Source: Haemophilus parainfluenzae
Lineage (GTDB): Bacteria; Pseudomonadota; Gammaproteobacteria; Enterobacterales; Pasteurellaceae
Reading direction: 5' to 3'
DNA length: 64,000 nucleotides
Assembly: GCF_900450995.1 (NCBI RefSeq)
Contig: NZ_UGHY01000002.1
Location: forward strand, 1,297,001-1,361,000
This document shows, one piece after another, positions 1-64,000 of this stretch. Under the pieces are notes generated by a model. That model ran no database searches. It saw only the letters and a program-made list of their open reading frames with translations, and was not told where the DNA came from. Within the stretch, counting starts at the first letter, position 1. Every line of letters begins with the position of its first letter. Both the position numbers and the translations under genes were made by a program.

Positions 1-1
1 A

Positions 2-975
2 TTGCAGAAGATTACAAATGAAGTAATTAAAGAGTTGGAAATACGTAGATTCAGTTATAGACGCAAAGCAGGATTAAGTAAACCTGCACTTAAAGTTGAA
101 AAAGAGCTGAATCGAATTTTTTCTTTTGATAATTTGAAACAAACTGTTCATAAAAAATTGATTGCAGGTGGAATGAATGAAAAATCAGCAGAAGAAGTTA
201 TTGAATTGATCAGTAAAGAAGAAGAAGAAAAAAGCCAGACAGTAGAAGAAATCCGTCAAGCTATTGCGACTTACCAAGGGCAAGCAACTTTGGGGAAAAT
301 TATGAATGTGGTTTTACATGAAGGCCGAAGACCACTAAATTATTTTCGCAATGAAGTTCCTAGAATAGATAGATTTATCAAGAAATACAAGGAAACAAGT
401 GATTTTGAACATATAGAAACGATTGAATCAATTGCACACAATACAGTTTCAAATGCTAAAACATTTTCTGACCTCTTTTTACGACTAGACCCTCTTGCCA
501 TGGGAAAACGCCCAGCTAAACGACAATTATCTATAGAGAATGAAATTTCTAATTGTTTTGCAATATTTCGTCAACAAATGGAAGATAAGGGCATTAAATT
601 CAAAATTAGCGGAAGTGCAATTATAGAAGCATGGCAACAGGATATTGCTGCTATATTTACTAATCTTATAGAAAATAGCATCTTTTGGCTGTCAGAGAAA
701 AATACTGACATTAAGGAAGTCATGATCAGTATTATTACTGAGAAAAATTCTTTAAGTTATATAGATTTTCGTGATACAGGTCCCGGGATAGAATCCAATC
801 TTATTGAGGATAATCTTATATTTGAACCTCAATTTAGCACTAAACCGGGGGTACAGGTATCGGTTTGGCAATTGCAGGTGAAGCTGCTGATAGAAACGGG
901 TTGAAACTTACAGCTTTAGAATCTACTACCGGAGCTTATTTTAGACTTTCTACAAAAGGGGATGAAAATGAATAA
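2..975 (+). CDS. Sensor histidine kinase-like ATPase, 5' partial, with a frameshift near the end
   Basis: This is the C-terminal part of a histidine kinase; the gene runs off the left edge, so any sensor domain is outside. An H-box-like segment (VVLHEGRRPLNYF, about residue 103) is followed by an HATPase_c domain: N box NLIENS, G1 box DTGPGI, F box FEPQFSTKP. The frame breaks at the G tract 847-851. One added G restores the G2 box (GTGIGLAIAGEA) and carries the ORF to a stop at 975, overlapping the next gene. That overlap implies co-transcription and a cognate receiver partner. It would autophosphorylate on His and pass phosphate to the neighbour. What it senses cannot be seen. The kinase assignment is firm; the role is unknown. 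Confidence 0.8.
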
Positions 976-2140
976 TATGAAGTTAATTCTTATCGAAGAT
1001 AACGATGAAGAGCTGCAATCTTGTAAGAACGCCGTAAAAGATTTTAATGATGATCACAAAGACAAGAAGTGGTATATTCGGTTAGAAACTTATACCAATA
1101 TAGAGAATGCATCAAAAGCATTAGAGAATTCTTACTTTGATGGTGCAATTATCGATATGAAATTAGCTGATTCTGGCAATGAGGGAAATCAGGCTTTAGA
1201 TGTAATAAGAAAGCATTTAAAACGGATACCCGTAGCAATATATACTGGAACTCCTGATGTTGCAGATGTAACAGATATTCCTTCAATTGGTCTGTTTAAA
1301 AAAGCAGATATAACATATGAACAGCTTATATATAAATTTTGGGATATTTACAAAACTGGATTAACCAAAATAATGGGAGGAAAAGGTCAAATTGAACAAA
1401 GTCTAAGTCAAATTTTTATAAAATACCTTCTTCCTAAAATTTCACCGGAACCAACAATTTCAGAAAAGAGTAATTGGGTTTCTTATGCAGAAGAAGATCC
1501 GGATAACACGGAAAAAGCTTTACTGCGCTATACGCTTAATCATCTCATTCATGAATTATATAAAAGCAGTGAAAATTGCTACCCTGATGAAATGTATATA
1601 CATTTGCCAAACCTAGAGCTGGATCAAGTAAAAGTAGATACAGGGTGCATTTTAAAAAATAAAGATAACAATAAATTTTATATTGTTTTGAGTCCTGCTT
1701 GTGATTTGGCAGAGCGTGAAGGGGGAGAATGCAATACTGATAGAGCATTACTGGTTGAGATTCAAATGCTTGAAGATATTTTATCTGATGACTATTTTAT
1801 TAGTAATTGCCATGGTGGTAAAAAACTTAAAAAAAGGTACTTAAAAAGTAATCCTGAGTCTCCAAAAGAGTATCTTTTAAAGCAACAAGATAATGACTTA
1901 ATAAAATACCAAAGAAATACAAAAAATTTATATTATTGTTGGCTTCCCAAGACTAGTTGTTTCAATAATGGAGCTGTCATTAATTTTAGAAGAGTCTCTA
2001 CATATTCTCAAGAAGAGCTAAATGAGTCTTTTAATAGTCCAGTTATTCAAGTGTCTAGCCCATTTCTAAAAGACATAATATCTCGATTTTCATCCTATTA
2101 TGCACGACAAGGGCAACCTGATATAAATTTTATGATTTGA
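968..2140 (+). CDS. Receiver-domain protein with an uncharacterised C-terminal domain
   Basis: The N-terminal ~125 residues are a response-regulator receiver: acidic pocket IEDND, phospho-acceptor Asp in GAIIDMKL, Thr in IYTGTPD, Lys in FKKAD. The remaining ~265 residues match no DNA-binding or enzymatic output domain that I recognise; they include a conserved-looking VLSPACDLAERE stretch. ATG at 968 is preferred to ATG 962 because the AAGGGG ribosome site touches 962 but sits about 6 nt before 968. The kinase gene overlaps the start, so the two form one operon. Such receivers without a standard output often act through protein contacts. A conflict or stress-signalling role is only a guess from the island-like setting. 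Confidence 0.75.
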   Translation: MNNMKLILIEDNDEELQSCKNAVKDFNDDHKDKKWYIRLETYTNIENASKALENSYFDGAIIDMKLADSGNEGNQALDVIRKHLKRIPVAIYTGTPDVADVTDIPSIGLFKKADITYEQLIYKFWDIYKTGLTKIMGGKGQIEQSLSQIFIKYLLPKISPEPTISEKSNWVSYAEEDPDNTEKALLRYTLNHLIHELYKSSENCYPDEMYIHLPNLELDQVKVDTGCILKNKDNNKFYIVLSPACDLAEREGGECNTDRALLVEIQMLEDILSDDYFISNCHGGKKLKKRYLKSNPESPKEYLLKQQDNDLIKYQRNTKNLYYCWLPKTSCFNNGAVINFRRVSTYSQEELNESFNSPVIQVSSPFLKDIISRFSSYYARQGQPDINFMI

Positions 2141-2196
2141 GTATATTCTTAATTATATATTTGTAGAGATCTAGCAGATTTGAATATGTGTAAAAA

Positions 2197-2220
2197 AGAG
2201 GCCTTTAATACAGGGCCTCT
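2197..2220 (-). terminator. Intrinsic terminator downstream of truncated ygiD
   Basis: The arms AGAGGCC (2197-2203) and GGCCTCT (2214-2220) form a 7-bp stem. On the minus strand it is followed by a six-T run (2197-2192), so it best fits termination of leftward transcription from the ygiD side. On the plus strand, after the receiver gene, there is no T tract. Confidence 0.7.
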
Positions 2221-2368
2221 ATTGGAATATGGGTTTAATGTTAATTTTAGATATTAAACAATCTAAAAATTTAGATTGGATTGCGATACTAATCACAATC
2301 AATTTAATGCTTCTGTTAATTTATCCTGAATTTATACTCTGCTGAGTCCTATCTCTTAAAACTTATAA

Positions 2369-2851
2369 TCAATAATCAGAAAAATTATGGTAACTAATTA
2401 AGTTGGTAAAGAAAATTTTCTCTTCCAATGAGTCTTCAAATTTCAAAGCATTTTTAAGGCTAAGTTGCACCACAGGAATATCGGCATCGGGATAGAGATA
2501 TTTCAACACTGCCCATGCACCATGATCAAAACCACGCGTCGGGTTCAGCTCGACATTTTCCGGCTGTAATAATGACTGCACCTGCTCTGCCAACTCAGGC
2601 GAACTGGGCGCGGGATATTGCACTTGGCTGAGTTCATCGGGAAAACCATAGAAATCGTAAATCATTTCAGGGTGTTCACCTGATGTTACCTGCAAACGGC
2701 TACTGTACCAATGCGCTGAAATCATCAAAATAGCTTTTGGTTTGGCAAACTTTTGCGTAATTAGGCTGAAACTCTGATTGAACGGGTTTTCTTTATCTAA
2801 CGCATTCATCGGGCTACCATGCCCAACGAACAATACAGGCATTTTTTTCAT
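2369..2851 (-). pseudogene. ygiD: 3'-truncated LigB-family extradiol dioxygenase (YgiD-like)
   Basis: The N-terminus is a good YgiD/4,5-DOPA extradiol dioxygenase match: PVLFVGHGSPMNAL, MISAHWYSS and the FDHGAWAVL segment with its metal-ligand His. The family is about 255-270 residues, but this ORF stops at 160 and its last ~20 residues no longer resemble the family. The final ~100 residues, including further active-site elements, are missing. The break faces the kinase/receiver island on the left, so the gene was probably cut by the insertion or deletion that brought those genes in. The start has a good ribosome site (AGGAGA). Probably non-functional. Confidence 0.75.
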
Positions 2852-3152
2852 TATTTTCTCCTAAATATTTGATGGAGCAGATTGTACGGTTAAATCTTTG
2901 TGTGAAAAATACCACTTTATGAACAACATCTTTTACTAATCAGAAATAATGAATGATAAGGTTTAGAGAGATTGATGTGGTTAAATAAGGTAAATATTAC
3001 AAAATGCGGTTAAATTTTACGAAAATTTTACTTAAAATTTACTTCATTTACAGTTTATTATCTTTATATTTAGGCGTATGATGACTATCAGTTTTACATA
3101 ACCCCTAAATTTATTTAGATAAATATATTATTTCTATTTAATTGGAGATTGA
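2852..3152. promoter_or_regulatory. Divergent intergenic region between ygiD and the rhodanese gene
   Basis: About 300 bp without a gene. It is very AT-rich and must hold both divergent promoters. One degenerate uptake word (AAAATGCGGTTAAATTTT, 3000-3017) lies in it. I see no clear operator or small-RNA structure. Confidence 0.4.
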
Positions 3153-3523
3153 ATGATGAAAAAATTACTAGCAGCAGCAATTTCAGCGGTTGCCATTACT
3201 ACCTCTTTTGTTGCTCATGCAGATGTTACCCGCAAGCCAAACAAAGTATGGTACAACCGGAAAAAGCAAAAGGTGTTTGGATTGATGTACGTTCTGCTGA
3301 AGAATTTAATGCTGGCCATTTACAAGATGCGGTGAATATTCCACATGATAAAATCATTGAAGGTGTTAAAGCGCTTGGTTCAGATAAAGATGCACCGATC
3401 AATCTTTACTGCCGTAGCGGTCGTCGTGCCGAAGCCGCACTCACTGAGCTGAAAAAAGCAGGCTATACGAATGTTACTAACTATGGCGGTTATGAAGATT
3501 TGGTTAAAAAAGGTTTGAAATAA
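3153..3523 (+). CDS. Periplasmic single-domain rhodanese (PspE/GlpE type), frameshifted in this sequence
   Basis: Residues 1-23 are a Sec signal peptide (MMKKLLAAAISAVAITTSF, cleavage after AHA). A single rhodanese domain follows, with active-site loop CRSGRRAEAA: cysteine followed by the Arg-Ser-Gly-Arg pattern of sulfurtransferases. The signal peptide and the domain are in different frames. Adding one C to the CCC at 3229-3231 joins them into a 123-residue protein of normal family length. GGAG precedes the double ATG. It would move sulfane sulfur in the periplasm. The frameshift is more likely a sequence error than decay, since both halves are clean. A hairpin terminator follows. Confidence 0.8.
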
Positions 3524-3545
3524 ACAACGCATCATTTAACGTAAA

Positions 3546-3574
3546 AATCCCCTAGATTAAGCATTTAGGGGATT
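3546..3574 (+). terminator. Intrinsic terminator after the rhodanese gene
   Basis: The arms AATCCCCTA (3546-3554) and TAGGGGATT (3566-3574) are followed by a T-rich tail. The gene on the other side converges, so the hairpin may work both ways. Confidence 0.8.
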
Positions 3575-3605
3575 TTTATTATAAAGAGCGGTCAGGTTTT
3601 GTTTA

Positions 3606-4398
3606 CTAAATACAATAATCTTCTTTTAATAAGTGACGATAGGCATAAAGATAAGATGCACCGACAAATGCTGCACCACCGGTAACATTGCCTAAAAAGA
3701 CAGGAATCATATTGAAGAAGAATTGGCTCCAAGTCACATTAGCACCAGCAAAAATCCCAGCAGGAATAATAAACATATTGGCGACAAAGTGTTGTAATCC
3801 GATAAGCACAAAAATCATCACAGGGAACCATATGGCTAGGATACGACCGGAGGTTTGTTTGGCGCCAAAATAGAACCAAATACCCATGCAGGCCATCCAG
3901 TTACAGGCAATAGCTGAAACAAAGGCACGACCAAAATCCATTTGCACTTTAGCCTCGGCAATCGCGATGGTTTTAGCGGCAGCAGCACCTTCTGATAAAC
4001 CGACATAATGCCCTAAGAAATAGGCCATAAACAGCGCACCGAGCAGGTTGCCCAAACTCACGACAATCCAGTTACGAAATAATTTTTTTAAGCTTACTCT
4101 TTTGGTTAAATGACCTAACGCCATCATCATCATGTTTCCCGTGGCCAATTCACCACCACCGATTAATATACAAATCAAACAAATCGGAAACACCGCTGCA
4201 CCAAGTAATGTCGATAGCCCTCCCCACTATGGAGGAATACCGCTCACGACTTTTAAATAGGCCATATAACCAAAACTCACATAGCCGCCACCTAAAAGCT
4301 TAAAATAGCCAGTGTTTTTAGGTGTCCTTCCGACTTAGCATAACTTTTATCGATAACATCTTGTAAGATTTCGTGGGATAAAGATCACGATGCTGCAT
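3606..4398 (-). pseudogene. Formate/nitrite transporter (FNT) family channel, broken by two frameshifts and one stop
   Basis: The intact 195-residue C-terminal portion has FNT helices and signature stretches (GGGELATGNMMMM, LGNLLGALFM, GLQHFVANMF). Upstream the reading continues: MQHRDLYP, then EILQDVIDKSYAKSEG, then GGGYVSFGYMAYLKVVSGIPP. The breaks are one missing base in the G3 run (plus strand 4375-4377), one in the A4 run (4294-4297), and an in-frame TAG at 4227-4229 where a Gln codon fits (GIPP-stop-WGGLS). Repaired, the protein is 264 residues, normal for this family of pentameric anion channels. ATG at 4398 has AGAGG upstream. The homopolymer breaks resemble sequence errors; the TAG is a substitution and could be real decay. 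Confidence 0.75.
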
Positions 4399-4624
4399 AG
4401 TTGTACCTCTAGTGAAAATAAGACGGTAAAAATGTAGCAAAGCACATAGAAAAACAGAAAGAATTGTTAACTATATATACTTATTTTTAGTTATAACGAA
4501 ATTGAATAATAATCCGAACCTAAAATTAGGTGTTTGAGTTTTTTGGGGAGGAGAAAAAAGAGCGGTTAAATTTTCAGGTGTTTTTGCTAAAAGTTATAAA
4601 AATCTGACTGCTTGCATGTATAGA

Positions 4625-4660
4625 AAAAGCGTTGTTCTAGTCACATAGAACAACGCTTTT
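4625..4660. terminator. Bidirectional intrinsic terminator downstream of ssb
   Basis: A perfect 15-bp stem, AAAAGCGTTGTTCTA (4625-4639) with TAGAACAACGCTTTT (4646-4660), has T-rich tails on both strands. It serves ssb on the minus strand. Confidence 0.85.
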
Positions 4661-4680
4661 ATTTTTAAATTATATGTAAC

Positions 4681-5148
4681 TTAGAATGGAATGTTGTCAT
4701 CAAATGCGTCCATTGGTGGCTCAGCTTGTGGCGCTGGCGCAGATTGTGCTGGACGAGATTGATAGCTTGGCTGTGGTGCTGGTTGTGCAGGTGCATAACC
4801 GCCCATCTCTTGATTACGACCACCTAACATTTGTAAGTTATCACCTTGGATTTCAGTGGTGTAACGATCTTGACCATTGTTATCTTGCCATTTACGGGTT
4901 TTTAAACGACCTTCAACATAAACTTGTGAACCTTTGCGTAAGTATTGTCCCGCAATTTCCGCTAAACGACGATATAACACGATACGGTGCCATTCGGTCA
5001 CTTCACGGCGTTCGCCTGTGTTTTTATCTGTCCAGCTTTCACTTGTTGCTACGCTAATATTTGCTACCGCTTCGCCATTTGGCATCGTACGGATTTCAGG
5101 ATCATTACCTAAATTACCCACGATGATTACTTTATTAATACCTGCCAT
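4681..5148 (-). CDS. ssb: Single-stranded DNA-binding protein
   Basis: This is the homotetrameric ssDNA-binding protein of replication, repair and recombination. Residues 1-105 are the OB fold ([45 protein letters not shown]). A Gly/Pro/Gln-rich linker leads to the acidic tip DAFDDNIPF, which recruits partner enzymes. Length (155 aa) is normal. It is divergent from uvrA across about 160 bp, an arrangement found in Haemophilus and E. coli. In E. coli the shared region is LexA-controlled; I did not identify a clear SOS box here. Confidence 0.97.
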
Positions 5149-5310
5149 AGAATCCTCTATATTTTAGAAATAAGGTGAAAAATTTTGGCTATTTTGCCTT
5201 AAAAGAAACAAAAGATCCATAAAAATTAACTGGATATTTGCACAGATATTGAAATATGCGATAATGGTCGCAATTTTTGAATTTATTTTCTAAAGGCAAT
5301 TGCTTTTTTT

Positions 5311-8143
5311 ATGGATACTATAGACATTCGTGGGGCAAGAACCCACAACCTCAAAAACATCAATTTAACCATTCCGCGCGATAAATTAATTGTGATTACA
5401 GGCTTGTCCGGTTCGGGCAAATCTTCTTTAGCATTTGATACGCTTTATGCGGAAGGGCAGCGCCGTTATGTGGAATCGCTCTCTGCTTATGCGCGTCAAT
5501 TCCTTTCTTTGATGGAAAAACCAGATGTGGATTCGATTGAGGGCTTGTCACCAGCGATTTCTATTGAGCAAAAATCTACTTCTCATAATCCGCGTTCAAC
5601 CGTGGGCACTATCACCGAAATTTACGATTATCTGCGTTTGCTGTTTGCTCGCGTAGGGGAGCCGCGTTGTCCTGATCATGATGTGCCATTAACGGCACAA
5701 ACCATCAGCCAAATGGTGGACAAAGTTTTAAGCTTGCCTGAAGAAAGCAAAATGATGTTGCTAGCGCCCGTAGTGAAAAACCGTAAAGGTGAGCACGTTA
5801 AGCTGTTAGATAGCTTGGCAGCACAAGGTTATATTCGCGCAAGAATTGATGGTGAGATTTGTGATTTATCTGATCCACCAGAACTTGCTTTACAGAAAAA
5901 ACATACCATTGAAGTGGTGGTGGACCGTTTTAAAGTGCGGTCAGATTTAGCTACACGTTTAGCCGAATCCTTTGAGACAGCTTTAGAGCTTTCGGGAGGT
6001 ACAGCGGTTGTGGCTGATATGAATAATCCTAAGGCTGAAGAATTAGTTTTCTCAGCAAACTTTGCTTGTCCGCATTGTGGCTATTCTGTACCGGAATTAG
6101 AGCCTCGCTTATTCTCATTTAATAACCCAGCAGGGGCGTGTCCGACTTGTGATGGCTTAGGTGTTCAGCAGTTCTTTGATGAAAGCCGAGTGGTGCAAAA
6201 TGAAAGCATTTCCCTCGCAGGTGGGGCGGTGAAAGGTTGGGATCGTCGCAATTTCTATTATTACCAAATGCTTACTTCGTTGGCGAAACATTATAAATTT
6301 GATATTGAAACGCCATACGAAGATTTGCCTCAAAAAATTAAAGATATTGTGATGCACGGTTCAGGCAAAGAAGAAATTGAATTCCAATACATGAACGATC
6401 GTGGTGATGTGGTGATCCGCAAACATCCTTTTGAAGGGATTTTGAATAATATGGCACGCCGTTATAAAGAAACGGAATCCATGTCTGTGCGCGAAGAATT
6501 GGCGAAAAATATCAGTAACCGACCTTGTGCAGATTGTGGAGGTTCGCGTCTTCGTCCAGAAGCTCGCAATGTGTATATTGGTAACGTTAACTTGCCCCAA
6601 ATTTCAGAGAAAAGCATTGGTGAAAGCCTCGAGTTTTTCCAAGGGCTTACTTTAACCGGTCAAAAAGCACAAATTGCGGAAAAAATCCTGAAAGAGATCA
6701 GAGAGCGGTTAGAATTCTTAGTGAATGTAGGCTTAAATTATCTTTCCCTTTCTCGCTCAGCCGAGACCCTTTCGGGCGGTGAAGCGCAACGTATCCGTCT
6801 TGCGAGTCAGATCGGTGCGGGCTTAGTGGGCGTCATGTATGTGTTGGATGAGCCTTCTATCGGTTTGCATCAACGCGATAATGAGCGTCTGTTAAATACG
6901 TTGATTCATTTGCGTAATTTGGGCAACACCGTGATCGTGGTGGAACACGATGAGGATGCCATTCGAGAAGCCGATCATATTATTGATATTGGCCCTGGAG
7001 CAGGTGTACACGGTGGCCAAGTAATTGCTCAGGGGACAGCCAAAGAGATTATGGATAATCCGAATTCGATTACGGGTAAGTTCTTATCGGGCGAAGAAAA
7101 AATTGAAATTCCGAAAAAACGAACCGCACTTGATAAAAGCAAACTTTTAAAATTAAAAGGTGCGACAGGGAACAACCTGAAAGGCGTGAATTTAGAAATT
7201 CCAGTGGGATTATTTACTTGTATCACAGGGGTGTCAGGTTCAGGCAAATCAACGTTAATTAATGATACGTTATTCCCATTGGCACAAAATGCTTTAAATC
7301 GTGCGGAAAAAAACGGATTTTGCGCCTTATAAATCCATTGAAGGCTTGGAATATTTCGACAAAGTGATCGATATTAACCAAAGTCCAATCGGCCGTACAC
7401 CACGTTCTAACCCAGCGACTTACACGGGGTTATTTACCCCAATTCGTGAATTATTTGCGGGCGTACCAGAAGCGCGTGCGCGTGGTTATAATCCAGGACG
7501 ATTTAGTTTTAACGTACGCGGTGGTCGTTGTGAAGCATGCCAAGGTGATGGCGTGCTAAAAGTGGAAATGCATTTCTTACCGGATGTGTATGTGCCTTGT
7601 GATCAATGTAAAGGTAAACGCTATAACCGTGAAACCTTGGAAATCCGCTATAAAGGCAAAACTATTCACCAAGTATTAGATATGACAGTAGAAGAAGCAC
7701 GCGAGTTTTTTGACGCGATCCCAATGATTGCGCGTAAATTGCAAACCCTAATGGATGTCGGCTTATCTTACATTCGTTTAGGTCAGTCTTCTACCACGCT
7801 TTCAGGTGGTGAGGCACAGCGTGTTAAGTTAGCGACAGAGCTTTCAAAACGCGATACCGGTAAAACCCTTTATATTTTGGATGAACCGACAACTGGTCTG
7901 CATTTTGCCGATATTAAACAACTTCTCGACGTGTTACATTGCTTACGCGATCAAGGCAATACTATCGTGGTGATCGAACACAATTTAGATGTGATTAAAA
8001 CCGCAGACTGGATTGTGGATCTTGGTCCAGAAGGGGGCAGTGGTGGTGGTCAAATCATCGCGACAGGCACCCCGGAAGAAGTGGCCAAAGTCAAAGGTTC
8101 GCACACTGCGAGATTCCTAAAAGAGATCTTGGCAAAAGGCTAG
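5311..8143 (+). CDS. uvrA: UvrABC excision nuclease subunit A, one-base insertion in this sequence
   Basis: This is the damage-recognition ATPase of nucleotide excision repair. The first half has Walker [12 protein letters not shown], zinc module CPHCG/CPTCDG, signature [14 protein letters not shown] and Walker [11 protein letters not shown]. The second half has [10 protein letters not shown], zinc module [26 protein letters not shown] and [10 protein letters not shown]. Two reading frames overlap at an A7 run (7307-7313). Removing one A gives [12 protein letters not shown] and a continuous 943-residue protein, the normal UvrA length. An A-run insertion in such a conserved gene is most simply a sequencing error. 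The second Walker A motif lies just before the break. Confidence 0.95.
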
Positions 8144-8150
8144 AAAAACC

Positions 8151-8183
8151 AACCGCACTTTTGAATTTAATCAAAGTGCGGTT
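8151..8183. terminator. Inverted uptake-sequence pair after uvrA
   Basis: AACCGCACTTTTGA (8151-8164) and TCAAAGTGCGGTT (8171-8183) form a stem with a T-rich tail. It is a paired Haemophilus uptake signal doubling as an intrinsic terminator. Confidence 0.75.
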
Positions 8184-8263
8184 ATTTACTAGAATTGTAT
8201 TACAACATTGGATATTTTTACTATCTGATTGGATATAGCTAATGTTGAGAATTCTGATAATCT

Positions 8264-9337
8264 CTATTGCTTCATCAATAACTCATACAAGGCTACATTA
8301 ATATAAAAATTTTCTTTTCCAATTTTTTCCTTCTTCAAAATACCGATTTTGACCAATGCTTCTAAACGGGTTCTTGCTGTATTACGATGGATTTGGCAGT
8401 CTCGTACGACAAAATCAATTTTCGTATAAGGGTGTTTATACAGATTGTTAATTAGTTCATGGCTGTAAATCTGCGGTAAGTGATTGCGGATGAGCTGTTT
8501 GTGATTTTGCATTAACACTTTAATTCCATTGATTAAAGTAACCGTTCGTTTTGAGGTTTCCGTGATGCCGTTTAGCATAAATACTAGCCAAGCCTCCCAG
8601 TTTTTGCTATCACGGACAGACTGCAATAACTGGTAGTATTTTGTTTTATTTCTATTTATATATCGGGAAAGATACAGAATTGGAGTATCGAGTAAATCTT
8701 GCTGAATCAGATATAGAATATTCAATATTCGTCCTGTCCGACCATTGCCATCATAAAATGGGTGAATGCTTTCAAACTGGTGATGAATCAGTGCCATTTT
8801 TACCAAAGGATCGTAATCAAGTTGTGCCGATTCGTTGATAAATCTTTCTAAATTAGACATATATTTTTCAATATCGGCAGGATTTTGCGGTGGCATATAA
8901 ACAATTTCTTTTGTCGTTTGATTTACCAGCCCCGTTCCTTGCTGCTTTCTAAAACCCGCATAGTTTCCTTCCAATGCAGCTTGAATTTCTTTAATTAGAT
9001 TGAGTGTAATTAATTTATCGGAACGGACGGAGTTAAAGCCTAATGACATGGCTTGTGCGTAGTAGTGAACTTCTTTTGCAGCTACGGTAGTGAATTGGTG
9101 TGTATTGATATTGCTTTGATATAAATCATCCTGCGTGGTAATGATATTTTCAATCTCCGAGCTTTCTTTTGCTTCCTGCAAGGGTAATGTCCCGAGTAGA
9201 ATATTTTGATTCGGCATTGTATGTACTACGCCTTTTAACTCACCTAATGCCTGATGAGCAGCACTGCAAGCTTTCAATACTGATTTACTTTCTATCTCGC
9301 CCAAGGCAAATAAATCTGGAATTTGATAGTTGTTCAT
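8264..9337 (-). CDS. Class II Fic-domain protein (AMPylase type) with C-terminal winged helix
   Basis: Fic enzymes usually transfer AMP from ATP to hydroxyl side chains of target proteins. The full core motif HPFYDGNGRTGR is at residues 192-203, with the catalytic His and the Asn/Arg pair present. The inhibitory motif S-x-x-x-E-N is seen as SSEIEN at residues 59-64, N-terminal to the Fic domain, which defines class II. An FIC_N helix bundle comes first and a winged-helix-like region lies at the C-terminus (about 300-357). The 357-residue length is normal for this group. AAGGAAG precedes ATG 9337. It is a single gene with no antitoxin partner; a striking operator array lies upstream. The target is unknown. 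Confidence 0.9.
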   Translation of the reverse strand: MNNYQIPDLFALGEIESKSVLKACSAAHQALGELKGVVHTMPNQNILLGTLPLQEAKESSEIENIITTQDDLYQSNINTHQFTTVAAKEVHYYAQAMSLGFNSVRSDKLITLNLIKEIQAALEGNYAGFRKQQGTGLVNQTTKEIVYMPPQNPADIEKYMSNLERFINESAQLDYDPLVKMALIHHQFESIHPFYDGNGRTGRILNILYLIQQDLLDTPILYLSRYINRNKTKYYQLLQSVRDSKNWEAWLVFMLNGITETSKRTVTLINGIKVLMQNHKQLIRNHLPQIYSHELINNLYKHPYTKIDFVVRDCQIHRNTARTRLEALVKIGILKKEKIGKENFYINVALYELLMKQ

Positions 9338-9372
9338 TATGACTTCCTTTATATATAAAAAGGTGTGGTTTC

Positions 9373-9459
9373 TTGTGCACGTTTACATAACATGCACAAT
9401 ATTCAGAATATTTTGTGCATATTAGTACAACACACACAAATTTTCTATTTTTTTGTGCA
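9373..9459 (-). promoter_or_regulatory. Phased operator array upstream of the fic gene
   Basis: The heptamer TTGTGCA recurs at exactly 20-bp steps in alternating orientation: forward 9373, reverse (TGCACAA) 9393, forward 9413, reverse (imperfect, CACACAA) 9433, forward 9453. Sites 2 and 3 form an inverted repeat around 9392-9420. The array lies 36-122 bp upstream of the fic start and serves no other gene, since emrB ends at 9580 on the same strand. Such helical phasing suggests cooperative binding of a dimeric repressor, possibly the winged helix of Fic itself (inference). Confidence 0.65.
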
Positions 9460-9579
9460 CGTTTCTGGCTCTAAAGCAGAAGACATAATATTTGGTTAAA
9501 TTTCCCAGTTTTTCAATTGTCTCAAATAACAAATTCTTGTCATTCAGATAGAAAAGTGCGGTTATTTTTTGGGATGTTT

Positions 9580-11106
9580 TTAATGTTTGCTGCTGAAAGG
9601 TGGTTTAGCAAACCAAATGAGAACAACCAAGGAAATGAACGTTATCGCAGAGACTAAGAAGATCTCGTTAGCACCAATAATAAAGCCTTGAGCGGTGATT
9701 TGTCTGGCAAGATATGATGCCGTTTGTTCTTCGCTTAAACCAAAACTCCCCATCGTTTGGAAGAATTGTTGGGAAATTGGGTTGTATGGATTAATGACTT
9801 CCGTGAGTTGCGTGTGATGCACGGCTTCGCGGTTATACCATATAAATGTCGTGAGAGATGTGCCTATTGAGCCGGCAAGGGTTCGAAGGAAATTAAATAA
9901 GCTTGACGCTGAAGCCATTTTTTCGGGCGGTAAACCTGAAAGCGTAATGGTTGTCAGTGGCATAAAGAAACAGGCGACCGCTAACCCTTGCACAAATTGC
10001 GGTAATGCCACATCCATAAAGGTCATTTCAGGTTCAAAGGTCACAGCTCGCCAATAAAAGGTGAGCGCATAAACCATAAAACTGACGGTGATTAAAATCC
10101 GCATATCAATTTTATTGCCGAATTTCCCGATAATCGGTGCAAGTAGAATCGGCAATAATCCCACTGGCGCAGCCGCAAGTCCCGCCCACGTGGCGGTATA
10201 GTTATAAACCTGTTGGAGCAGAAGCGGGATGAGCACGACCGTCCCTGAATACACCAAGAAAGCAAGGCTCGTCGAAACACAACCCACGGTGAAATTTCGG
10301 GATTTGAATAAGGAAACATCCACAACTGGATTATCGTCGGTGAGTTCCCAAATGATGAGGGCGATTAAACCTACTGCAGCGATAATGGTAAGCACCACAA
10401 TTTCAGTGGAGTTGAACCAGTCTAGCTCGCGACCTTGATCCAGCATCAATTGCAACGCACCTACACCGAGTGCTAACAAAATCAGCCCAATAGTATTAAC
10501 TGGTTGATGAGAAATTCTACTTTCTCGGCCTTCTAAAATTTTCCAACTGATTAAGACAACGGCAAGCCCAATCGGGACGTTGATAAAGAAAATCCAACCC
10601 CAGTGAATATTATCGCTGATCCAACCGCCTAAAATCGGGCCACAAATCGGGGCGACGACGATCGTCATTGACCAAAAGGCCAATGCCATTCCGCGTTTTT
10701 CAGGCGGGTAGTTATTCAATAATAAGCTTTGAGAAAGGGGGATAATTGGGCCGGCTACCGCACCTTGAAGGACGCGAAAAACGATCAACATTTCCAAGCT
10801 ATTTGCAATACCACAAAGCCAAGAGGCTAGTACGAATAATAGCGTTGCAATTAAAAATAACCGCACTTCACCAAAACGTTTTGCCAGCCAGCCTGTAATC
10901 GGAATTGAAATGGCATTTGCCACACCGAACGAGGTGATCACCCACGTTCCTTGGCTAGACGATGCACCTAAATCACCAGCTATGATTGGAATGGCTACGT
11001 TAGCGATGGTGGAGTCTAGCACGAGCATAAAGGTGGCTAATGAAAGCACCAATGTAAGCATCGCTAACGCACCGCCTTGTAGCGGTTTGAAATGAGATTG
11101 CGGCAT
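9580..11106 (-). CDS. emrB: EmrB-type multidrug transporter, DHA2 (14-helix) MFS family
   Basis: This is the inner-membrane drug/proton antiporter of a tripartite efflux pump. At 508 residues with about 14 hydrophobic segments it fits DHA2. The antiporter motif C is seen as APICGPILGGWI; GWLAKRFGEVRLF is the loop 2-3 motif, and FRVLQGAVAGPIIPLSQSLL is also typical. It starts 8 bp after the adaptor gene emrA, so the two are one operon with emrA first. The outer-membrane partner is expected to be a TolC-type channel elsewhere. It would export hydrophobic toxic compounds. Confidence 0.92.
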   Translation of the reverse strand: MPQSHFKPLQGGALAMLTLVLSLATFMLVLDSTIANVAIPIIAGDLGASSSQGTWVITSFGVANAISIPITGWLAKRFGEVRLFLIATLLFVLASWLCGIANSLEMLIVFRVLQGAVAGPIIPLSQSLLLNNYPPEKRGMALAFWSMTIVVAPICGPILGGWISDNIHWGWIFFINVPIGLAVVLISWKILEGRESRISHQPVNTIGLILLALGVGALQLMLDQGRELDWFNSTEIVVLTIIAAVGLIALIIWELTDDNPVVDVSLFKSRNFTVGCVSTSLAFLVYSGTVVLIPLLLQQVYNYTATWAGLAAAPVGLLPILLAPIIGKFGNKIDMRILITVSFMVYALTFYWRAVTFEPEMTFMDVALPQFVQGLAVACFFMPLTTITLSGLPPEKMASASSLFNFLRTLAGSIGTSLTTFIWYNREAVHHTQLTEVINPYNPISQQFFQTMGSFGLSEEQTASYLARQITAQGFIIGANEIFLVSAITFISLVVLIWFAKPPFSSKH

Positions 11107-11114
11107 AACAGAAC

Positions 11115-12284
11115 CTAATAGCTATTGTCGCGAATAATAGATTCGATCAAATTATTGACCGCACTTTCATCATATTGCAGCACATTCGTGGAATAAAGCG
11201 TTGTAGCTGGCGCTTGGTCACGTAAAGTTTCGCCTTGGCTATCGGTCACATTCACTTTTACTGTGGCGGAAAGGCCGATACGTAGAGGATTTTCAGCAAG
11301 CTGTTGCGGATCTAATTGAATACGCACAGGCACACGTTGCACCACTTTTATCCAGTTACCGGTCGCATTTTGAGTAGGCAATAAAGAGAATGCACTGCCC
11401 GTACCCATTTCAATTCCGAAGACTTTTCCATTAAAGGTTTTATCTTTGCCATAAAGGTCGAAATGAATTTCAACTGGCTGACCAATTCGCATATGGGTTA
11501 ATTGTGTTTCTTTGAAGTTGGCATCTAACCACATTTGATCAGTGGTAACCACTGCCATTAATGCCCCGCCAACAGAAACTGCTTGCCCTACTTGCGCATT
11601 GCGACGAGCCACATAGCCTTTAATTGGACTGCGGATTTTTGTGCGTTCTAAATTCAACCAAGCTTGTTTCAAATTACTGACCGCACTTTGAATTTGGGGT
11701 TGTTCACTTAAAGGCCCGTCTAGCAATAAGGCTTGATTGGCCTCAAGTTGGTTTTGTGAAGTCGTTAAGTTTGCTTTGGCGAGCTCAACCGCTTCTTTGG
11801 CGTGTTGGAAAGATTCTTTATCAATCGCCCCATCTTTCACTAATTGAACGCGACGATTCAAGTTTCCTTGTGCTTGAGCAAGGGTGATTTCATTCGCACG
11901 AACGGCGGATTTCAATTGTTTTACAGTGTAATTTAGTTGAGAAATTTGGCGAACCGCATTGGCTAAATTGCTTTTAGCTTGCTCAAAACTCAATTTGGCA
12001 TTGGTGTCATCCAGCTCTAATAACACATCACCAGCCTGTACGGGATCCATATTATCGACATTAATTTTCGCTATATTTCCCGCCACCTGTGCCGATACCA
12101 TCACCTGATTGCCGCTCACATAGGCATCTTCCGTTTCTTCAAAGCCTTTAATAAAGAAATACCAATAAGCCGCAGAGCCGATCGAAATCAAAAGAAGCAA
12201 AAGAATAAAAATAGAAAGTCCTTTTTTACGTTGTTGAGATTTATTATTTGAGGAAGTTGGTGTATCTGTTTGTTGATCGGACAT
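11115..12284 (-). CDS. emrA: EmrA-type membrane fusion protein of the efflux pump
   Basis: This is the periplasmic adaptor that joins EmrB to the outer-membrane channel. It has a short cytosolic N-terminus, a single anchor helix (about residues 24-46), a biotinyl-lipoyl half (ETEDAYVSGNQVMVSAQVAG), an alpha-helical hairpin rich in Gln/Ala/Leu (about 90-200), the second lipoyl half (IRSPIKGYVARRNAQVGQAV), and a beta-barrel region (HFDLYGKDKTFNGKV). Length 389 is normal for the HlyD/EmrA family. It lies directly upstream of emrB on the same strand. No dedicated regulator gene is adjacent. Confidence 0.92.
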   Translation of the reverse strand: MSDQQTDTPTSSNNKSQQRKKGLSIFILLLLLISIGSAAYWYFFIKGFEETEDAYVSGNQVMVSAQVAGNIAKINVDNMDPVQAGDVLLELDDTNAKLSFEQAKSNLANAVRQISQLNYTVKQLKSAVRANEITLAQAQGNLNRRVQLVKDGAIDKESFQHAKEAVELAKANLTTSQNQLEANQALLLDGPLSEQPQIQSAVSNLKQAWLNLERTKIRSPIKGYVARRNAQVGQAVSVGGALMAVVTTDQMWLDANFKETQLTHMRIGQPVEIHFDLYGKDKTFNGKVFGIEMGTGSAFSLLPTQNATGNWIKVVQRVPVRIQLDPQQLAENPLRIGLSATVKVNVTDSQGETLRDQAPATTLYSTNVLQYDESAVNNLIESIIRDNSY

Positions 12285-12384
12285 AATGCGAGCCTTATCG
12301 GAAAATGTTGAAGTAAAAAAAAGCTTCAGTTTATAAATATGAATATTTGTTCATTATGACCGTGAATGAGAATTAATTCAAGAA

Positions 12385-12414
12385 TGACCGCACTTTAGCG
12401 TAAAAAGTGCGGTC
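12385..12414. terminator. Inverted uptake-sequence pair between emrA and the rarD-like gene
   Basis: GACCGCACTTT (12385-12395) pairs with AAAGTGCGGTC (12404-12414). It lies just downstream of the rarD-like stop codon. A T tract is weak, so terminator function is less sure than the uptake-signal identity. Confidence 0.55.
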
Positions 12415-12418
12415 AATT

Positions 12419-13294
12419 TTAATGACGTTTTTTCATTAAGCCATTTACGCCAAGCAAAATTAAACTTGCCCAAATTGGCACATAAGTGAAGTAATCAGAA
12501 GGGGAGACTTGCGTGTTAAGCCAGAATATTGCGATTAAAAAGAGCAACGTAGGTTCGAGATAACTGAGCACGGCAAACACACTGACAGGAATTTGTTGGC
12601 TCGATTTTAAATTGGCAGACAAACTAATTGCACTCACTAAACCTAACGCAGGCAATAAATACCAATATTGGCTTTCACTGATTACAAAAGACAATTGCTG
12701 CTCTTGTATGAGCAAATAAATGAGGCAAGGAATGGCAATGAAGCACACATCAAGTGTGATGCCTTGCAATGCCGGAATCTTCATGGCTTTACGGCTTAAA
12801 TAATAATAGGGATAAACTAGGCATACCCAAAGGCTGCTCCATGAAAAGGTTTGATTGTGCCAAAGCTCATGTGCCACACCGCAAGCAGCGATGCACAAGG
12901 CAATAATTTGAATGGTGGAAAGGGTTTCTTTCAGCCAAATGCGTCCAAGTAATGCCATCACTAATGGGAATAAGAAATACCCCATAGCGATATTGACTCC
13001 TTCGCCATTAACGGGCGCCCACATAAATAACCAAAATTGGCTGCCGGCATCGAGTGTGCCGAGCAAAAACAGCATCCAACGTTTTTTGTCTTTGCCTAAG
13101 GTTTCATTGACTAATTTTGATAATGAACGACAACCTACAGTTGGGAAGATAATTAAAAATAACCCGAAGACCATCATCACCATTCGCCAAGCAAACACAT
13201 CCGTACCGTTAAGCGGCTGTAGCCATAAACTGAATAGATAGAGCAATCCAAATAAAAATTGCGAGATGATGCCGAGAAAAATACCTTGAGCCAT
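12419..13294 (-). CDS. EamA/RarD-type 10-helix inner-membrane transporter
   Basis: This integral membrane protein has about ten hydrophobic helices in two EamA-like halves and is RarD-like (starts MAQGIFLGIISQFLFGLLYLF). The substrate is not established for the family. ATG at 13294 is chosen over the longer frame to 13387, because AAGGA lies about 11 nt upstream and the extra N-terminal residues are unlike the family. The resulting 291 residues match typical RarD length. It is divergent from an Lrp/AsnC-type regulator across 132 bp, a common layout in which the regulator controls its neighbour. Confidence 0.8.
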   Translation of the reverse strand: MAQGIFLGIISQFLFGLLYLFSLWLQPLNGTDVFAWRMVMMVFGLFLIIFPTVGCRSLSKLVNETLGKDKKRWMLFLLGTLDAGSQFWLFMWAPVNGEGVNIAMGYFLFPLVMALLGRIWLKETLSTIQIIALCIAACGVAHELWHNQTFSWSSLWVCLVYPYYYLSRKAMKIPALQGITLDVCFIAIPCLIYLLIQEQQLSFVISESQYWYLLPALGLVSAISLSANLKSSQQIPVSVFAVLSYLEPTLLFLIAIFWLNTQVSPSDYFTYVPIWASLILLGVNGLMKKRH

Positions 13295-13426
13295 TTTTAT
13301 CATTTCCTTAGGTTTGATAGCTTCATTATAAAAGTCTGGCGTGGTAAATTTTCTCAATATAAAATGATTGATGATTATTTTTCCCAAGTTTAAGTGTTAT
13401 TCTGCATTTATTTTCAAGGATTAAAC

Positions 13427-13885
13427 ATGGAATTAGATAAATTAGATCGGGATATTTTAAATATCCTCCAACAAGATGCGACTTTGCCGTTAAAAGAGCT
13501 CGCGGAAAAAGTGCATAGCTCGGTAGCAACCTGTCAGCGTCGAATTCAATTACTGACAGAAAAAGAGGTTATAACTAAACAAGTAGTAGTGGTATCGCCA
13601 AAGGCAGTGGGTAGAGGTATCAGTGTTTTTGTGATGGTGGAAATGGACAACCAACATTCTCGCTTTCAAGAGTTGTTTGAACGAAAAATGCGCCAAGAAA
13701 CTGATGTGGTGAGCTGTTATGAGATTTCAGGTGATTATGATTTTATGTTGCTTATTCACGCCGAAAGTATGGAAAGCTACCATTCATTTACCCGTCGCGT
13801 TCTAACTGGTGAATATCATGTTAGAACTTATAAGAGTTTATTTGTTATGAATTTTACCAAAGCAGAGAGTGGGATTTTACTTTAG
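13427..13885 (+). CDS. Lrp/AsnC-family transcriptional regulator
   Basis: The N-terminal helix-turn-helix (MELDKLDRDILNILQQDATLPLKELAEKV) and C-terminal RAM ligand-binding domain (VVSCYEISGDYDFMLLIHAES) are both complete, giving 152 residues, the usual size. ATG 13427 is used; AAGGA precedes it and the family begins at this Met. It probably controls the divergent EamA transporter in response to an amino acid (inference from context). The Haemophilus neighbourhood normally continues to nhaA; here a three-gene surface locus lies between. Confidence 0.88.
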   Translation: MELDKLDRDILNILQQDATLPLKELAEKVHSSVATCQRRIQLLTEKEVITKQVVVVSPKAVGRGISVFVMVEMDNQHSRFQELFERKMRQETDVVSCYEISGDYDFMLLIHAESMESYHSFTRRVLTGEYHVRTYKSLFVMNFTKAESGILL

Positions 13886-14072
13886 ATCAATATTAGGAAT
13901 AAAAATAAGTGAAAGTGCGATAAAAAATACAGTCTTATCATGAAATAATATGAAAAAAATTGTATGAATTTTATTCGTAACTACTAGTTTTTATAGTAGT
14001 GTTTCAGGCATAATTAAAAGTTGGTTTGTGCTTAGCATACTATTGTTAATTTATACAAAGGATTTATCTCTT

Positions 14073-17000
14073 ATGAATAAGATTTTTAAAGTAATTTGGA
14101 ATCGTACTACACAATCGTTGGTGGTTACTTCCGAGTTAGCGAAAGGGGTCGCTAAAGCATCCTCTGAAGTTAATGTAGAAAGCAAGTCCTCATTAGGTAA
14201 AGTTTTTAAATTATCGGCATTGTCTTTACTGCTTTTAGATGTCACAAGCACTGCATATGCAACAATTCCTGAGGACTCTATTAGCAGAGGGGTTGTTCAG
14301 GCTGTTGCCATCGGTGGGGAAGTTCAACGGACGCTCATGGTGCTGTTGTTGTAGGCGCAGCATCAAGAGCAACTGGTGGAGTAAAAGGCATTGCAATTGG
14401 TCATACCGTTTTCGCTAATGGGCAAGATGCAGTAGCTATTGGTTCTAACTCTCAGTCAGTAACTCAGGGGTAGCTCTGGAGCGTTTAGCAAATGCGGGGA
14501 ATAGTGCTACGGCATTGGGTAACCAAGCGACAGCAAGTGGTGCAAGTTTAGTTACAGCGGGTGATGGGGCTAATGCAACATCACAAGCATCTGTTGCGAT
14601 TGGTAAAAATTCTAAAGCTCAAGGTGAGGGGACTATTGCACTTGGTGCGGGAGCGGTAACAAGTGCTGATACTGGAGCAATGGCACTTGGCGGGAATGCT
14701 TCGGGGATTTATTCTGTAGCGGTAGTGAGTGGTTCTCAAACTAAAGGTAACTATGCCATTTCAATGGGCTATAACGCGATTAGTGAGGATAGTGGTATTG
14801 CCCAAGGTTTAAATGCGAATGCAAGCGATTGGGCGATTTCCTTAGGGCGAGATTCTAAAGCACTTGGTCGGAATGGTGTTACATTAGGCGCAAGCGCTAC
14901 AGCAAAAAATGCGTACGATGTTGCTTTAGGTTCAGGTTCAATAACCGAAGATAGACATTCGCTACCTTCTGTAAAAGTAGGTGGGGTTGAAGTAGGTAAT
15001 AATGGTGTAAGCAATGGGAATGGGGTTGTAGCTGTAGGTCGTAACGATAGCGCTCGTCAAATTCAGTTCGTTTCTGCAGGTGCAATTAGTGCGACTTCAA
15101 CGGATGCGATTAACGGTTCACAACTTTATAAAGTGATTGGTGTGCTAGATTCAACAGCAAGCACAGCAACAGCTGCACAAACTGCAGCAAATAATGCTCA
15201 ATCTACGGCAACAGCAGCGCAAACCACCGCAGATCAGGCTAAAACGGCTGCAGGTGCAGCGCAAACTACTGCAAATGATGCAAAACAAATTGCAAAAGCA
15301 GCAGATCTTAACGCAACCCAGGCATTAAATTTAGCTAAAGAGTCTACTCATAGCTATTTTCATGTAAATCGTCCTGTTGAAGATATAGATTCTCCACCGG
15401 TTACGTATTCAAATGATAATAGTGGTACAGTTAATTCACCAGGTTCGGCACATGCCTCACATTCTATTACAGTGGGTATGTACGCAAGTACTGAAAGAGA
15501 TGCAGATTATGCGATTGCGATGGGGTACAGTGCTTCAGCAGCGACGGAGAACTCTGTGGTAATTGGTGCAAAGAGTTCAGTCCATACAGGTACAACAAAT
15601 GCAACACTGTTAGGTTCTAACTCTGTAGTAGAGGCGGGTGCTCAAAATGCGACTGTAGTGGGTCAATTCTCAGCAGCTGGCCAGAACTCATTAAATGCAA
15701 CTGTAGTGGGTGCAAGGAGCTATGTTCGTCCGAATACTAATAATGGTACAGCATTAGGTTATTACTCAGGTGTTGATAACAGTACAGTAAATGGTACTTC
15801 TGAGGGGGCACACACATGGGTGGGTGAAAATGCAGAAAATGGCACTGCTTTAGGTGTGCGTAACCTAGTTGGTAATAGCTCTCGTAATAGTATTGCGATT
15901 GGTGTGGAAAATAACATCGCCGATGGTAAACAAAATAATACGGTTATTGGCTATAACAATAAGATCAAAGCAAACGGCACAACTGTAATTGGTAATGGTG
16001 TTGGAGTTGCGGCTGGTTTAGATAATGCCGTTGTTTTAGGCAACCATTCAACCACTACGGGTTCTCATACTGTTGAGAATGTAACTTCAGCAACCGTGGG
16101 GAATTTAACTTATAGTGGCTTTAAAGGTACTGTATCAGGTAAAGGTAGCTTTGTAAGCGTTGGTGCAGTAGGTAATGAACGTAAATTGATCAATATTGCA
16201 GCGGGAAATATTTCAGCAACTTCAACAGAAGCGATCAATGGTTCACAACTTTATGCAGTAACCTCTCAATTAGATAAAACAAACGAAACAGCGAAAACAG
16301 CCGCTTCAAGTGCAAGTAGTGCAGTGTCTTTAGCTTCTGCTGCAGCTTCTTCAGCATCATCAGCCGCAGAGGTTGTTAAAGATAATTTAAGTAAGATTGA
16401 AAGTACAGCATCAGCTGTAACGAGTGCAGCTACTGCAGCAAATAATTCAGCAAAAGCAGCAAGCTCTTCTGCTTCAGCAGCAGGCTCATCAGCAACCGCA
16501 GCGAGCTCATCAGCATCAGCGACAGGCTCATCTGCAACGGCAGCAAGCTCTTCTGCTTCAGCGGCAGGTTCATCAGCAACAGCAGCGAGCTCATCAGCTT
16601 CAGCCGCAGGTTCATCAGCAACAGCTGCAAGCTCATCAGCATCAGCGGCAGGCTCATCTGCAACGGCAGCAAGCTCTTCTGCTTCAGCGGCAGACTCTTC
16701 TGCAACAGTAGTAAAAGAAGAAGCTGCAGCACTTAAACGAGTTGTGAAATCAACAGATGAAAACGGTAATGTGAATAAAGTTGAATCTGAAGTAGATGGC
16801 AAGAATGCAACAGCTGTAGGTTCAGGTGCAAAAGCGAAAGGTAATAACAGCTCTTCGTTTGGTACGAATGCAAGTGCTTTAGCTGAAAATGCGACAGCAA
16901 TTGGTCAAGGAGCTAAAGCAACAGCAAATAATGCTGTGGCATTAGGTCAAGGCTCTGTAGCGAATGAAGCAAATACTGTTTCAGTTGGTTCAGTCGGTAA

Positions 17001-17346
17001 TGAACGTCGAATCACCAATGTGGCAGATCCAGTTCGTGGTACGGATGCAGCAAACAAACAATATGTTGATCGTTCTGTTGGCGCATTTCGTAGCGAAATG
17101 AAGAAAACTGATAAGAAACTTCGCGGTGGTATTGCTGGTGCAACAGCTGCAGCAAATATCCCACAAGTAACGAAAGCGGGTGGTTCAATGGTTGGTCTTG
17201 GTGTAGGTAACTACAAAGGTGAAAGTGCCGTTGCAGTAGGTTACTCACGTGCGAGTGATAACAATAAAGTTATCTTCAAAGTGAGTGGTGCAGCAACGAC
17301 ACAAGGTGATTACAATGTTAGTGCCGGTGTAGGTTACCAATGGTAA
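14073..17346 (+). CDS. Hia/YadA-type trimeric autotransporter adhesin, two frameshifts in this sequence
   Basis: This is a surface adhesin that trimerises and anchors in the outer membrane. The extended signal peptide is classic (MNKIFKVIWNRTTQSLVV then SELAKG, hydrophobic core ending AYA). The passenger has many YadA head repeats (AIG/ALG-x-x-A-x-A), two necks (SATSTDAINGSQLYKV near 15090 and SATSTEAINGSQLYAV near 16215), and coiled-coil Ala/Ser stalk repeats. The C-terminus has a last neck (VADPVRGTDAANKQYVD) and the four-strand anchor ending AGVGYQW. The frame breaks at G4 runs 14316-14319 and 14467-14470. Adding one G to each restores head repeats without a gap and gives 1091 residues. 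These are either sequence errors or phase switches. Confidence 0.9.
16462..16713 (+). repeat. 42-bp tandem repeat coding for the adhesin stalk
   Basis: Six 42-bp units (16462, 16504, 16546, 16588, 16630, 16672) encode the 14-residue unit SSSASAAGSSATAA. The last unit is degenerate. The unit is a multiple of three, so copy changes would lengthen or shorten the stalk without breaking the frame. Confidence 0.85.
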
Positions 17347-17364
17347 TAATCAACTAAGCTAGAT

Positions 17365-17396
17365 AAATCACTCGGGTAGGTATATCCGAGTGATTT
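17365..17396 (+). terminator. Intrinsic terminator after the adhesin gene
   Basis: AAATCACTCGG (17365-17375) pairs with CCGAGTGATTT (17386-17396), followed by a T-rich tail. Confidence 0.85.
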
Positions 17397-17477
17397 TTAT
17401 TATTTAAGTTATTTGAAAATACGTTTATTTTTGACCGCACTTTTAGATGATTTAAATAATAAAAGAGGGAAGCTCGT

Positions 17478-18614
17478 ATGCGTAAATATAAAATTGGAAT
17501 TACCTTTAATTTAGAAGCAAAAGTCACAGATATTTGGGCAAATGGTGCGAACCAAAATGTGATTCATCTTTAGCATTTATTTCAACATTCTGATATTGTT
17601 GATGATGTGGTTTTAGTATCTTGGGGACCAGAAAATCGCACTACACCACCAGATGGTTTTATGTTAGAGGGCTTAAATCTTAAATATGCCTATGTTGAAG
17701 ATGTGATTGATCAATTAGATGTATTGATTGAGGGGACTTTGGTCATTGAACCACATCAAGTTACTCGCATGCATGGGCATGGTGGAAAAGCTGTTTGCTA
17801 TAAAATGGGCAATGACTTTATTATGGATATGGAAAATTTCCTTTTTGATAAGAAAGCGGGAAGAGTATTTAATGGTACGGTATTTGATTCTGTGTGGATG
17901 ATTCCACAACATGAAAATACCTGTAAATCGTATTTTTCCATTATGTATCGTTGTCCTGCTTATGTCGTACCAGCAATTTGGTCACCCGTGTTCTGTGATC
18001 AAGTGATTAAGCGTATCAAGGAGCAAAATAATTTAGAATTCGGGTATGAACCTGATCCTGAGAAAAAAGCTAAACGTATTGCTTCTTTTGAAGCCAATAT
18101 TAATGTGGTAAAAACCTGTTTTACACCAGTGTTAATTGCTGAACAAGCCTATCGTGAAGCCCCCAAAAAAATTAAGAATGTTTATATGTGTAATACTTAT
18201 GATAAAAAAGATAATCCAACATTCTTTAATTTTATTGGTCGAACCGATCTTGTGAAAGACGGCATAATGACAGTGGAAGGTCGTTACCAAATGCCAGACT
18301 TTTTAGCTCGTTATGTGGATATTGTGCTTAGTCATCAATGGGAAAATGGCTTAAATTATGCTTATAATGATGCATTGTATGGTGGCTATCCATTTATTCA
18401 TAATTCAAAACTGATTCCGAAAGGCGTGGGGTATTACTACGATCAGTTTGACGCATTTGAAGGTGCAAAAGTGTTGCTTGATGTGATTGATAACCATGAT
18501 AAGCATCATGAGGAGTATGTGAAAAGAGCGAATGAGTATTTGGATTCTCTATTACCGACAAATCCAATGAATATCTATTTGTATGAGAAAGAAATCAAGC
18601 GATTGTTCTCTTAG
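17478..18614 (+). CDS. DUF2827-family protein, possible glycosyltransferase, with an early in-frame stop
   Basis: The reading frame begins at ATG 17478 (GGAAGC upstream; MRKYKIGITFNLEAKV) and meets an in-frame TAG at 17571-17573 (after NQNVIHL). It then continues without a shift for 347 more codons to 18614. The body resembles DUF2827 proteins, whose Rossmann-like fold and frequent placement beside adhesin or polysaccharide genes suggest glycosyl transfer; the function is not established. Without the stop it would be 378 residues. The next start in frame is ATG 17655 (GTG/TTG codons also occur), so a shortened product is possible. The adhesin lies upstream and a glycosyltransferase converges downstream, so a role in modifying the adhesin is a reasonable guess. 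Confidence 0.65.
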
Positions 18615-18626
18615 TTAAATTAACAA

Positions 18627-18654
18627 AAATCCCTTAGCGAAGGCTGAGGGATTT
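18627..18654. terminator. Intrinsic terminator between convergent genes
   Basis: AAATCCCTTAGC (18627-18638) pairs with GCTGAGGGATTT (18643-18654), with T runs on the plus strand and A runs on the other side. It serves the DUF2827 gene and probably the converging glycosyltransferase. Confidence 0.8.
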
Positions 18655-18668
18655 TTTTAGAAAGTCAC

Positions 18669-20201
18669 TTATTCATCAATATTTTCTAATGATTTCTTTA
18701 ATTCATTAAATTCATTTTCATACATTTTTTTATGTTCTTCAGATAATAATGTGAAAGAATCATAAATGAATTGCTTTTGTTTAACTAAGTATTGATATAG
18801 TCCCTTAGATAAAGAGGAGTCATTCATACTTTTTATTTGGTTTAGCTTTTCAAGCACAATATCTATGAGATCTTTAGTGTTTTTAGGTTTTACAAACTCA
18901 GTAATTGATCCTAGTCGTTTAGCTCTATATATATAGAAATAGCTGTCATATAGTGCATAGCTTGAAATATAGGGAGCTAGATTAAAGCTCCAATCTAAAT
19001 CTTCATGGTTTTTTCCTTTTGGAAAAAAGAGTTGATTATCTATGATGATTTTTCTTTTGACGACCTTATTACATGCGGAAGGTCTAAATATGTTTCTGCT
19101 AGTTAAAGTATAAAAGTCAGCAATATAATCGCCTGTTAGCCCCTCTTTAGAAATTGGGTAATATTCTTTTTTGTTATCTTTGTATCTGAATGTGAGATCA
19201 TAAATAATAAGATCAGGATTTTCTTCTGAAATCTTAGCAAGATCAGAAAGAATACTTGTTCCTTCCCAATAATCATCACTATCTAAAAACATTAAGTATT
19301 CACCACGGGCAAGTTTAATACCCGCATTTCTTGCATCGGAAAGCCCACCATTGACTTTACGGATAAATACAATGTTATGGTGTTGTTTAGCATATTTAGT
19401 GCAAATATCGATAGAATTATCTGGTGAACCATCATCAACTAAAATCAGTTCATAATTCTGATAATTTTGTGCTAAGACAGATTCAATACATTGCTCAAGG
19501 TAACGTTCAACATTATAAATTGGCACAATGATGCTAAACAGTGGGTTTTCGATCTTGTCTTGTGGTTTTTGGTTTGGATTTTCGCCTAATAGATAACAAG
19601 CTTGAGCAATATTTTGAGGTTCATGGAATGCAGTGAATTGATCTGCAAGCCAGTAGGGTTTTGTTTCACTTAAAAGTGCGGTCAATTTTTTTGCGACATT
19701 TTTGCGGATGAGATAAAGCGAACAACCATAGTTGTATTGGTTAATATCGCCATAAATTAAAGCATAAGGCTCATCACCTATTTGAAATAAACGCTCTCCA
19801 GAACGACCCTCACCATCATGTTGCAATTTGATAATTCCGTAAGAGGAATATTTATTGGCATAATGGATAGCATGCTGAATGAAGTTTTCAACAGGTTGTA
19901 TTTTACTTTCACCAATTAAAGCAAAATCATTATCTTGTAACTGTTCATTTTCAGCAATGGCTTTCCAGCACTGAATATGAGATAGCGTGTGGGCGATTTC
20001 TTTGTTATTGGGCGTGCGATCAAGTATTTCTTCAGCTTTCTTTAAATTAAATAAGGCTGAAGAATTACCGAGTAAGCTAACCTGTTCTTTAGTTACTGCA
20101 GGAACAGGTACAACATGAGAGTCAGAGGTGCATTGTAAAAAATGACTCAGTCCCTCTATTTTTTCAGAAGCATAAATCACATAACAGGTTAGTTTTTCCA
20201 T
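18669..20201 (-). CDS. Two-domain glycosyltransferase (N-terminal GT25-like, C-terminal GT2)
   Basis: The C-terminal domain (about residues 222-480) is a clear GT-A family 2 transferase: FSIIVPIYNVERYLEQCIESV, LVDDGSPDNS, GGLSDARNAGI and the DxD-type FLDSDDYW. The first ~215 residues resemble GT25/LOS-type transferases (SHIQCWKAI, then a Glu-rich FALIGESKI). This makes a bifunctional enzyme that would add two different sugars. There is no signal or membrane anchor, so it is cytosolic, acting on lipooligosaccharide or on an exported protein. It starts 8 bp after the nhaA stop on the same strand, so it can be read from nhaA. The N-terminal assignment is less certain than the C-terminal one. Confidence 0.82.
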   Translation of the reverse strand: MEKLTCYVIYASEKIEGLSHFLQCTSDSHVVPVPAVTKEQVSLLGNSSALFNLKKAEEILDRTPNNKEIAHTLSHIQCWKAIAENEQLQDNDFALIGESKIQPVENFIQHAIHYANKYSSYGIIKLQHDGEGRSGERLFQIGDEPYALIYGDINQYNYGCSLYLIRKNVAKKLTALLSETKPYWLADQFTAFHEPQNIAQACYLLGENPNQKPQDKIENPLFSIIVPIYNVERYLEQCIESVLAQNYQNYELILVDDGSPDNSIDICTKYAKQHHNIVFIRKVNGGLSDARNAGIKLARGEYLMFLDSDDYWEGTSILSDLAKISEENPDLIIYDLTFRYKDNKKEYYPISKEGLTGDYIADFYTLTSRNIFRPSACNKVVKRKIIIDNQLFFPKGKNHEDLDWSFNLAPYISSYALYDSYFYIYRAKRLGSITEFVKPKNTKDLIDIVLEKLNQIKSMNDSSLSKGLYQYLVKQKQFIYDSFTLLSEEHKKMYENEFNELKKSLENIDE

Positions 20202-20209
20202 CGTTTTAA

Positions 20210-21397
20210 TTACCCTTTATTTTTCGCAGTAGTCGATTTTAACGCCATATACCCCACAATCGCAGAAACAGTAGAACCTAATAAGATCCCTAGGCGAGAA
20301 AGGGCGTTAATGCTTTCACCTGCATCTGCATTGAAGGCTAGGCTAGCTAAGAACATTGACATGGTGAAACCAATGCCACATAAAATCGCTACGGCAAAAA
20401 TTTGTTTGAAGTTGATACCTTGAGGAAGCTTTGCAATGCCCAGTTTAACGGAAAGATAACTGAAACCAAATACACCAAGTGGTTTTCCGATAATTAAGCC
20501 TAAAGAAATCGCAAATAATAATGGCGATGAAAGCATACTTGAGTCGATACCGTCAAAACTTACCCCCGCATTGGCAAAAGCGAATAATGGCAGAATAATA
20601 AAGGATGACCAAGGCGCAAGAATATGTTCAAAGTCATGTAATGGTGTTTCGCCATTTTTGCCTTTTAATGGAATACAAAATCCGATGATAACGCCTGCAA
20701 GAGTAGCGTGTACGCCAGATTTTAATACAGAAGCCCATAAGATGGCTCCCACTACCATATAGGCACAAAGTGCGGTCACTTTAAAGCGATTTAATGCGAT
20801 AAGTACAGCAATTGCAATGGCAGCAAAGACAAGAGCTTGCACGCTTAATCCATGTGAGAAGAAGAGTGCAATCACGACAATGGCGCCTAAGTCATCAATG
20901 ATGGCTAAAGCAAGTAAAAAGATTTTTAGTGGGAGTGGCACTTGTTTACTTAATAACGCCATGATACCAAGAGCAAAGGCTATGTCTGTCGCCATTGGGA
21001 TTGCCCAGCCATCGGCTAAAGCGGGATCTTGTTGGGCGATAAATACATAAACTAAGGCAGGAATGATCATTCCCCCAACGGCAGCAATAGCAGGGAAAAC
21101 CGCTTGTTGATAGCTTGAAAGGGAGCCCTCGAATAATTCTCTTTTGACTTCCATTCCCACTAAAACAAAGAATACTGCCATAAAACCATCGTTGATCCAG
21201 TGAATTAAGGTTTTATCGATAGAAAAACTACCTACTTGAATGCTGACTGGTAAGTTTAAAAAATTGTTATAATTTTGATTGAGCGGTGAATTGGCTAATA
21301 GCATTGCAATTACCGCTGAAAAAAGTAATAAAATTCCACCAGCTGATTCCAATTTGAAAAAACGCTGAATTTGTTGAATCAAACTCAGTTTATTCAT
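20210..21397 (-). CDS. nhaA: Na+/H+ antiporter NhaA
   Basis: This inner-membrane electrogenic antiporter exports Na+ for pH and salt homeostasis. At 395 residues with about 12 helices it contains the ion-binding aspartate pair in [10 protein letters not shown] and the TDIAFALG segment of the unwound helix. [14 protein letters not shown] near the N-terminus is also typical. The start has AGGAGAG upstream. It is divergent from brnQ, matching the Haemophilus gene order as I remember it. Confidence 0.96.
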
Positions 21398-21605
21398 TCA
21401 TTCTCTCCTAAAAAAGTAATAAAAAATAATAAAGCTTGGATACTATCACAAATTTACTGATTTTGGGGAAAGAAATGTAGATAATGTGAGATTTAATCGG
21501 AATGTGATGGATTTTGTGATCTATTTCACAAAATTTATTTTCATTTTTGGAATAAAAAACAATTTAATAGTAAAATCCCTAAAATTTATTTATTCGAGAA
21601 TACTT

Positions 21606-22906
21606 ATGTTTTCAAAAAAAGATATCATCGTGTTAGGTATGATGATTTTTGCTTTATTTTTAGGTGCAGGAAATATTATTTTTCCACCGATGGAAGGTTA
21701 CTCAGCAGGTAACCATTGGGCAACCGCTTCGCTAGGATTTGTGATAACAGGCGTACTCATGCCATTTATTACATTGGTTGTTGTGTCAGTATTAGGACGT
21801 GGTGAAGAACTGACTAAGAACTTACCCAAGTGGGCAGGTGTAGCTTTTTTAACCATTCTTTATTTAGTGATTGGTTCAACCTTTGCCATGCCTCGAATTA
21901 CCAACGTGGCTTATGAAATGGCATGGTTACCATTGGGGCTTGTTGAAGATAGTTCGACGACACGTCTTATTTTCTCTGTGATCTTTAATATTATCGCGAT
22001 GGGATTCATGATTCGTCCAAGTACAATTATTTCAACGGTGGGTGAAGTGATGACGCCAGCATTGTTGGTATTATTACTTGTTGTTGGGGCACTGTTTTTG
22101 TTTCACCGCTTTCTGATATTGTTGCACCATCTCGGGCGTATGCTGAGAATTCAGCATTAACCACAGGGTTAATTAGTGGTTATCAAACGATGGATGTACT
22201 TGCAGCGATTGCCTTTGGTGGCATTGTTGCACGGGCGTTATCTGCAAAAAATGTGACTAATCCCCAAAAGATTGTTCAATATACTATTTCAGCGGGTTTC
22301 GTATCTGTCATTTTATTAGGTTGCTTGTATTTCGCCTTATTTTACTTAGGGGCGACTTCTGATGCTGTGGCACAAGGCGCAACAAATGGCGGACAAATCT
22401 TCTCTCGTTATGTGAACAGTTTATTCGGCACTGCGGGAACCTGGATCATGGCGGGGATTATTACTTTAGCAAGTCTAACCACATTAGTGGGCGTAACCAG
22501 TGCATGTGGTGATTACTTCTCCAAGTTTTCGACGCGTTTTTCCTATCCATTTTGGATTGTCTTCTTCACTGCCATGACGACAATTATTTCACAATATGGC
22601 TTAACAAAATTACTCCGAGTGACGATTCCTGCCTTGTTGTTGATTTACCCAATGGCGATCATGTTAGTTGTTTTACAGCTAGTGCGTAATAAATTGCCTT
22701 CTATTCGATTGAGCTATTATGTGACCATTTTAGTGACGGTTTGCTTTAGTTTAGTTGATAGTTTAAAAAACTTGGATGTTTTGCCGGAAGGATTACATCA
22801 AATCATGACTCATTTCCCGCTCTATTCACAAGGGCTCGCATGGCTTGTACCAGCATTATGTACTTTAGTGCTTTCCATGATATTCGGGAAAACGATTTCA
22901 AAATAA
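21606..22906 (+). CDS. brnQ: Branched-chain amino acid carrier BrnQ, one-base deletion in this sequence
   Basis: This is a sodium-coupled transporter for Leu/Ile/Val (LIVCS family). The N-terminus MFSKKDIIVLGMMIFALF with FLGAGNIIFPP is diagnostic, so ATG 21606 is used rather than the longer frame. The frame breaks at TTT 22101-22103. Adding one T gives ALFLFSPLSDIVAPSRAYAE and joins the two halves into 433 residues, normal for BrnQ. About twelve hydrophobic helices are seen overall. A strong hairpin terminator follows. The break is most likely a homopolymer error. Confidence 0.9.
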
Positions 22907-22911
22907 CAAAA

Positions 22912-22940
22912 ATGCCGACAATGATTTGTCGGCATTTTTT
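22912..22940 (+). terminator. Intrinsic terminator after brnQ
   Basis: ATGCCGACA (22912-22920) pairs with TGTCGGCAT (22927-22935), followed by T6. It lies between convergent brnQ and rlmB. Confidence 0.88.
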
Positions 22941-22971
22941 ATATCAAGTACGGTTGTTTTTTCACGTGTTT

Positions 22972-23712
22972 TTAGGCGGCAAGGCGTTGTCTCACAATTT
23001 CAAATAAACATACACCTGTTGCAACGGAAACATTCAGGGATGAAACTGAGCCCGCCATTGGAATACTAATGAGTTGATCACAATGCTCACGAGTAAGACG
23101 GCGCATGCCTTCACCTTCGGCCCCCATCACTAAGGCAAGAGAACCAGTAAGTTTACTTTGATAAATGGTTTCTGTTGCTTCGCCAGCTGTACCTACCACC
23201 CAAATATTATGATTTTGTTGTAGATCTCGCAAAGTACGAGCTAAATTGGTTACGCGAATTAATGGCACAGTCTCCGCAGCACCGCAAGCCACTTTACGTG
23301 CAATAGAAGTGAGTTGAGCGGATTTATCTTTTGGCACAATAACAGCGCTCACTCCAGCAGCATCTGCAGTACGTAAACAGGCACCCAGGTTATGAGGATC
23401 TGTCACGCCATCAAGCACTAACAAAAGTGGATTTTGCTTACGAGTAAGAAGTTCATCCAGATCATGTTCATTCAGCTCTTTCGCTTCTTGCACTCGAGCA
23501 ATCACACCTTGATGAACTTCACCGTTGGATTTTTTATCTAATGTTTGACGGTTTACAAATTGCACCGCAATGCCTAAAGCATAGAGCTCATTGAGTAAGG
23601 ATTGTAGGCGTTTATCTTCACGACCTTTTAGCACAAATACTTCAATTAAACGCTCAGGGCTATTTGCTAAAATGCTGTTTACAGCATGGATACCATAGAT
23701 ATTTTCTGACAT
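22972..23712 (-). CDS. rlmB: 23S rRNA (guanosine-2'-O-)-methyltransferase RlmB
   Basis: This SPOUT-class enzyme methylates the ribose of a conserved 23S rRNA guanosine (G2251 in E. coli). An N-terminal substrate-binding domain ([11 protein letters not shown]) is followed by the knotted SAM domain: [33 protein letters not shown], and [19 protein letters not shown]. Its 246 residues are full length. It starts 16 bp after rnr on the same strand, so the two share an operon as in other gammaproteobacteria. Confidence 0.96.
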
Positions 23713-23728
23713 AGTGTTCTCTTATTTA

Positions 23729-26074
23729 TTATTTCTTCCGTTTTCTAGTCGGTTTCTTAGAAACGTCTTTATTTTTGACCGCACTTTTACGTTTTTTTGA
23801 CACTTTAGGTGGCAGTTCCTTAAAGACTTTTTTTGCTTTTTGCTTCGCTGTTTTTCCCACTCGACGCGGTTTTCGTGCGCTTTCGATTAAACTGAAATCT
23901 ACCATTTTTTGTTCTAAATGAACGGCGACCACGCGAATTTTGACTTTATCGCCAAGGCGGTAGATCATACCACTATTTTCACCGATTAAACGTTGTTTTG
24001 CAGAATCAAATTGATAGTAGTCGTTATCTAAAGTGGAAATATGGACTAAGCCGTCAATAAATAAATCATCTAAACGCACGAATAAGCCAAAGCCTGTTAC
24101 AGATGAGATCACCCCGCTAAATTCAGCACCCACGTGATCTTGCATATATTCACATTTCAACCAATCAGCTACTTCGCGAGTGGCATCATCGGCACGGCGT
24201 TCTGTCATCGAGCAGTGATCGCCTAATAAATCCATTTCATCAAAAGAATAGTGATAGCCGCCAGTATCTGTGGTTTTACGTTTAGCGCCTTTTTCTTTTG
24301 CTAATAAATACTTAATCCCACGATGTAGGGTTAAATCCGGATAACGACGAATCGGAGAGGTAAAGTGAGCATATTCCTCTAAAGCTAGACCAAAGTGGCC
24401 GATATTATCCGCATTATAAACTGCTTGGCTTAATGAACGGAGCAACATGGTTTGAATAAGCTCATGATCCGGACGATCTTTCACTTGCTCTAACAATTTC
24501 GCATAATCTTTTGTGATTGGTTTCATGCCGCCTTCAAGGCTTAAACCGCATTCACTTAAGAATGCATGGAAAGACGTCAGTTTTTCTTCGCTTGGTGTGG
24601 CATGAATACGATAGAGTGAAGGCTCTTTATGTTTTTCCATAAAGTTTGCTGCTGCAATATTCGCAAGAATCATGCATTCTTCAATGATTTTGTGAGCATC
24701 ATTTCGCACAACAGGTTCAATGCGATCAATTCGTCCCATAGCATTGAAAATAAATTTGGTTTCTATGGTTTCAAAATCGATGGCACCACGTTGTTTACGG
24801 GCATTGAGTAATGCTTGATAGAGATGATGCAATTCTTCTAAATGTGGTACTAGCCCTTGATAACGGGTGCGGAGCTCATCATCGCCGTCTAAAATCGCCG
24901 CGACTTTCGTATAGGTTAAACGTGCATGAGAATTCATCACCGCTTCATAAAAACGATAATCGGTGAGTTTACCTTTGGCAGAAATGTGCATTTCACACAC
25001 CATACACAAGCGATCAACTTGTGGATTCAGTGAACACAATCCGTTTGATAAAATCTCCGGTAGCATTGGCACAACACGATTTGGGAAGTAAACAGAGTTA
25101 CCTCGGTTATAAGCTTCAGCATCTAATGCCGAACGTAAACGCACATAATAGCTGACATCGGCAATCGCCACCCAAAGTTTCCAGCCTTTACCGCTTTTTT
25201 CGCAATATACGGCATCATCAAAATCGCGCGCATCTTCACCATCAATGGTCACCAGAGGCAGATTACGTAAATCTACACGGCCTTTTTTCGCTTCTTCAGG
25301 CACTTCTTCCGTGAATTTTTTAACGTATTTTTCGACCGCACTTGGGAATTGGTGAGGAATGTCATGATTACGAAGAGCGATCTCCACTTCCATCCCTTTT
25401 GCCATATTGTCACCCAGAATTTCGGTGATGATGCCAACAGGTTGAGTAAAGGAGGCAGATCGTTCTTGCAATTCAACCACGACAACTTGTCCCATTCTTG
25501 CACCATTGCGGTGTTCATTAGGGACTAAAATGTCTCGTCCGATACGACTGTCATCAGGTACCACATAGCTAAAACCATTTTCTAAGAAGAAACGGCCGAC
25601 AATTTGTTTTTTACGACTCTCAAGCACGCGAACAATACGGACTTCACGACGGCCACGGCGATCTAAGCCTGCAGGTTGCGCTAACACAAAATCACCGTGC
25701 ATTACACGTTGCATTTGGTGATTAGGAATAAAGAGATCCTCTTTTTTACCTTCGACTTGTAAAAAGCCATAGCCTTCGCGATGGCCAATGACCATGCCTT
25801 TGAATAAATCCAATTTTTCAGGCAAGGCATAGCGTTTACGTTTCGTAAAAACTAACTGTCCATCATTTTCCATGGCGCGTAAGCGGCGGCGCATGGCTTC
25901 TTGTTGTTCGTCACTTTTAATTGAAAGTGCGGTCAGAATTTCTTCCCGACTCATCGGGGCATTATTTTCACGAATAATTTGCAGAATGTAGTCTCTGCTT
26001 GGGATCGGATTACCATATTTTGCTAATTCTTTTTGATAATTTGGATCCGCTTTTTTAAAAGATTTTTTGGTCAT
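23729..26074 (-). CDS. rnr: Ribonuclease R
   Basis: This 3'-5' exoribonuclease degrades structured RNA and acts in RNA quality control. The order is N-terminal winged helix and cold-shock domains, the RNB catalytic domain with the aspartate cluster [13 protein letters not shown] (about residue 277), an S1 domain ([18 protein letters not shown]), and a Lys/Arg-rich tail. At 781 residues it is normal for RNase R. It is the first gene of the rnr-rlmB operon. Several uptake words lie within the gene. Confidence 0.96.
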
Positions 26075-26184
26075 TTATTGTTTATTTTATGATTAATTTT
26101 TAAGTTGTGGGGTAGTTTACAGGTTAAAGGAGGGAATGCAAGCTCGTTATGGGGCGTTTGTGGCAGGACGGTTTACGGCAAACA

Positions 26185-26208
26185 AAAACCGCACCAAAGT
26201 GCGGTTTT
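26185..26208 (-). terminator. Uptake-sequence hairpin after rpsT
   Basis: AAAACCGCAC (26185-26194) pairs with GTGCGGTTTT (26199-26208). On the minus strand a T-rich run follows, so it fits as the rpsT terminator. Confidence 0.75.
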
Positions 26209-26234
26209 ATTTTTAAGCTGTTTTAGTGCTTTAA

Positions 26235-26498
26235 TTACGCTAATTTTTTGATTTGAGCAGCTAATTTAGCTTTGTGGTTTGCTGCTTTGTTAGCGTGGAT
26301 TAAGCCTTTAGAAGCCATACGGTCAACAACTTTTTGCATTTCAACGAATGCTGCTTCAGCTGCTGCTTTTTCACCTGCTGCTACTTGAGCATATACTTTT
26401 TTGATGTAAGTACGCATCATAGAGCGTTGGCTTGCGTTGTGTTGGCGGCGTTTTTCAGATTGAACCGCGCGTTTTTTTGCTGACTTGATATTAGCCAA
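26235..26498 (-). CDS. rpsT: 30S ribosomal protein S20, UUG start
   Basis: S20 is a primary 16S rRNA binder of the small subunit. The sequence [20 protein letters not shown] and its Lys/Ala-rich helices are diagnostic. Two TTG codons could start it (26504 and 26498). AGGAG touches the first but lies 7 nt before the second, and the second gives 87 residues, the E. coli length. E. coli rpsT also uses UUG, a weak start linked to its translational autocontrol. It is divergent from murJ. Confidence 0.95.
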
Positions 26499-26747
26499 GG
26501 TCAAACTCCTAAAATTTCTGTTAGATGATTATGACAAAATAAGGGCGTAGAATATGCCGATTTTTTATACTTTTGTCAATGAATAATTTGTGTTGATTTC
26601 GGTGAGACACAACCGAAAGTAAGCATCGTTATTTAAAAAAAGCGCTTTCTATTGGCTCACACAAACGATGTGGGCAGGATTTTATCAGTTTTTTTCGTTG
26701 GAATATAGCGTAAAAACAAAAATTCTATACAATTAAGGCAAATTTTT

Positions 26748-28340
26748 TTGAAGAGACCCCCTATTTTGAGTAAACGACTTTTAAAATCCGGCATTATCGT
26801 GAGTGGGATGACATTAGTATCCCGTGTGTTAGGTTTAGTCCGTGATGTGGTAATAGCACATTTAATCGGTGCAGGTGCGGCGGCAGACGTGTTTTTATTC
26901 GCTAACCGTATCCCAAACTTTTTACGTCGTTTATTTGCGGAAGGTGCATTTTCTCAGGCTTTCGTACCCGTATTAGCTGAATATCAAAAATCGGGCGATC
27001 TTTCTAAAACCCGTGAATTTATCGGGAAAGTGTCGGGTACACTGGGCGGATTAGTTAGTGTCGTCACCTTGCTTGCCATGGTGGGATCACCTGTTGTGGC
27101 GGCGATCTTCGGGATGGGCTGGTTTACCGATTGGCTAAATGACGGACCGGATGCGCACAAGTTTGAACAAGCGTCTTTACTCTTAAAAATTACGTTTCCT
27201 TATTTATGGTTTGTCACCTTTGTGGCACTGTCAGGCGCGATTTTAAATACGATAGGCAAATTTGGCGTGATGTCGTTTTCGCCTGTTTTGCTCAATATCG
27301 CCATGATTGCGACCGCACTTTTCCTCGCACCAAGATTAGACAATCCTGATCTTGCCCTTGCTATCGGGATCTTCTTAGGCGGTTTATTACAATTTTTATT
27401 CCAAATCCCTTTCTTGAAGAAAGCCGGCTTGCTCGTAAAACCAAAATGGGCGTGGCATGATGAAGGGGTTGCCAAAATCCGACGATTAATGATTCCAGCT
27501 TTGTTCGGGGTTTCAGTAAGTCAAATCAACTTGCTGCTTGATACGGTCATTGCCAGTTTCTTAATGACGGGATCCATTAGTTGGCTTTATTATTCTGATC
27601 GTCTATTAGAGTTTCCACTTGGGCTATTTGGTATTGCAATTTCCACTGTGATTTTACCGACACTTGCTCGCCATCACGTGAATCGAGAAGATAATTCTTC
27701 CCAAAGTGCGGTTGATTTTCGTAATACCATGGACTGGGGCGTACGAATGATTTTATTACTCGGCGTGCCCGCCGCGATTGGTATTGCCGTGTTAGCCCAA
27801 CCAATGTTACTGGTATTGTTTATGCGTGGCAGTTTTACCTTAACAGATGTGCATGCAGCCTCTTATTCTTTATGGGCATTCAATGCCGGTTTGCTTAGCT
27901 TTATGCTGATTAAGATCCTAGCTAATGGCTATTACGCACGCCAAGATACCAAAACGCCCGTGAAAATCGGGATCATCGCCATGGTGAGCAATATGGGCTT
28001 TAATGTGTTGGCGATTCCATTTAGTTATATAGGGTTGGCGATTGCTTCTGCGATGTCAGCAACCTTAAATGCTTATTTGCTTTATCGTGGTTTAGTCAAA
28101 GCGGATGTTTATCATTTTTCACGTAAAAGTGCGGTCTTTTTTCTGAAAGTTTTAGGCGCAGCCTTAGCCATGGGCGGTTTGGTTTGGTATAACTGCCCGT
28201 CGATTCAAGAATGGGCTGCCATGACATTTTTAATGCGTGTCTATTGGTTGGTTTGGTTAATTGGGCTGGCTGCGGTGGTGTATTTAGGCGTATTGTTGCT
28301 CTTGGGTGTTCGTAAACACCATTTACTGACAAAACATTAA
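26748..28340 (+). CDS. murJ: Lipid II flippase MurJ (MviN)
   Basis: This moves lipid-linked peptidoglycan precursor across the inner membrane. About 14 helices of the MOP superfamily are visible; LLKSGIIVSGMTLVSRVLGLVRDVVIAHLIGAG-type N-terminal features and the ADVFLFANRIPNFLRRLFAEGAFSQAF segment are typical. No ATG fits the start. TTG 26748 has AAGG about 8 nt upstream; TTG 26766 would begin nearer the family N-terminus (SKRLLKSG). I keep the longer call but both are possible. It is followed by ribF 50 bp downstream on the same strand. Confidence 0.93.
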   Translation: MKRPPILSKRLLKSGIIVSGMTLVSRVLGLVRDVVIAHLIGAGAAADVFLFANRIPNFLRRLFAEGAFSQAFVPVLAEYQKSGDLSKTREFIGKVSGTLGGLVSVVTLLAMVGSPVVAAIFGMGWFTDWLNDGPDAHKFEQASLLLKITFPYLWFVTFVALSGAILNTIGKFGVMSFSPVLLNIAMIATALFLAPRLDNPDLALAIGIFLGGLLQFLFQIPFLKKAGLLVKPKWAWHDEGVAKIRRLMIPALFGVSVSQINLLLDTVIASFLMTGSISWLYYSDRLLEFPLGLFGIAISTVILPTLARHHVNREDNSSQSAVDFRNTMDWGVRMILLLGVPAAIGIAVLAQPMLLVLFMRGSFTLTDVHAASYSLWAFNAGLLSFMLIKILANGYYARQDTKTPVKIGIIAMVSNMGFNVLAIPFSYIGLAIASAMSATLNAYLLYRGLVKADVYHFSRKSAVFFLKVLGAALAMGGLVWYNCPSIQEWAAMTFLMRVYWLVWLIGLAAVVYLGVLLLLGVRKHHLLTKH

Positions 28341-28390
28341 GTTACCGCTATAATGAACCGATTATTTTTCGTTTTTTGGAATAAGATGTA

Positions 28391-29317
28391 ATGCAATTAA
28401 TTCGTGGGCTTCATAATACACAGCCATATTTGTCAGGGTGCGCATTAACCATTGGCAATTTTGATGGGGTGCATTTGGGGCATCAGGCGATTTTGCGTCA
28501 TCTTCGTCAGAAAGCGAATGCGCTGAATTTACCCATGGCAGTGATGCTTTTTGAGCCGCAACCGCGCGAATATTTTATGGGTGACAAAGCCCCTGCGCGC
28601 TTAATGCGATTAAGAGATAAATTGCATTATTTGGCTCAGGCGGGTGTAGATGTGGTGATCGTCGCGAAATTTGACCGCACTTTCGCCAATCTTCCTGCAG
28701 AACAATTTATTGAAGATTGGCTTGTACGCAAATTAAATGTGAAGTTTCTCAGCATTGGCGATGATTTCAAATTTGGTGCGAAACGTTTAGGCAATTTTGC
28801 GATGTTGCAACAAGCAGGAAAGCAGTTTGGTTTTGAAGTTGAAGACAGTCGCACCTTCTGTTTAGATGAGTTACGTATCAGTAGCACCGCTATCCGTGAA
28901 GCATTGGCTAGAGATGATTTACAGCATGCGGAAAATTTACTCGGTAAGCCTTATCGTATTTGGGGACGAGTGATACACGGCAATAAATTAGGGCGAACCA
29001 TTGGTTTTCCTACCGCGAATGTTCGTTTACATCGTCAAGTGAACCCAGTAAAAGGGGTTTATGCGGTGAAAGTGTGGTTAAAATCGGGCGAGATTTTTAA
29101 CGGCGTTGCAAACATGGGAAAACGCCCAACTATTAACGGTACGATGCAATTATTAGAAGTTCATTTATTTGATTTTTCTCAGAATATTTATGGGCAAATG
29201 GTCGAAGTGGAATTCAGCCATAAGATTCGCGATGAGATAAAGTTTCCTTCTTTTGAAGCGTTGAAAGCTCAAATAGAACAAGACGTAAAAACAGCGAAAG
29301 CATTTTTTGCAAAATAG
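28391..29317 (+). CDS. ribF: Bifunctional riboflavin kinase / FAD synthetase
   Basis: This converts riboflavin to FMN and then FAD. The N-terminal adenylyltransferase has IGNFDGVHLGHQAIL and ISSTAIREAL; the C-terminal kinase has GRTIGFPTANVRL. Its 308 residues are full length. It lies between murJ and ileS on the same strand; ileS begins 32 bp downstream, an operon seen in many gammaproteobacteria. Confidence 0.96.
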   Translation: MQLIRGLHNTQPYLSGCALTIGNFDGVHLGHQAILRHLRQKANALNLPMAVMLFEPQPREYFMGDKAPARLMRLRDKLHYLAQAGVDVVIVAKFDRTFANLPAEQFIEDWLVRKLNVKFLSIGDDFKFGAKRLGNFAMLQQAGKQFGFEVEDSRTFCLDELRISSTAIREALARDDLQHAENLLGKPYRIWGRVIHGNKLGRTIGFPTANVRLHRQVNPVKGVYAVKVWLKSGEIFNGVANMGKRPTINGTMQLLEVHLFDFSQNIYGQMVEVEFSHKIRDEIKFPSFEALKAQIEQDVKTAKAFFAK

Positions 29318-29349
29318 AATTATATTGAAATATAAAATTGGAAAATAAC

Positions 29350-32175
29350 ATGACAGTTGATTACAAAAACACGTTAAATTTACCTGAAACAGGTTTCCCA
29401 ATGCGTGGCGATCTAGCCAAACGCGAACCTGTAATGTTAAAAAATTGGTATGACAAACAGTTGTATCAAAAAATCCGCCAAGCGACGAAAGGTAAAAAAT
29501 CCTTTATTTTGCACGATGGCCCTCCGTATGCGAACGGCAATATTCATATTGGTCACGCCGTTAATAAAATTCTGAAAGATATTATTGTTAAATCCAAAAC
29601 CGCATTAGGTTTTGACTCGCCTTATATCCCAGGTTGGGACTGTCATGGCTTGCCAATTGAATTAAAAGTAGAAGGTTTAGTGGGTAAACCAAACGAGAAA
29701 GTGACTGCAGCTGAATTCCGCCAAAAATGCCGAGAATATGCGGCAGAGCAAGTAGAAGGGCAGAAAAAAGACTTTATCCGTTTAGGGGTGTTAGGCGATT
29801 GGGATAATCCTTATTTAACGATGAACTTCAACACTGAAGCAAACATCATCCGCACACTCGGTAAAGTGATTGCGAATGGCCATTTATACAAAGGTTCAAA
29901 ACCAGTGCACTGGTGTTTGGATTGTGGCTCTTCTTTAGCAGAAGCAGAAGTGGAATATGAAGATAAAGTTTCTCCGTCTATCTATGTTCGTTTCCCAGCA
30001 GTAAGTGCGGTTGAAATTGAAGAGAAATTTAACGCAGTGGGCAAAGGCCATGGCAAATTATCTGCGGTGATTTGGACAACCACACCTTGGACAATGCCAT
30101 CTAACCGTGCAATTGCGGTAAATGCAGACTTAGAATACCACTTAGTACAACTTGGCGATGAGCGTGTGATTTTAGCTGCTGAATTAGTTGAATCCGTAGC
30201 GAAAGCCGTGGGCGTAGAACAAGTTGAAGTTTTAGGTTCAGTAAAAGGTCAGGCGCTTGAGTTAGTACGCTTTAACCATCCGTTCTATGATTTCACTGTA
30301 CCAGTGATTTTAGGTGATCACGTGACCACTGATGGCGGTACAGGTTTAGTACACACTGCACCGGATCATGGTTTGGACGACTTTATTGTAGGACAAAAAT
30401 ATAATTTACCAATGGCGGGTCTTGTATCGAATGACGGTAAATTTATTTCAACGACTGAATTCTTTGCAGGCAAAGGTGTGTTTGAAGCGAACCCATTGGT
30501 TGTTGAAAAATTACAAGAAGTGGGTAACTTATTAAAAGTTGAGAAAATCAAACACAGCTACCCACACTGCTGGCGCCACAAAACGCCAATTATTTTCCGC
30601 GCGACTCCGCAATGGTTTATCGGCATGGAAACGCAGGGTCTACGCCAACAAGCATTAGGCGAAATCAAACAAGTTCGTTGGATTCCAGATTGGGGTCAAG
30701 CACGTATCGAGAAAATGGTTGAAAACCGCCCTGACTGGTGTATTTCCCGTCAACGTACTTGGGGTGTGCCGATGACCTTGTTCGTGCACAAAGAAACTGA
30801 AGAACTTCATCCGCGTACCTTAGAGTTACTTGAAGAAGTAGCGAAACGTGTAGAGAAAGCCGGTATTCAAGCATGGTGGGATTTAGACGAAAAAGAATTA
30901 TTAGGTGCGGACGCAGAAACCTATCGCAAAGTGCCTGATACCCTTGACGTATGGTTTGACTCAGGATCAACCTATTCTTCTGTTGTCGCAAATCGCCCAG
31001 AATTTAACGGCCAAGATATCGACATGTATTTAGAAGGTTCTGACCAACATCGTGGTTGGTTTATGTCTTCTTTAATGCTTTCTACGGCAACAGACAGCAA
31101 AGCACCATACAAACAAGTATTAACTCATGGTTTCACCGTGGATGGTCAAGGTCGTAAGATGTCAAAATCTATCGGTAACATCGTGACACCACAAGAAGTC
31201 ATGGATAAATTCGGTGGCGACATTTTACGTTTATGGGTTGCATCTACCGACTATACCGGTGAAATGACTGTTTCTGATGAGATCTTAAAACGTGCCGCGG
31301 ACAGCTATCGTCGTATTCGTAACACCGCGCGTTTCTTACTAGCGAACTTGAATGGTTTTGATCCGCAACGTGATGCCGTTAAACCGGAAGACATGATTAG
31401 CTTAGATTGTTGGGCGGTAGCTTGTGCCTTAGATGCACAAAAAGAAATTAAAGACGCGTACGATAACTATCAATTCCATACGGTGGTACAACGTTTAATG
31501 CGTTTCTGTTCTGTGGAAATGGGTTCGTTCTACCTTGATATTATCAAAGACCGTCAATATACCACCAAAGCAGACAGCCTTGCGCGTCGTAGCTGCCAAA
31601 CAGCTTTATGGCACATTGCAGAAGCATTGGTTCGTTGGATGGCACCAATCCTGTCATTCACGGCAGATGAAATTTGGGGGTACTTACCACAAACCGCAAC
31701 TGCACGTGCTGAATTCGTCTTTACTGAAGAATTCTACGAAGGCCTATTTGGCTTAGGTGAGAATGAAAAACTAGACGATGCTTACTGGCAACAACTGATT
31801 AAAGTTCGTTCTGAAGTGAACCGCGTATTAGAAGTCGCACGTAACGATAAAGTGATTGGTGGCGGTTTAGAAGCAGAAGTGACCGTTTATGCGAATGACG
31901 AATATCGTGCATTATTAGAACAATTAGGTAATGAATTACGTTTCGTGTTAATCACCTCAAAAGCAGAAGTGAAAGCATTAGCTGACAAACCTACAGATGT
32001 GGCTGCGGGTGAATTAGAAGGTATTGCAGTGAGTGTAGCTCGTTCTAACGGTGAAAAATGTCCACGCTGCTGGCATTATTCTGACAAAATCGGCGTAAAC
32101 CCTGAACATCCTACACTTTGTCCACGTTGTGTGGAAAACGTAGCGGGTAACGGCGAAGTACGTCAGTTCGCGTAA
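29350..32175 (+). CDS. ileS: Isoleucyl-tRNA synthetase
   Basis: This class I synthetase charges tRNA-Ile. The HIGH motif is in [17 protein letters not shown] and the KMSKS motif in [10 protein letters not shown]. The editing domain lies between ([21 protein letters not shown]), and the C-terminal zinc finger has [12 protein letters not shown] and [11 protein letters not shown] 29350 gives [20 protein letters not shown], the family N-terminus, and 941 residues. lspA does not follow; a convergent peptidase gene does. Confidence 0.97.
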
Positions 32176-32191
32176 GCTTAACATAATGAAG

Positions 32192-32221
32192 AAAAGAGCG
32201 GTCAAAATTGACCGCTCTTTT
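32192..32221. terminator. Bidirectional terminator between ileS and the peptidase gene
   Basis: AAAAGAGCGGTCAA (32192-32205) pairs with TTGACCGCTCTTTT (32208-32221). The almost perfect palindrome uses an uptake-word variant (GAGCGGTC) and has T runs on both strands. Confidence 0.85.
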
Positions 32222-32276
32222 TTATGTTTAAATGAACAGAAATAAAAAAGGCTGACATGAATCAGCCTTAAAGATC

Positions 32277-33113
32277 TTATTGGTTAAAAGTATTACATAC
32301 AGAAGGGTTAGCGCTTTGTAAGCCTTTTCTGAACCATTCTAGACGCTGTGCAGATGTGCCGTGAGTGAAGCTATCCGGTACCACATAACCTTGGCTGTGT
32401 TTTTGTAAACGGTCATCGCCCACAGCTTCTGCTGCATTAAACGCTTTTTCTTCATCACCACGTTCAAATAAACCACTTTTTACCGCTTGACTCGCCCAAA
32501 CACCAGAGAAACAGTCAGCTTGAAGTTCTAATTGAACAGAAAGTTGATTTGCCGTTTTACGATCGCTGCTTTGTTGTGCGCGATTCACTTGTGGCAGAAT
32601 ACCAAGCATATTTTGTACATGGTGACCGACTTCGTGCGCAATTACATAAGCAAAGGCTGAATCACCTGCTGCACCCAGTTTATTTTTCATTTCATTATAG
32701 AATGATAAATCAAGGTAAACTTTGCGATCGCTCGGACAGTAGAATGGGCCCATTGCAGATTGACCCGTACCACAAGCAGTTGGCGTTACACCATTGTAAA
32801 GCACCATGGTTGGCTCGCTATAGGTTTTACCCATTTGTCTAAAATATTGTCCCCAAACGGTTTCAGTATCCGCTAATACAACTTTAGAAAGACTCGCAAG
32901 CTGCTGTTCTTCTTGGGTTTCTAATTGTTGAGAACTTTGTCCTGAAAAATCCGGTGTGCCCACTAAGCCTGAAAGATCTACGCCATAATAAGCGCCGACT
33001 AAAAGAATGATAATACCGAGAACACCGGTGCCTTTTCCACCACCGAAGTTACCGCCGCCAGAGCCACGTCTATCTTCAATATTTGAGCTTTCTCTACGAC
33101 CTTCCCAACGCAT
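32277..33113 (-). CDS. ypfJ: YpfJ-type neutral zinc metallopeptidase
   Basis: The N-terminus is polar (MRWEGRRESSNIEDRRGSGGGN) and is followed by a single membrane helix (GVLGIIILLVGAYYGV). The extracytoplasmic domain carries the zinc motif HEVGHHVQ and the downstream QADCFSGVWA. It is 278 residues, typical of the family (PF04228). The physiological substrate is not known to me. It stands alone, convergent with ileS and divergent from kbp. Confidence 0.88.
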   Translation of the reverse strand: MRWEGRRESSNIEDRRGSGGGNFGGGKGTGVLGIIILLVGAYYGVDLSGLVGTPDFSGQSSQQLETQEEQQLASLSKVVLADTETVWGQYFRQMGKTYSEPTMVLYNGVTPTACGTGQSAMGPFYCPSDRKVYLDLSFYNEMKNKLGAAGDSAFAYVIAHEVGHHVQNMLGILPQVNRAQQSSDRKTANQLSVQLELQADCFSGVWASQAVKSGLFERGDEEKAFNAAEAVGDDRLQKHSQGYVVPDSFTHGTSAQRLEWFRKGLQSANPSVCNTFNQ

Positions 33114-33290
33114 AATTTGTCCTTTCTGAGTGAGTAAATTAAAAATCGGCGTATTCTATCAAAGTGCGGTCAATTTTAGATCAGTTTTCTTAAAATATTT
33201 ACATAGCTTTACACTCTGATTTATAGACTTCTTAAGGGAATTTCAGTATCGTAATAATCCCTTAAACAAACATACAAAAGGAACTTTAAA

Positions 33291-33731
33291 ATGGGTTTAT
33301 TTGATTTTGTCAGTGACATTGGTAAGAAAGTTTTCTCTAAAGAAGAAGATGCGTCTAAAGCAGTGACGCAACACATCGCAGAAGACAATCCAGGCGTGGA
33401 AAACTTATCTGTTACCGTTGAAAATGGTGTAGCAAATATCCAAGGTGTGGCATCAACTGCAGCAGCATTAGAAAAAGCTGTATTAATGGCGGGTAACATT
33501 CAAGGTATCCACTCAGTAACAAGCGATGCAAGCATCAATAACGGTGAGACCTTAGGCGGTGATGAAACATTCTATGTAATCCAAAAAGGTGACACCTTGT
33601 GGAAAATCGCCGAGAAAGCTTATGGAAATGGCGCGAAATATACCGCTATCGTTGAAGCGAACAAAGAAGTGATTAAAGACGCGGATAAGATTTTCCCTGG
33701 TCAAAAAATTCGTTTACCGAAAGGTTTATAA
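33291..33731 (+). CDS. kbp: BON-LysM protein Kbp (YgaU-like)
   Basis: A BON domain (about residues 25-85, VENLSVTVENGVANIQGVA) is followed by a LysM domain (about 95-144, FYVIQKGDTLWKIAEKAYG to FPGQKIRLP). No signal peptide is seen, matching E. coli Kbp, a cytosolic potassium-binding protein. Its 146 residues are full length. Ribosome site AAGGAAC precedes ATG 33291. Confidence 0.92.
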   Translation: MGLFDFVSDIGKKVFSKEEDASKAVTQHIAEDNPGVENLSVTVENGVANIQGVASTAAALEKAVLMAGNIQGIHSVTSDASINNGETLGGDETFYVIQKGDTLWKIAEKAYGNGAKYTAIVEANKEVIKDADKIFPGQKIRLPKGL

Positions 33732-33738
33732 TTCGATA

Positions 33739-33770
33739 AAAAGTGTGGTTATTTTTGACCGCACTTTTTT
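33739..33770 (+). terminator. Inverted uptake-sequence pair after kbp
   Basis: AAAAAGTGTGGT (imperfect uptake word) pairs with ACCGCACTTTTTT, ending in a T run. Confidence 0.7.
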
Positions 33771-33944
33771 CTTTATTCAAAATTGTTGATAAATTGTGCA
33801 ATTTTAGCGGGTTTTCTATTGAATTTTCCAGTTTCTATCGACTGTTTGATTTTCTTTCGCTATAATTTGGCGGTTTTTTATTTTTACAAACAATAACGTG
33901 TTCGGTGTGGTTTTTACCGAGTGCAACATTAATTGAGGTTACAA

Positions 33945-35243
33945 ATGTCATTAAATATTGAAACAACTCAAGGTTTAGAGCGTCGTGTGACGATCACCGT
34001 TCCAGCTGAAGCTGTAGAAAAAGCAACTCGTGAAGAATTCAAACGTGCAGCAAAAAATGTACGTGTTGATGGTTTCCGTAAAGGTCATGTGCCAGCTCAC
34101 ATCATTGAACAACGTTTTGGCGCATCAATCCGTCAAGATGTATTAAACGATTTATTACCACGTCATTTCTTTGATGCAGTAATCGCTGAGAAAATCAACA
34201 TCGCAGGTCGTCCAACTTTCGCTATCGAAACGTTCGAACCTGGTAAAGATTTATCATTCACTGCAACTTTCGAAGTGTACCCAGAAGTTGAATTAAAAGG
34301 CTTAGAAAACATCAAAGTTGAGAAACCAACTGTTGAAATCACTGAAGTTGATATCGATAAAATGATCGATGTATTACGTAAACAACAAGCGACTTGGGCT
34401 GAAAGCAAAGCTGCAGCGAAAGCAGATTCACGCGTAACAATCGACTTCGTTGGTTCAGTAGACGGCGAAGAATTCGAAGGCGGTAAAGCAACTGATTTCG
34501 TTCTATTCATGGGCCAAGGTCGTATGATCCCAGGTTTTGAAGAGGGCATCGTAGGTCACAAAGCAGGTGAACAATTCGATATCAATGTGACTTTCCCAGC
34601 AGAATACCATTCTGAAAACTTGAAAGGTAAAGATGCAAAATTTGCGATCACCTTGAAAAAAGTAGAAGAAATGGAATTACCTGAATTAACAGATGAGTTC
34701 GTTGCTAAATTTGGTCCTAACACCAAAACTGTGGCAGATTTACGTGCAGAAATCCGTAAAAACATGGAACGTGAATTGAAAAACGCATTAGTTTCTCGCG
34801 TTAAACAACAAGTCATCAACGGTTTAATCGAACAAAACCCAATTGATGTTCCAGCTTCTGCAGTAGAAGAAGAAATCAATGTGTTACGTAACCAAGCAGC
34901 ACAACGCTTCGGTGGCAATGCACAACAAGCTTCACAATTACCACGTGAATTATTTGAAGCGGATGCAAAACGTCGTGTTCAAGTCGGTTTATTATTCTCT
35001 GAAGTGATCAAATCAAACGAATTGAAAGCGGATGAAGAACGTGCGAAAACAATGATCGCGGATATCGCTTCTGCTTACGAGCAACCAGCTGAAGTAGTTG
35101 AATATTACAGCAAAAATGAAGAGTTAATGAACAACATTCGCAACGTAGTATTAGAAGAACAAGCAGTTGATGCCGTTCTTGCTAAAGCTCAAGTGACTGA
35201 AAAAGCGTCTTCATTTGATGAGATCATGAATCCACAAGCATAA
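33945..35243 (+). CDS. tig: Trigger factor, ribosome-associated chaperone
   Basis: This binds the ribosome exit tunnel and shields nascent chains. The N-terminal ribosome-binding domain includes the signature GFRKGHVP. The FKBP-type prolyl isomerase domain contains [19 protein letters not shown] long helical C-terminal chaperone domain follows. ATG 33945 (GAGG upstream) gives 432 residues, the E. coli length; the longer frame from 33933 starts at TTG inside the ribosome site. It is first in the tig-clpP-clpX order, here split by an IS element. Confidence 0.97.
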
Positions 35244-35358
35244 TAATTGATAGAACGTGAATTAAATTCACAGGTATATCATCGAAAAGTGCGGTCGTTT
35301 TGATCTGCACCCCAAAAGTTGGACTCAACAAACCAACAATTGAGGTGCAGATTTTTTT

Positions 35359-35712
35359 ATGGGTAAACACTACACAATCGAATTTAAATTACAGGTTATT
35401 CAACCTATTTTGAATGAGAAAATGAGTATTAGAGAAGCCGCGCGTTTTTACAATATTCCCTCCAACACCCTAGTCGGGACATGGTTGAAACGGTTTGAAA
35501 AAAGTGGCATAAAAGGACTGATTCCCCGTAAACCATCAGGACGACCACCAATGAAACCCAAATATGCCAGAATGCCACCGCCACCCAAAACTGAAGAAGA
35601 CCGTTTACGCCTGAGAATTTTACAGCTTGAAGCGGAGGTAGCCTACCTAAAGGAGTTGAGAAGGCTCAGGCTTCAGGACGAAGCCGAGCAACGGAAATTA
35701 TCCAAAGGTTAA
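35359..35712 (+). CDS. IS3-family transposase OrfA
   Basis: This 117-residue protein has a helix-turn-helix (KHYTIEFKLQVIQPIL, then MSIREAARFYNIPSNTLVGTWLKRF) and a C-terminal leucine-rich helix (RLRLRILQLEAEVAYLKEL), the usual IS150-group OrfA layout. It binds the element ends. OrfB lies in the -1 frame, which opens at 35631, so a fused transposase would need a -1 ribosomal slip between 35631 and 35712. I see no strong A6G-type slippery site. Confidence 0.88.
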   Translation: MGKHYTIEFKLQVIQPILNEKMSIREAARFYNIPSNTLVGTWLKRFEKSGIKGLIPRKPSGRPPMKPKYARMPPPPKTEEDRLRLRILQLEAEVAYLKELRRLRLQDEAEQRKLSKG

Positions 35713-36518
35713 GAACACGTTATCCGTTAAAATGGCTTTTAGGCTTTTCACAGTTAGCGCGTAGTACGTTTTTTGCGAAACGTCAGATTAAACCGGATAA
35801 GGATGAGCCGCTGAAAAAGGCCATTAAACGCATCAAAGCCAATCATCCTGATTATGGCTACCGACGTGTTCATGCCAGCTTGCCAGGCGTGAATCATAAA
35901 AAAGTTCAACGTTTAATGCAGACACTTGGGCTTCAAGTGCGGTCAAGAAAAAGCAAGAAATTTACGACCTATCGTGGCACGATAGGGGTGATTGCCCCAA
36001 ATCATATTGAACGTAATTTTAGCGCAACAGCCCCGAAACAAAAATGGGTGACCGATATCACCGAGTTTAAGGCGAAAGATGGGAGTAAAGTCTATTTATC
36101 TCCAATTTTAGACTTATTTAACAATGAGATAGTCTCCTATAATCTCAGCTATTCCCCAAACTGGGCACAAGTAGAGGACATGTTAATGCAAGCCGTCAAA
36201 GGATTAAATAAGGCTTGTGGTGTCATTTTGCATTCAGACCAAGGCTGGCAATATCAAATGGTAGCTTATCGTCGAATCTTGGCTGAACATGGCATCATTC
36301 AAAGTATGTCGAGAAAAGGGAATTGCTTAGATAACGCCGCGATGGAAAGTTTCTTTGGGCGATTAAAAACGGAATGTTTTTATGGTCGGGAATTTAAAAC
36401 AAAAGAAGAGATAGTTGATGCTGTCAGAGATTATTTGGATTACTATAATCATCGACGGATTCAACTAAAATTAAAAGGACTGAGTCCGATACAATATCGA
36501 AAACAATCCTTTAAATAA
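35631..36518 (+). CDS. IS3-family transposase OrfB (DDE catalytic domain)
   Basis: The catalytic domain has the three acidic residues in WVTDITEF, HSDQGWQYQ and ESFFGRLKTE, plus the HTH_21 segment (HPDYGYRRVHASL). The frame opens after a TGA at 35630 and has no good start, as expected for an OrfB made by -1 frameshifting from OrfA; the first ATG in frame is late. The catalytic region seems intact, so the element may be active. An exact uptake word (AAGTGCGGT, 35935-35943) lies inside this frame, suggesting long residence in Haemophilus. Confidence 0.88.
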   Translation, partial: SGGSLPKGVEKAQASGRSRATEIIQRLRTRYPLKWLLGFSQLARSTFFAKRQIKPDKDEPLKKAIKRIKANHPDYGYRRVHASLPGVNHKKVQRLMQTLGLQVRSRKSKKFTTYRGTIGVIAPNHIERNFSATAPKQKWVTDITEFKAKDGSKVYLSPILDLFNNEIVSYNLSYSPNWAQVEDMLMQAVKGLNKACGVILHSDQGWQYQMVAYRRILAEHGIIQSMSRKGNCLDNAAMESFFGRLKTECFYGREFKTKEEIVDAVRDYLDYYNHRRIQLKLKGLSPIQYRKQSFK

Positions 36519-36634
36519 CAGTCTAACTTTTTGGGGTCAGATCATTTTTTTAAATGAAAAGCGACCGCATTTTGTTTTTACTGATTTTCGGGTAGAATAT
36601 CGCCCGATTTTTTAGCACATATTTAGGGGCAAAA

Positions 36635-37216
36635 ATGAGTGTAATTCCTATGGTTGTCGAACAAACCTCTCGTGGTGAACGTTCGTATGACATTTATTCC
36701 CGCCTATTAAAAGAGCGCGTGATCTTCTTGAGTGGTGAAGTGGAAGATCGTATGGCAAATTTGATCGTGGCACAGCTACTTTTCTTAGAATCAGAAGATC
36801 CGAAAAAAGACATCAATATTTATATTAACTCACCGGGCGGTTCAGTGACTGCGGGTATGGCAATTTACGATACCATGCAATTTATTAAACCGGATGTGCG
36901 TACTCTTTGCATTGGTCAAGCTTGCTCAATGGGCGCATTTTTACTTGCAGGAGGTGCAGCAGGAAAACGTGCTGCATTACCGAATGCACGAGTGATGATT
37001 CACCAACCGTTAGGTGGTTTCCGTGGACAAGCATCAGATATTCAGATCCACGCGCAAGAAATTTTAAAAATCAAACAAACCTTAAACGAGCGTCTTGCTT
37101 TCCATACAGGTCAAAGCATCGAACGTATCGAAAAAGACACCGATCGTGACAACTTTATGTCGGCAGAAGAAGCAAAAGCTTACGGCTTAGTGGACGATGT
37201 GTTGATTAAACGTTAA
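36635..37216 (+). CDS. clpP: ATP-dependent Clp protease proteolytic subunit
   Basis: This is the serine peptidase that forms the two-ring chamber of ClpXP. The catalytic Ser lies in [19 protein letters not shown], His in MIHQPLGG and the Asp in the [10 protein letters not shown] region. Its 193 residues are full length. Ribosome site GGGG precedes ATG 36635. clpX follows 9 bp later, so the two form an operon. Confidence 0.97.
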
Positions 37217-37225
37217 GGATTTAAC

Positions 37226-38464
37226 ATGACAACAAATGATAACGATCTTCACTGTTCTTTCTGCGGAAGAGAAAAAAGTGAAGTAGGTAAATTAATTGCA
37301 GGTACAGATGGTTATATTTGTAACGAGTGTATCGAGCTTTGCCACAGTATGTTGGAAGACAGTGGAGAAATCGAAACACCTAGCGAACTGGCAGTTGAAG
37401 AAAAATTACCGACACCGCACGAAATTCGTGCGCACTTAGATGATTATGTGATTGGGCAAGATTATGCGAAAAAAGTCTTGTCAGTGGCGGTTTACAATCA
37501 CTACAAACGCTTACGCACAAACCACCAAAGCAATGATGTGGAATTAGGTAAAAGTAACATCTTGTTAATCGGTCCAACAGGTAGCGGTAAAACCTTATTA
37601 GCACAAACCTTGGCGCGTCGTTTAAATGTGCCTTTTGCTATGGCCGATGCGACGACGTTAACTGAAGCCGGTTATGTGGGCGAAGACGTCGAAAATGTTC
37701 TGCAAAAATTATTGCAAAACTGCGATTATGATACGGAAAAAGCAGAGCAGGGCATTATCTATATTGATGAAATTGATAAAATTAGCCGTAAATCAGAAGG
37801 TGCGTCTATTACTCGCGATGTGTCTGGTGAAGGTGTGCAACAAGCCTTGTTGAAATTAATTGAAGGCACTATTGCGTCTGTGCCTCCACAAGGCGGACGT
37901 AAACACCCTCAACAAGAAATGTTGAAAGTGGATACCTCAAAAATCCTCTTTATTTGTGGTGGGGCATTTGCCGGCTTAGATAAAATTATCGGTAAACGAA
38001 CACAAACTGATACCGGGATTGGTTTTGATGCGAAAGTAGAGAAAGAAGAAGAGAAAGAAAATCTTTCTGAATTATTCCGCCAAGTTGAGCCGGATGATTT
38101 AATGAAATTCGGTTTGATTCCAGAATTTATTGGTCGTCTTCCGATGATTGCACCATTAAGCGAATTAGATGAAGAAGCGTTAATTCAGATCCTTACTCAA
38201 CCGAAAAATGCACTGACCAAACAATATCAAGCATTATTTGGTTTAGAATATGTGGAACTTGAATTCACCCCAGAAGCATTAAAAGCGATGGCGAAAAAAG
38301 CCCTTGAACGTAAAACCGGTGCACGTGGTTTACGCTCAATAGTTGAGGCTGTGTTGTTAGATACGATGTATGATTTACCTTCAATCGAAAACTTGCAAAA
38401 AGTGATTGTGGATGAAGAAACTATCGTTGATAACAAACCACCGAAGCTCGAATATAAAAACTAA
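37226..38464 (+). CDS. clpX: ClpX unfoldase
   Basis: This AAA+ ring selects and unfolds proteins for ClpP. The N-terminal C4 zinc domain has [11 protein letters not shown] and CNECIELC. Walker A is GPTGSGKT, Walker [11 protein letters not shown]; the pore loop region GYVGEDVEN and the sensor 2 segment TGARGLRSI are present. Its 412 residues are full length. AAGGA lies before the start, 9 bp after clpP. Confidence 0.97.
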
Positions 38465-38586
38465 TAGAAAGTGCGGTTGTTTTTTTCTAACATTTTTCAT
38501 AGGCAATCCCGAAAGAAAATGCTACAATCGCACGTTCTGAAATTAATCTAAAAATTATTTATCCCTTATTTTATACGGATTCACTT

Positions 38587-39003
38587 ATGGCAACTGAAAT
38601 TGTTGAGAAAAAGAAACACGACCAAGAACAAGTCGTAGAAGGAAAATCAAAAGGCTTAAATACGCTTCTTTGGGTTCTTTCTGTGGCATTTTTTACTGCT
38701 GCAGCGATTGGTAACGTTTATTTTAAAGACGCCTTCTCTTTACCTGTACGTGTAGTTGGCGTAGTTGTCGCTTTATTAATTGCCTTTGGTTTAGCTGCAA
38801 TTACTAATCAAGGTACAAAAGCTCGTACATTCTTTAGCGAAGCAAAAGTTGAAGGTCGTAAAGTGGTATGGCCAACTCGTGCAGAAACACGTCAAACAAC
38901 TTTAATCGTTATTGGGGTAACCGTGCTTACCTCTTTATTCTTCTGGGCAATTGATTCAATTATCATTGCATTGATTAACTTCTTAACTGATTTGAGATTC
39001 TAA
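38587..39003 (+). CDS. secE: SecE subunit of the protein translocase
   Basis: This membrane subunit stabilises the SecYEG channel. Three hydrophobic helices are present, with the conserved amphipathic region ([24 protein letters not shown]) before the last. At 138 residues it is the three-helix form of gammaproteobacteria. nusG starts within 2 bp of its stop, the standard secE-nusG operon. Confidence 0.95.
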
Positions 39004-39004
39004 A

Positions 39005-39562
39005 ATGAGCGAAACTGAAAACGTATCCAAAAAACGTTGGTATGTATTGCAAGCATTCTCAGGCTTTGAGAGTCGTGTCGCAATCACATTGCGTGAATAT
39101 ATCAAACAACAACAAATGGAAGATCAGTTTGGTGAAGTGTTAGTGCCGACTGAAGAAGTCGTTGAAAACGTGGCAGGTAAACGTCGTAAAAGCGAACGTA
39201 AATTCTTCCCTGGCTATGTATTAGTTGAAATGGCAATGAATGATGACACATGGCACTTAGTGAAAAGCGTACCACGTGTAATGGGTTTTATCGGTGGTAC
39301 ACCAGATAAGCCTGCGCCAATTTCTAAACGTGAAGCGGATTTAATTTTAAATCGTTTAGAGCAAAGTGCTGAAAAACCACGTCATCGTAAAGAATATCAA
39401 CCAGGTGAAGAAGTACGTGTGACAGAAGGTCCATTTGCTGACTTTAATGGTACGGTTGAAGAAGTGGATTACGAAAAAGGTCGCTTAAAAGTGTCTGTAT
39501 CTATCTTCGGTCGTGCAACACCAGTTGACCTTGAATTTGGTCAAGTGGAAAAAACACGTTAA
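39005..39562 (+). CDS. nusG: Transcription termination/antitermination factor NusG
   Basis: This binds RNA polymerase and links it to Rho or the ribosome. The NGN domain ([41 protein letters not shown]) is followed by a KOW domain ([21 protein letters not shown]). Its 185 residues are full length. It is coupled to secE; a terminator-like hairpin separates it from rplK. Confidence 0.97.
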
Positions 39563-39593
39563 TTTCCCTTTTCCAAAATAAGAAATTTAATGG

Positions 39594-39617
39594 CCGCACT
39601 TAAAAAATAAAGTGCGG
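39594..39617 (+). terminator. Inverted uptake-sequence pair after nusG
   Basis: CCGCACTT (39594-39601) pairs with AAGTGCGG (39610-39617), followed by TTGTTTTT. Confidence 0.7.
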
Positions 39618-39733
39618 TTGTTTTTCGAGTAGTTTTTCTGCTTGAAATTTCGAGGCTGATTAATTAAAATACAGCCTTTCATTAACAGGGGAGCCGATTT
39701 CGGCGTTATCACCCATTTAGAGGAAACTAAAAA

Positions 39734-40162
39734 ATGGCAAAAAAAGTCCAAGCATACGTTAAGTTGCAAGTTGCAGCTGGTATGGCAAACCCATCACCAC
39801 CAGTTGGTCCTGCATTAGGTCAACAAGGTGTGAATATCATGGAATTCTGTAAAGCATTCAACGCTCGTACTGAGAGCTTAGAAAAAGGTTTACCGATTCC
39901 AGTTGTTATCACTGTATATGCAGACCGTTCATTCACTTTCATTACTAAAACTCCACCAGCAGCAGTATTATTGAAAAAAGCTGCAGGTATCAAATCTGGT
40001 TCTGGTAAACCGAACAAAGATAAAGTGGGTAAAGTAACTTTAGATCAAGTTCGTCAAATTGCTGAAACTAAAGCAGCAGATATGACTGGCGCGACTATCG
40101 AAACTAAAATGAAATCAATTGCTGGTACTGCTCGCTCAATGGGCTTAGTGGTGGAGGAATAA
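39734..40162 (+). CDS. rplK: 50S ribosomal protein L11
   Basis: L11 binds the GTPase-centre rRNA. It begins [20 protein letters not shown], with the proline-rich [15 protein letters not shown] signature, and is 142 residues, full length. It precedes rplA by 4 bp. In E. coli L1 represses this operon by binding the leader; the 39618-39733 stretch is the place for such a site, but I did not prove one. Confidence 0.97.
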
Positions 40163-40166
40163 TACG

Positions 40167-40856
40167 ATGGCTAAATTGACTAAAAAAATGAAAGCAATCA
40201 AAGCTGGCGTAGATTCTACTAAAGCATACGAAATCAACGAAGCAATCGCGTTATTAAAACAATTCGCAACGGCTAAATTCGTTGAAAGTGTTGACGTTGC
40301 AGTAAACTTAGGTATCGATCCTCGTAAATCAGACCAAAACGTTCGTGGTGCAACTGTATTACCACACGGTACCGGTCGTGAAGTACGCGTAGCTGTGTTC
40401 ACCCAAGGTGCTAACGCAGATGCAGCTAAAGAAGCTGGCGCTGATTTAGTAGGTATGGAAGATTTAGCAGAGCAAATCAAAAAAGGCGAAATGAACTTTG
40501 ACGTTGTTATCGCTTCTCCTGATGCAATGCGTGTTGTTGGTCAATTAGGTCAAGTATTAGGCCCACGTGGTTTAATGCCAAACCCTAAAGTTGGTACCGT
40601 AACACCAAACGTTGCTGAAGCAGTTAAAAATGCTAAATCTGGTCAGATCCGTTATCGTAACGATAAAAACGGTATCATTCACACAACAATTGGTAAAGCA
40701 AACTTCTCTGAAGTTCAATTAAAAGAAAACCTTCAAGCATTATTGGCTGCTTTAAACAAAGCAAAACCAACTACTGCAAAAGGTATCTTTATCAAGAAAG
40801 TAAGCATCTCTACAACTATGGGTGCTGGTGTGGCTGTTGATCAAGCTTCACTATAA
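40167..40856 (+). CDS. rplA: 50S ribosomal protein L1
   Basis: L1 forms the mobile L1 stalk and acts as translational repressor of the L11 operon in E. coli. Diagnostic stretches are [29 protein letters not shown] and [14 protein letters not shown]; 229 residues, full length. rplJ-rplL do not follow, as in H. influenzae where they lie elsewhere. The transposon begins 75 bp downstream. Confidence 0.97.
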
Positions 40857-40882
40857 TTAAGCGTTCAAACTTAATTCAAATT

Positions 40883-40919
40883 AACCGCACTTTGGGTAAC
40901 TAAAGTGCGGTTATTTTTT
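40883..40919 (+). terminator. Inverted uptake-sequence pair terminating rplKA
   Basis: AACCGCACTTT (40883-40893) pairs with AAAGTGCGGTT (40902-40912), followed by a T6 run. The transposon landed just after it, so it does not disturb the ribosomal operon. Confidence 0.82.
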
Positions 40920-40922
40920 GTG

Positions 40923-40930
40923 TTCTTTTC
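40923..40930 (+). repeat. Target-site duplication, left copy
   Basis: TTCTTTTC directly abuts the left inverted repeat and matches the copy at 51487-51494 exactly and in the same orientation. Confidence 0.9.
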
Positions 40931-40957
40931 CGGTATTATGTAGCAGTTGCACAAAGA
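40931..40957 (+). repeat. Left terminal inverted repeat of the transposon
   Basis: These 27 bp begin CGGTATTATGTAGCAG and end CACAAAGA. They are identical to the reverse complement of 51460-51486. The match stops at the inner edge. Confidence 0.95.
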
Positions 40958-40983
40958 CCAAAATTTAAACAAAACCGTACAAA

Positions 40984-41010
40984 AATGCCCTTATTTCGAT
41001 AAGGGCATTA
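40984..41010. terminator. Hairpin near the left transposon end
   Basis: AATGCCCTTAT pairs with ATAAGGGCATT around a TTCG loop. T-rich sequence follows on both strands. It would insulate the ribosomal operon from leftward transcription out of the transposon, or the reverse. Confidence 0.75.
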
Positions 41011-41036
41011 TTTTTATAAATGTATCTTACAGAATT

Positions 41037-41117
41037 CTACTTATTTTTCCATTTATCACTTTTCCGTTTTCTTCTAAACAGTCTTTCTCGTGGCTCTTCT
41101 AACAATATCTGTTGCAT
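41037..41117 (-). CDS. Gene remnant or very small basic ORF at the transposon's left end
   Basis: A 26-codon frame (MQQILLEEPRERLFRRKRKS, ending WKNK) is extremely basic. The same frame is open a further ten codons upstream (LFQPKSAI) to a TGA. No ribosome site is seen, and it looks like the tail of a longer protein rather than a gene. It lies in the 343-bp gap between rplA and the membrane protein gene; the rest of that gap holds the inverted repeat and two hairpins. I do not recognise the parent. Confidence 0.3.
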   Translation of the reverse strand: MQQILLEEPRERLFRRKRKSDKWKNK

Positions 41118-41173
41118 TATCGCAGATTTAGGTTGAAATAGTCACTTTTGGTTTTAGACAAAATTAAATAAAA

Positions 41174-41194
41174 ATAGCGAGTGATACTCGCTAT
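41174..41194 (-). terminator. Terminator of the two-gene transposon module
   Basis: ATAGCGAGT pairs with ACTCGCTAT around a 3-nt loop, just downstream of the membrane protein stop codon on the minus strand and followed by a T-rich run. Confidence 0.75.
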
Positions 41195-41199
41195 TTATA

Positions 41200-41739
41200 T
41201 CAATTATGAATCCTATCAATTAGGAAAAATAAACCTAACAGAGTAACAAATATTATATTAAATAGAAATGTAAGATATATAAAAGAAAGTAATTGTTTAA
41301 AATATATATAATAATCAGAATTTATTAATGATGTAATATTAGGTAATGATAATTGCGCTAAACCACCTAAGAAATATAAAAATATACTCATAAATGCCAG
41401 ATAGCCAAAAAGATGAGTTAAAAATAATCTTCTTGTTAAATTTTTACCTCCTAATTTTGGAGGTGTTCCTGACATTACTTGATCAATTTCAGGTCTAGAG
41501 AATGTTGCTACAGCTGCTAGTGAAGCGATATAAAATCCTGATAATATCTGTAATATACCATTTACTAGATTAACAATACTAGAATTACCAAGAAAACGCA
41601 TAGGATGTTCTAAATTAGAATTAACTATTATAAATAATAGAGAGCATAATATAGGTAGTATATAATCAAATACTCTTTTCTCTCCATGCTTTATCTTTAA
41701 ATACCGCAAGGGTGATAAGATCTTTCCCAATACAGACAT
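41200..41739 (-). CDS. Unrecognised four-helix membrane protein, second gene of a two-gene module
   Basis: This 179-residue protein has four hydrophobic segments: YILPILCSLLFIIV (about 26-40), a second after FLGNSSIVNLVNGILQILSG, a third in LFGYLAFMSIFLYFLGG, and a fourth at the C-terminus (LFNIIFVTLLGLFFLI). A polar loop EIDQVMSGTPPKLGGKNLTRR separates helices 2 and 3. It has no signal peptide. The ATG lies 2 bp after the stop of the upstream gene, and its ribosome site (CGGAGA) overlaps that gene's last codons, so translation is coupled. I cannot assign a family. Coupling to a cytosolic partner inside a defence transposon fits a sensor-plus-membrane-effector system, but this is inference. 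Confidence 0.7.
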   Translation of the reverse strand: MSVLGKILSPLRYLKIKHGEKRVFDYILPILCSLLFIIVNSNLEHPMRFLGNSSIVNLVNGILQILSGFYIASLAAVATFSRPEIDQVMSGTPPKLGGKNLTRRLFLTHLFGYLAFMSIFLYFLGGLAQLSLPNITSLINSDYYIYFKQLLSFIYLTFLFNIIFVTLLGLFFLIDRIHN

Positions 41740-41741
41740 AA

Positions 41742-42722
41742 TTATCTCCGTATATCTTTTTTCAAGATATTAATCATCTTGTTCACTAATTCTTGATGTA
41801 TATTGTTTTGACACGAATTAATAGGATCCGATAATTGCACTTTTTCTCTAGAGGCAAATTGAGCCTTTGCTACATCATCAAAAGCATCTTCATAACTGCT
41901 GATACTTGTATTTTCTGAGGGTATATTATAATAAGTAGAAGATACTCTATCATTTTCAGATTTAGTTATTTTCAATCTAGAGAACCCTTTTTCTTTAGCG
42001 AAATTTGCTACTTTAGTTATAGCATCTAAGGCTGTCTTTCCAACAGATTTATTTTTTCTTTTTATTACCAGTCTCTCTTCCTTAATAACTGTTGTCCCCT
42101 CTTCATCTAATCCTGATAATCTTTCTGTTCTGATTGCTGAAATATCGCATAAGTAGCCTTTTTTAAACGACTCTTCAAAACTACTAGATGCAAAAAAATC
42201 AATATTGAAAATTGGTCGACAATCTATCTCTGCATTGTTTTCTAGCTTTCTTAAAAAACTAAATTTAGTATGCTTTTTAGTAAAATGAGTTAATATCTCA
42301 GCGATGGTACTTTTAGTTAAGCCCGGAACTTCTTCTAAAACTGCTCGATATTGAGTTTTTAAACTAGGCTCGTATGGCTCTACATCAATTACTATATGTG
42401 CCGTTACTGCAATTCCTTCATTCGCATTCTTTTTCACAATTCTTGTAACTCCTGTATGAAGATGAGAAAAAGAAGGATCAGATGCTTTTCCATTAGAAAA
42501 TTGCACTAAAATAACTAAAAATTTATCATCTATTAGTTCAGTCTTAACAATATTAAAGGAAACAGTGCCGTGTTGTCTTAGATAAACTTCATTAGGTAGA
42601 ATTTTAGAAAATGGCTTTATTAGTTCATCCATTGGTATAGAAGGAGCATCCTCAGGCGTAGAATCAAGAGTAACCTCACATTCCACAACAAATCTTTCCA
42701 TATCAACTAACATTAAGCTCAT
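41742..42722 (-). CDS. Unrecognised cytosolic protein, first gene of a two-gene module
   Basis: This 326-residue soluble protein is rich in Lys/Glu/Ser and has no membrane or signal segment. I recognise no catalytic motif. Its first half looks beta-rich (VVECEVTLDST, VSFNIVKTELIDDKFLVILVQF, VTAHIVIDVEPYEP). The middle has an alpha region (GLTKSTIAEILTHFTKKH). A later stretch, TALDAITKVANFAKEKGFSRLKITKS, could be a compact alpha/beta segment. Codon use is AT-rich, unlike the flanking ribosomal genes. It is translationally coupled to the membrane protein. A shorter start at ATG 42698 is possible (MERFVVECEV). Function unknown; the module is a candidate defence system because of where it lies. 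Confidence 0.7.
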   Translation of the reverse strand: MSLMLVDMERFVVECEVTLDSTPEDAPSIPMDELIKPFSKILPNEVYLRQHGTVSFNIVKTELIDDKFLVILVQFSNGKASDPSFSHLHTGVTRIVKKNANEGIAVTAHIVIDVEPYEPSLKTQYRAVLEEVPGLTKSTIAEILTHFTKKHTKFSFLRKLENNAEIDCRPIFNIDFFASSSFEESFKKGYLCDISAIRTERLSGLDEEGTTVIKEERLVIKRKNKSVGKTALDAITKVANFAKEKGFSRLKITKSENDRVSSTYYNIPSENTSISSYEDAFDDVAKAQFASREKVQLSDPINSCQNNIHQELVNKMINILKKDIRR

Positions 42723-42933
42723 TAAATAACCTATACCTTATTTTGTTTAATTTATGGGAGCTATTATAGAATTTAGTAAGATTTTTTTCTACAAAAATAG
42801 CTTGTCATTTATATTTTAGCCCATTCTTACATAAAGGTTTTGAAGGTTTTATAGTCCATCTTTTTTAACATATACATTAAGTGGCGTGTGTGTCATGGTT
42901 TCCATCATTGTTCCTTATGTTGTTTTAAATTAT

Positions 42934-44037
42934 TTAGGCTACGGCTAAATATTGGTTATCGTTTGAGGCTTCCAAACACAAACTTTCTAATCCGAATTTT
43001 GCCGTAGGCTTCTTATTTCCCTGCCAGTAACCGGTTAAATCTCGTGAAGGTCTCGCTTTCAAACAGCGTTTTAGTACGTTGTCGAATTTGTCTTTATCTG
43101 ACTGGTAACGAAAATCCTCACGCCATGCAGTTTCATTCGCATAGTGCATCATGTAATTATTTCCCATCTTATGATACACACCCATAATCATTCTTCTAAA
43201 TCTTGCAAAGAAGGATTCTGCTAGGTTATTAGTGGTGCCGTCAATCGAACAATACTCTTGTGAATGATTTACGCGACATAAGTCATAGTGAAATGCCAAG
43301 CCATCATAAGCAGGATTTTCATCAGCGCAAATTGTAGATTTTGGTGCGACTAAGCGATGTGTTAAAGCAAGCATATCATCAGCATTTTCCTCTTTAACTA
43401 ATGCAACGAGAGTGCGGTCGGCTCCTTTTATTATTTCCTGATTTGCAGCTTGTTGACGGAAAACCATAACGCAGGATTTATCTTTACGTTGGTGACATCT
43501 CTTACGTCTATCAATTCGCTTATGTTTAAAATTTTTGGGGCGAAGGTAGTTATTCACATAACAACCATCAATATGAATAATGCCAGTGAGTGCTGTGTAA
43601 TCTTGCGTTTTTTCAACTGCTTCACGAAATTTATGTAGTAACGCCCATGACGTTTTATATTGCACACCAATATGATGAGATAAGTTAAGAGCAGAAATAC
43701 CTTTACTATTGATAGTGAAATAATAAACCGATAACAGTAGCTTTTTTAGGGAAAGTTTAGTGTGCTGAAAAATTGTACCACTTTTTACAGAAAAACGATG
43801 TTGGCAATGCTTGCACTGCCATTGCTTACGAGAAGAAATAAAATAGGCTTTATGCTCAATCTGGCAACGAGGACATTGAACAGTATGAAAACAATGAGAA
43901 TTTCCCCAACGAGCATTTTTTAGAAGAATGAGTATTTCTGTATCAGATAAATCGTAAATAGCGAACGCAGAGAGGTTGCGAAGTGCAGAAAGTAAAAGTG
44001 GTGATGTTTTCTTGTTGTTTTTCATTTTTTCGTTCAA
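42934..44037 (-). CDS. IS1595-family transposase, first copy
   Basis: An N-terminal zinc ribbon (CPRCQIEHKAYF, then CKHCQHRF) leads to the ISXO2-like DDE domain. Acidic residues are in IHIDGCYVN and ICADENPAYD, and the last in TTNNLAESFFARFRR. At 367 residues it is a normal full-length enzyme. It is a diverged paralogue of the transposase at 49448: both share KQWxCKxC-type and NNxAESxFxRF motifs. It could be a nested IS or a second transposase of the large element. I found only a weak candidate for its own inverted ends (CTACAAAA at 42789 and its complement at 44065). Confidence 0.87.
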   Translation of the reverse strand: MNEKMKNNKKTSPLLLSALRNLSAFAIYDLSDTEILILLKNARWGNSHCFHTVQCPRCQIEHKAYFISSRKQWQCKHCQHRFSVKSGTIFQHTKLSLKKLLLSVYYFTINSKGISALNLSHHIGVQYKTSWALLHKFREAVEKTQDYTALTGIIHIDGCYVNNYLRPKNFKHKRIDRRKRCHQRKDKSCVMVFRQQAANQEIIKGADRTLVALVKEENADDMLALTHRLVAPKSTICADENPAYDGLAFHYDLCRVNHSQEYCSIDGTTNNLAESFFARFRRMIMGVYHKMGNNYMMHYANETAWREDFRYQSDKDKFDNVLKRCLKARPSRDLTGYWQGNKKPTAKFGLESLCLEASNDNQYLAVA

Positions 44038-44520
44038 CGTGCATAATCAACTTTCAACTTATTGTTTTGTAGCCAATAAGTCATGTTTCTCTTGCTAAAT
44101 TGGTTGAACAAATTAAATATAAAAAAAGCAAACGAGAAGATTTGCTTAAAAGTGGGAATATTCTAGTTCAAAATTTACTTAGTTTGCAATAAAAAGATGC
44201 CCTTTAAAGCTCTTATCGCCATCACTATAACAGCAAGAATATTGATTAATTAAGGTTATGAGCCATGTGAATTTCCTTGTGTTGCAAGGTGTTAGCCAAA
44301 CGCTGGAAATGAGAAATCGCCCACTTGAAAATCTTAAGTCAGCTCAAAGCGTTTGGGTTTTGAATACCTATGAACACTACAAGGAAATCATGCTAGAAAT
44401 CAATAAACCGAAAGGCATAATGCTTGCCAGTTAGCCGAGTAATTGGCTTAGTGATTTACTGGGGCTTACTAAAAGTATTGAGCAAGACTATTATAAATGT
44501 ATTCACACAACAATTTTATA
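44038..44520. other. 483-bp stretch with gene debris inside the transposon
   Basis: This stretch holds no intact gene. At 44090-44190 a plus-strand frame reads LVEQIKYKKSKREDLLKSGN and ends ...LLSLQ-stop, like the tail of a longer protein. A second frame begins at 44258 (separate entry). Both suggest a lost phage- or plasmid-like gene region between the transposase and the HEPN gene. Confidence 0.4.
44258..44434 (+). pseudogene. Short remnant ORF with an in-frame stop
   Basis: ATG 44258 opens a 58-codon frame (MSHVNFLVLQGVSQTLEM, later VLNTYEHYKEIMLEI) ending at TAG 44432-44434. The same frame continues after the stop (PSNWLSDLLGLTKSIEQDYY) to about 44520, so a C-to-T type change may have split an ~88-residue protein. 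TAAGG lies too close to the ATG to be a good ribosome site. I do not recognise the family. Confidence 0.35.
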
Positions 44521-45312
44521 TTAAAGTCCAATAACTAATTGTCTCATTACTCTATACGCCGCTTCGTAAACTTTATTTGTATCTTTATCAGGGGCAATTT
44601 CCCCGTGAAATAAAGCATTTCTTAAATTATAAATTATTTCTAAAGTAGCTTTATAAATTAAATCTTCATTATCAATAAACTGATATTCTCCAATCTTTAA
44701 ATAAGGCTCAGATTTTGTTAATAATGAAATCTTTTTTCTTGGATTAGCTTCTTCAAAAATTCCATTGATCTTACGTTTCTGAGAATCACTTAAACATTTA
44801 AATTCTTTGTCACAATTAAAATGCGCTAAATCATACTCGTTGTGAGTATAGCATAATACAGTTTTTTTACTTGAATTCTTCACTGTGGCAGTGACTCTTT
44901 TTATACCAACTCGTTCTAATTCAATATGAACGTGATATGAAATATTTCTATTAGAATAGTTTTGTGTTAAATTTTTTTTATCTAGCTCTACCATAAATTC
45001 TTCAAAATATAGTCTATCTCCGCCATATACTATATGATTATTTAATAAACAATAATGGAAGTGAGCGAGATTATTTTTAAAGTACGAGCTATCTTCATTA
45101 TTTCCATTTAGTAAACTTAAAAATCTCTTCCTAAATAAGCATTCTGGAGATGATTTTATTTGATTAATGGCTTCTCTATCTGTTTTTAAGTTAGGATAAG
45201 AATTTTTATACCAAGCATTAAATGAAATCCAACTTTTAACAAAATATGTGAAGTAATCTATATCAGATAATGACTTCCATTTTTCTATATTATCAGTGTA
45301 CATTGCAGTCAT
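44521..45312 (-). CDS. HEPN-domain protein linked to the restriction system
   Basis: The C-terminal region carries the HEPN signature R-x4-H as RNALFH (residues 231-236, in IIYNLRNALFHGEI). The N-terminal FTYFVKSWISFNAWY is also characteristic of this helical group. Many HEPN proteins are metal-independent RNases in toxin or defence systems; others are only binding modules, so RNase activity is inference. ATG 45312 (AAGGA about 10 nt upstream) lies inside the end of the specificity frame, overlapping it by 20 bp, so the two are translationally coupled. It is 263 residues and has no adjacent MNT antitoxin. It may act as a backup suicide effector if restriction fails. Confidence 0.72.
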   Translation of the reverse strand: MTAMYTDNIEKWKSLSDIDYFTYFVKSWISFNAWYKNSYPNLKTDREAINQIKSSPECLFRKRFLSLLNGNNEDSSYFKNNLAHFHYCLLNNHIVYGGDRLYFEEFMVELDKKNLTQNYSNRNISYHVHIELERVGIKRVTATVKNSSKKTVLCYTHNEYDLAHFNCDKEFKCLSDSQKRKINGIFEEANPRKKISLLTKSEPYLKIGEYQFIDNEDLIYKATLEIIYNLRNALFHGEIAPDKDTNKVYEAAYRVMRQLVIGL

Positions 45313-46723
45313 TAGTTTGTTTTCCTTTTATAAAATCCAAAGCTGATTCTTGATCTTTTTCAATTGCTAACTCAACAGCTTTCTTAGCTTTTTCTAACAA
45401 TCCTTTACTCTTAATACGTAAGTAATTAGATTGTCGGATTAAATCGGCGATTTGGGTTTGAATTTTCTCTTCTACATTTGGAATAACAATTTGTTTAATA
45501 TCATTTGCAGAAATATTTGTTTGAACGCCACCAGTTCCCATACGCTCTAATTGATATTTTCCGATAATCGAATTAATGATGAGCGGCAATACCTCGACAT
45601 TAATATTTTGAGGAGAGATTCGCATGATTCTTTGATTTACTACCGCATTTACACCTTTAGGCACTTTACAAGAGTTTCCAATAGTACCAGACATTGATAT
45701 TAGTATGTCATTTTCATTTGCAACATCTTTAGAACTTAAACTAATATCTCCTTGTGGAATCAACATAGCATTAGATATATCTAATGTGCCATTCCCGATA
45801 TTATTAATTCGGATTAAAGGGATTCCCGTTTCTGTATATGTCTCACTTTTGTAAGCAAAACCAGTTGAAAAATCTTTAATAAAATAATCTAAGGTATTAT
45901 ATCCTTTAGGATAGCTCTTGATTTTATCTATCAATTTTTCATACTTTTCCTGATAAAACTCCGCATCCAGCCTACCCGATGTACCGAAACTGTTGGAAAA
46001 GGATTTGATATTGACCTTTTGTAATGGCGGGTTGAAGTCTTTTAAACCTAAATGCTCTAAAAGCAGGTTTTGGGCTTGCTCGTAAACTATTTTTGATTGA
46101 CGTAATTTTTGATGAGCCAATTCACATTGCCCTTGAATACTTTCATGAAATTCATCATCAAAAACAGGTATCAACATCTCATTTATCTTGTACACAAATA
46201 AACTTAGCTGAACATTTCCTGTTGATTCTCGCAGAGATTGAAATCGTCCATATTTTGAATTTAAAAATGTAGAAAGATAATAAGCAGGGATATTTTCTTT
46301 TATACGGATAATTCCAACATGACGATCCGAATTTGCTGGTAATTGTTCTTGTTGAACAACCGCTGTATTTCCAATTGTTCCGACTGTTGAAATAATGACA
46401 TCATTTAGCCTTAATGCCGTTTTAGGATTTTCTTTATGCTGTTTAGTCGAAATATACGCATTTCCAGATAAATCAAAATAATTATCTTTTGGCGATTTAG
46501 CTGAAATCAAATTGATTTCACTGTTTTCACAAAAATCGATTGAACTGTGAATCCCATCTGTAACACTCGCAATCTCTGAAATACGCTTATACTTCCACTT
46601 TTTGATTTGACTCAATAGCTGAATATTTTCTTTCTTAAAAAATTCAGCATCTAATCTTAATTTGTTATGTTCAAAAATTAATTCGGAAAATTTAACAACT
46701 TGAATCTCCACCCCCCCCAACAA
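45293..46723 (-). CDS. Specificity (S) part of a restriction-modification enzyme, probably fused to the upstream gene
   Basis: Two target-recognition domains of HsdS type are seen: one about residues 10-200 (LRLNDVIISTVGTIGNTAVV, then STFLNSKYGRFQSL) and one about 250-440 (ENDILISMSGTIGN, IINSIIGKYQLERM). Each is followed by a helical spacer (LAHQKLRQSKIVYEQAQNLL; IRQSNYLRIKSKGLLEKAKK). No ATG fits the start. Read upstream, this frame runs through a G8 tract (plus strand C8, 46711-46718) and back into the methylase gene as LSPFDATKYQRLLGGVEIQ. One added G at 46763-46765 would fuse the two frames into a single 1,160-residue enzyme. I therefore regard this ORF as the C-terminal third of one RMS protein. 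Confidence 0.85.
   Translation of the reverse strand: MLGGVEIQVVKFSELIFEHNKLRLDAEFFKKENIQLLSQIKKWKYKRISEIASVTDGIHSSIDFCENSEINLISAKSPKDNYFDLSGNAYISTKQHKENPKTALRLNDVIISTVGTIGNTAVVQQEQLPANSDRHVGIIRIKENIPAYYLSTFLNSKYGRFQSLRESTGNVQLSLFVYKINEMLIPVFDDEFHESIQGQCELAHQKLRQSKIVYEQAQNLLLEHLGLKDFNPPLQKVNIKSFSNSFGTSGRLDAEFYQEKYEKLIDKIKSYPKGYNTLDYFIKDFSTGFAYKSETYTETGIPLIRINNIGNGTLDISNAMLIPQGDISLSSKDVANENDILISMSGTIGNSCKVPKGVNAVVNQRIMRISPQNINVEVLPLIINSIIGKYQLERMGTGGVQTNISANDIKQIVIPNVEEKIQTQIADLIRQSNYLRIKSKGLLEKAKKAVELAIEKDQESALDFIKGKQTNDCNVH
46711..46718. repeat. Homopolymer tract G8 (C8 on the plus strand) in the RMS gene
   Basis: Eight consecutive G on the coding strand lie at the junction between the methylase and specificity parts (TTG then G8 then TGGAG). 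Tracts of this length are classic slipped-strand sites in Haemophilus. Loss or gain of one base would break or restore the specificity half. Confidence 0.8.
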
Positions 46724-46752
46724 CCGCTGATATTTCGTGGCATCAAAGGGGC

Positions 46753-48774
46753 TTAGGGCTTTCCCACAAAAGACAATTTTTCTTTTTTAGCAAATTCTAA
46801 AAAGGCTTCAGCTATCCCATCTTGAGTTTTACCATCGTGGTTAAACAGGTCGTGCTTAACGATTAAATGTCCGTGGCTATCCAGCAAAGGTGAGCCATCT
46901 TCATTACGGACAAAGATTTTATCGCCGCTGTTGTCTTTACTCGGTTCTTGCATGGTAGCAAAGAAAATCGGGTAATCTTCGACTTTCGGGCAAAGTTCAT
47001 CATGCCATTTTTGTACGAATAAAACGCTGGTTTTGGTGCCAGTATGTGGTTTAAATACGTTCCCATGCAAACCAACTACGGCAAGGATGCGACAACGTTC
47101 CGCAATAAATTCGCGGATGGCTTTATCGGAGCTATTATTGAAACGCCCCTGCGGTAATACAATTGCCATTCGTCCCCCATCTTTTAAGAAATCCAGATTG
47201 CGTTCGATGAAGAGAATATCACGCCCAACTTTAGTTTGAGCTTTGCCATTGGGCTTTTTGCCCAGTTCATATTTCGCCAAAATGCGACTTTCTTTAATGT
47301 CACCAGCAAAAGGTGGATTTGCCATCAATACATCGAATTTAAAATCTCTATTACTATCCTTACTTGCTCGAAGCTTTCTGATTTTTTTCCAGCCTTCCCC
47401 ATAGGTATCCAGCCATTCAGTATCTCCAACAATCTCTTTTTTTGTATTGCCTGTTTTTTCATCCCAGCGTTCCCAATCTAAAGTATTTAAATGAAGAACA
47501 TTCGTCTGTCCATCACCTGCAATAAGATTTAATGTTCTTGCAACACGTACTGCTTTTTCATCAAAATCTATTGCAAAGACTTTAGTGGTTACATAATCTG
47601 TACACTCAATAGGTTTTGCTTCACTGGTAAATAAATGGCTCTTATGTAATCCTTTCTCTTTAAGGATTTGTTCCCATACATGAAAAATTGTATGTACAGG
47701 GAATCCACAACTACCAGATGCAGTATCAATTATGCTTTCATCCTTTGTAGGATTAAGCATTTTTACACACATATCAATGATATAACGAGGAGTAAAATAC
47801 TGTCCTTTCTCGCCCTTGCTTGATTTACTTATTAGATATTCGAAAGCTTCATCGACTACATCTAAGTTAGAATTGAATAATTTCACATCTTGAAGTGATG
47901 ACACACAAACAGATAAATGTGATGGCGTAAGTTGAATTTTTGCATCTTCAGAGAATACACCTTCCCATTTTTCATTCGCTTTTTCAAATAAAGATTGAAT
48001 TTTATTTTTTAATTCAATTTCTGTATTACCATTATTTCTGAACTCTAAATATCGATCTTTATTTCTTCCACTTTGCATTTCATCATAAAGTTTTGTGAAG
48101 ATAAGTTTAAATACTTCTTCGAATACATCTATTCCTGCGTTCGCTAGAACTTCATCCTCCATTTCTAGAATAAGATCTTTTAATGATTTTCTCTCATTGA
48201 CTAATTTATCACGTTTAATTAGATCACTTATTGTGTAGCGCTCGTTTAATATATCTGAAAGTTTTTCATTTACATTAGGGATATTAGGTATATCTTCAAA
48301 ATAGTTAGGATCTTTGCGGTGATAAAATGAAATTGACTCACCATTTGTCCAAACTCCCATCGGTGAACCAGTAGCGTTGCAATAAGATTTTAATTGTTCT
48401 TTACCATCTTTTAATTTTGGTTTTTTTAATTCAACGATAATATAAGCTGAACCTATATTATCTTTATCTTGAATAATAATATCCGCACGCTTTTCTTCTC
48501 TACCAAAATTTACCGCACTTTCCACGCTTATTCTATCTATTGGATAACGGTATTTATTAATAAGAGTAGATAAATATAGCTGTCTAATAACCTCTTCAGG
48601 AGTTAGTTTGATTTCTTTTTTTCGGATAAGACAAGTGACAAAATAGACTGTTTTTTCTTTTTGTTCTTTTAAAATTATTTTTTCTTCTAATTCCCTAATT
48701 TGATCTTGCGTAAATTGGGTTAATTTATATTGACTATCTTTAAGGATGGTTTCTAATTTAATAGTGTTAGTCAT
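46753..48774 (-). CDS. Restriction endonuclease-methyltransferase (R-M) subunit, BcgI/type IIG-like
   Basis: The N-terminus is a PD-(D/E)xK nuclease of the HsdR_N kind: Asp98 in KRADIIIQ, then Glu115 and Lys117 in IIVELKKPK. An N6-adenine methyltransferase domain follows, with GQYFTPRYIIDMCV, SAM-binding DTASGSCGF and catalytic NPPF (486-489). There is no helicase, so this is not a classical type I HsdR/HsdM set; cleavage and methylation share one chain and depend on the S part. The stop at 46753 follows FVGKP; a one-base change at 46763-46765 would run on into the S domains. GGGAGG lies 6 nt before ATG 48774. An uptake word lies at 48512-48520. The expression control region upstream is unusual (leader ORF entry). 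Confidence 0.87.
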   Translation of the reverse strand: MTNTIKLETILKDSQYKLTQFTQDQIRELEEKIILKEQKEKTVYFVTCLIRKKEIKLTPEEVIRQLYLSTLINKYRYPIDRISVESAVNFGREEKRADIIIQDKDNIGSAYIIVELKKPKLKDGKEQLKSYCNATGSPMGVWTNGESISFYHRKDPNYFEDIPNIPNVNEKLSDILNERYTISDLIKRDKLVNERKSLKDLILEMEDEVLANAGIDVFEEVFKLIFTKLYDEMQSGRNKDRYLEFRNNGNTEIELKNKIQSLFEKANEKWEGVFSEDAKIQLTPSHLSVCVSSLQDVKLFNSNLDVVDEAFEYLISKSSKGEKGQYFTPRYIIDMCVKMLNPTKDESIIDTASGSCGFPVHTIFHVWEQILKEKGLHKSHLFTSEAKPIECTDYVTTKVFAIDFDEKAVRVARTLNLIAGDGQTNVLHLNTLDWERWDEKTGNTKKEIVGDTEWLDTYGEGWKKIRKLRASKDSNRDFKFDVLMANPPFAGDIKESRILAKYELGKKPNGKAQTKVGRDILFIERNLDFLKDGGRMAIVLPQGRFNNSSDKAIREFIAERCRILAVVGLHGNVFKPHTGTKTSVLFVQKWHDELCPKVEDYPIFFATMQEPSKDNSGDKIFVRNEDGSPLLDSHGHLIVKHDLFNHDGKTQDGIAEAFLEFAKKEKLSFVGKP

Positions 48775-48810
48775 TAGAAACCTCCCATAAGTTTTGAAAG
48801 GTTGGTATAA

Positions 48811-48948
48811 TTAGGCTTGTAGGCTTGTAGGCTTGTAGGCTTGTAGGCTTGTAGGCTTGTAGGCTTGTAGGCTTGTAGGCTTGTAGGCTTGTAGGCTTGT
48901 AGGCTTGTAGGCTTGTAGGCTTGTAGGCTTGTAGGCTTGTAGGGACAT
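48811..48948 (-). CDS. Leader ORF made of 8-bp repeats in front of the restriction gene
   Basis: ATG 48948 has an excellent ribosome site (AAGGA, 6-nt spacer) and opens directly into sixteen CAAGCCTA repeats, encoding MSL then repeats of QAYKPTSL. Because 8 is not a multiple of 3, every frame reads the same eight-residue unit and no repeat frame contains a stop. With 16 copies the ORF ends at a TAA formed at the repeat edge (48811-48813), 37 nt before the methylase ATG. With 17 it would run on and stop at TAATG, overlapping that ATG. With 15 or 18 it would stop inside the methylase gene. So repeat number sets the distance between leader stop and methylase start. Confidence 0.6.
   Translation of the reverse strand: MSLQAYKPTSLQAYKPTSLQAYKPTSLQAYKPTSLQAYKPTSLQA
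48812..48939. repeat. Octanucleotide simple repeat, 16 copies
   Basis: Unit TAGGCTTG on the plus strand (CAAGCCTA on the coding strand) is repeated 16 times without error, then a partial unit TAGG. It lies between the regulator gene and the restriction gene. Long perfect short-unit repeats are how Haemophilus switches genes on and off. Confidence 0.95.
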
Positions 48949-48983
48949 TTTTGTTCCTTATTGAGTTAGTGTAAAATTAGTAT

Positions 48984-49316
48984 TTATTGTTTTTCTGATA
49001 TTTCTTTAAAAGAAATAGCAAAGGCATCCTTTAAATTTTCAGGCATAGTACGATAGTCCGCAATCAGCTTTTCTTCTTGCGCTGAGATAGTATTTTTTGG
49101 CATTACAGCTTGAAACATCTCTCCTTCACCACTCACGAGCCAGTTCAAATTCACGCCAGCTTTGGCAATGCCTGACATTCCTTCTGCATTAGGCTCACGT
49201 TCACCACCGATATAGCCCTGCATCGTACGATAAGCTATTCCTGCCTGCTCTGCAAAATCTGTAATTTTCCAATTTTTAGCTTCACAAACTTGTCTCAATC
49301 TTTCTGATATACACAT
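48984..49316 (-). CDS. Cro/CI-type helix-turn-helix regulator
   Basis: The helix-turn-helix lies in RLRQVCEAKNWKITDFAEQAGIAYRTMQGYIGG-type sequence (first ~40 residues). It is followed by VNLNWLVSGEGEMF, a hallmark of phage-repressor-like regulators. A longer frame reaches 49430, but ATG 49316 (MCISERLRQV, GGAA upstream) gives the usual N-terminus and 110 residues. There is no peptidase domain. It reads toward the restriction gene and lies back-to-back with the second transposase, so it could control either. A role like a restriction C-protein is inference. Confidence 0.78.
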   Translation of the reverse strand: MCISERLRQVCEAKNWKITDFAEQAGIAYRTMQGYIGGEREPNAEGMSGIAKAGVNLNWLVSGEGEMFQAVMPKNTISAQEEKLIADYRTMPENLKDAFAISFKEISEKQ

Positions 49317-49447
49317 TTGAGCGTTCCATTTTCGATTTAAAATTGACAAATTACGCAAACGAGCGTATATTTGTTTTCGGTTTAAACGCATTTTATCACG
49401 TTTGAGCATATTTAAAATCTCTATTAACATAAATTTTAAACAAGACG

Positions 49448-50485
49448 ATGACTCAGCATTTCTTACTTTCTAGCAAAGCTCGCACGCTTTCTTCCTACGA
49501 GATTGCACAACTCTCGGAAGAAGAAGCGTATGATTTGCTTTGTGAATTAAGATGGGGTGGAAAAGAGTTTATCACTTGTCCTAAATGTGGGGTACAACAC
49601 AAGCCTTATTATATTTCTACACGCAAACAATGGCGTTGCAAATATTGTAATCATACTTTCAGCGTCACTTCTGGCACCATTTTTGCCAATCGCAAGAAAC
49701 CGATTAAGGTTTATCTCTATGCTTTAATGGAGTGGGTAAATGCCGTCAAAGGCTTATCTTCCCTTCAATTAGCGCGTAATGCAAAACTTAATCCTCGCAC
49801 GGCATTTGTTTTATCACATAAATTCCGCAAGGCGTTATTAGAAAGTCGTGATATGAACCCCCTTTCAGGTGTAGTGGATATGGACGGCACTTATGTGCAT
49901 CCTGCACCACGTAAAGCGAATAAGAAAGCTGACCGCATTGACTATCGCTTAAAGGAAAATCAGAATCCTGATAAACGTTGTGTAATGGTTGCTCGTGAGC
50001 ATTATTCGCCAGAAGAAAAAGCCAGTAATGCGCTGCATTGTGGAGCAAAACGTTCTCACGTTTTTGTGGCACATACAGAATCGCAATCAGTAGTGAAAAG
50101 TTTTGCTGAAAAATTCATTAAACCTAATACGCAAATCAATACCGATGAAAGTACGGCTTATGATGTCTTGTTGCCTTACTATAACTTGAGAACGGTAAAC
50201 CATAAAGAAGAATATCGTAGTGACTTAGGTGTAACAAACAATCAGGCAGAAAGTCTATTCAGTCGTTTTAAGCGTATGTATTACGGACAAGTTCACCGAA
50301 TCAGCAACGAATACTTACTTAACTATGCTAATGAAATTGCGTACCGTGAGGACAATCGCCGTACTTCAAATAAAGCGCAGTTTATTGATGTATTAAGTCG
50401 ATGTTTGAAAACCACCAACGATAACAATGAATGGTGCGGTTATTGGCAGCGTAAAATTATTCATCAAGAAGTGATTTGGCAGTAG
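49448..50485 (+). CDS. IS1595-family transposase, second copy, probably mobilises the large element
   Basis: Zinc ribbon CPKCGVQHKPYY/CKYCNHTF is followed by the DDE domain with VDMDGTYVH, INTDESTAYD and NNQAESLFSRFKR. The 345 residues are full length and the catalytic residues are intact. It lies nearest the right inverted repeat, about 1 kb away, with a small gene starting 4 bp after its stop. Position makes it the better candidate for recognising the 27-bp ends. It is divergent from the Cro/CI-type regulator across about 130 bp, so that regulator may repress transposition. Confidence 0.88.
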   Translation: MTQHFLLSSKARTLSSYEIAQLSEEEAYDLLCELRWGGKEFITCPKCGVQHKPYYISTRKQWRCKYCNHTFSVTSGTIFANRKKPIKVYLYALMEWVNAVKGLSSLQLARNAKLNPRTAFVLSHKFRKALLESRDMNPLSGVVDMDGTYVHPAPRKANKKADRIDYRLKENQNPDKRCVMVAREHYSPEEKASNALHCGAKRSHVFVAHTESQSVVKSFAEKFIKPNTQINTDESTAYDVLLPYYNLRTVNHKEEYRSDLGVTNNQAESLFSRFKRMYYGQVHRISNEYLLNYANEIAYREDNRRTSNKAQFIDVLSRCLKTTNDNNEWCGYWQRKIIHQEVIWQ

Positions 50486-50489
50486 ATAT

Positions 50490-50912
50490 ATGGCATATAA
50501 CCTAGATAAGAAGCTCAAAGAATTTGAGTTTGAGCGTAAACAAGTCTTGCATCATCTTGCGTTACTTGAGGCGAATATTGCCACATTAAAACGTGCTATT
50601 GAGCTTACTCAAAAGGAAAGTGATGTAGCCCTTTATAATACGGACAACTTTGTGTACCGTTCCAAATATAAGCTCTTTAAAGGGAAAATTCGTAAATACA
50701 TCGTACAAATGATGCGAGAAGCACCCAATAAAGCCTTTACAATAGCCGAACTCACGCAACGCATTTTCGATATTGAACAAAATCCTGATACACCATCTGA
50801 AAAGCACCTTGATTCCGTTCGTAAACAACTGAATGAGTTTTATAAAAGAGAATGGATTAATAGAGTTCAAATCAGTCGAAATGAGGTTCACTGGCAATGG
50901 AAACAAAAATAG
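50490..50912 (+). CDS. Small coiled-coil / winged-helix protein, transposase partner
   Basis: This 140-residue protein begins with a coiled coil (LDKKLKEFEFERKQVLHHLALLEANIATLKRAI-type heptads, about residues 4-45). It ends with a winged-helix-like domain (APNKAFTIAELTQRIFDI, HLDSVRKQLNEFYKREWI). It starts 4 bp after the transposase stop, so the two are co-expressed. A terminator follows. It resembles in layout the convergent gene at 50940. An accessory DNA-binding role in transposition or target choice is plausible, but the family is not one I can name. Confidence 0.6.
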   Translation: MAYNLDKKLKEFEFERKQVLHHLALLEANIATLKRAIELTQKESDVALYNTDNFVYRSKYKLFKGKIRKYIVQMMREAPNKAFTIAELTQRIFDIEQNPDTPSEKHLDSVRKQLNEFYKREWINRVQISRNEVHWQWKQK

Positions 50913-50932
50913 CGGTATTTCTACCGCTATTT
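50907..50932. terminator. Bidirectional terminator between the two small coiled-coil genes
   Basis: AAATAGCGGTA (50907-50917) pairs perfectly with TACCGCTATTT (50922-50932) around a 4-nt loop, between convergent genes. Confidence 0.85.
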
Positions 50933-50939
50933 ACTATCC

Positions 50940-51398
50940 TTACTCAAGTGTTCTCAATCGCCAATGTTGTGAGTTATCTATTAAGCATTTTTCCACTAAC
51001 GATTTATACTTTAAATAGTTTAATGTACAAGCAATCGTTTGTGATTGTTTATACGGTATAACTTCTTCAATCTCTTGCCCATCTAACTTCATCGCCTGAT
51101 ATGTAATCTCCTTCACACTTAACCATTTTGAAGGCTCTTGTTTTAGTACCTGAGCAATCAACTGTTGAGGTGAAGTTTGGAAACGAAGATTTCTAAATTT
51201 GGGGTTTGACGGTAAAGGCGGTTCTTCTCGACCTTTTGCGTGATTTAATGCCACACGATAGTCTGAAATCTTCCGATCAAGATCTTTTAATTCTTTATGG
51301 AGTTGCTTGATTTGCGCTGCAATTTCTTTCTTTTCGGTTTCAATTTCTTCAATCGCTTCTTCAAGCGCATTTTCCAAAGTTGATTTTTGTTTTGTCAT
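50940..51398 (-). CDS. Second small coiled-coil / winged-helix protein at the right transposon end
   Basis: This 152-residue protein has an N-terminal coiled coil rich in Glu/Lys (ALEEAIEEIETEKKEIAAQI, then KELKDLDRKISDY). A C-terminal winged-helix-like region follows (PQQLIAQVLKQEPSKWLSVK, TIACTLNYLKYKSLVEK, ending DNSQHWRLRTLE). The plan matches the 50490 product, whose tail also ends in a W-x-W or H-W-R type beta-wing. It is read from the right inverted repeat inward, its start lying 62 bp from the repeat. A motif ATGTAGCAG at 51436-51444 repeats part of the terminal repeat in its promoter region, so the transposase or this protein might bind there. Confidence 0.6.
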   Translation of the reverse strand: MTKQKSTLENALEEAIEEIETEKKEIAAQIKQLHKELKDLDRKISDYRVALNHAKGREEPPLPSNPKFRNLRFQTSPQQLIAQVLKQEPSKWLSVKEITYQAMKLDGQEIEEVIPYKQSQTIACTLNYLKYKSLVEKCLIDNSQHWRLRTLE

Positions 51399-51459
51399 TG
51401 ACTATTCTTACCTTTCGTAAATAAAAGATAAGAAAATGTAGCAGAAACAACAAATTAAA

Positions 51460-51486
51460 TCTTTGTGCAACTGCTACATAATACCG
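51460..51486 (-). repeat. Right terminal inverted repeat of the transposon
   Basis: The exact reverse complement of 40931-40957, 27 of 27 bp. The outer edge is followed directly by the 8-bp duplication. Confidence 0.95.
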
Positions 51487-51494
51487 TTCTTTTC
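51487..51494 (+). repeat. Target-site duplication, right copy
   Basis: TTCTTTTC, identical and in the same orientation as 40923-40930. Confidence 0.9.
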
Positions 51495-51518
51495 AATAAA
51501 GTGAAATATTGAGAATAT

Positions 51519-51567
51519 AAAAAGAGCGGTCAAATTCCATTGTTTTGTGAATTTGACCGCTCTTTTT
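51519..51567. terminator. Perfect 19-bp stem terminator after the alcohol dehydrogenase gene
   Basis: The arms 51519-51537 and 51549-51567 (AAAAAGAGCGGTCAAATT and its complement) pair completely and end in T runs on both strands. It uses the GAGCGGTC variant of the uptake word. Confidence 0.85.
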
Positions 51568-51575
51568 ATGAGAGA

Positions 51576-52721
51576 TTACTTCGCTAAAGCGAAAATTGCT
51601 TCAATAGCTTCTTTGGTATAAATCTTATCCATTTTCGCCTTAATCGCAGTTTGAACCGCATTATCAACAATTTCAGATAAGGTTTTATCATTAATATCAA
51701 GTTGCTCAAGGCGAGTTGGTGTACCGATTTTATCAAACCAAGCTTTTAAGGCTTGAATACCATCTTCAGCCTTATCTAAGCCAAATATTTCTTTAGCAAA
51801 GCGTTTGAATTGAGCAGGTCTTTGAGATTGATACCATTGCATCCACGCAGGCATAATCACGGAAAGGCCAGCTCCATGTGGCACATCTGAAATCGCACTC
51901 ATGGAATGTTCAATCATATGATTTGGGAAACCGTAAGGTGAGATACCTAAATGGGTTAAACCGTTTAACGCAAGTGTAGCCGCCCAGGCAAATTCACCAC
52001 GAGCATTGAGATCTTGGGGATCATTGAGCAAGATTTCAGTCGTACGGATAACGGTTTTAATATTGCTTTCTACTAAGAAATCAATAATTTCAGGACGATA
52101 TTCTGCCGTGAAATAGGCTTCAATAGAATGAGCAATAATATCTGCAGCAGAATACACTAAATAATCACGACTGACGGTCGCTTGCAATTTCGGATTAATG
52201 ACTGATACTTTTGGGAATAAATGATTGCTGTGAATTGAATATTTTTGCTGCGTTTCTTCATTGGTAATGACGGCTCCCCAGTTCATTTCACTGCCTGTTG
52301 CCGCAAGGGTGATCACATCAAAAATCATCAACGCTTTTTGCACCGGTGTGCCTTTGAAGAAATCCCAAGTATCACCGTCATAGCACGCACCTGCCGCGAT
52401 CGCTTTTGTACTATCAAGGCAAGAGCCACCACCGATACTCAACACACTATCTGCACCAAAGGCTTTTGCCATTGCAACGGCTTCACGGACTTTGCTGATT
52501 GTTGGGTTACTTTTCACCCCACCACATTCAATGTATTCAATTCCATGCTCACGCAAACTTTTTGCCACACCTTCAAATAAACCGGATTGTTTGACACGCT
52601 CACTACCATAGATAATTAAGGCCTTTTTTGCACCGTATTCGTGCATATATTTACCCATCTCTTTTTCTTTATCGAGACCAAATTCAATGCGAGTAGGGTT
52701 TTGAAAACTAAATGGATACAT
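51576..52721 (-). CDS. Iron-containing (group III) alcohol dehydrogenase, YqhD/BDH-like
   Basis: This is an NAD(P)H-dependent aldehyde/alcohol oxidoreductase. The nucleotide-binding GGGSCLDSTKAIA and metal-binding region with histidines in SAADIIAHSIEAY, FPNHMIEHSMSA and DVPHGAGL are intact. The N-terminus MYPFSFQNPTRIEFG is typical of the butanol dehydrogenase/YqhD group, as is the 381-residue length. The cofactor and substrate cannot be told from sequence. It is a stand-alone gene, upstream of which ygiC is read in the same direction. Confidence 0.9.
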   Translation of the reverse strand: MYPFSFQNPTRIEFGLDKEKEMGKYMHEYGAKKALIIYGSERVKQSGLFEGVAKSLREHGIEYIECGGVKSNPTISKVREAVAMAKAFGADSVLSIGGGSCLDSTKAIAAGACYDGDTWDFFKGTPVQKALMIFDVITLAATGSEMNWGAVITNEETQQKYSIHSNHLFPKVSVINPKLQATVSRDYLVYSAADIIAHSIEAYFTAEYRPEIIDFLVESNIKTVIRTTEILLNDPQDLNARGEFAWAATLALNGLTHLGISPYGFPNHMIEHSMSAISDVPHGAGLSVIMPAWMQWYQSQRPAQFKRFAKEIFGLDKAEDGIQALKAWFDKIGTPTRLEQLDINDKTLSEIVDNAVQTAIKAKMDKIYTKEAIEAIFALAK

Positions 52722-52769
52722 ATTTATCTCCTTATTATCTGTTAAGTGCGGTCAGTTTTTGCGTTGTTT

Positions 52770-53951
52770 TTATTCCACAAAGTAATGCGGAATGAAGTGG
52801 CTATCATTGCCAGTAACTGGGGTAAAATCTTCTCTCAATCCGATGCCGCATGCCACATCACCCACTACCCAAGAACCAATCATTGGATACATACCATCAA
52901 AATTCGGTAGTTCAAATTTTTGTTGATAGATGTAGCCTGCCTGATCGTAAAAGGCAGAATGTTCGCTGCCTTTGGCAGCAAATTCCAGACCATTACGTTT
53001 TTCATAGTAAGAAACATTGGCGCCCTCACGGCCTAACGTCGGTTTTTTCACCCATATTGATTGACGATCGGTAATATCATGTTTACTAAAGTAAGCGGGT
53101 AGTAATAAAGGGTGGTTTGGATGTTTTTGCCACAATTTCGCTAATAGCACTTTATTGCTTAATAGTAATTTCCACGCTGGCTCAATAAAGGTGGTGGATG
53201 AATTAAGCATGTGCGGTGCATATTCTGTGGTAGTCATCCATTCAAGTGGATAGAGCTTAAATAAACAATCAATAGGTTGATTATTCAGATCGAGGAATTG
53301 TTGACTGTCTTTATCATAGCCCACGTCTTCAATAGCGAGCTGATGAATATGCCAACCTGCGTTGTAAGCCACATCCGCTAGGTAATCGATATTGCCCCAA
53401 TCTTCACGTCCCACTTCTTGCATAGCACTAAAATGGAAATCGTTTAGTCCTGTTTGCTGTTGAATAAACTGAAAGCGATTGAGTAATTCTTCGTGAATCC
53501 AATTAAATTGGTCACGATGAGCTAAGCCTTCAATTTGCTCTAACCATTTCCATTGCACCACAGCAGCTTCAAGCAGGGAAGTTGGCGTGTCGGCATTGTA
53601 CTCAAACATTTTGAGGTTTTCGCCGTCATAGCCAAAATCAAAACGGCCATATAAGTGCGGTACGTTTTTAGCCCATGTTTGTTCAATCAGATTTTTCTGT
53701 AAATCGGTGAAGCGATAATGCGCATAATCACCTTGTTTAATTTCATCGGCAACAAAATCCATACACATTGCGTGCAATTCGTTGGTGGCATCTTCAATGC
53801 GATCGATTTCAGCTAGGGTAAATTCATAAGCCACATTATCCGACCAATAATGGGAGCCATCAGAGGAAGGTAGATTATAGTAATCAAAGCCCACATCTAA
53901 TAATTGTTGCACCATATTAGGGCGAGTAGGAAAACCTGTGATTCGTTTCAT
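52770..53951 (-). CDS. ygiC: YgiC-type glutathionylspermidine synthase-like ATP-grasp protein
   Basis: This ATP-grasp ligase resembles the synthetase half of glutathionylspermidine synthase, without the amidase domain. Typical stretches are FDFGYDGENLKMFEYNADTP, WVKKPTLGREGANVSYY and GSWVVGDVACGIGLRED. Its 393 residues are full length. It follows ygiB by 2 bp, a conserved ygiB-ygiC pair. The physiological product is not settled. Confidence 0.9.
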   Translation of the reverse strand: MKRITGFPTRPNMVQQLLDVGFDYYNLPSSDGSHYWSDNVAYEFTLAEIDRIEDATNELHAMCMDFVADEIKQGDYAHYRFTDLQKNLIEQTWAKNVPHLYGRFDFGYDGENLKMFEYNADTPTSLLEAAVVQWKWLEQIEGLAHRDQFNWIHEELLNRFQFIQQQTGLNDFHFSAMQEVGREDWGNIDYLADVAYNAGWHIHQLAIEDVGYDKDSQQFLDLNNQPIDCLFKLYPLEWMTTTEYAPHMLNSSTTFIEPAWKLLLSNKVLLAKLWQKHPNHPLLLPAYFSKHDITDRQSIWVKKPTLGREGANVSYYEKRNGLEFAAKGSEHSAFYDQAGYIYQQKFELPNFDGMYPMIGSWVVGDVACGIGLREDFTPVTGNDSHFIPHYFVE

Positions 53952-53953
53952 AT

Positions 53954-54583
53954 TTAACCGCCTGAGCTACGGCTGCTGCTTGAATTTGAGCTTTTAAAGC
54001 CACCGCGTGAAACTGGTTTGCTGTAAGTGCTGCCTGCATTACCTTTCACTAATACAGGTTTACCGACAGAACGATTAGTTTGTGGTTGGATAACTTGGCC
54101 CGTTGGTGTTGAAACGGCACGGTTACTTGGATTGTAGCTTGGACCTAAAAATGAGCCCATCGTACGCGCGATCATATAACCCATTGCAGCACCAGCAATC
54201 GCACTGCCCATACTACCGTGTCCTTCTCCTGTTGCAGAGCTCGTGTGGCTTGCTCCCTCAGAACCGCTTGAGTTGCCAGAGTGAGTTGCGCCATCTGGAT
54301 TTAAGGTTTGTTTGACGGTTTGATTGTCTTCTGACCATTCACTATTATTGCTTGGACGTGTATTTAAATTGCCCGAGAGAGAAGAGCCAGATCCAGCATG
54401 TGCAGTTGTGCCGCTATTATTTTCACTAGATTGCTCAGCTTCGCATAATTCAATTTTTTGCCAGTCAGCTAAACAATCCTCAAGGCTGTTATAAACATCA
54501 CGTTGAACTTGCTCTTCTGAGCAGCCGCCCAATAAAGCCACAATGGAAAGGCTGACGAGAACTTGATTTTTCTTTTTCATCAT
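53954..54583 (-). CDS. ygiB: YgiB-like DUF1190 lipoprotein
   Basis: A signal peptide with lipobox LLGGC (Cys about 21) makes this a lipoprotein. A Cys-containing short segment (SLEDCLADWQKIELCE) follows, then a long Ser/Gly/Asn-rich region. A conserved stretch (GAAMGYMIARTMG) leads to a tail RGGFKSSNSSSSRSSGG, typical of DUF1190. It is 209 residues. It is coupled to ygiC; the operon probably starts upstream at yigB, which ends 4 bp before it. Function unknown. Confidence 0.85.
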   Translation of the reverse strand: MMKKKNQVLVSLSIVALLGGCSEEQVQRDVYNSLEDCLADWQKIELCEAEQSSENNSGTTAHAGSGSSLSGNLNTRPSNNSEWSEDNQTVKQTLNPDGATHSGNSSGSEGASHTSSATGEGHGSMGSAIAGAAMGYMIARTMGSFLGPSYNPSNRAVSTPTGQVIQPQTNRSVGKPVLVKGNAGSTYSKPVSRGGFKSSNSSSSRSSGG

Positions 54584-54587
54584 AGGG

Positions 54588-55295
54588 TTAAAGTGTTAAT
54601 AATTCAGTTAAATGATTGATTTCTAATGTAGGCAAAACACTTGCTTCAGTAAATGAATTGAGGTTTTTGCCTGATAAATTAATCCATACAGCTTGGCAGC
54701 CGGCTTGAATGGCGCCTTGAATATCCGTGGTTAAGTTATCACCAATATGTAAAATTTCACTCGGTTTTATGCCAAAATGATCGGCGGTTTGGTGGAACAA
54801 ATCTTGATGAGGTTTCGCTCTGCCTTGCTCTCCTCCATGTAAACTCAGTTGAAAGTGTTCAAATCCAATACGTGTTGCAATCACATTACCATTGGTAATC
54901 ACGCTAAGCGGGTAGCGCTCTTTAAGTTGGTTTAATACTTCAATGCTTTCAGTGGGAACATCAATTTTATGTCGCCATTCAATAAATTCTTCCATAGCGA
55001 TGGCCAAAGTGCGGTCAATTTCAACCGCACTTTTACTATGATGCGCCAGTAAGTGCCGTAACGTTTTGACCCGCCAGGCGATCACATCTTCAGCAATTAA
55101 GGGATCTTTCTCCGCCAGTTGCCATTTCCATTCTCGCCAATATTCTGAGGTAAGATCGGTCAGTTGTGCGTGTTCTTGTACACATTGAAGAAAGCGTTCT
55201 TCGGCCAAACGAATGACATCACTATTATCGTAAAGGGTGTCATCAAGATCAAAACTCATGACCTTGAAAGGCTGAAGAGCGCGGTAAAATCGCAT
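54588..55295 (-). CDS. yigB: YigB-like HAD-family phosphatase
   Basis: This HAD subfamily IA hydrolase has catalytic FDLDDTLYDN (nucleophile and acid/base Asp), SVITNGN (motif II), and HIGDNLTTDIQGA (motif IV). The start MRFYRALQPFKVMSFDLDDTLYDN closely follows E. coli YigB, which dephosphorylates FMN and a riboflavin-pathway intermediate. It is 235 residues. It lies 4 bp before ygiB and just after the DUF2251 gene on the same strand, so all four small genes are probably one transcript. Two uptake words lie inside. Confidence 0.88.
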   Translation of the reverse strand: MRFYRALQPFKVMSFDLDDTLYDNSDVIRLAEERFLQCVQEHAQLTDLTSEYWREWKWQLAEKDPLIAEDVIAWRVKTLRHLLAHHSKSAVEIDRTLAIAMEEFIEWRHKIDVPTESIEVLNQLKERYPLSVITNGNVIATRIGFEHFQLSLHGGEQGRAKPHQDLFHQTADHFGIKPSEILHIGDNLTTDIQGAIQAGCQAVWINLSGKNLNSFTEASVLPTLEINHLTELLTL

Positions 55296-55303
55296 AGTTA
55301 ATC

Positions 55304-55723
55304 CTATTTAATGGTATTGACACCAAGCCATGCTGTTGCACGTTCATTGGTGATTTCTTCGTGTGTCCACATGCTCATTAAGTCAGGCTGAGGATGTTTG
55401 TTGGTGTTATAGCCGATCAAATGAGCAAAATCAAATACGGCATGCGGATAGCCATTAATGAGCAATAAGGCTAAATAACCACTTTCATCCCAGCAGATTT
55501 CTAATTTACGTGCTTCGTGGTGATTGCGAGTGTTATCGACGTTATAAACATGTAAGCAATCGACAACAGGCTGCCCATTTTGACGCATATCTAACGCATA
55601 AAAATAGCCCGTTTCACCGTCATCTTCAAACATTACCGCTAGATGATCATGCACAGTTGAGTGTGTGCCGACTTGCTTTGGTTGACCGAGAAAGAGTTGA
55701 TCTTCGAGGGTTAAATGTAACAT
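55304..55723 (-). CDS. DUF2251-like small conserved protein
   Basis: This acidic 139-residue protein (MLHLTLEDQLFLGQPKQVGT) has no signal or membrane segment. ATG 55723 is chosen because AAAGGA lies 6-8 nt upstream; the longer frame to 55771 adds hydrophobic residues not seen elsewhere. It looks like the DUF2251/immunity-like family of Pasteurellaceae (GYFYALDMRQNGQPVVDCL, RKLEICWDESGYLALLLING). It is first of the yigB-ygiB-ygiC run. Function unknown. Confidence 0.7.
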   Translation of the reverse strand: MLHLTLEDQLFLGQPKQVGTHSTVHDHLAVMFEDDGETGYFYALDMRQNGQPVVDCLHVYNVDNTRNHHEARKLEICWDESGYLALLLINGYPHAVFDFAHLIGYNTNKHPQPDLMSMWTHEEITNERATAWLGVNTIK

Positions 55724-55753
55724 TTTCTTTCCTTTAAATATTAGATAGAAAAA

Positions 55754-55780
55754 CACCGCACTTTTATGCAAAGTGCGGTG
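55754..55780 (-). terminator. Inverted uptake-sequence pair after eno
   Basis: CACCGCACTTT (55754-55764) pairs with AAAGTGCGGTG (55770-55780); a T-rich run follows on the minus strand, the direction of eno. Confidence 0.78.
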
Positions 55781-55806
55781 CTATTTTACATTAAATTAAG
55801 CAAAAA

Positions 55807-57132
<1,326 letters not shown>

Positions 57133-57212
57133 TTAAAGTTAATTAAAATTAGTTAGGCGAACCTAAAGTGGCAATATAATAAAGCAAATTTAGAAATTTG
57201 TCTTGGAAAAAT

Positions 57213-57256
57213 GACCGCACTTTGATCTGCATCTTGTTTTTCAATAAAGTGCGGTA
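57213..57256. promoter_or_regulatory. Spaced inverted uptake words between eno and the DUF4153 gene
   Basis: GACCGCACTTT and AAAGTGCGGT are about 22 bp apart, too far for a tight hairpin. They lie in the 285-bp divergent promoter region, which otherwise holds AT-rich promoter sequence without recognisable operators. Confidence 0.45.
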
Positions 57257-57402
57257 AGTTTTTATCTCTTTTTATCCAATATCTATTTAATTTTAGTGGA
57301 TTTATCCATAAAAGTTCGTTAAAGTTTCAGTAAATTCCATACTGTTTTAGTATGAATTATTAAGTGTTAATTAAGACTTTATAGAATAAAAAAGGAATGA
57401 TT

Positions 57403-59169
57403 ATGTCTGTTTCAATATTTTTCGAAAAGACTAAAGTGCAGATAAAAAATGCAGTGTCTGCACATCCGATTGAAATTTTTCTAATTAGTGCATTTGCAAT
57501 TGGAATTTGGTTTGTCGATATGAACTCAGGAAAAGATCATTTAGCTTATTGGCTATTTGAGCCGATGCTGTTTGCCTTTATTTATTTATCTCGCCCATAT
57601 TCTTGGTATCGTTTTTCATGGATTGTGCCTCTCATTGCTGTTTTCACCATTTGGCAAGTGAATGATAATACTGATTTTTATTGCTATAGCCCTAAGTTTT
57701 GGGGTGCAAATTTTATTGCGTTACTGGTGTTATTAGGGTTTCCATTTGAAAAAAATAATCAAGGGTTTACCTACCGTAATTTTATCAATCTATTCCATCT
57801 TGGCTTAGCAACGGCGGTATGGTTATTGGTATTTGGATTAGTAGCGGCTATTTTATTTACGATTATAACACTCTTTAATATAGAGTTTTCTGATAGTTTC
57901 TACAGTCACATTTATATGTCTTTAGGCATTTTTACTCAGCCACTGTTTTTCTTAGTATTCCAACAGCGCCAAGTTAAATCGGAAATGACGTTAAATCGCA
58001 TTTTTGACATTTTAGTTAATTTCGTATTAGCACCAGCATTGATGATTTTCACTGTGTTGCTTTATGCTTATGTTGTTCAAATTATTTTTGAAGGCGTATT
58101 ACCAAAAGGCATGCTGGCTAATATTACCTTGCCTTACCTGCTTGGTGGTTTAGGCGTATATGCATTACGTTCTATTTGTGCTAAAGCCCGCTGGGAAACT
58201 TTCTTTAAGTTCTATCCATTTCTTGCTATTGTGTCAATCGTGTTGCTATGGCTGGCGATTGATCGCCGTATTAGTGCGTATGCTTGGACTGAACCACGAA
58301 TTTATTTAGTGGCCTTAGCTACGGCGATTACGATTGCTTATACCATTTTAATCATCTCTAAAATTCGTCAATATCGTTTGATTTCTGTTGTTGTAATGAT
58401 AGCTATTTTTGTCATGACTTGGGTGGTGAATCCGAAAGAAATTGCTTATCAAAGCCAAACGGAACGTTTTGAACAGTTATTAACAAAACTAAATTTATCC
58501 GATAATTCAGGCAAAATTCGTGATGATGTAGATTTTGTAGAGCGTTTAGAAAATATGCCGAAGAGCGAGCTTAAAGATTGGGAAGAATTAGATAGTGTAT
58601 CAGACTATTTGCTTTACAGTATAGAGCTAGACTCTTCTGTGGAAGATGCTTATCAAGAAAGACGAGAGGTATTTAAGAAGCAATATGGTGAAAAATCGAA
58701 AGAACTTTTGGCATTCAATATTTATCATGATGAGATCCGCATCAATGAGCGAATAATTAGCGACCGAAAAACAACAGTGGGATTTGAATGGAAATCAATT
58801 GATGTCACGCCGTATAAAAAATGGATTCATGTACCGATACCTGGATTTGCTCGTACAGAGGTTCAGACTTATATGAAATCTGATGAAAAAGCGGATAAGC
58901 ACAAAGAGAAGCCAGAGGTTTGCTTTGTTGAAGATCATGACAGATATTGTACAAATATGGATGAACATATTCACAAAGTATTTAAAGAACATCAGCTAGA
59001 CCCGATGAAAAAAATCTCTCAAGCTGAACTTAAATCGCTTAGCCAAGATTTATTAAAAATTGATAGAGCAAGCTTTACGATTTATTTGAGTGAGCTTGAT
59101 ATGGAATTTAGTCAAGAAAAAGGTTATTACTACAAGGAATTAACCGTCGAAGCTATTTTCGATAAATAG
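57403..59169 (+). CDS. DUF4153-family polytopic membrane protein
   Basis: The first ~350 residues hold about ten hydrophobic helices (for example LAYWLFEPMLFAFIYL, LLVFGLVAAILFTIITLF, LISVVVMIAIFVMTWVV). The last ~240 are a hydrophilic domain rich in Glu/Lys. ATG 57403 is preferred over 57397: AGGA touches the latter but lies 6 nt before the former. This gives 588 residues. Family members are of unknown function. It sits between eno and pyrG, genes that are adjacent in E. coli, so it is a lineage insertion there. Confidence 0.8.
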   Translation: MSVSIFFEKTKVQIKNAVSAHPIEIFLISAFAIGIWFVDMNSGKDHLAYWLFEPMLFAFIYLSRPYSWYRFSWIVPLIAVFTIWQVNDNTDFYCYSPKFWGANFIALLVLLGFPFEKNNQGFTYRNFINLFHLGLATAVWLLVFGLVAAILFTIITLFNIEFSDSFYSHIYMSLGIFTQPLFFLVFQQRQVKSEMTLNRIFDILVNFVLAPALMIFTVLLYAYVVQIIFEGVLPKGMLANITLPYLLGGLGVYALRSICAKARWETFFKFYPFLAIVSIVLLWLAIDRRISAYAWTEPRIYLVALATAITIAYTILIISKIRQYRLISVVVMIAIFVMTWVVNPKEIAYQSQTERFEQLLTKLNLSDNSGKIRDDVDFVERLENMPKSELKDWEELDSVSDYLLYSIELDSSVEDAYQERREVFKKQYGEKSKELLAFNIYHDEIRINERIISDRKTTVGFEWKSIDVTPYKKWIHVPIPGFARTEVQTYMKSDEKADKHKEKPEVCFVEDHDRYCTNMDEHIHKVFKEHQLDPMKKISQAELKSLSQDLLKIDRASFTIYLSELDMEFSQEKGYYYKELTVEAIFDK

Positions 59170-59184
59170 ACAATATATAAAAAG

Positions 59185-59229
59185 TGATCTGGACCCAAAG
59201 TAGGTGTCCCGATTTTGGGGTACAGATCA
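59185..59229. mobile_element. 45-bp ends-only relic of an IS3-family element, also a likely terminator
   Basis: The left part TGATCTGGACCCAAAGTAGG resembles the left end of the IS at 35301 (TGATCTGCACCCCAAAAGTT). The right part, TTTTGGGGTACAGATCA, resembles its right end (TTTTTGGGGTCAGATCA). Only about 15 bp separate them and no transposase remains. The whole is a near-palindrome extended by AAG/CTT, able to fold as a hairpin between the convergent DUF4153 and pyrG genes. It may be the terminator for both. Confidence 0.65.
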
Positions 59230-59253
59230 CTTGTTTATGGAATTATCAGCAAA

Positions 59254-60999
<1,746 letters not shown>

Positions 61000-61089
61000 C
61001 TAGCTATCAAGACGGGAGGGTAGTTTACCTTATTTGTTGAATTAACTCAACGATTGAATAATCGATCAGGGTTAATTTTCATAGATGAA

Positions 61090-61431
61090 TTATTTAAATG
61101 GCAATCTATAGATTTCTAAAATATCCTCTGCCGTGCAATTACGTGGATTGCCTTCAGTACAAACATCTTTAAGTGCATCTTGAGAAAGCTGTCTTACAGC
61201 ATTAATCGCAGTCTATATTCATCTTGGCTCATATCATCTACACCCTTCACACCCATTACTCTAGCAATCTCACGGAATTTTTCACCAGTTTCAGGAGCAT
61301 TGAATTCTAGTACATAATGCAATAAAACTGCGTTAGCAATGCCATGTGGGGTGGCATAATAGGCAGAAAGCGGGTGTGCCATGCTGTGTACGATACCTAA
61401 ACCTACGTTCGAAAACTCATGCCTGCAACGT
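61090..61431 (-). pseudogene. fucO: fucO remnant (C-terminal part of an iron-dependent lactaldehyde reductase)
   Basis: Only the C-terminal third survives: NVGLGIVHSMAHPLSAYY, TPHGIANAVLLHYVLEFNAP and GEKFREIARVMGVKGVDDMS are FucO-like iron-ADH motifs with two metal-site histidines. A frame change near 61205 separates this from the tail (INAVRQLSQDALKDVCTEGN, stop at 61090-61092). The upstream side continues in effect from a fucP remnant, so an internal deletion has removed the first two thirds. Non-functional. Confidence 0.75.
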
Positions 61432-61940
61432 AAGGAGCCCGAATTTCCGCCAAATCGTGGGTGCGAATGCTCATTTTTTCCGTTTCGGACAAAGTGTGGA
61501 AAATTACATGGCCAGCGGCATCCCGTTTATCGGATTCCAAATCGGTTAAGACTAATTGAGACGCTACGAACATCTCGGTAATAGAGCCAAGCGGGTTAAA
61601 GGATTAGGCAAAGTTCAAACGACGGGTGGCAGTTTGCGGATTGCCCATGGGCAAAATGTAAGGATTTGCCATGTTTTCAAGAAATGCCAAGCCAAAATAT
61701 AAAGAAAAATTAAGAAGAAATGCAACTCTTTATATTTAGCGACCAGCCAAAATAACAAGGCCCGACCGCATAAAGCGCTAAACCTAGAAGAATTCCCGCT
61801 TTGTAACTATAACGACTGGCAAACAATACAGTTGGAATCGCTATGGTTCGATAACCGCCATAAAAAGCAAATTGTATTAAAGCGGCTTCAGATGCCGGAA
61901 TTTCCATTACTTTAGCGCTCGTAATCTTTTCCTTGTTTAA
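61432..61940 (-). pseudogene. fucP: fucP remnant (L-fucose/proton symporter)
   Basis: Two pieces of an MFS fucose permease are readable. One is ASEAALIQFAFYGGYRTIAI with SRYSYKAGILLGLALYAVG (61720-61900). The other is LENMANPYILPMGNPQTATR, stop, SFNPLGSITEMFVASQLVLT (61500-61680). Both follow E. coli FucP order, but the N-terminus, a middle stretch and the C-terminus are missing and stops occur in frame. The last readable residues (RAPYV) run directly into FucO sequence (AGMSF), showing a deletion joint near 61432. Non-functional. Confidence 0.75.
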
Positions 61941-61964
61941 ATGAGTGATGAATCTGTTTGTGGG

Positions 61965-62612
61965 CTATTCTTCAATGCGCAGCCCATAAGTATGGAATTT
62001 TCCTAGAACTACTTTCATTTGCTCCTTACTTAATAATGGAATTTCCAAGCCTGTCGCCAGCAATTTCAAATACCAAGATGCCAATACTTCAACTTCTTGT
62101 GCTAACCACAAGGATTTGTCCAAGTTTTCGCCACAAGTGATTAAACCGTGATGAGAAAGTAAAATCGCTTTGCTTTCTTTAATGCCTTCGCCCACATAGG
62201 ACGCTAATTCGTGAGTACCGAACGTTGCATAAGGCACACAAGGGATATGATCGGTGCCGCCAACCGCGACCATGTAATGAATGGCCGGAATCGGTTTTTC
62301 TAAAATAGAAAGCCCCGCACAGTTTATAGAATGGTTATGTACTACCGCATTGGCCTCAGGGCGTGCTTGATAAACGGCTAAATGGAATTGCCATTCGCTA
62401 GACGGCAGTTTATTTTCTTCGTGTTTACCTTTGCCGTCCACATACACAATGTTTTCCGGTTTCATTAAATGGTATGGCATTCCTGTCGGAGTGATGAGCA
62501 TGCCGTCTTTGTAACGTACACTGACATTTCCCGCTGTACCTTGGTTTAACCCCAATCGGGTCATTTCAAGACAAGTATCAATAATTTTTTGTGCTAGTTC
62601 TTTTCTGTTCAT
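61965..62612 (-). CDS. fucA: L-fuculose-1-phosphate aldolase
   Basis: This class II aldolase cleaves L-fuculose-1-phosphate into dihydroxyacetone phosphate and lactaldehyde. The zinc ligands are in [11 protein letters not shown] and [11 protein letters not shown], and the N-terminal [24 protein letters not shown] is family-typical. Its 215 residues equal the E. coli length and the frame is clean. It is the only intact gene of the local fucose set; with permease and partners broken, its use is doubtful unless other copies exist. It starts just after the fucU remnant. Confidence 0.93.
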
Positions 62613-63059
62613 TTTTTAGTATCTCTAAGCTGTTATAGAACGGGGATAACCCTTTTTTAATAATGTTGCCGTATTTAGCCGCTTTGTCACTGATTACGAC
62701 CACATAAGCCTGTTTGGCGCGTTCGTAAAAGGCAAAGCGTTCAATACGTTCTAAATTAGGTATAAAATTGACCCACTTTTAATCGCGCCCAAGTAATTAG
62801 CTTCAACGCTAGGATCAAGACTACCCCCGGAACGGCTTGCATCATTATCAATGGTGCATCCACATAAGCATCTAATTCAAAAACTGCGCAATACCTTTAA
62901 GTAGCGTAGTAACGGTGATGCCATCCGAAGGCTCACGTTTGAATGTAATAAATGTGTCGGGAAATGAGCATCTGATAGTATGATTTCATCACCATGTCTC
63001 ATTTCAGCAAGGGTTTTGAGTAGTTCTGGGGATATAGCCGGATGAATTCCTTTTAGCAT
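62613..63059 (-). pseudogene. fucU: fucU remnant (L-fucose mutarotase)
   Basis: The first 30 residues ([20 protein letters not shown], then [14 protein letters not shown]) are a clear FucU N-terminus. The frame then breaks. FucU sequence resumes twice: [20 protein letters not shown] near 62820-62880 and [20 protein letters not shown] near 62670-62745, in different frames. At least two or three indels are needed to repair it. Decay is more likely than sequence error here because several breaks are close together. Confidence 0.8.
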
Positions 63060-63072
63060 GTTCTAACCTCTT

Positions 63073-64000
63073 TCATGAATGATTTGCTTCTTGTTGTTCT
63101 CGGGCAATACAGATTTTTTCGTATGCTTTGAAGAATGGGTAATAGATAAAGACATCTAATATGATTAAAGCGGTACTTAGTATCGGCGCCCAAATGTCAC
63201 CGCCTGAAACCAAATACGCACCAATTGGCGCCGGTGTTGTCCATGGTGCCATGAGGTAGATTCTGTGGATTAAATCGAAATCTAGGATTAAATAAGCAAT
63301 AACGGCATTCGCAATCGGAGCAAAAATCAACGGAATGAAGAATGTCGGATTAACTACCATCGGAACGCCGTAAACGATAGGTTCTCCAATGGAAAATACA
63401 GATGGAAGCAAGCCGATTTTGCCTATAGAGCGTAGATGTACGGATTTGCTACGAACTAACAGAATTGCTAGAGCAATAACGCCACCGGAGGCACCGTGTA
63501 CCACATAGAAATCCCAAAATGAGTTGGTGATGATATAAGGCAACGGTTGCCCTGCCTGTAAAGCTTCAAGGTTTGCTGCCATATTTTGTAACAGAAACGG
63601 TGTCCAGAGTTGCATTAAAACCAGTGAACCATTGATGCCTAAAAACCAAAGCAAATGGGTGGCAAAAACAAACAGAACGATAGCGCCTAAAGAATCACTA
63701 ACTTTAATTAGCGGAGCCATAAAGTCCATGATTAATTGCGGAATAATAGTTCCGGTAGCATGTTCCACATATAAGGCAAATGGGAAGATAGTTAGTAACA
63801 TTGCCAGAATTGGAATAACAATATTAAGTGATTCTGCAACAGCAGTTGGAACCTCTTTAGGCAGGCGGATACAAATATTGAATTTTTCCAGTAAACGGGT
63901 AAGTTCTACGGAATAAATAGCAACGAAAATTGCAGTGAATAATCCAGTTCCGCCAAAGAACTTCACATCTATCATGCCATCTTTAATCGGCATAGAAACC
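63073..64000 (-). CDS. PTS cellobiose/lactose-family EIIC permease, 5' partial
   Basis: This is the membrane permease of a phosphotransferase system that imports and phosphorylates a sugar. Hydrophobic helices and the family signature (HLLWFLGINGSLV, NSFWDFYVVHGASGGVIALA, FSIGEPIVYGVPMVVNP) identify the CelB/LacE-type EIIC. The frame is open to the window edge, and about 120 N-terminal residues lie beyond. It ends 13 bp before the fucU start on the same strand, so it is read into the fucose remnants. Standard fucose uptake uses FucP, not a PTS, so this neighbour is unexpected. The sugar is unknown. Confidence 0.88.
   Translation of the reverse strand, partial: VSMPIKDGMIDVKFFGGTGLFTAIFVAIYSVELTRLLEKFNICIRLPKEVPTAVAESLNIVIPILAMLLTIFPFALYVEHATGTIIPQLIMDFMAPLIKVSDSLGAIVLFVFATHLLWFLGINGSLVLMQLWTPFLLQNMAANLEALQAGQPLPYIITNSFWDFYVVHGASGGVIALAILLVRSKSVHLRSIGKIGLLPSVFSIGEPIVYGVPMVVNPTFFIPLIFAPIANAVIAYLILDFDLIHRIYLMAPWTTPAPIGAYLVSGGDIWAPILSTALIILDVFIYYPFFKAYEKICIAREQQEANHS

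What the first reader, a model, noticed from the sequence alone, without database searches (positions are those of the whole stretch)
40923..51494. A complete 10.6-kb IS1595-type transposon that carries a defence cassette
Seen directly: perfect 27-bp inverted repeats at 40931-40957 and 51460-51486, each abutting an 8-bp direct repeat TTCTTTTC. Known: IS1595-family elements make 8-bp duplications and some carry passenger genes. Inside are two IS1595-type transposases, a restriction-methylation-specificity gene, a HEPN gene, a regulator, an unrecognised two-gene module and two small coiled-coil genes. A transposon of this kind built around restriction and a possible suicide effector is a neat unit for spreading defence. 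The clean ends suggest a recent insertion downstream of rplA.
Basis: partly seen in the sequence, partly recalled or inferred. Interest (0 to 1): 0.95.

Follow-up and report, generated by a model that had tools for sequence, protein, structure and literature searches.

The report
Defence transposon homing on uptake tags
This 10.6-kb jumping DNA unit in a Haemophilus-like bacterium carries predicted anti-virus defence genes and, like many of its relatives across the bacterial family, sits at a set distance from the short DNA tags these bacteria use to take up DNA, which would likely help it spread from cell to cell.

Summary
The 27-bp ends and 8-bp duplication are exact, and eight of ten other genus members have the site without the element. 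The same genome holds two more copies with the same ends and other cargo. The element belongs to a Pasteurellaceae-wide family: 35 non-redundant elements bounded by ends and duplication, 6.3-11.6 kb. They share Tnp1, a second diverged IS1595-type transposase (34 of 35), a predicted coiled-coil/winged-helix protein beside Tnp1 (35 of 35) and a regulator (33 of 35), around exchangeable cargo. Cargo matched defence models in 31 of 35, restriction-modification in 28.

The larger finding is the target. In 24 of 37 sites an exact DNA uptake signal sequence (USS) ends 9-12 bp from the duplication, against 0.86% of AT-rich intergenic control positions. Family-wide, 223 of 467 ends have the USS core within 30 bp, mostly at 1, 10-12 or 20-21 bp, against 3 of 110 ends of another IS1595-family element. 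I infer target recognition and spread helped by natural transformation; neither is tested. A Neisseria ICE using uptake sequences is a published precedent (PMC7371117).

The parts
40903..40911 (+). USS core AAGTGCGGT of the rplA terminator; ends 11 bp before the target duplication
40923..40930 (.). left copy of the 8-bp target duplication TTCTTTTC
   Evidence: single copy in the empty sites of L178-L182
40931..40957 (+). left terminal inverted repeat, 27 bp, perfect
   Evidence: family end
41055..41135 (-). remnant of the left-end ~161-aa gene present in related elements (residues 135-161)
   Evidence: tblastn and blastn against L069
41200..41739 (-). candidate defence protein PDC-M53B (179 aa)
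   Evidence: PADLOC E 4.5e-40
41742..42722 (-). candidate defence protein PDC-M53A (326 aa)
   Evidence: PADLOC E 1.2e-16
42934..44037 (-). second transposase (Tnp2w lineage), IS1595 DDE and Zn ribbon, catalytic residues kept
   Evidence: Pfam
44521..45312 (-). 263-aa protein with an RNALFH motif (possible HEPN), part of the cargo trio shared with L120 and L170
   Evidence: no Pfam hit
45293..46723 (-). DNA specificity subunit (476 aa)
   Evidence: Pfam Methylase_S
46753..48774 (-). nuclease-methylase fusion (673 aa): HSDR_N_2 + N6_Mtase
   Evidence: Pfam, PADLOC
48812..48943 (.). 8-bp tandem repeat, 16.5 perfect copies, just upstream of the nuclease-methylase start; likely phase-variable
   Evidence: same unit in 8 of 12 related cassettes (window included)
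48984..49430 (-). XRE-type HTH regulator (148 aa)
   Evidence: Pfam HTH_26; in 33 of 35 elements
49448..50485 (+). transposase Tnp1 (345 aa), IS1595 DDE and Zn ribbon, catalytic residues kept
   Evidence: Pfam
50490..50912 (+). CCB, 140 aa: predicted N-terminal helix plus winged helix, beside Tnp1 in 35 of 35 elements
50940..51398 (-). CCA, 152 aa: paralogue of CCB at the right end
51460..51486 (-). right terminal inverted repeat, 27 bp, perfect
51487..51494 (.). right copy of the target duplication TTCTTTTC
51522..51564 (.). next inverted pair AAGAGCGGT / ACCGCTCTT, terminator-like

Best explanation
This is a 10.6-kb IS1595-type transposon, one of a Pasteurellaceae-wide family, that carries an exchangeable cassette of predicted defence genes, sits at a set spacing from a DNA uptake signal sequence as many of its relatives do, and likely spreads between cells by natural transformation. 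Shown by sequence: perfect ends, 8-bp duplication, single-copy empty sites, three copies with different cargo in one genome, and a conserved core of two diverged DDE transposases (one towards each end), an XRE regulator and a CCB/CCA pair predicted to be winged-helix proteins, around a cargo slot. Shown statistically: where a USS core lies close, the duplication mostly starts 1, 10-12 or 20-21 bp from it, and the first two places coincide with the A+T-rich tracts behind USS cores. Inferred: a transposase or the CCB/CCA proteins read the USS (or the DNA shape it makes) and place the cut about one helical turn from the core. The core itself stays intact, so a new copy is delivered next to an uptake tag, here just past a gene end. 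DNA from lysed neighbours holding such a copy would then be taken up preferentially. The cargo would restrict phage, and hypermutable 8-bp repeats may switch the window's nuclease-methylase on and off.
For: Ends, duplication and empty sites. Family core: second transposase in 34 of 35, CCB in 35 of 35, XRE in 33 of 35 elements; a CCA-family right-end protein in 34 of 35 (single-linkage blastp clusters). Catalytic D, D, E and N kept in 28 of 28 Tnp1 and 30 of 30 second transposases of at least 320 aa. USS: exact 9-mer 9-12 bp from the duplication in 24 of 37 sites against 220 of 25,571 AT-rich intergenic control positions (binomial p 9e-41). One end per genome, not chosen for USS and in part the same sites as the 37: 15 of 30 at 9-13 bp. 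Family-wide 223 of 467 ends with GCGGT within 30 bp; of the 150 listed, 19 at 1 bp, 83 at 10-12, 19 at 20-21, 29 elsewhere. Negative control: 3 of 110 ends of the ISApl4/IS1016 type (Fisher 1e-22). A+T content behind 289 USS cores in the same loci, those beside elements included, peaks at 1 and 11-12 bp; PMC1626085 (passages) gives two AT-rich motifs 3' of the core. Host: 1,463 Hin-type USS against 46 reversed-control matches, a ComEC-family match. Elements are poor in USS: 15 in 313 kb against 212 in 383 kb of flanks. Cargo: 31 of 35. A different IS1595-family transposon, Tn7560, has been moved by natural transformation in A. pleuropneumoniae (PMC12561309, passages).
Against: 13 of 37 sites lack an exact USS at 9-12 bp; 8 have neither that nor a strong hairpin. 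Three sites (L092, L100, L104) are palindromes without a USS, and L158 and L173 have only one-mismatch USSs. Control positions come from the same loci and are autocorrelated; the 467 ends include both ends of one copy and inherited copies, so p-values are nominal. The side facing the USS is not fixed: second-transposase side 12, Tnp1 side 6, both 5, none 12 of 35. Single ends of relatives in Moraxella bovoculi (L107) and Psittacicella (L109) show no USS in the 60 bp printed. No protein has been shown to bind a USS. Transposition, uptake and defence are untested here. Four of 35 elements carry no PADLOC-recognised cargo among the proteins scanned, and housekeeping proteins also match some PADLOC models.
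Confidence: 0.78

Rival explanations
1. The transposase targets the centre or T-tail of terminator hairpins; uptake sequences are hit only because Pasteurellaceae build many terminators from inverted USS pairs.
For: 20 of 37 sites lie in a strong spanning hairpin against 31 of 1,500 intergenic control positions; L092, L100 and L104 are palindromes without a USS; in the Apl-type sites with a strong hairpin the duplication is centred on it.
Against: 9 of 24 USS-spaced sites have no strong spanning hairpin, the window among them. Among strong hairpins, 14 of 20 element sites hold an exact USS pair against 8 of 31 control positions (Fisher p 0.003). Spacing follows the USS core (1, 10-12, 20-21 bp), and some miniature copies sit beside one unpaired USS (those copies were partly picked from the USS list).
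Confidence: 0.3
2. There is no target preference; copies near a USS are seen because they were taken up and spread more often by transformation.
For: The host is USS-rich and has a ComEC-family gene; elements themselves are USS-poor.
Against: Uptake would favour closeness to a USS but not discrete spacings of 1, 10-12 and 20-21 bp. Ends of the ISApl4/IS1016 type in the same 140 genomes show 3 of 110.
Confidence: 0.08
3. The unit is a composite: two separate IS1595 insertions that trapped genes between them, so the second transposase is incidental.
For: Two IS1595-type transposases are present, and composite-type IS1595-family transposons exist (Tn7560, PMC12561309, passages).
Against: Only one facing pair of ends in the window at up to 6 mismatches. 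The two transposases are 37-52% identical, each group conserved in itself, and occur together in 34 of 35 elements, in opposed orientation in the map.
Confidence: 0.04

Closest known systems
IS1595 family of insertion sequences (incl. IS1016, ISApl4; passenger-carrying members recalled from Siguier et al. 2009)
   Same: DDE_Tnp_IS1595 and Zn-ribbon transposases, 8-bp A+T-rich duplications, passenger genes
   Different: Two diverged transposases per element, conserved winged-helix pair and regulator, 26-27-bp ends unlike ISApl4's GGGGCTGTACTAGA (PMC12561309, passages), USS association that ISApl4-type ends lack
ICENmu of Neisseria (PMC7371117, abstract and passages)
   Same: A mobile element proposed to use DNA uptake sequences as chromosomal integration sites; its authors raise uptake-assisted transfer and safe terminator sites
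   Different: A conjugative element with an integrase and a 21-bp att motif that contains the DUS, two insertion sites; here a DDE transposon placed at a spacing from the USS in many genera, carrying mostly defence cargo
Insertion sequences that target REP palindromes (PMC1525189, passages)
   Same: IS elements preferring a repeated extragenic palindrome
   Different: REP is not an uptake signal; other bacteria, mostly other IS types
BcgI-like / Type IIB nuclease-methylase plus specificity subunit (recalled)
   Same: Nuclease and N6-methylase domains in one protein, separate specificity subunit with two matched stretches
   Different: Recognition and cleavage unknown; gene preceded by an 8-bp repeat array
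Tn7-like and other defence-carrying transposons (recalled)
   Same: Safe target sites and defence cargo
   Different: No TnsABCDE parts among the Pfam matches of the window's ten genes; IS1595-type transposases

Membership tests
IS1595 family | DDE_Tnp_IS1595 domain with Zn ribbon | tested here: met
   Both transposases over the curated cut-offs
IS1595 family | 8-bp target duplication and terminal inverted repeats | tested here: met
IS1595 family | one transposase gene per element, as in typical members (recalled) | tested here: not met
   second transposase in 34 of 35 elements; so a variant, not a typical member
Composite transposon | two IS copies each with both ends | tested here: not met
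   one facing pair of ends only; transposases 37-52% identical
Tn7-like transposon | TnsABC(D/E) genes | tested here: not met
   no such Pfam match in the window's ten genes
Type IIB (BcgI-like) restriction-modification | nuclease-methylase fusion plus separate specificity subunit | tested here: met
   HSDR_N_2 + N6_Mtase and Methylase_S
Type IIB (BcgI-like) restriction-modification | cutting on both sides of the site | not testable with these tools
   needs enzyme assay
PDC-M53 candidate defence system | both proteins, adjacent | tested here: met
   PADLOC E 1.2e-16 and 4.5e-40, 41200-42722
HEPN nuclease (263-aa gene) | HEPN domain profile match | tested here: not met
   no Pfam hit at E 0.01 and no PADLOC hit; RNALFH motif by eye only
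USS-targeting mobile element | set spacing to USS beyond controls | tested here: met
USS-targeting mobile element | biochemical recognition of USS | not tested

The most novel reading that the evidence does not exclude
A family of transposons has evolved to home on the DNA uptake tags of naturally competent Pasteurellaceae, using two transposases and a winged-helix pair that read the tag one helical turn away. Each such copy is shipped with an uptake address and spreads as free DNA, making natural transformation the delivery route of a swap-in defence cassette.
Probability: 0.5. Interest if true: 0.95.

Novelty: new variant of a known kind. Interest (0 to 1): 0.86.

Why it matters
Why competent bacteria keep so many uptake sequences (1,463 in this genome), and how defence genes move between them, are open questions. 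A widespread transposon that lands beside those sequences and carries mostly restriction-modification cargo links the two, and makes the link testable with plain plasmid and uptake assays. It also gives a simple handle for finding defence systems: search for the 26-bp end in Pasteurellaceae and read the cargo. Several cargo proteins scanned matched no Pfam or PADLOC model.

Tried and rejected
Composite transposon, Tn7-like and single-IS readings were tested and dropped (see rivals and membership). Plasmid and phage records: Tnp1 relatives there are all under 60% identical (192 plasmid and 2 phage records; the tool may leave out records very near the window's genome), so neither vehicle is supported. 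A possible frameshift between nuclease-methylase and specificity genes was examined: the same junction stands in 5 of 11 other cassettes, the other 6 continue with different sequence, so it looks ordinary. A run of 8 G there was seen in the window only, of 12 cassettes. Solved-structure sequence searches with CCB and CCA gave only coiled-coil and weak winged-helix matches. Fold searches gave Fur-type winged helices at TM about 0.4, which supports DNA binding but not USS recognition.

Rows dropped: 59 loci numbered L069 or higher gave no pair of ends with a duplication at up to 1 mismatch; 16 of them had ends on both strands, 43 on one or none. Some are the same records fetched twice. L034 (1.5 kb) was left out of the 37; L114 and L173 lack Tnp1 and were left out of the 35. 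The 20 small stretches were partly picked from the list, so they are not used for frequencies. Of 87 cargo clusters I scanned representatives, not every one: the small clusters of L008, L071, L129 and some others were not scanned against PADLOC.

Literature: ten full-text searches. None listed a paper that by title and abstract start concerns a USS-targeting transposon in Pasteurellaceae. Papers looked into by passages only: PMC1590033, PMC3339403, PMC6211672, PMC12561309, PMC1626085, PMC3928620, PMC1525189, PMC7371117. Subscription journals, preprint servers and ISfinder were not available, so absence in print is not shown; ISHps3, ISHps4 and ISMha6 were met only as names.
Full report
OBSERVATION. 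The ends and duplications are exactly as stated. The genome holds three pairs of the end sequence; all three elements (10,556, 9,609 and 9,051 bp) have perfect 8-bp duplications and share a 95-98% identical right-end module of 2.0-2.5 kb, while the middle differs. In eight of ten other species of the genus the rplA-downstream site is uninterrupted; five read a single TTCTTTTC and three a diverged single copy.

FAMILY. The end (up to 3 mismatches) occurs in 94 of 140 genomes of the bacterial family, with zero matches of the reversed control in the rows shown. Tnp1-like transposases at E 1e-60, the second transposase included, occur in 53 of 140. The 35 run from 6,272 to 11,637 bp, median 9,060. 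Reading from left to right: second transposase pointing out, cargo, XRE, then Tnp1 and CCB pointing out, and a CCA-type protein at the right end; a few carry extra genes between CCB and CCA. The second transposase comes in two lineages (386-aa type in 20 of 35, 367-aa type in 14 of 35). Both keep the catalytic residues and are 37-48% and 40-52% identical to Tnp1. CCA and CCB are homologous to each other (hhalign probability 98.7). AlphaFold2 models give a long N-terminal helix and a winged helix for both (mean pLDDT 80.7 and 84.2). Public records call many CCB relatives 'DNA repair protein', a name with no support seen here.

CARGO. By PADLOC at E 1e-5, on representatives of blastp clusters, 31 of 35 elements carry a defence-labelled gene: restriction-modification in 28 (Types IIB-like, II, IIG and III; L158 and L161 on a methylase alone), AbiL with AbiE (L102), a retron I-B pair (L155) and PD-T4-4 (L172). 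L069 also carries an RnlA-type gene. Not recognised among the proteins scanned: L008 and L071 (small-protein cargo) and L092 and L129 (YadA-type genes). As a control, 37 window proteins outside the element gave 18 member-family matches over 16 PADLOC families, none named as a restriction enzyme or methylase; so a PADLOC match alone is weak, and the 28 restriction-modification cases carry the weight. The window's trio (263-aa, specificity, nuclease-methylase) recurs in L120 and L170, at other sites in another genus. The window differs from its left-end relatives in that M53A/B replaced most of the left-end 161-aa gene: 198 bp at 91% identity, then the match resumes at element position 1900. An octamer repeat (CCTACAAG) precedes the nuclease-methylase in 8 of 12 cassettes, with 6 to 29 copies; L141 has a 5-bp repeat there instead and three have none.

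TARGET. Printing the flanks showed USS cores facing many insertions. Converging exact USS 9-mers within 60 bp on both sides: 17 of 37 sites, against 0.31% of 58,287 intergenic control positions. Exact USS ending 9-12 bp from the duplication: 24 of 37 (13 Hin type, 7 Apl type, 4 AAGAGCGGT by my reading), against 0.86% of 25,571 AT-rich intergenic positions. A sample not chosen for USS, one end per genome from 30 of the 94 genomes and in part the same sites, gives 15 of 30 at 9-13 bp and 19 of 30 within 30 bp. Over the family, 223 of 467 exact ends have GCGGT within 30 bp. The 150 of these that were listed fall at 1 bp (19), 10-12 (83) and 20-21 (19), the other 29 scattered. The same test on ISApl4/IS1016-type ends (sequence from PMC12561309) gives 3 of 110. 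The 1-bp and 10-12-bp places fall on the A+T maxima behind the USS core, in line with the two AT-rich motifs described 3' of the H. influenzae core (PMC1626085, passages). Miniature 140-172-bp copies and cargo-only copies show the same ends and duplications, most of them with a USS at such a spacing.

MECHANISM. Shown: structure, empty sites, copies with different cargo, spacing. Inferred: recognition of the USS or its shape by a transposase or by CCB/CCA, cutting about one helical turn away, avoidance of gene disruption (not measured over the set), and preferential uptake of the inserted copy. The host has 1,463 Hin-type USSs and a ComEC-family gene. The elements hardly carry USSs of their own (0.05 against 0.55 per kb), so a flanking USS would matter for uptake. 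Hairpin targeting remains the main rival: strong spanning hairpins occur at 20 of 37 sites, and 8 of 37 sites show neither feature.

COMPARISON. [quoted passage not shown] The idea is therefore in print for an integrase-driven Neisseria element. A DDE transposon doing so, in Pasteurellaceae, with a two-transposase core and mostly defence cargo, was not found in my ten searches of the held library. I therefore rate it a new variant of a known kind, not categorically new.

Noticed in passing
window 48812-48943; L069, L072, L096, L100, L104, L151, L170: CCTACAAG/TAGGCTTG octamer array of 6-29 copies just upstream of the nuclease-methylase gene in 8 of 12 cassettes; looks like a phase-variation switch.
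   Followed up: partly
L196-L202, L204, L207: Miniature copies (140-172 bp) with the same ends and duplications and no genes, 8 of 9 with an exact USS within 22 bp.
   Followed up: partly
L189, L190, L191: 3.3-kb cargo-only elements with the same ends in three species of one genus; the 237- and 306-aa genes of L189 match no PADLOC model.
   Followed up: partly
L092, L100, L104 insertion sites: Insertions into the centre of a USS-less palindrome (AAAGTGGGTTAAAG and variants); a similar flank is seen at L033. Possibly a decayed USS or another repeat.
   Followed up: no
L142: Element nested in another copy's Tnp1 reading frame (by eye), with GGTGCGGT next to the duplication.
   Followed up: no
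L173: A unit with these ends, a second-type transposase and no Tnp1 carries an RTX-family reading frame (Pfam); described only.
   Followed up: no
L079, L091: Records titled Pseudomonas stutzeri NCTC11607 (same element as in G128, genus g38, the genus of the Rodentibacter pneumotropicus genome) and a Streptococcus MAG hold 90% and 99% identical Tnp1: mislabel or contamination.
   Followed up: partly
L008, L071, L161: A shared set of small proteins (177, 146 and 137 aa; L008 and L071 also a 275-aa DUF4013-like one) as cargo with no PADLOC or Pfam name for those scanned otherwise: candidate new cargo system.
   Followed up: partly
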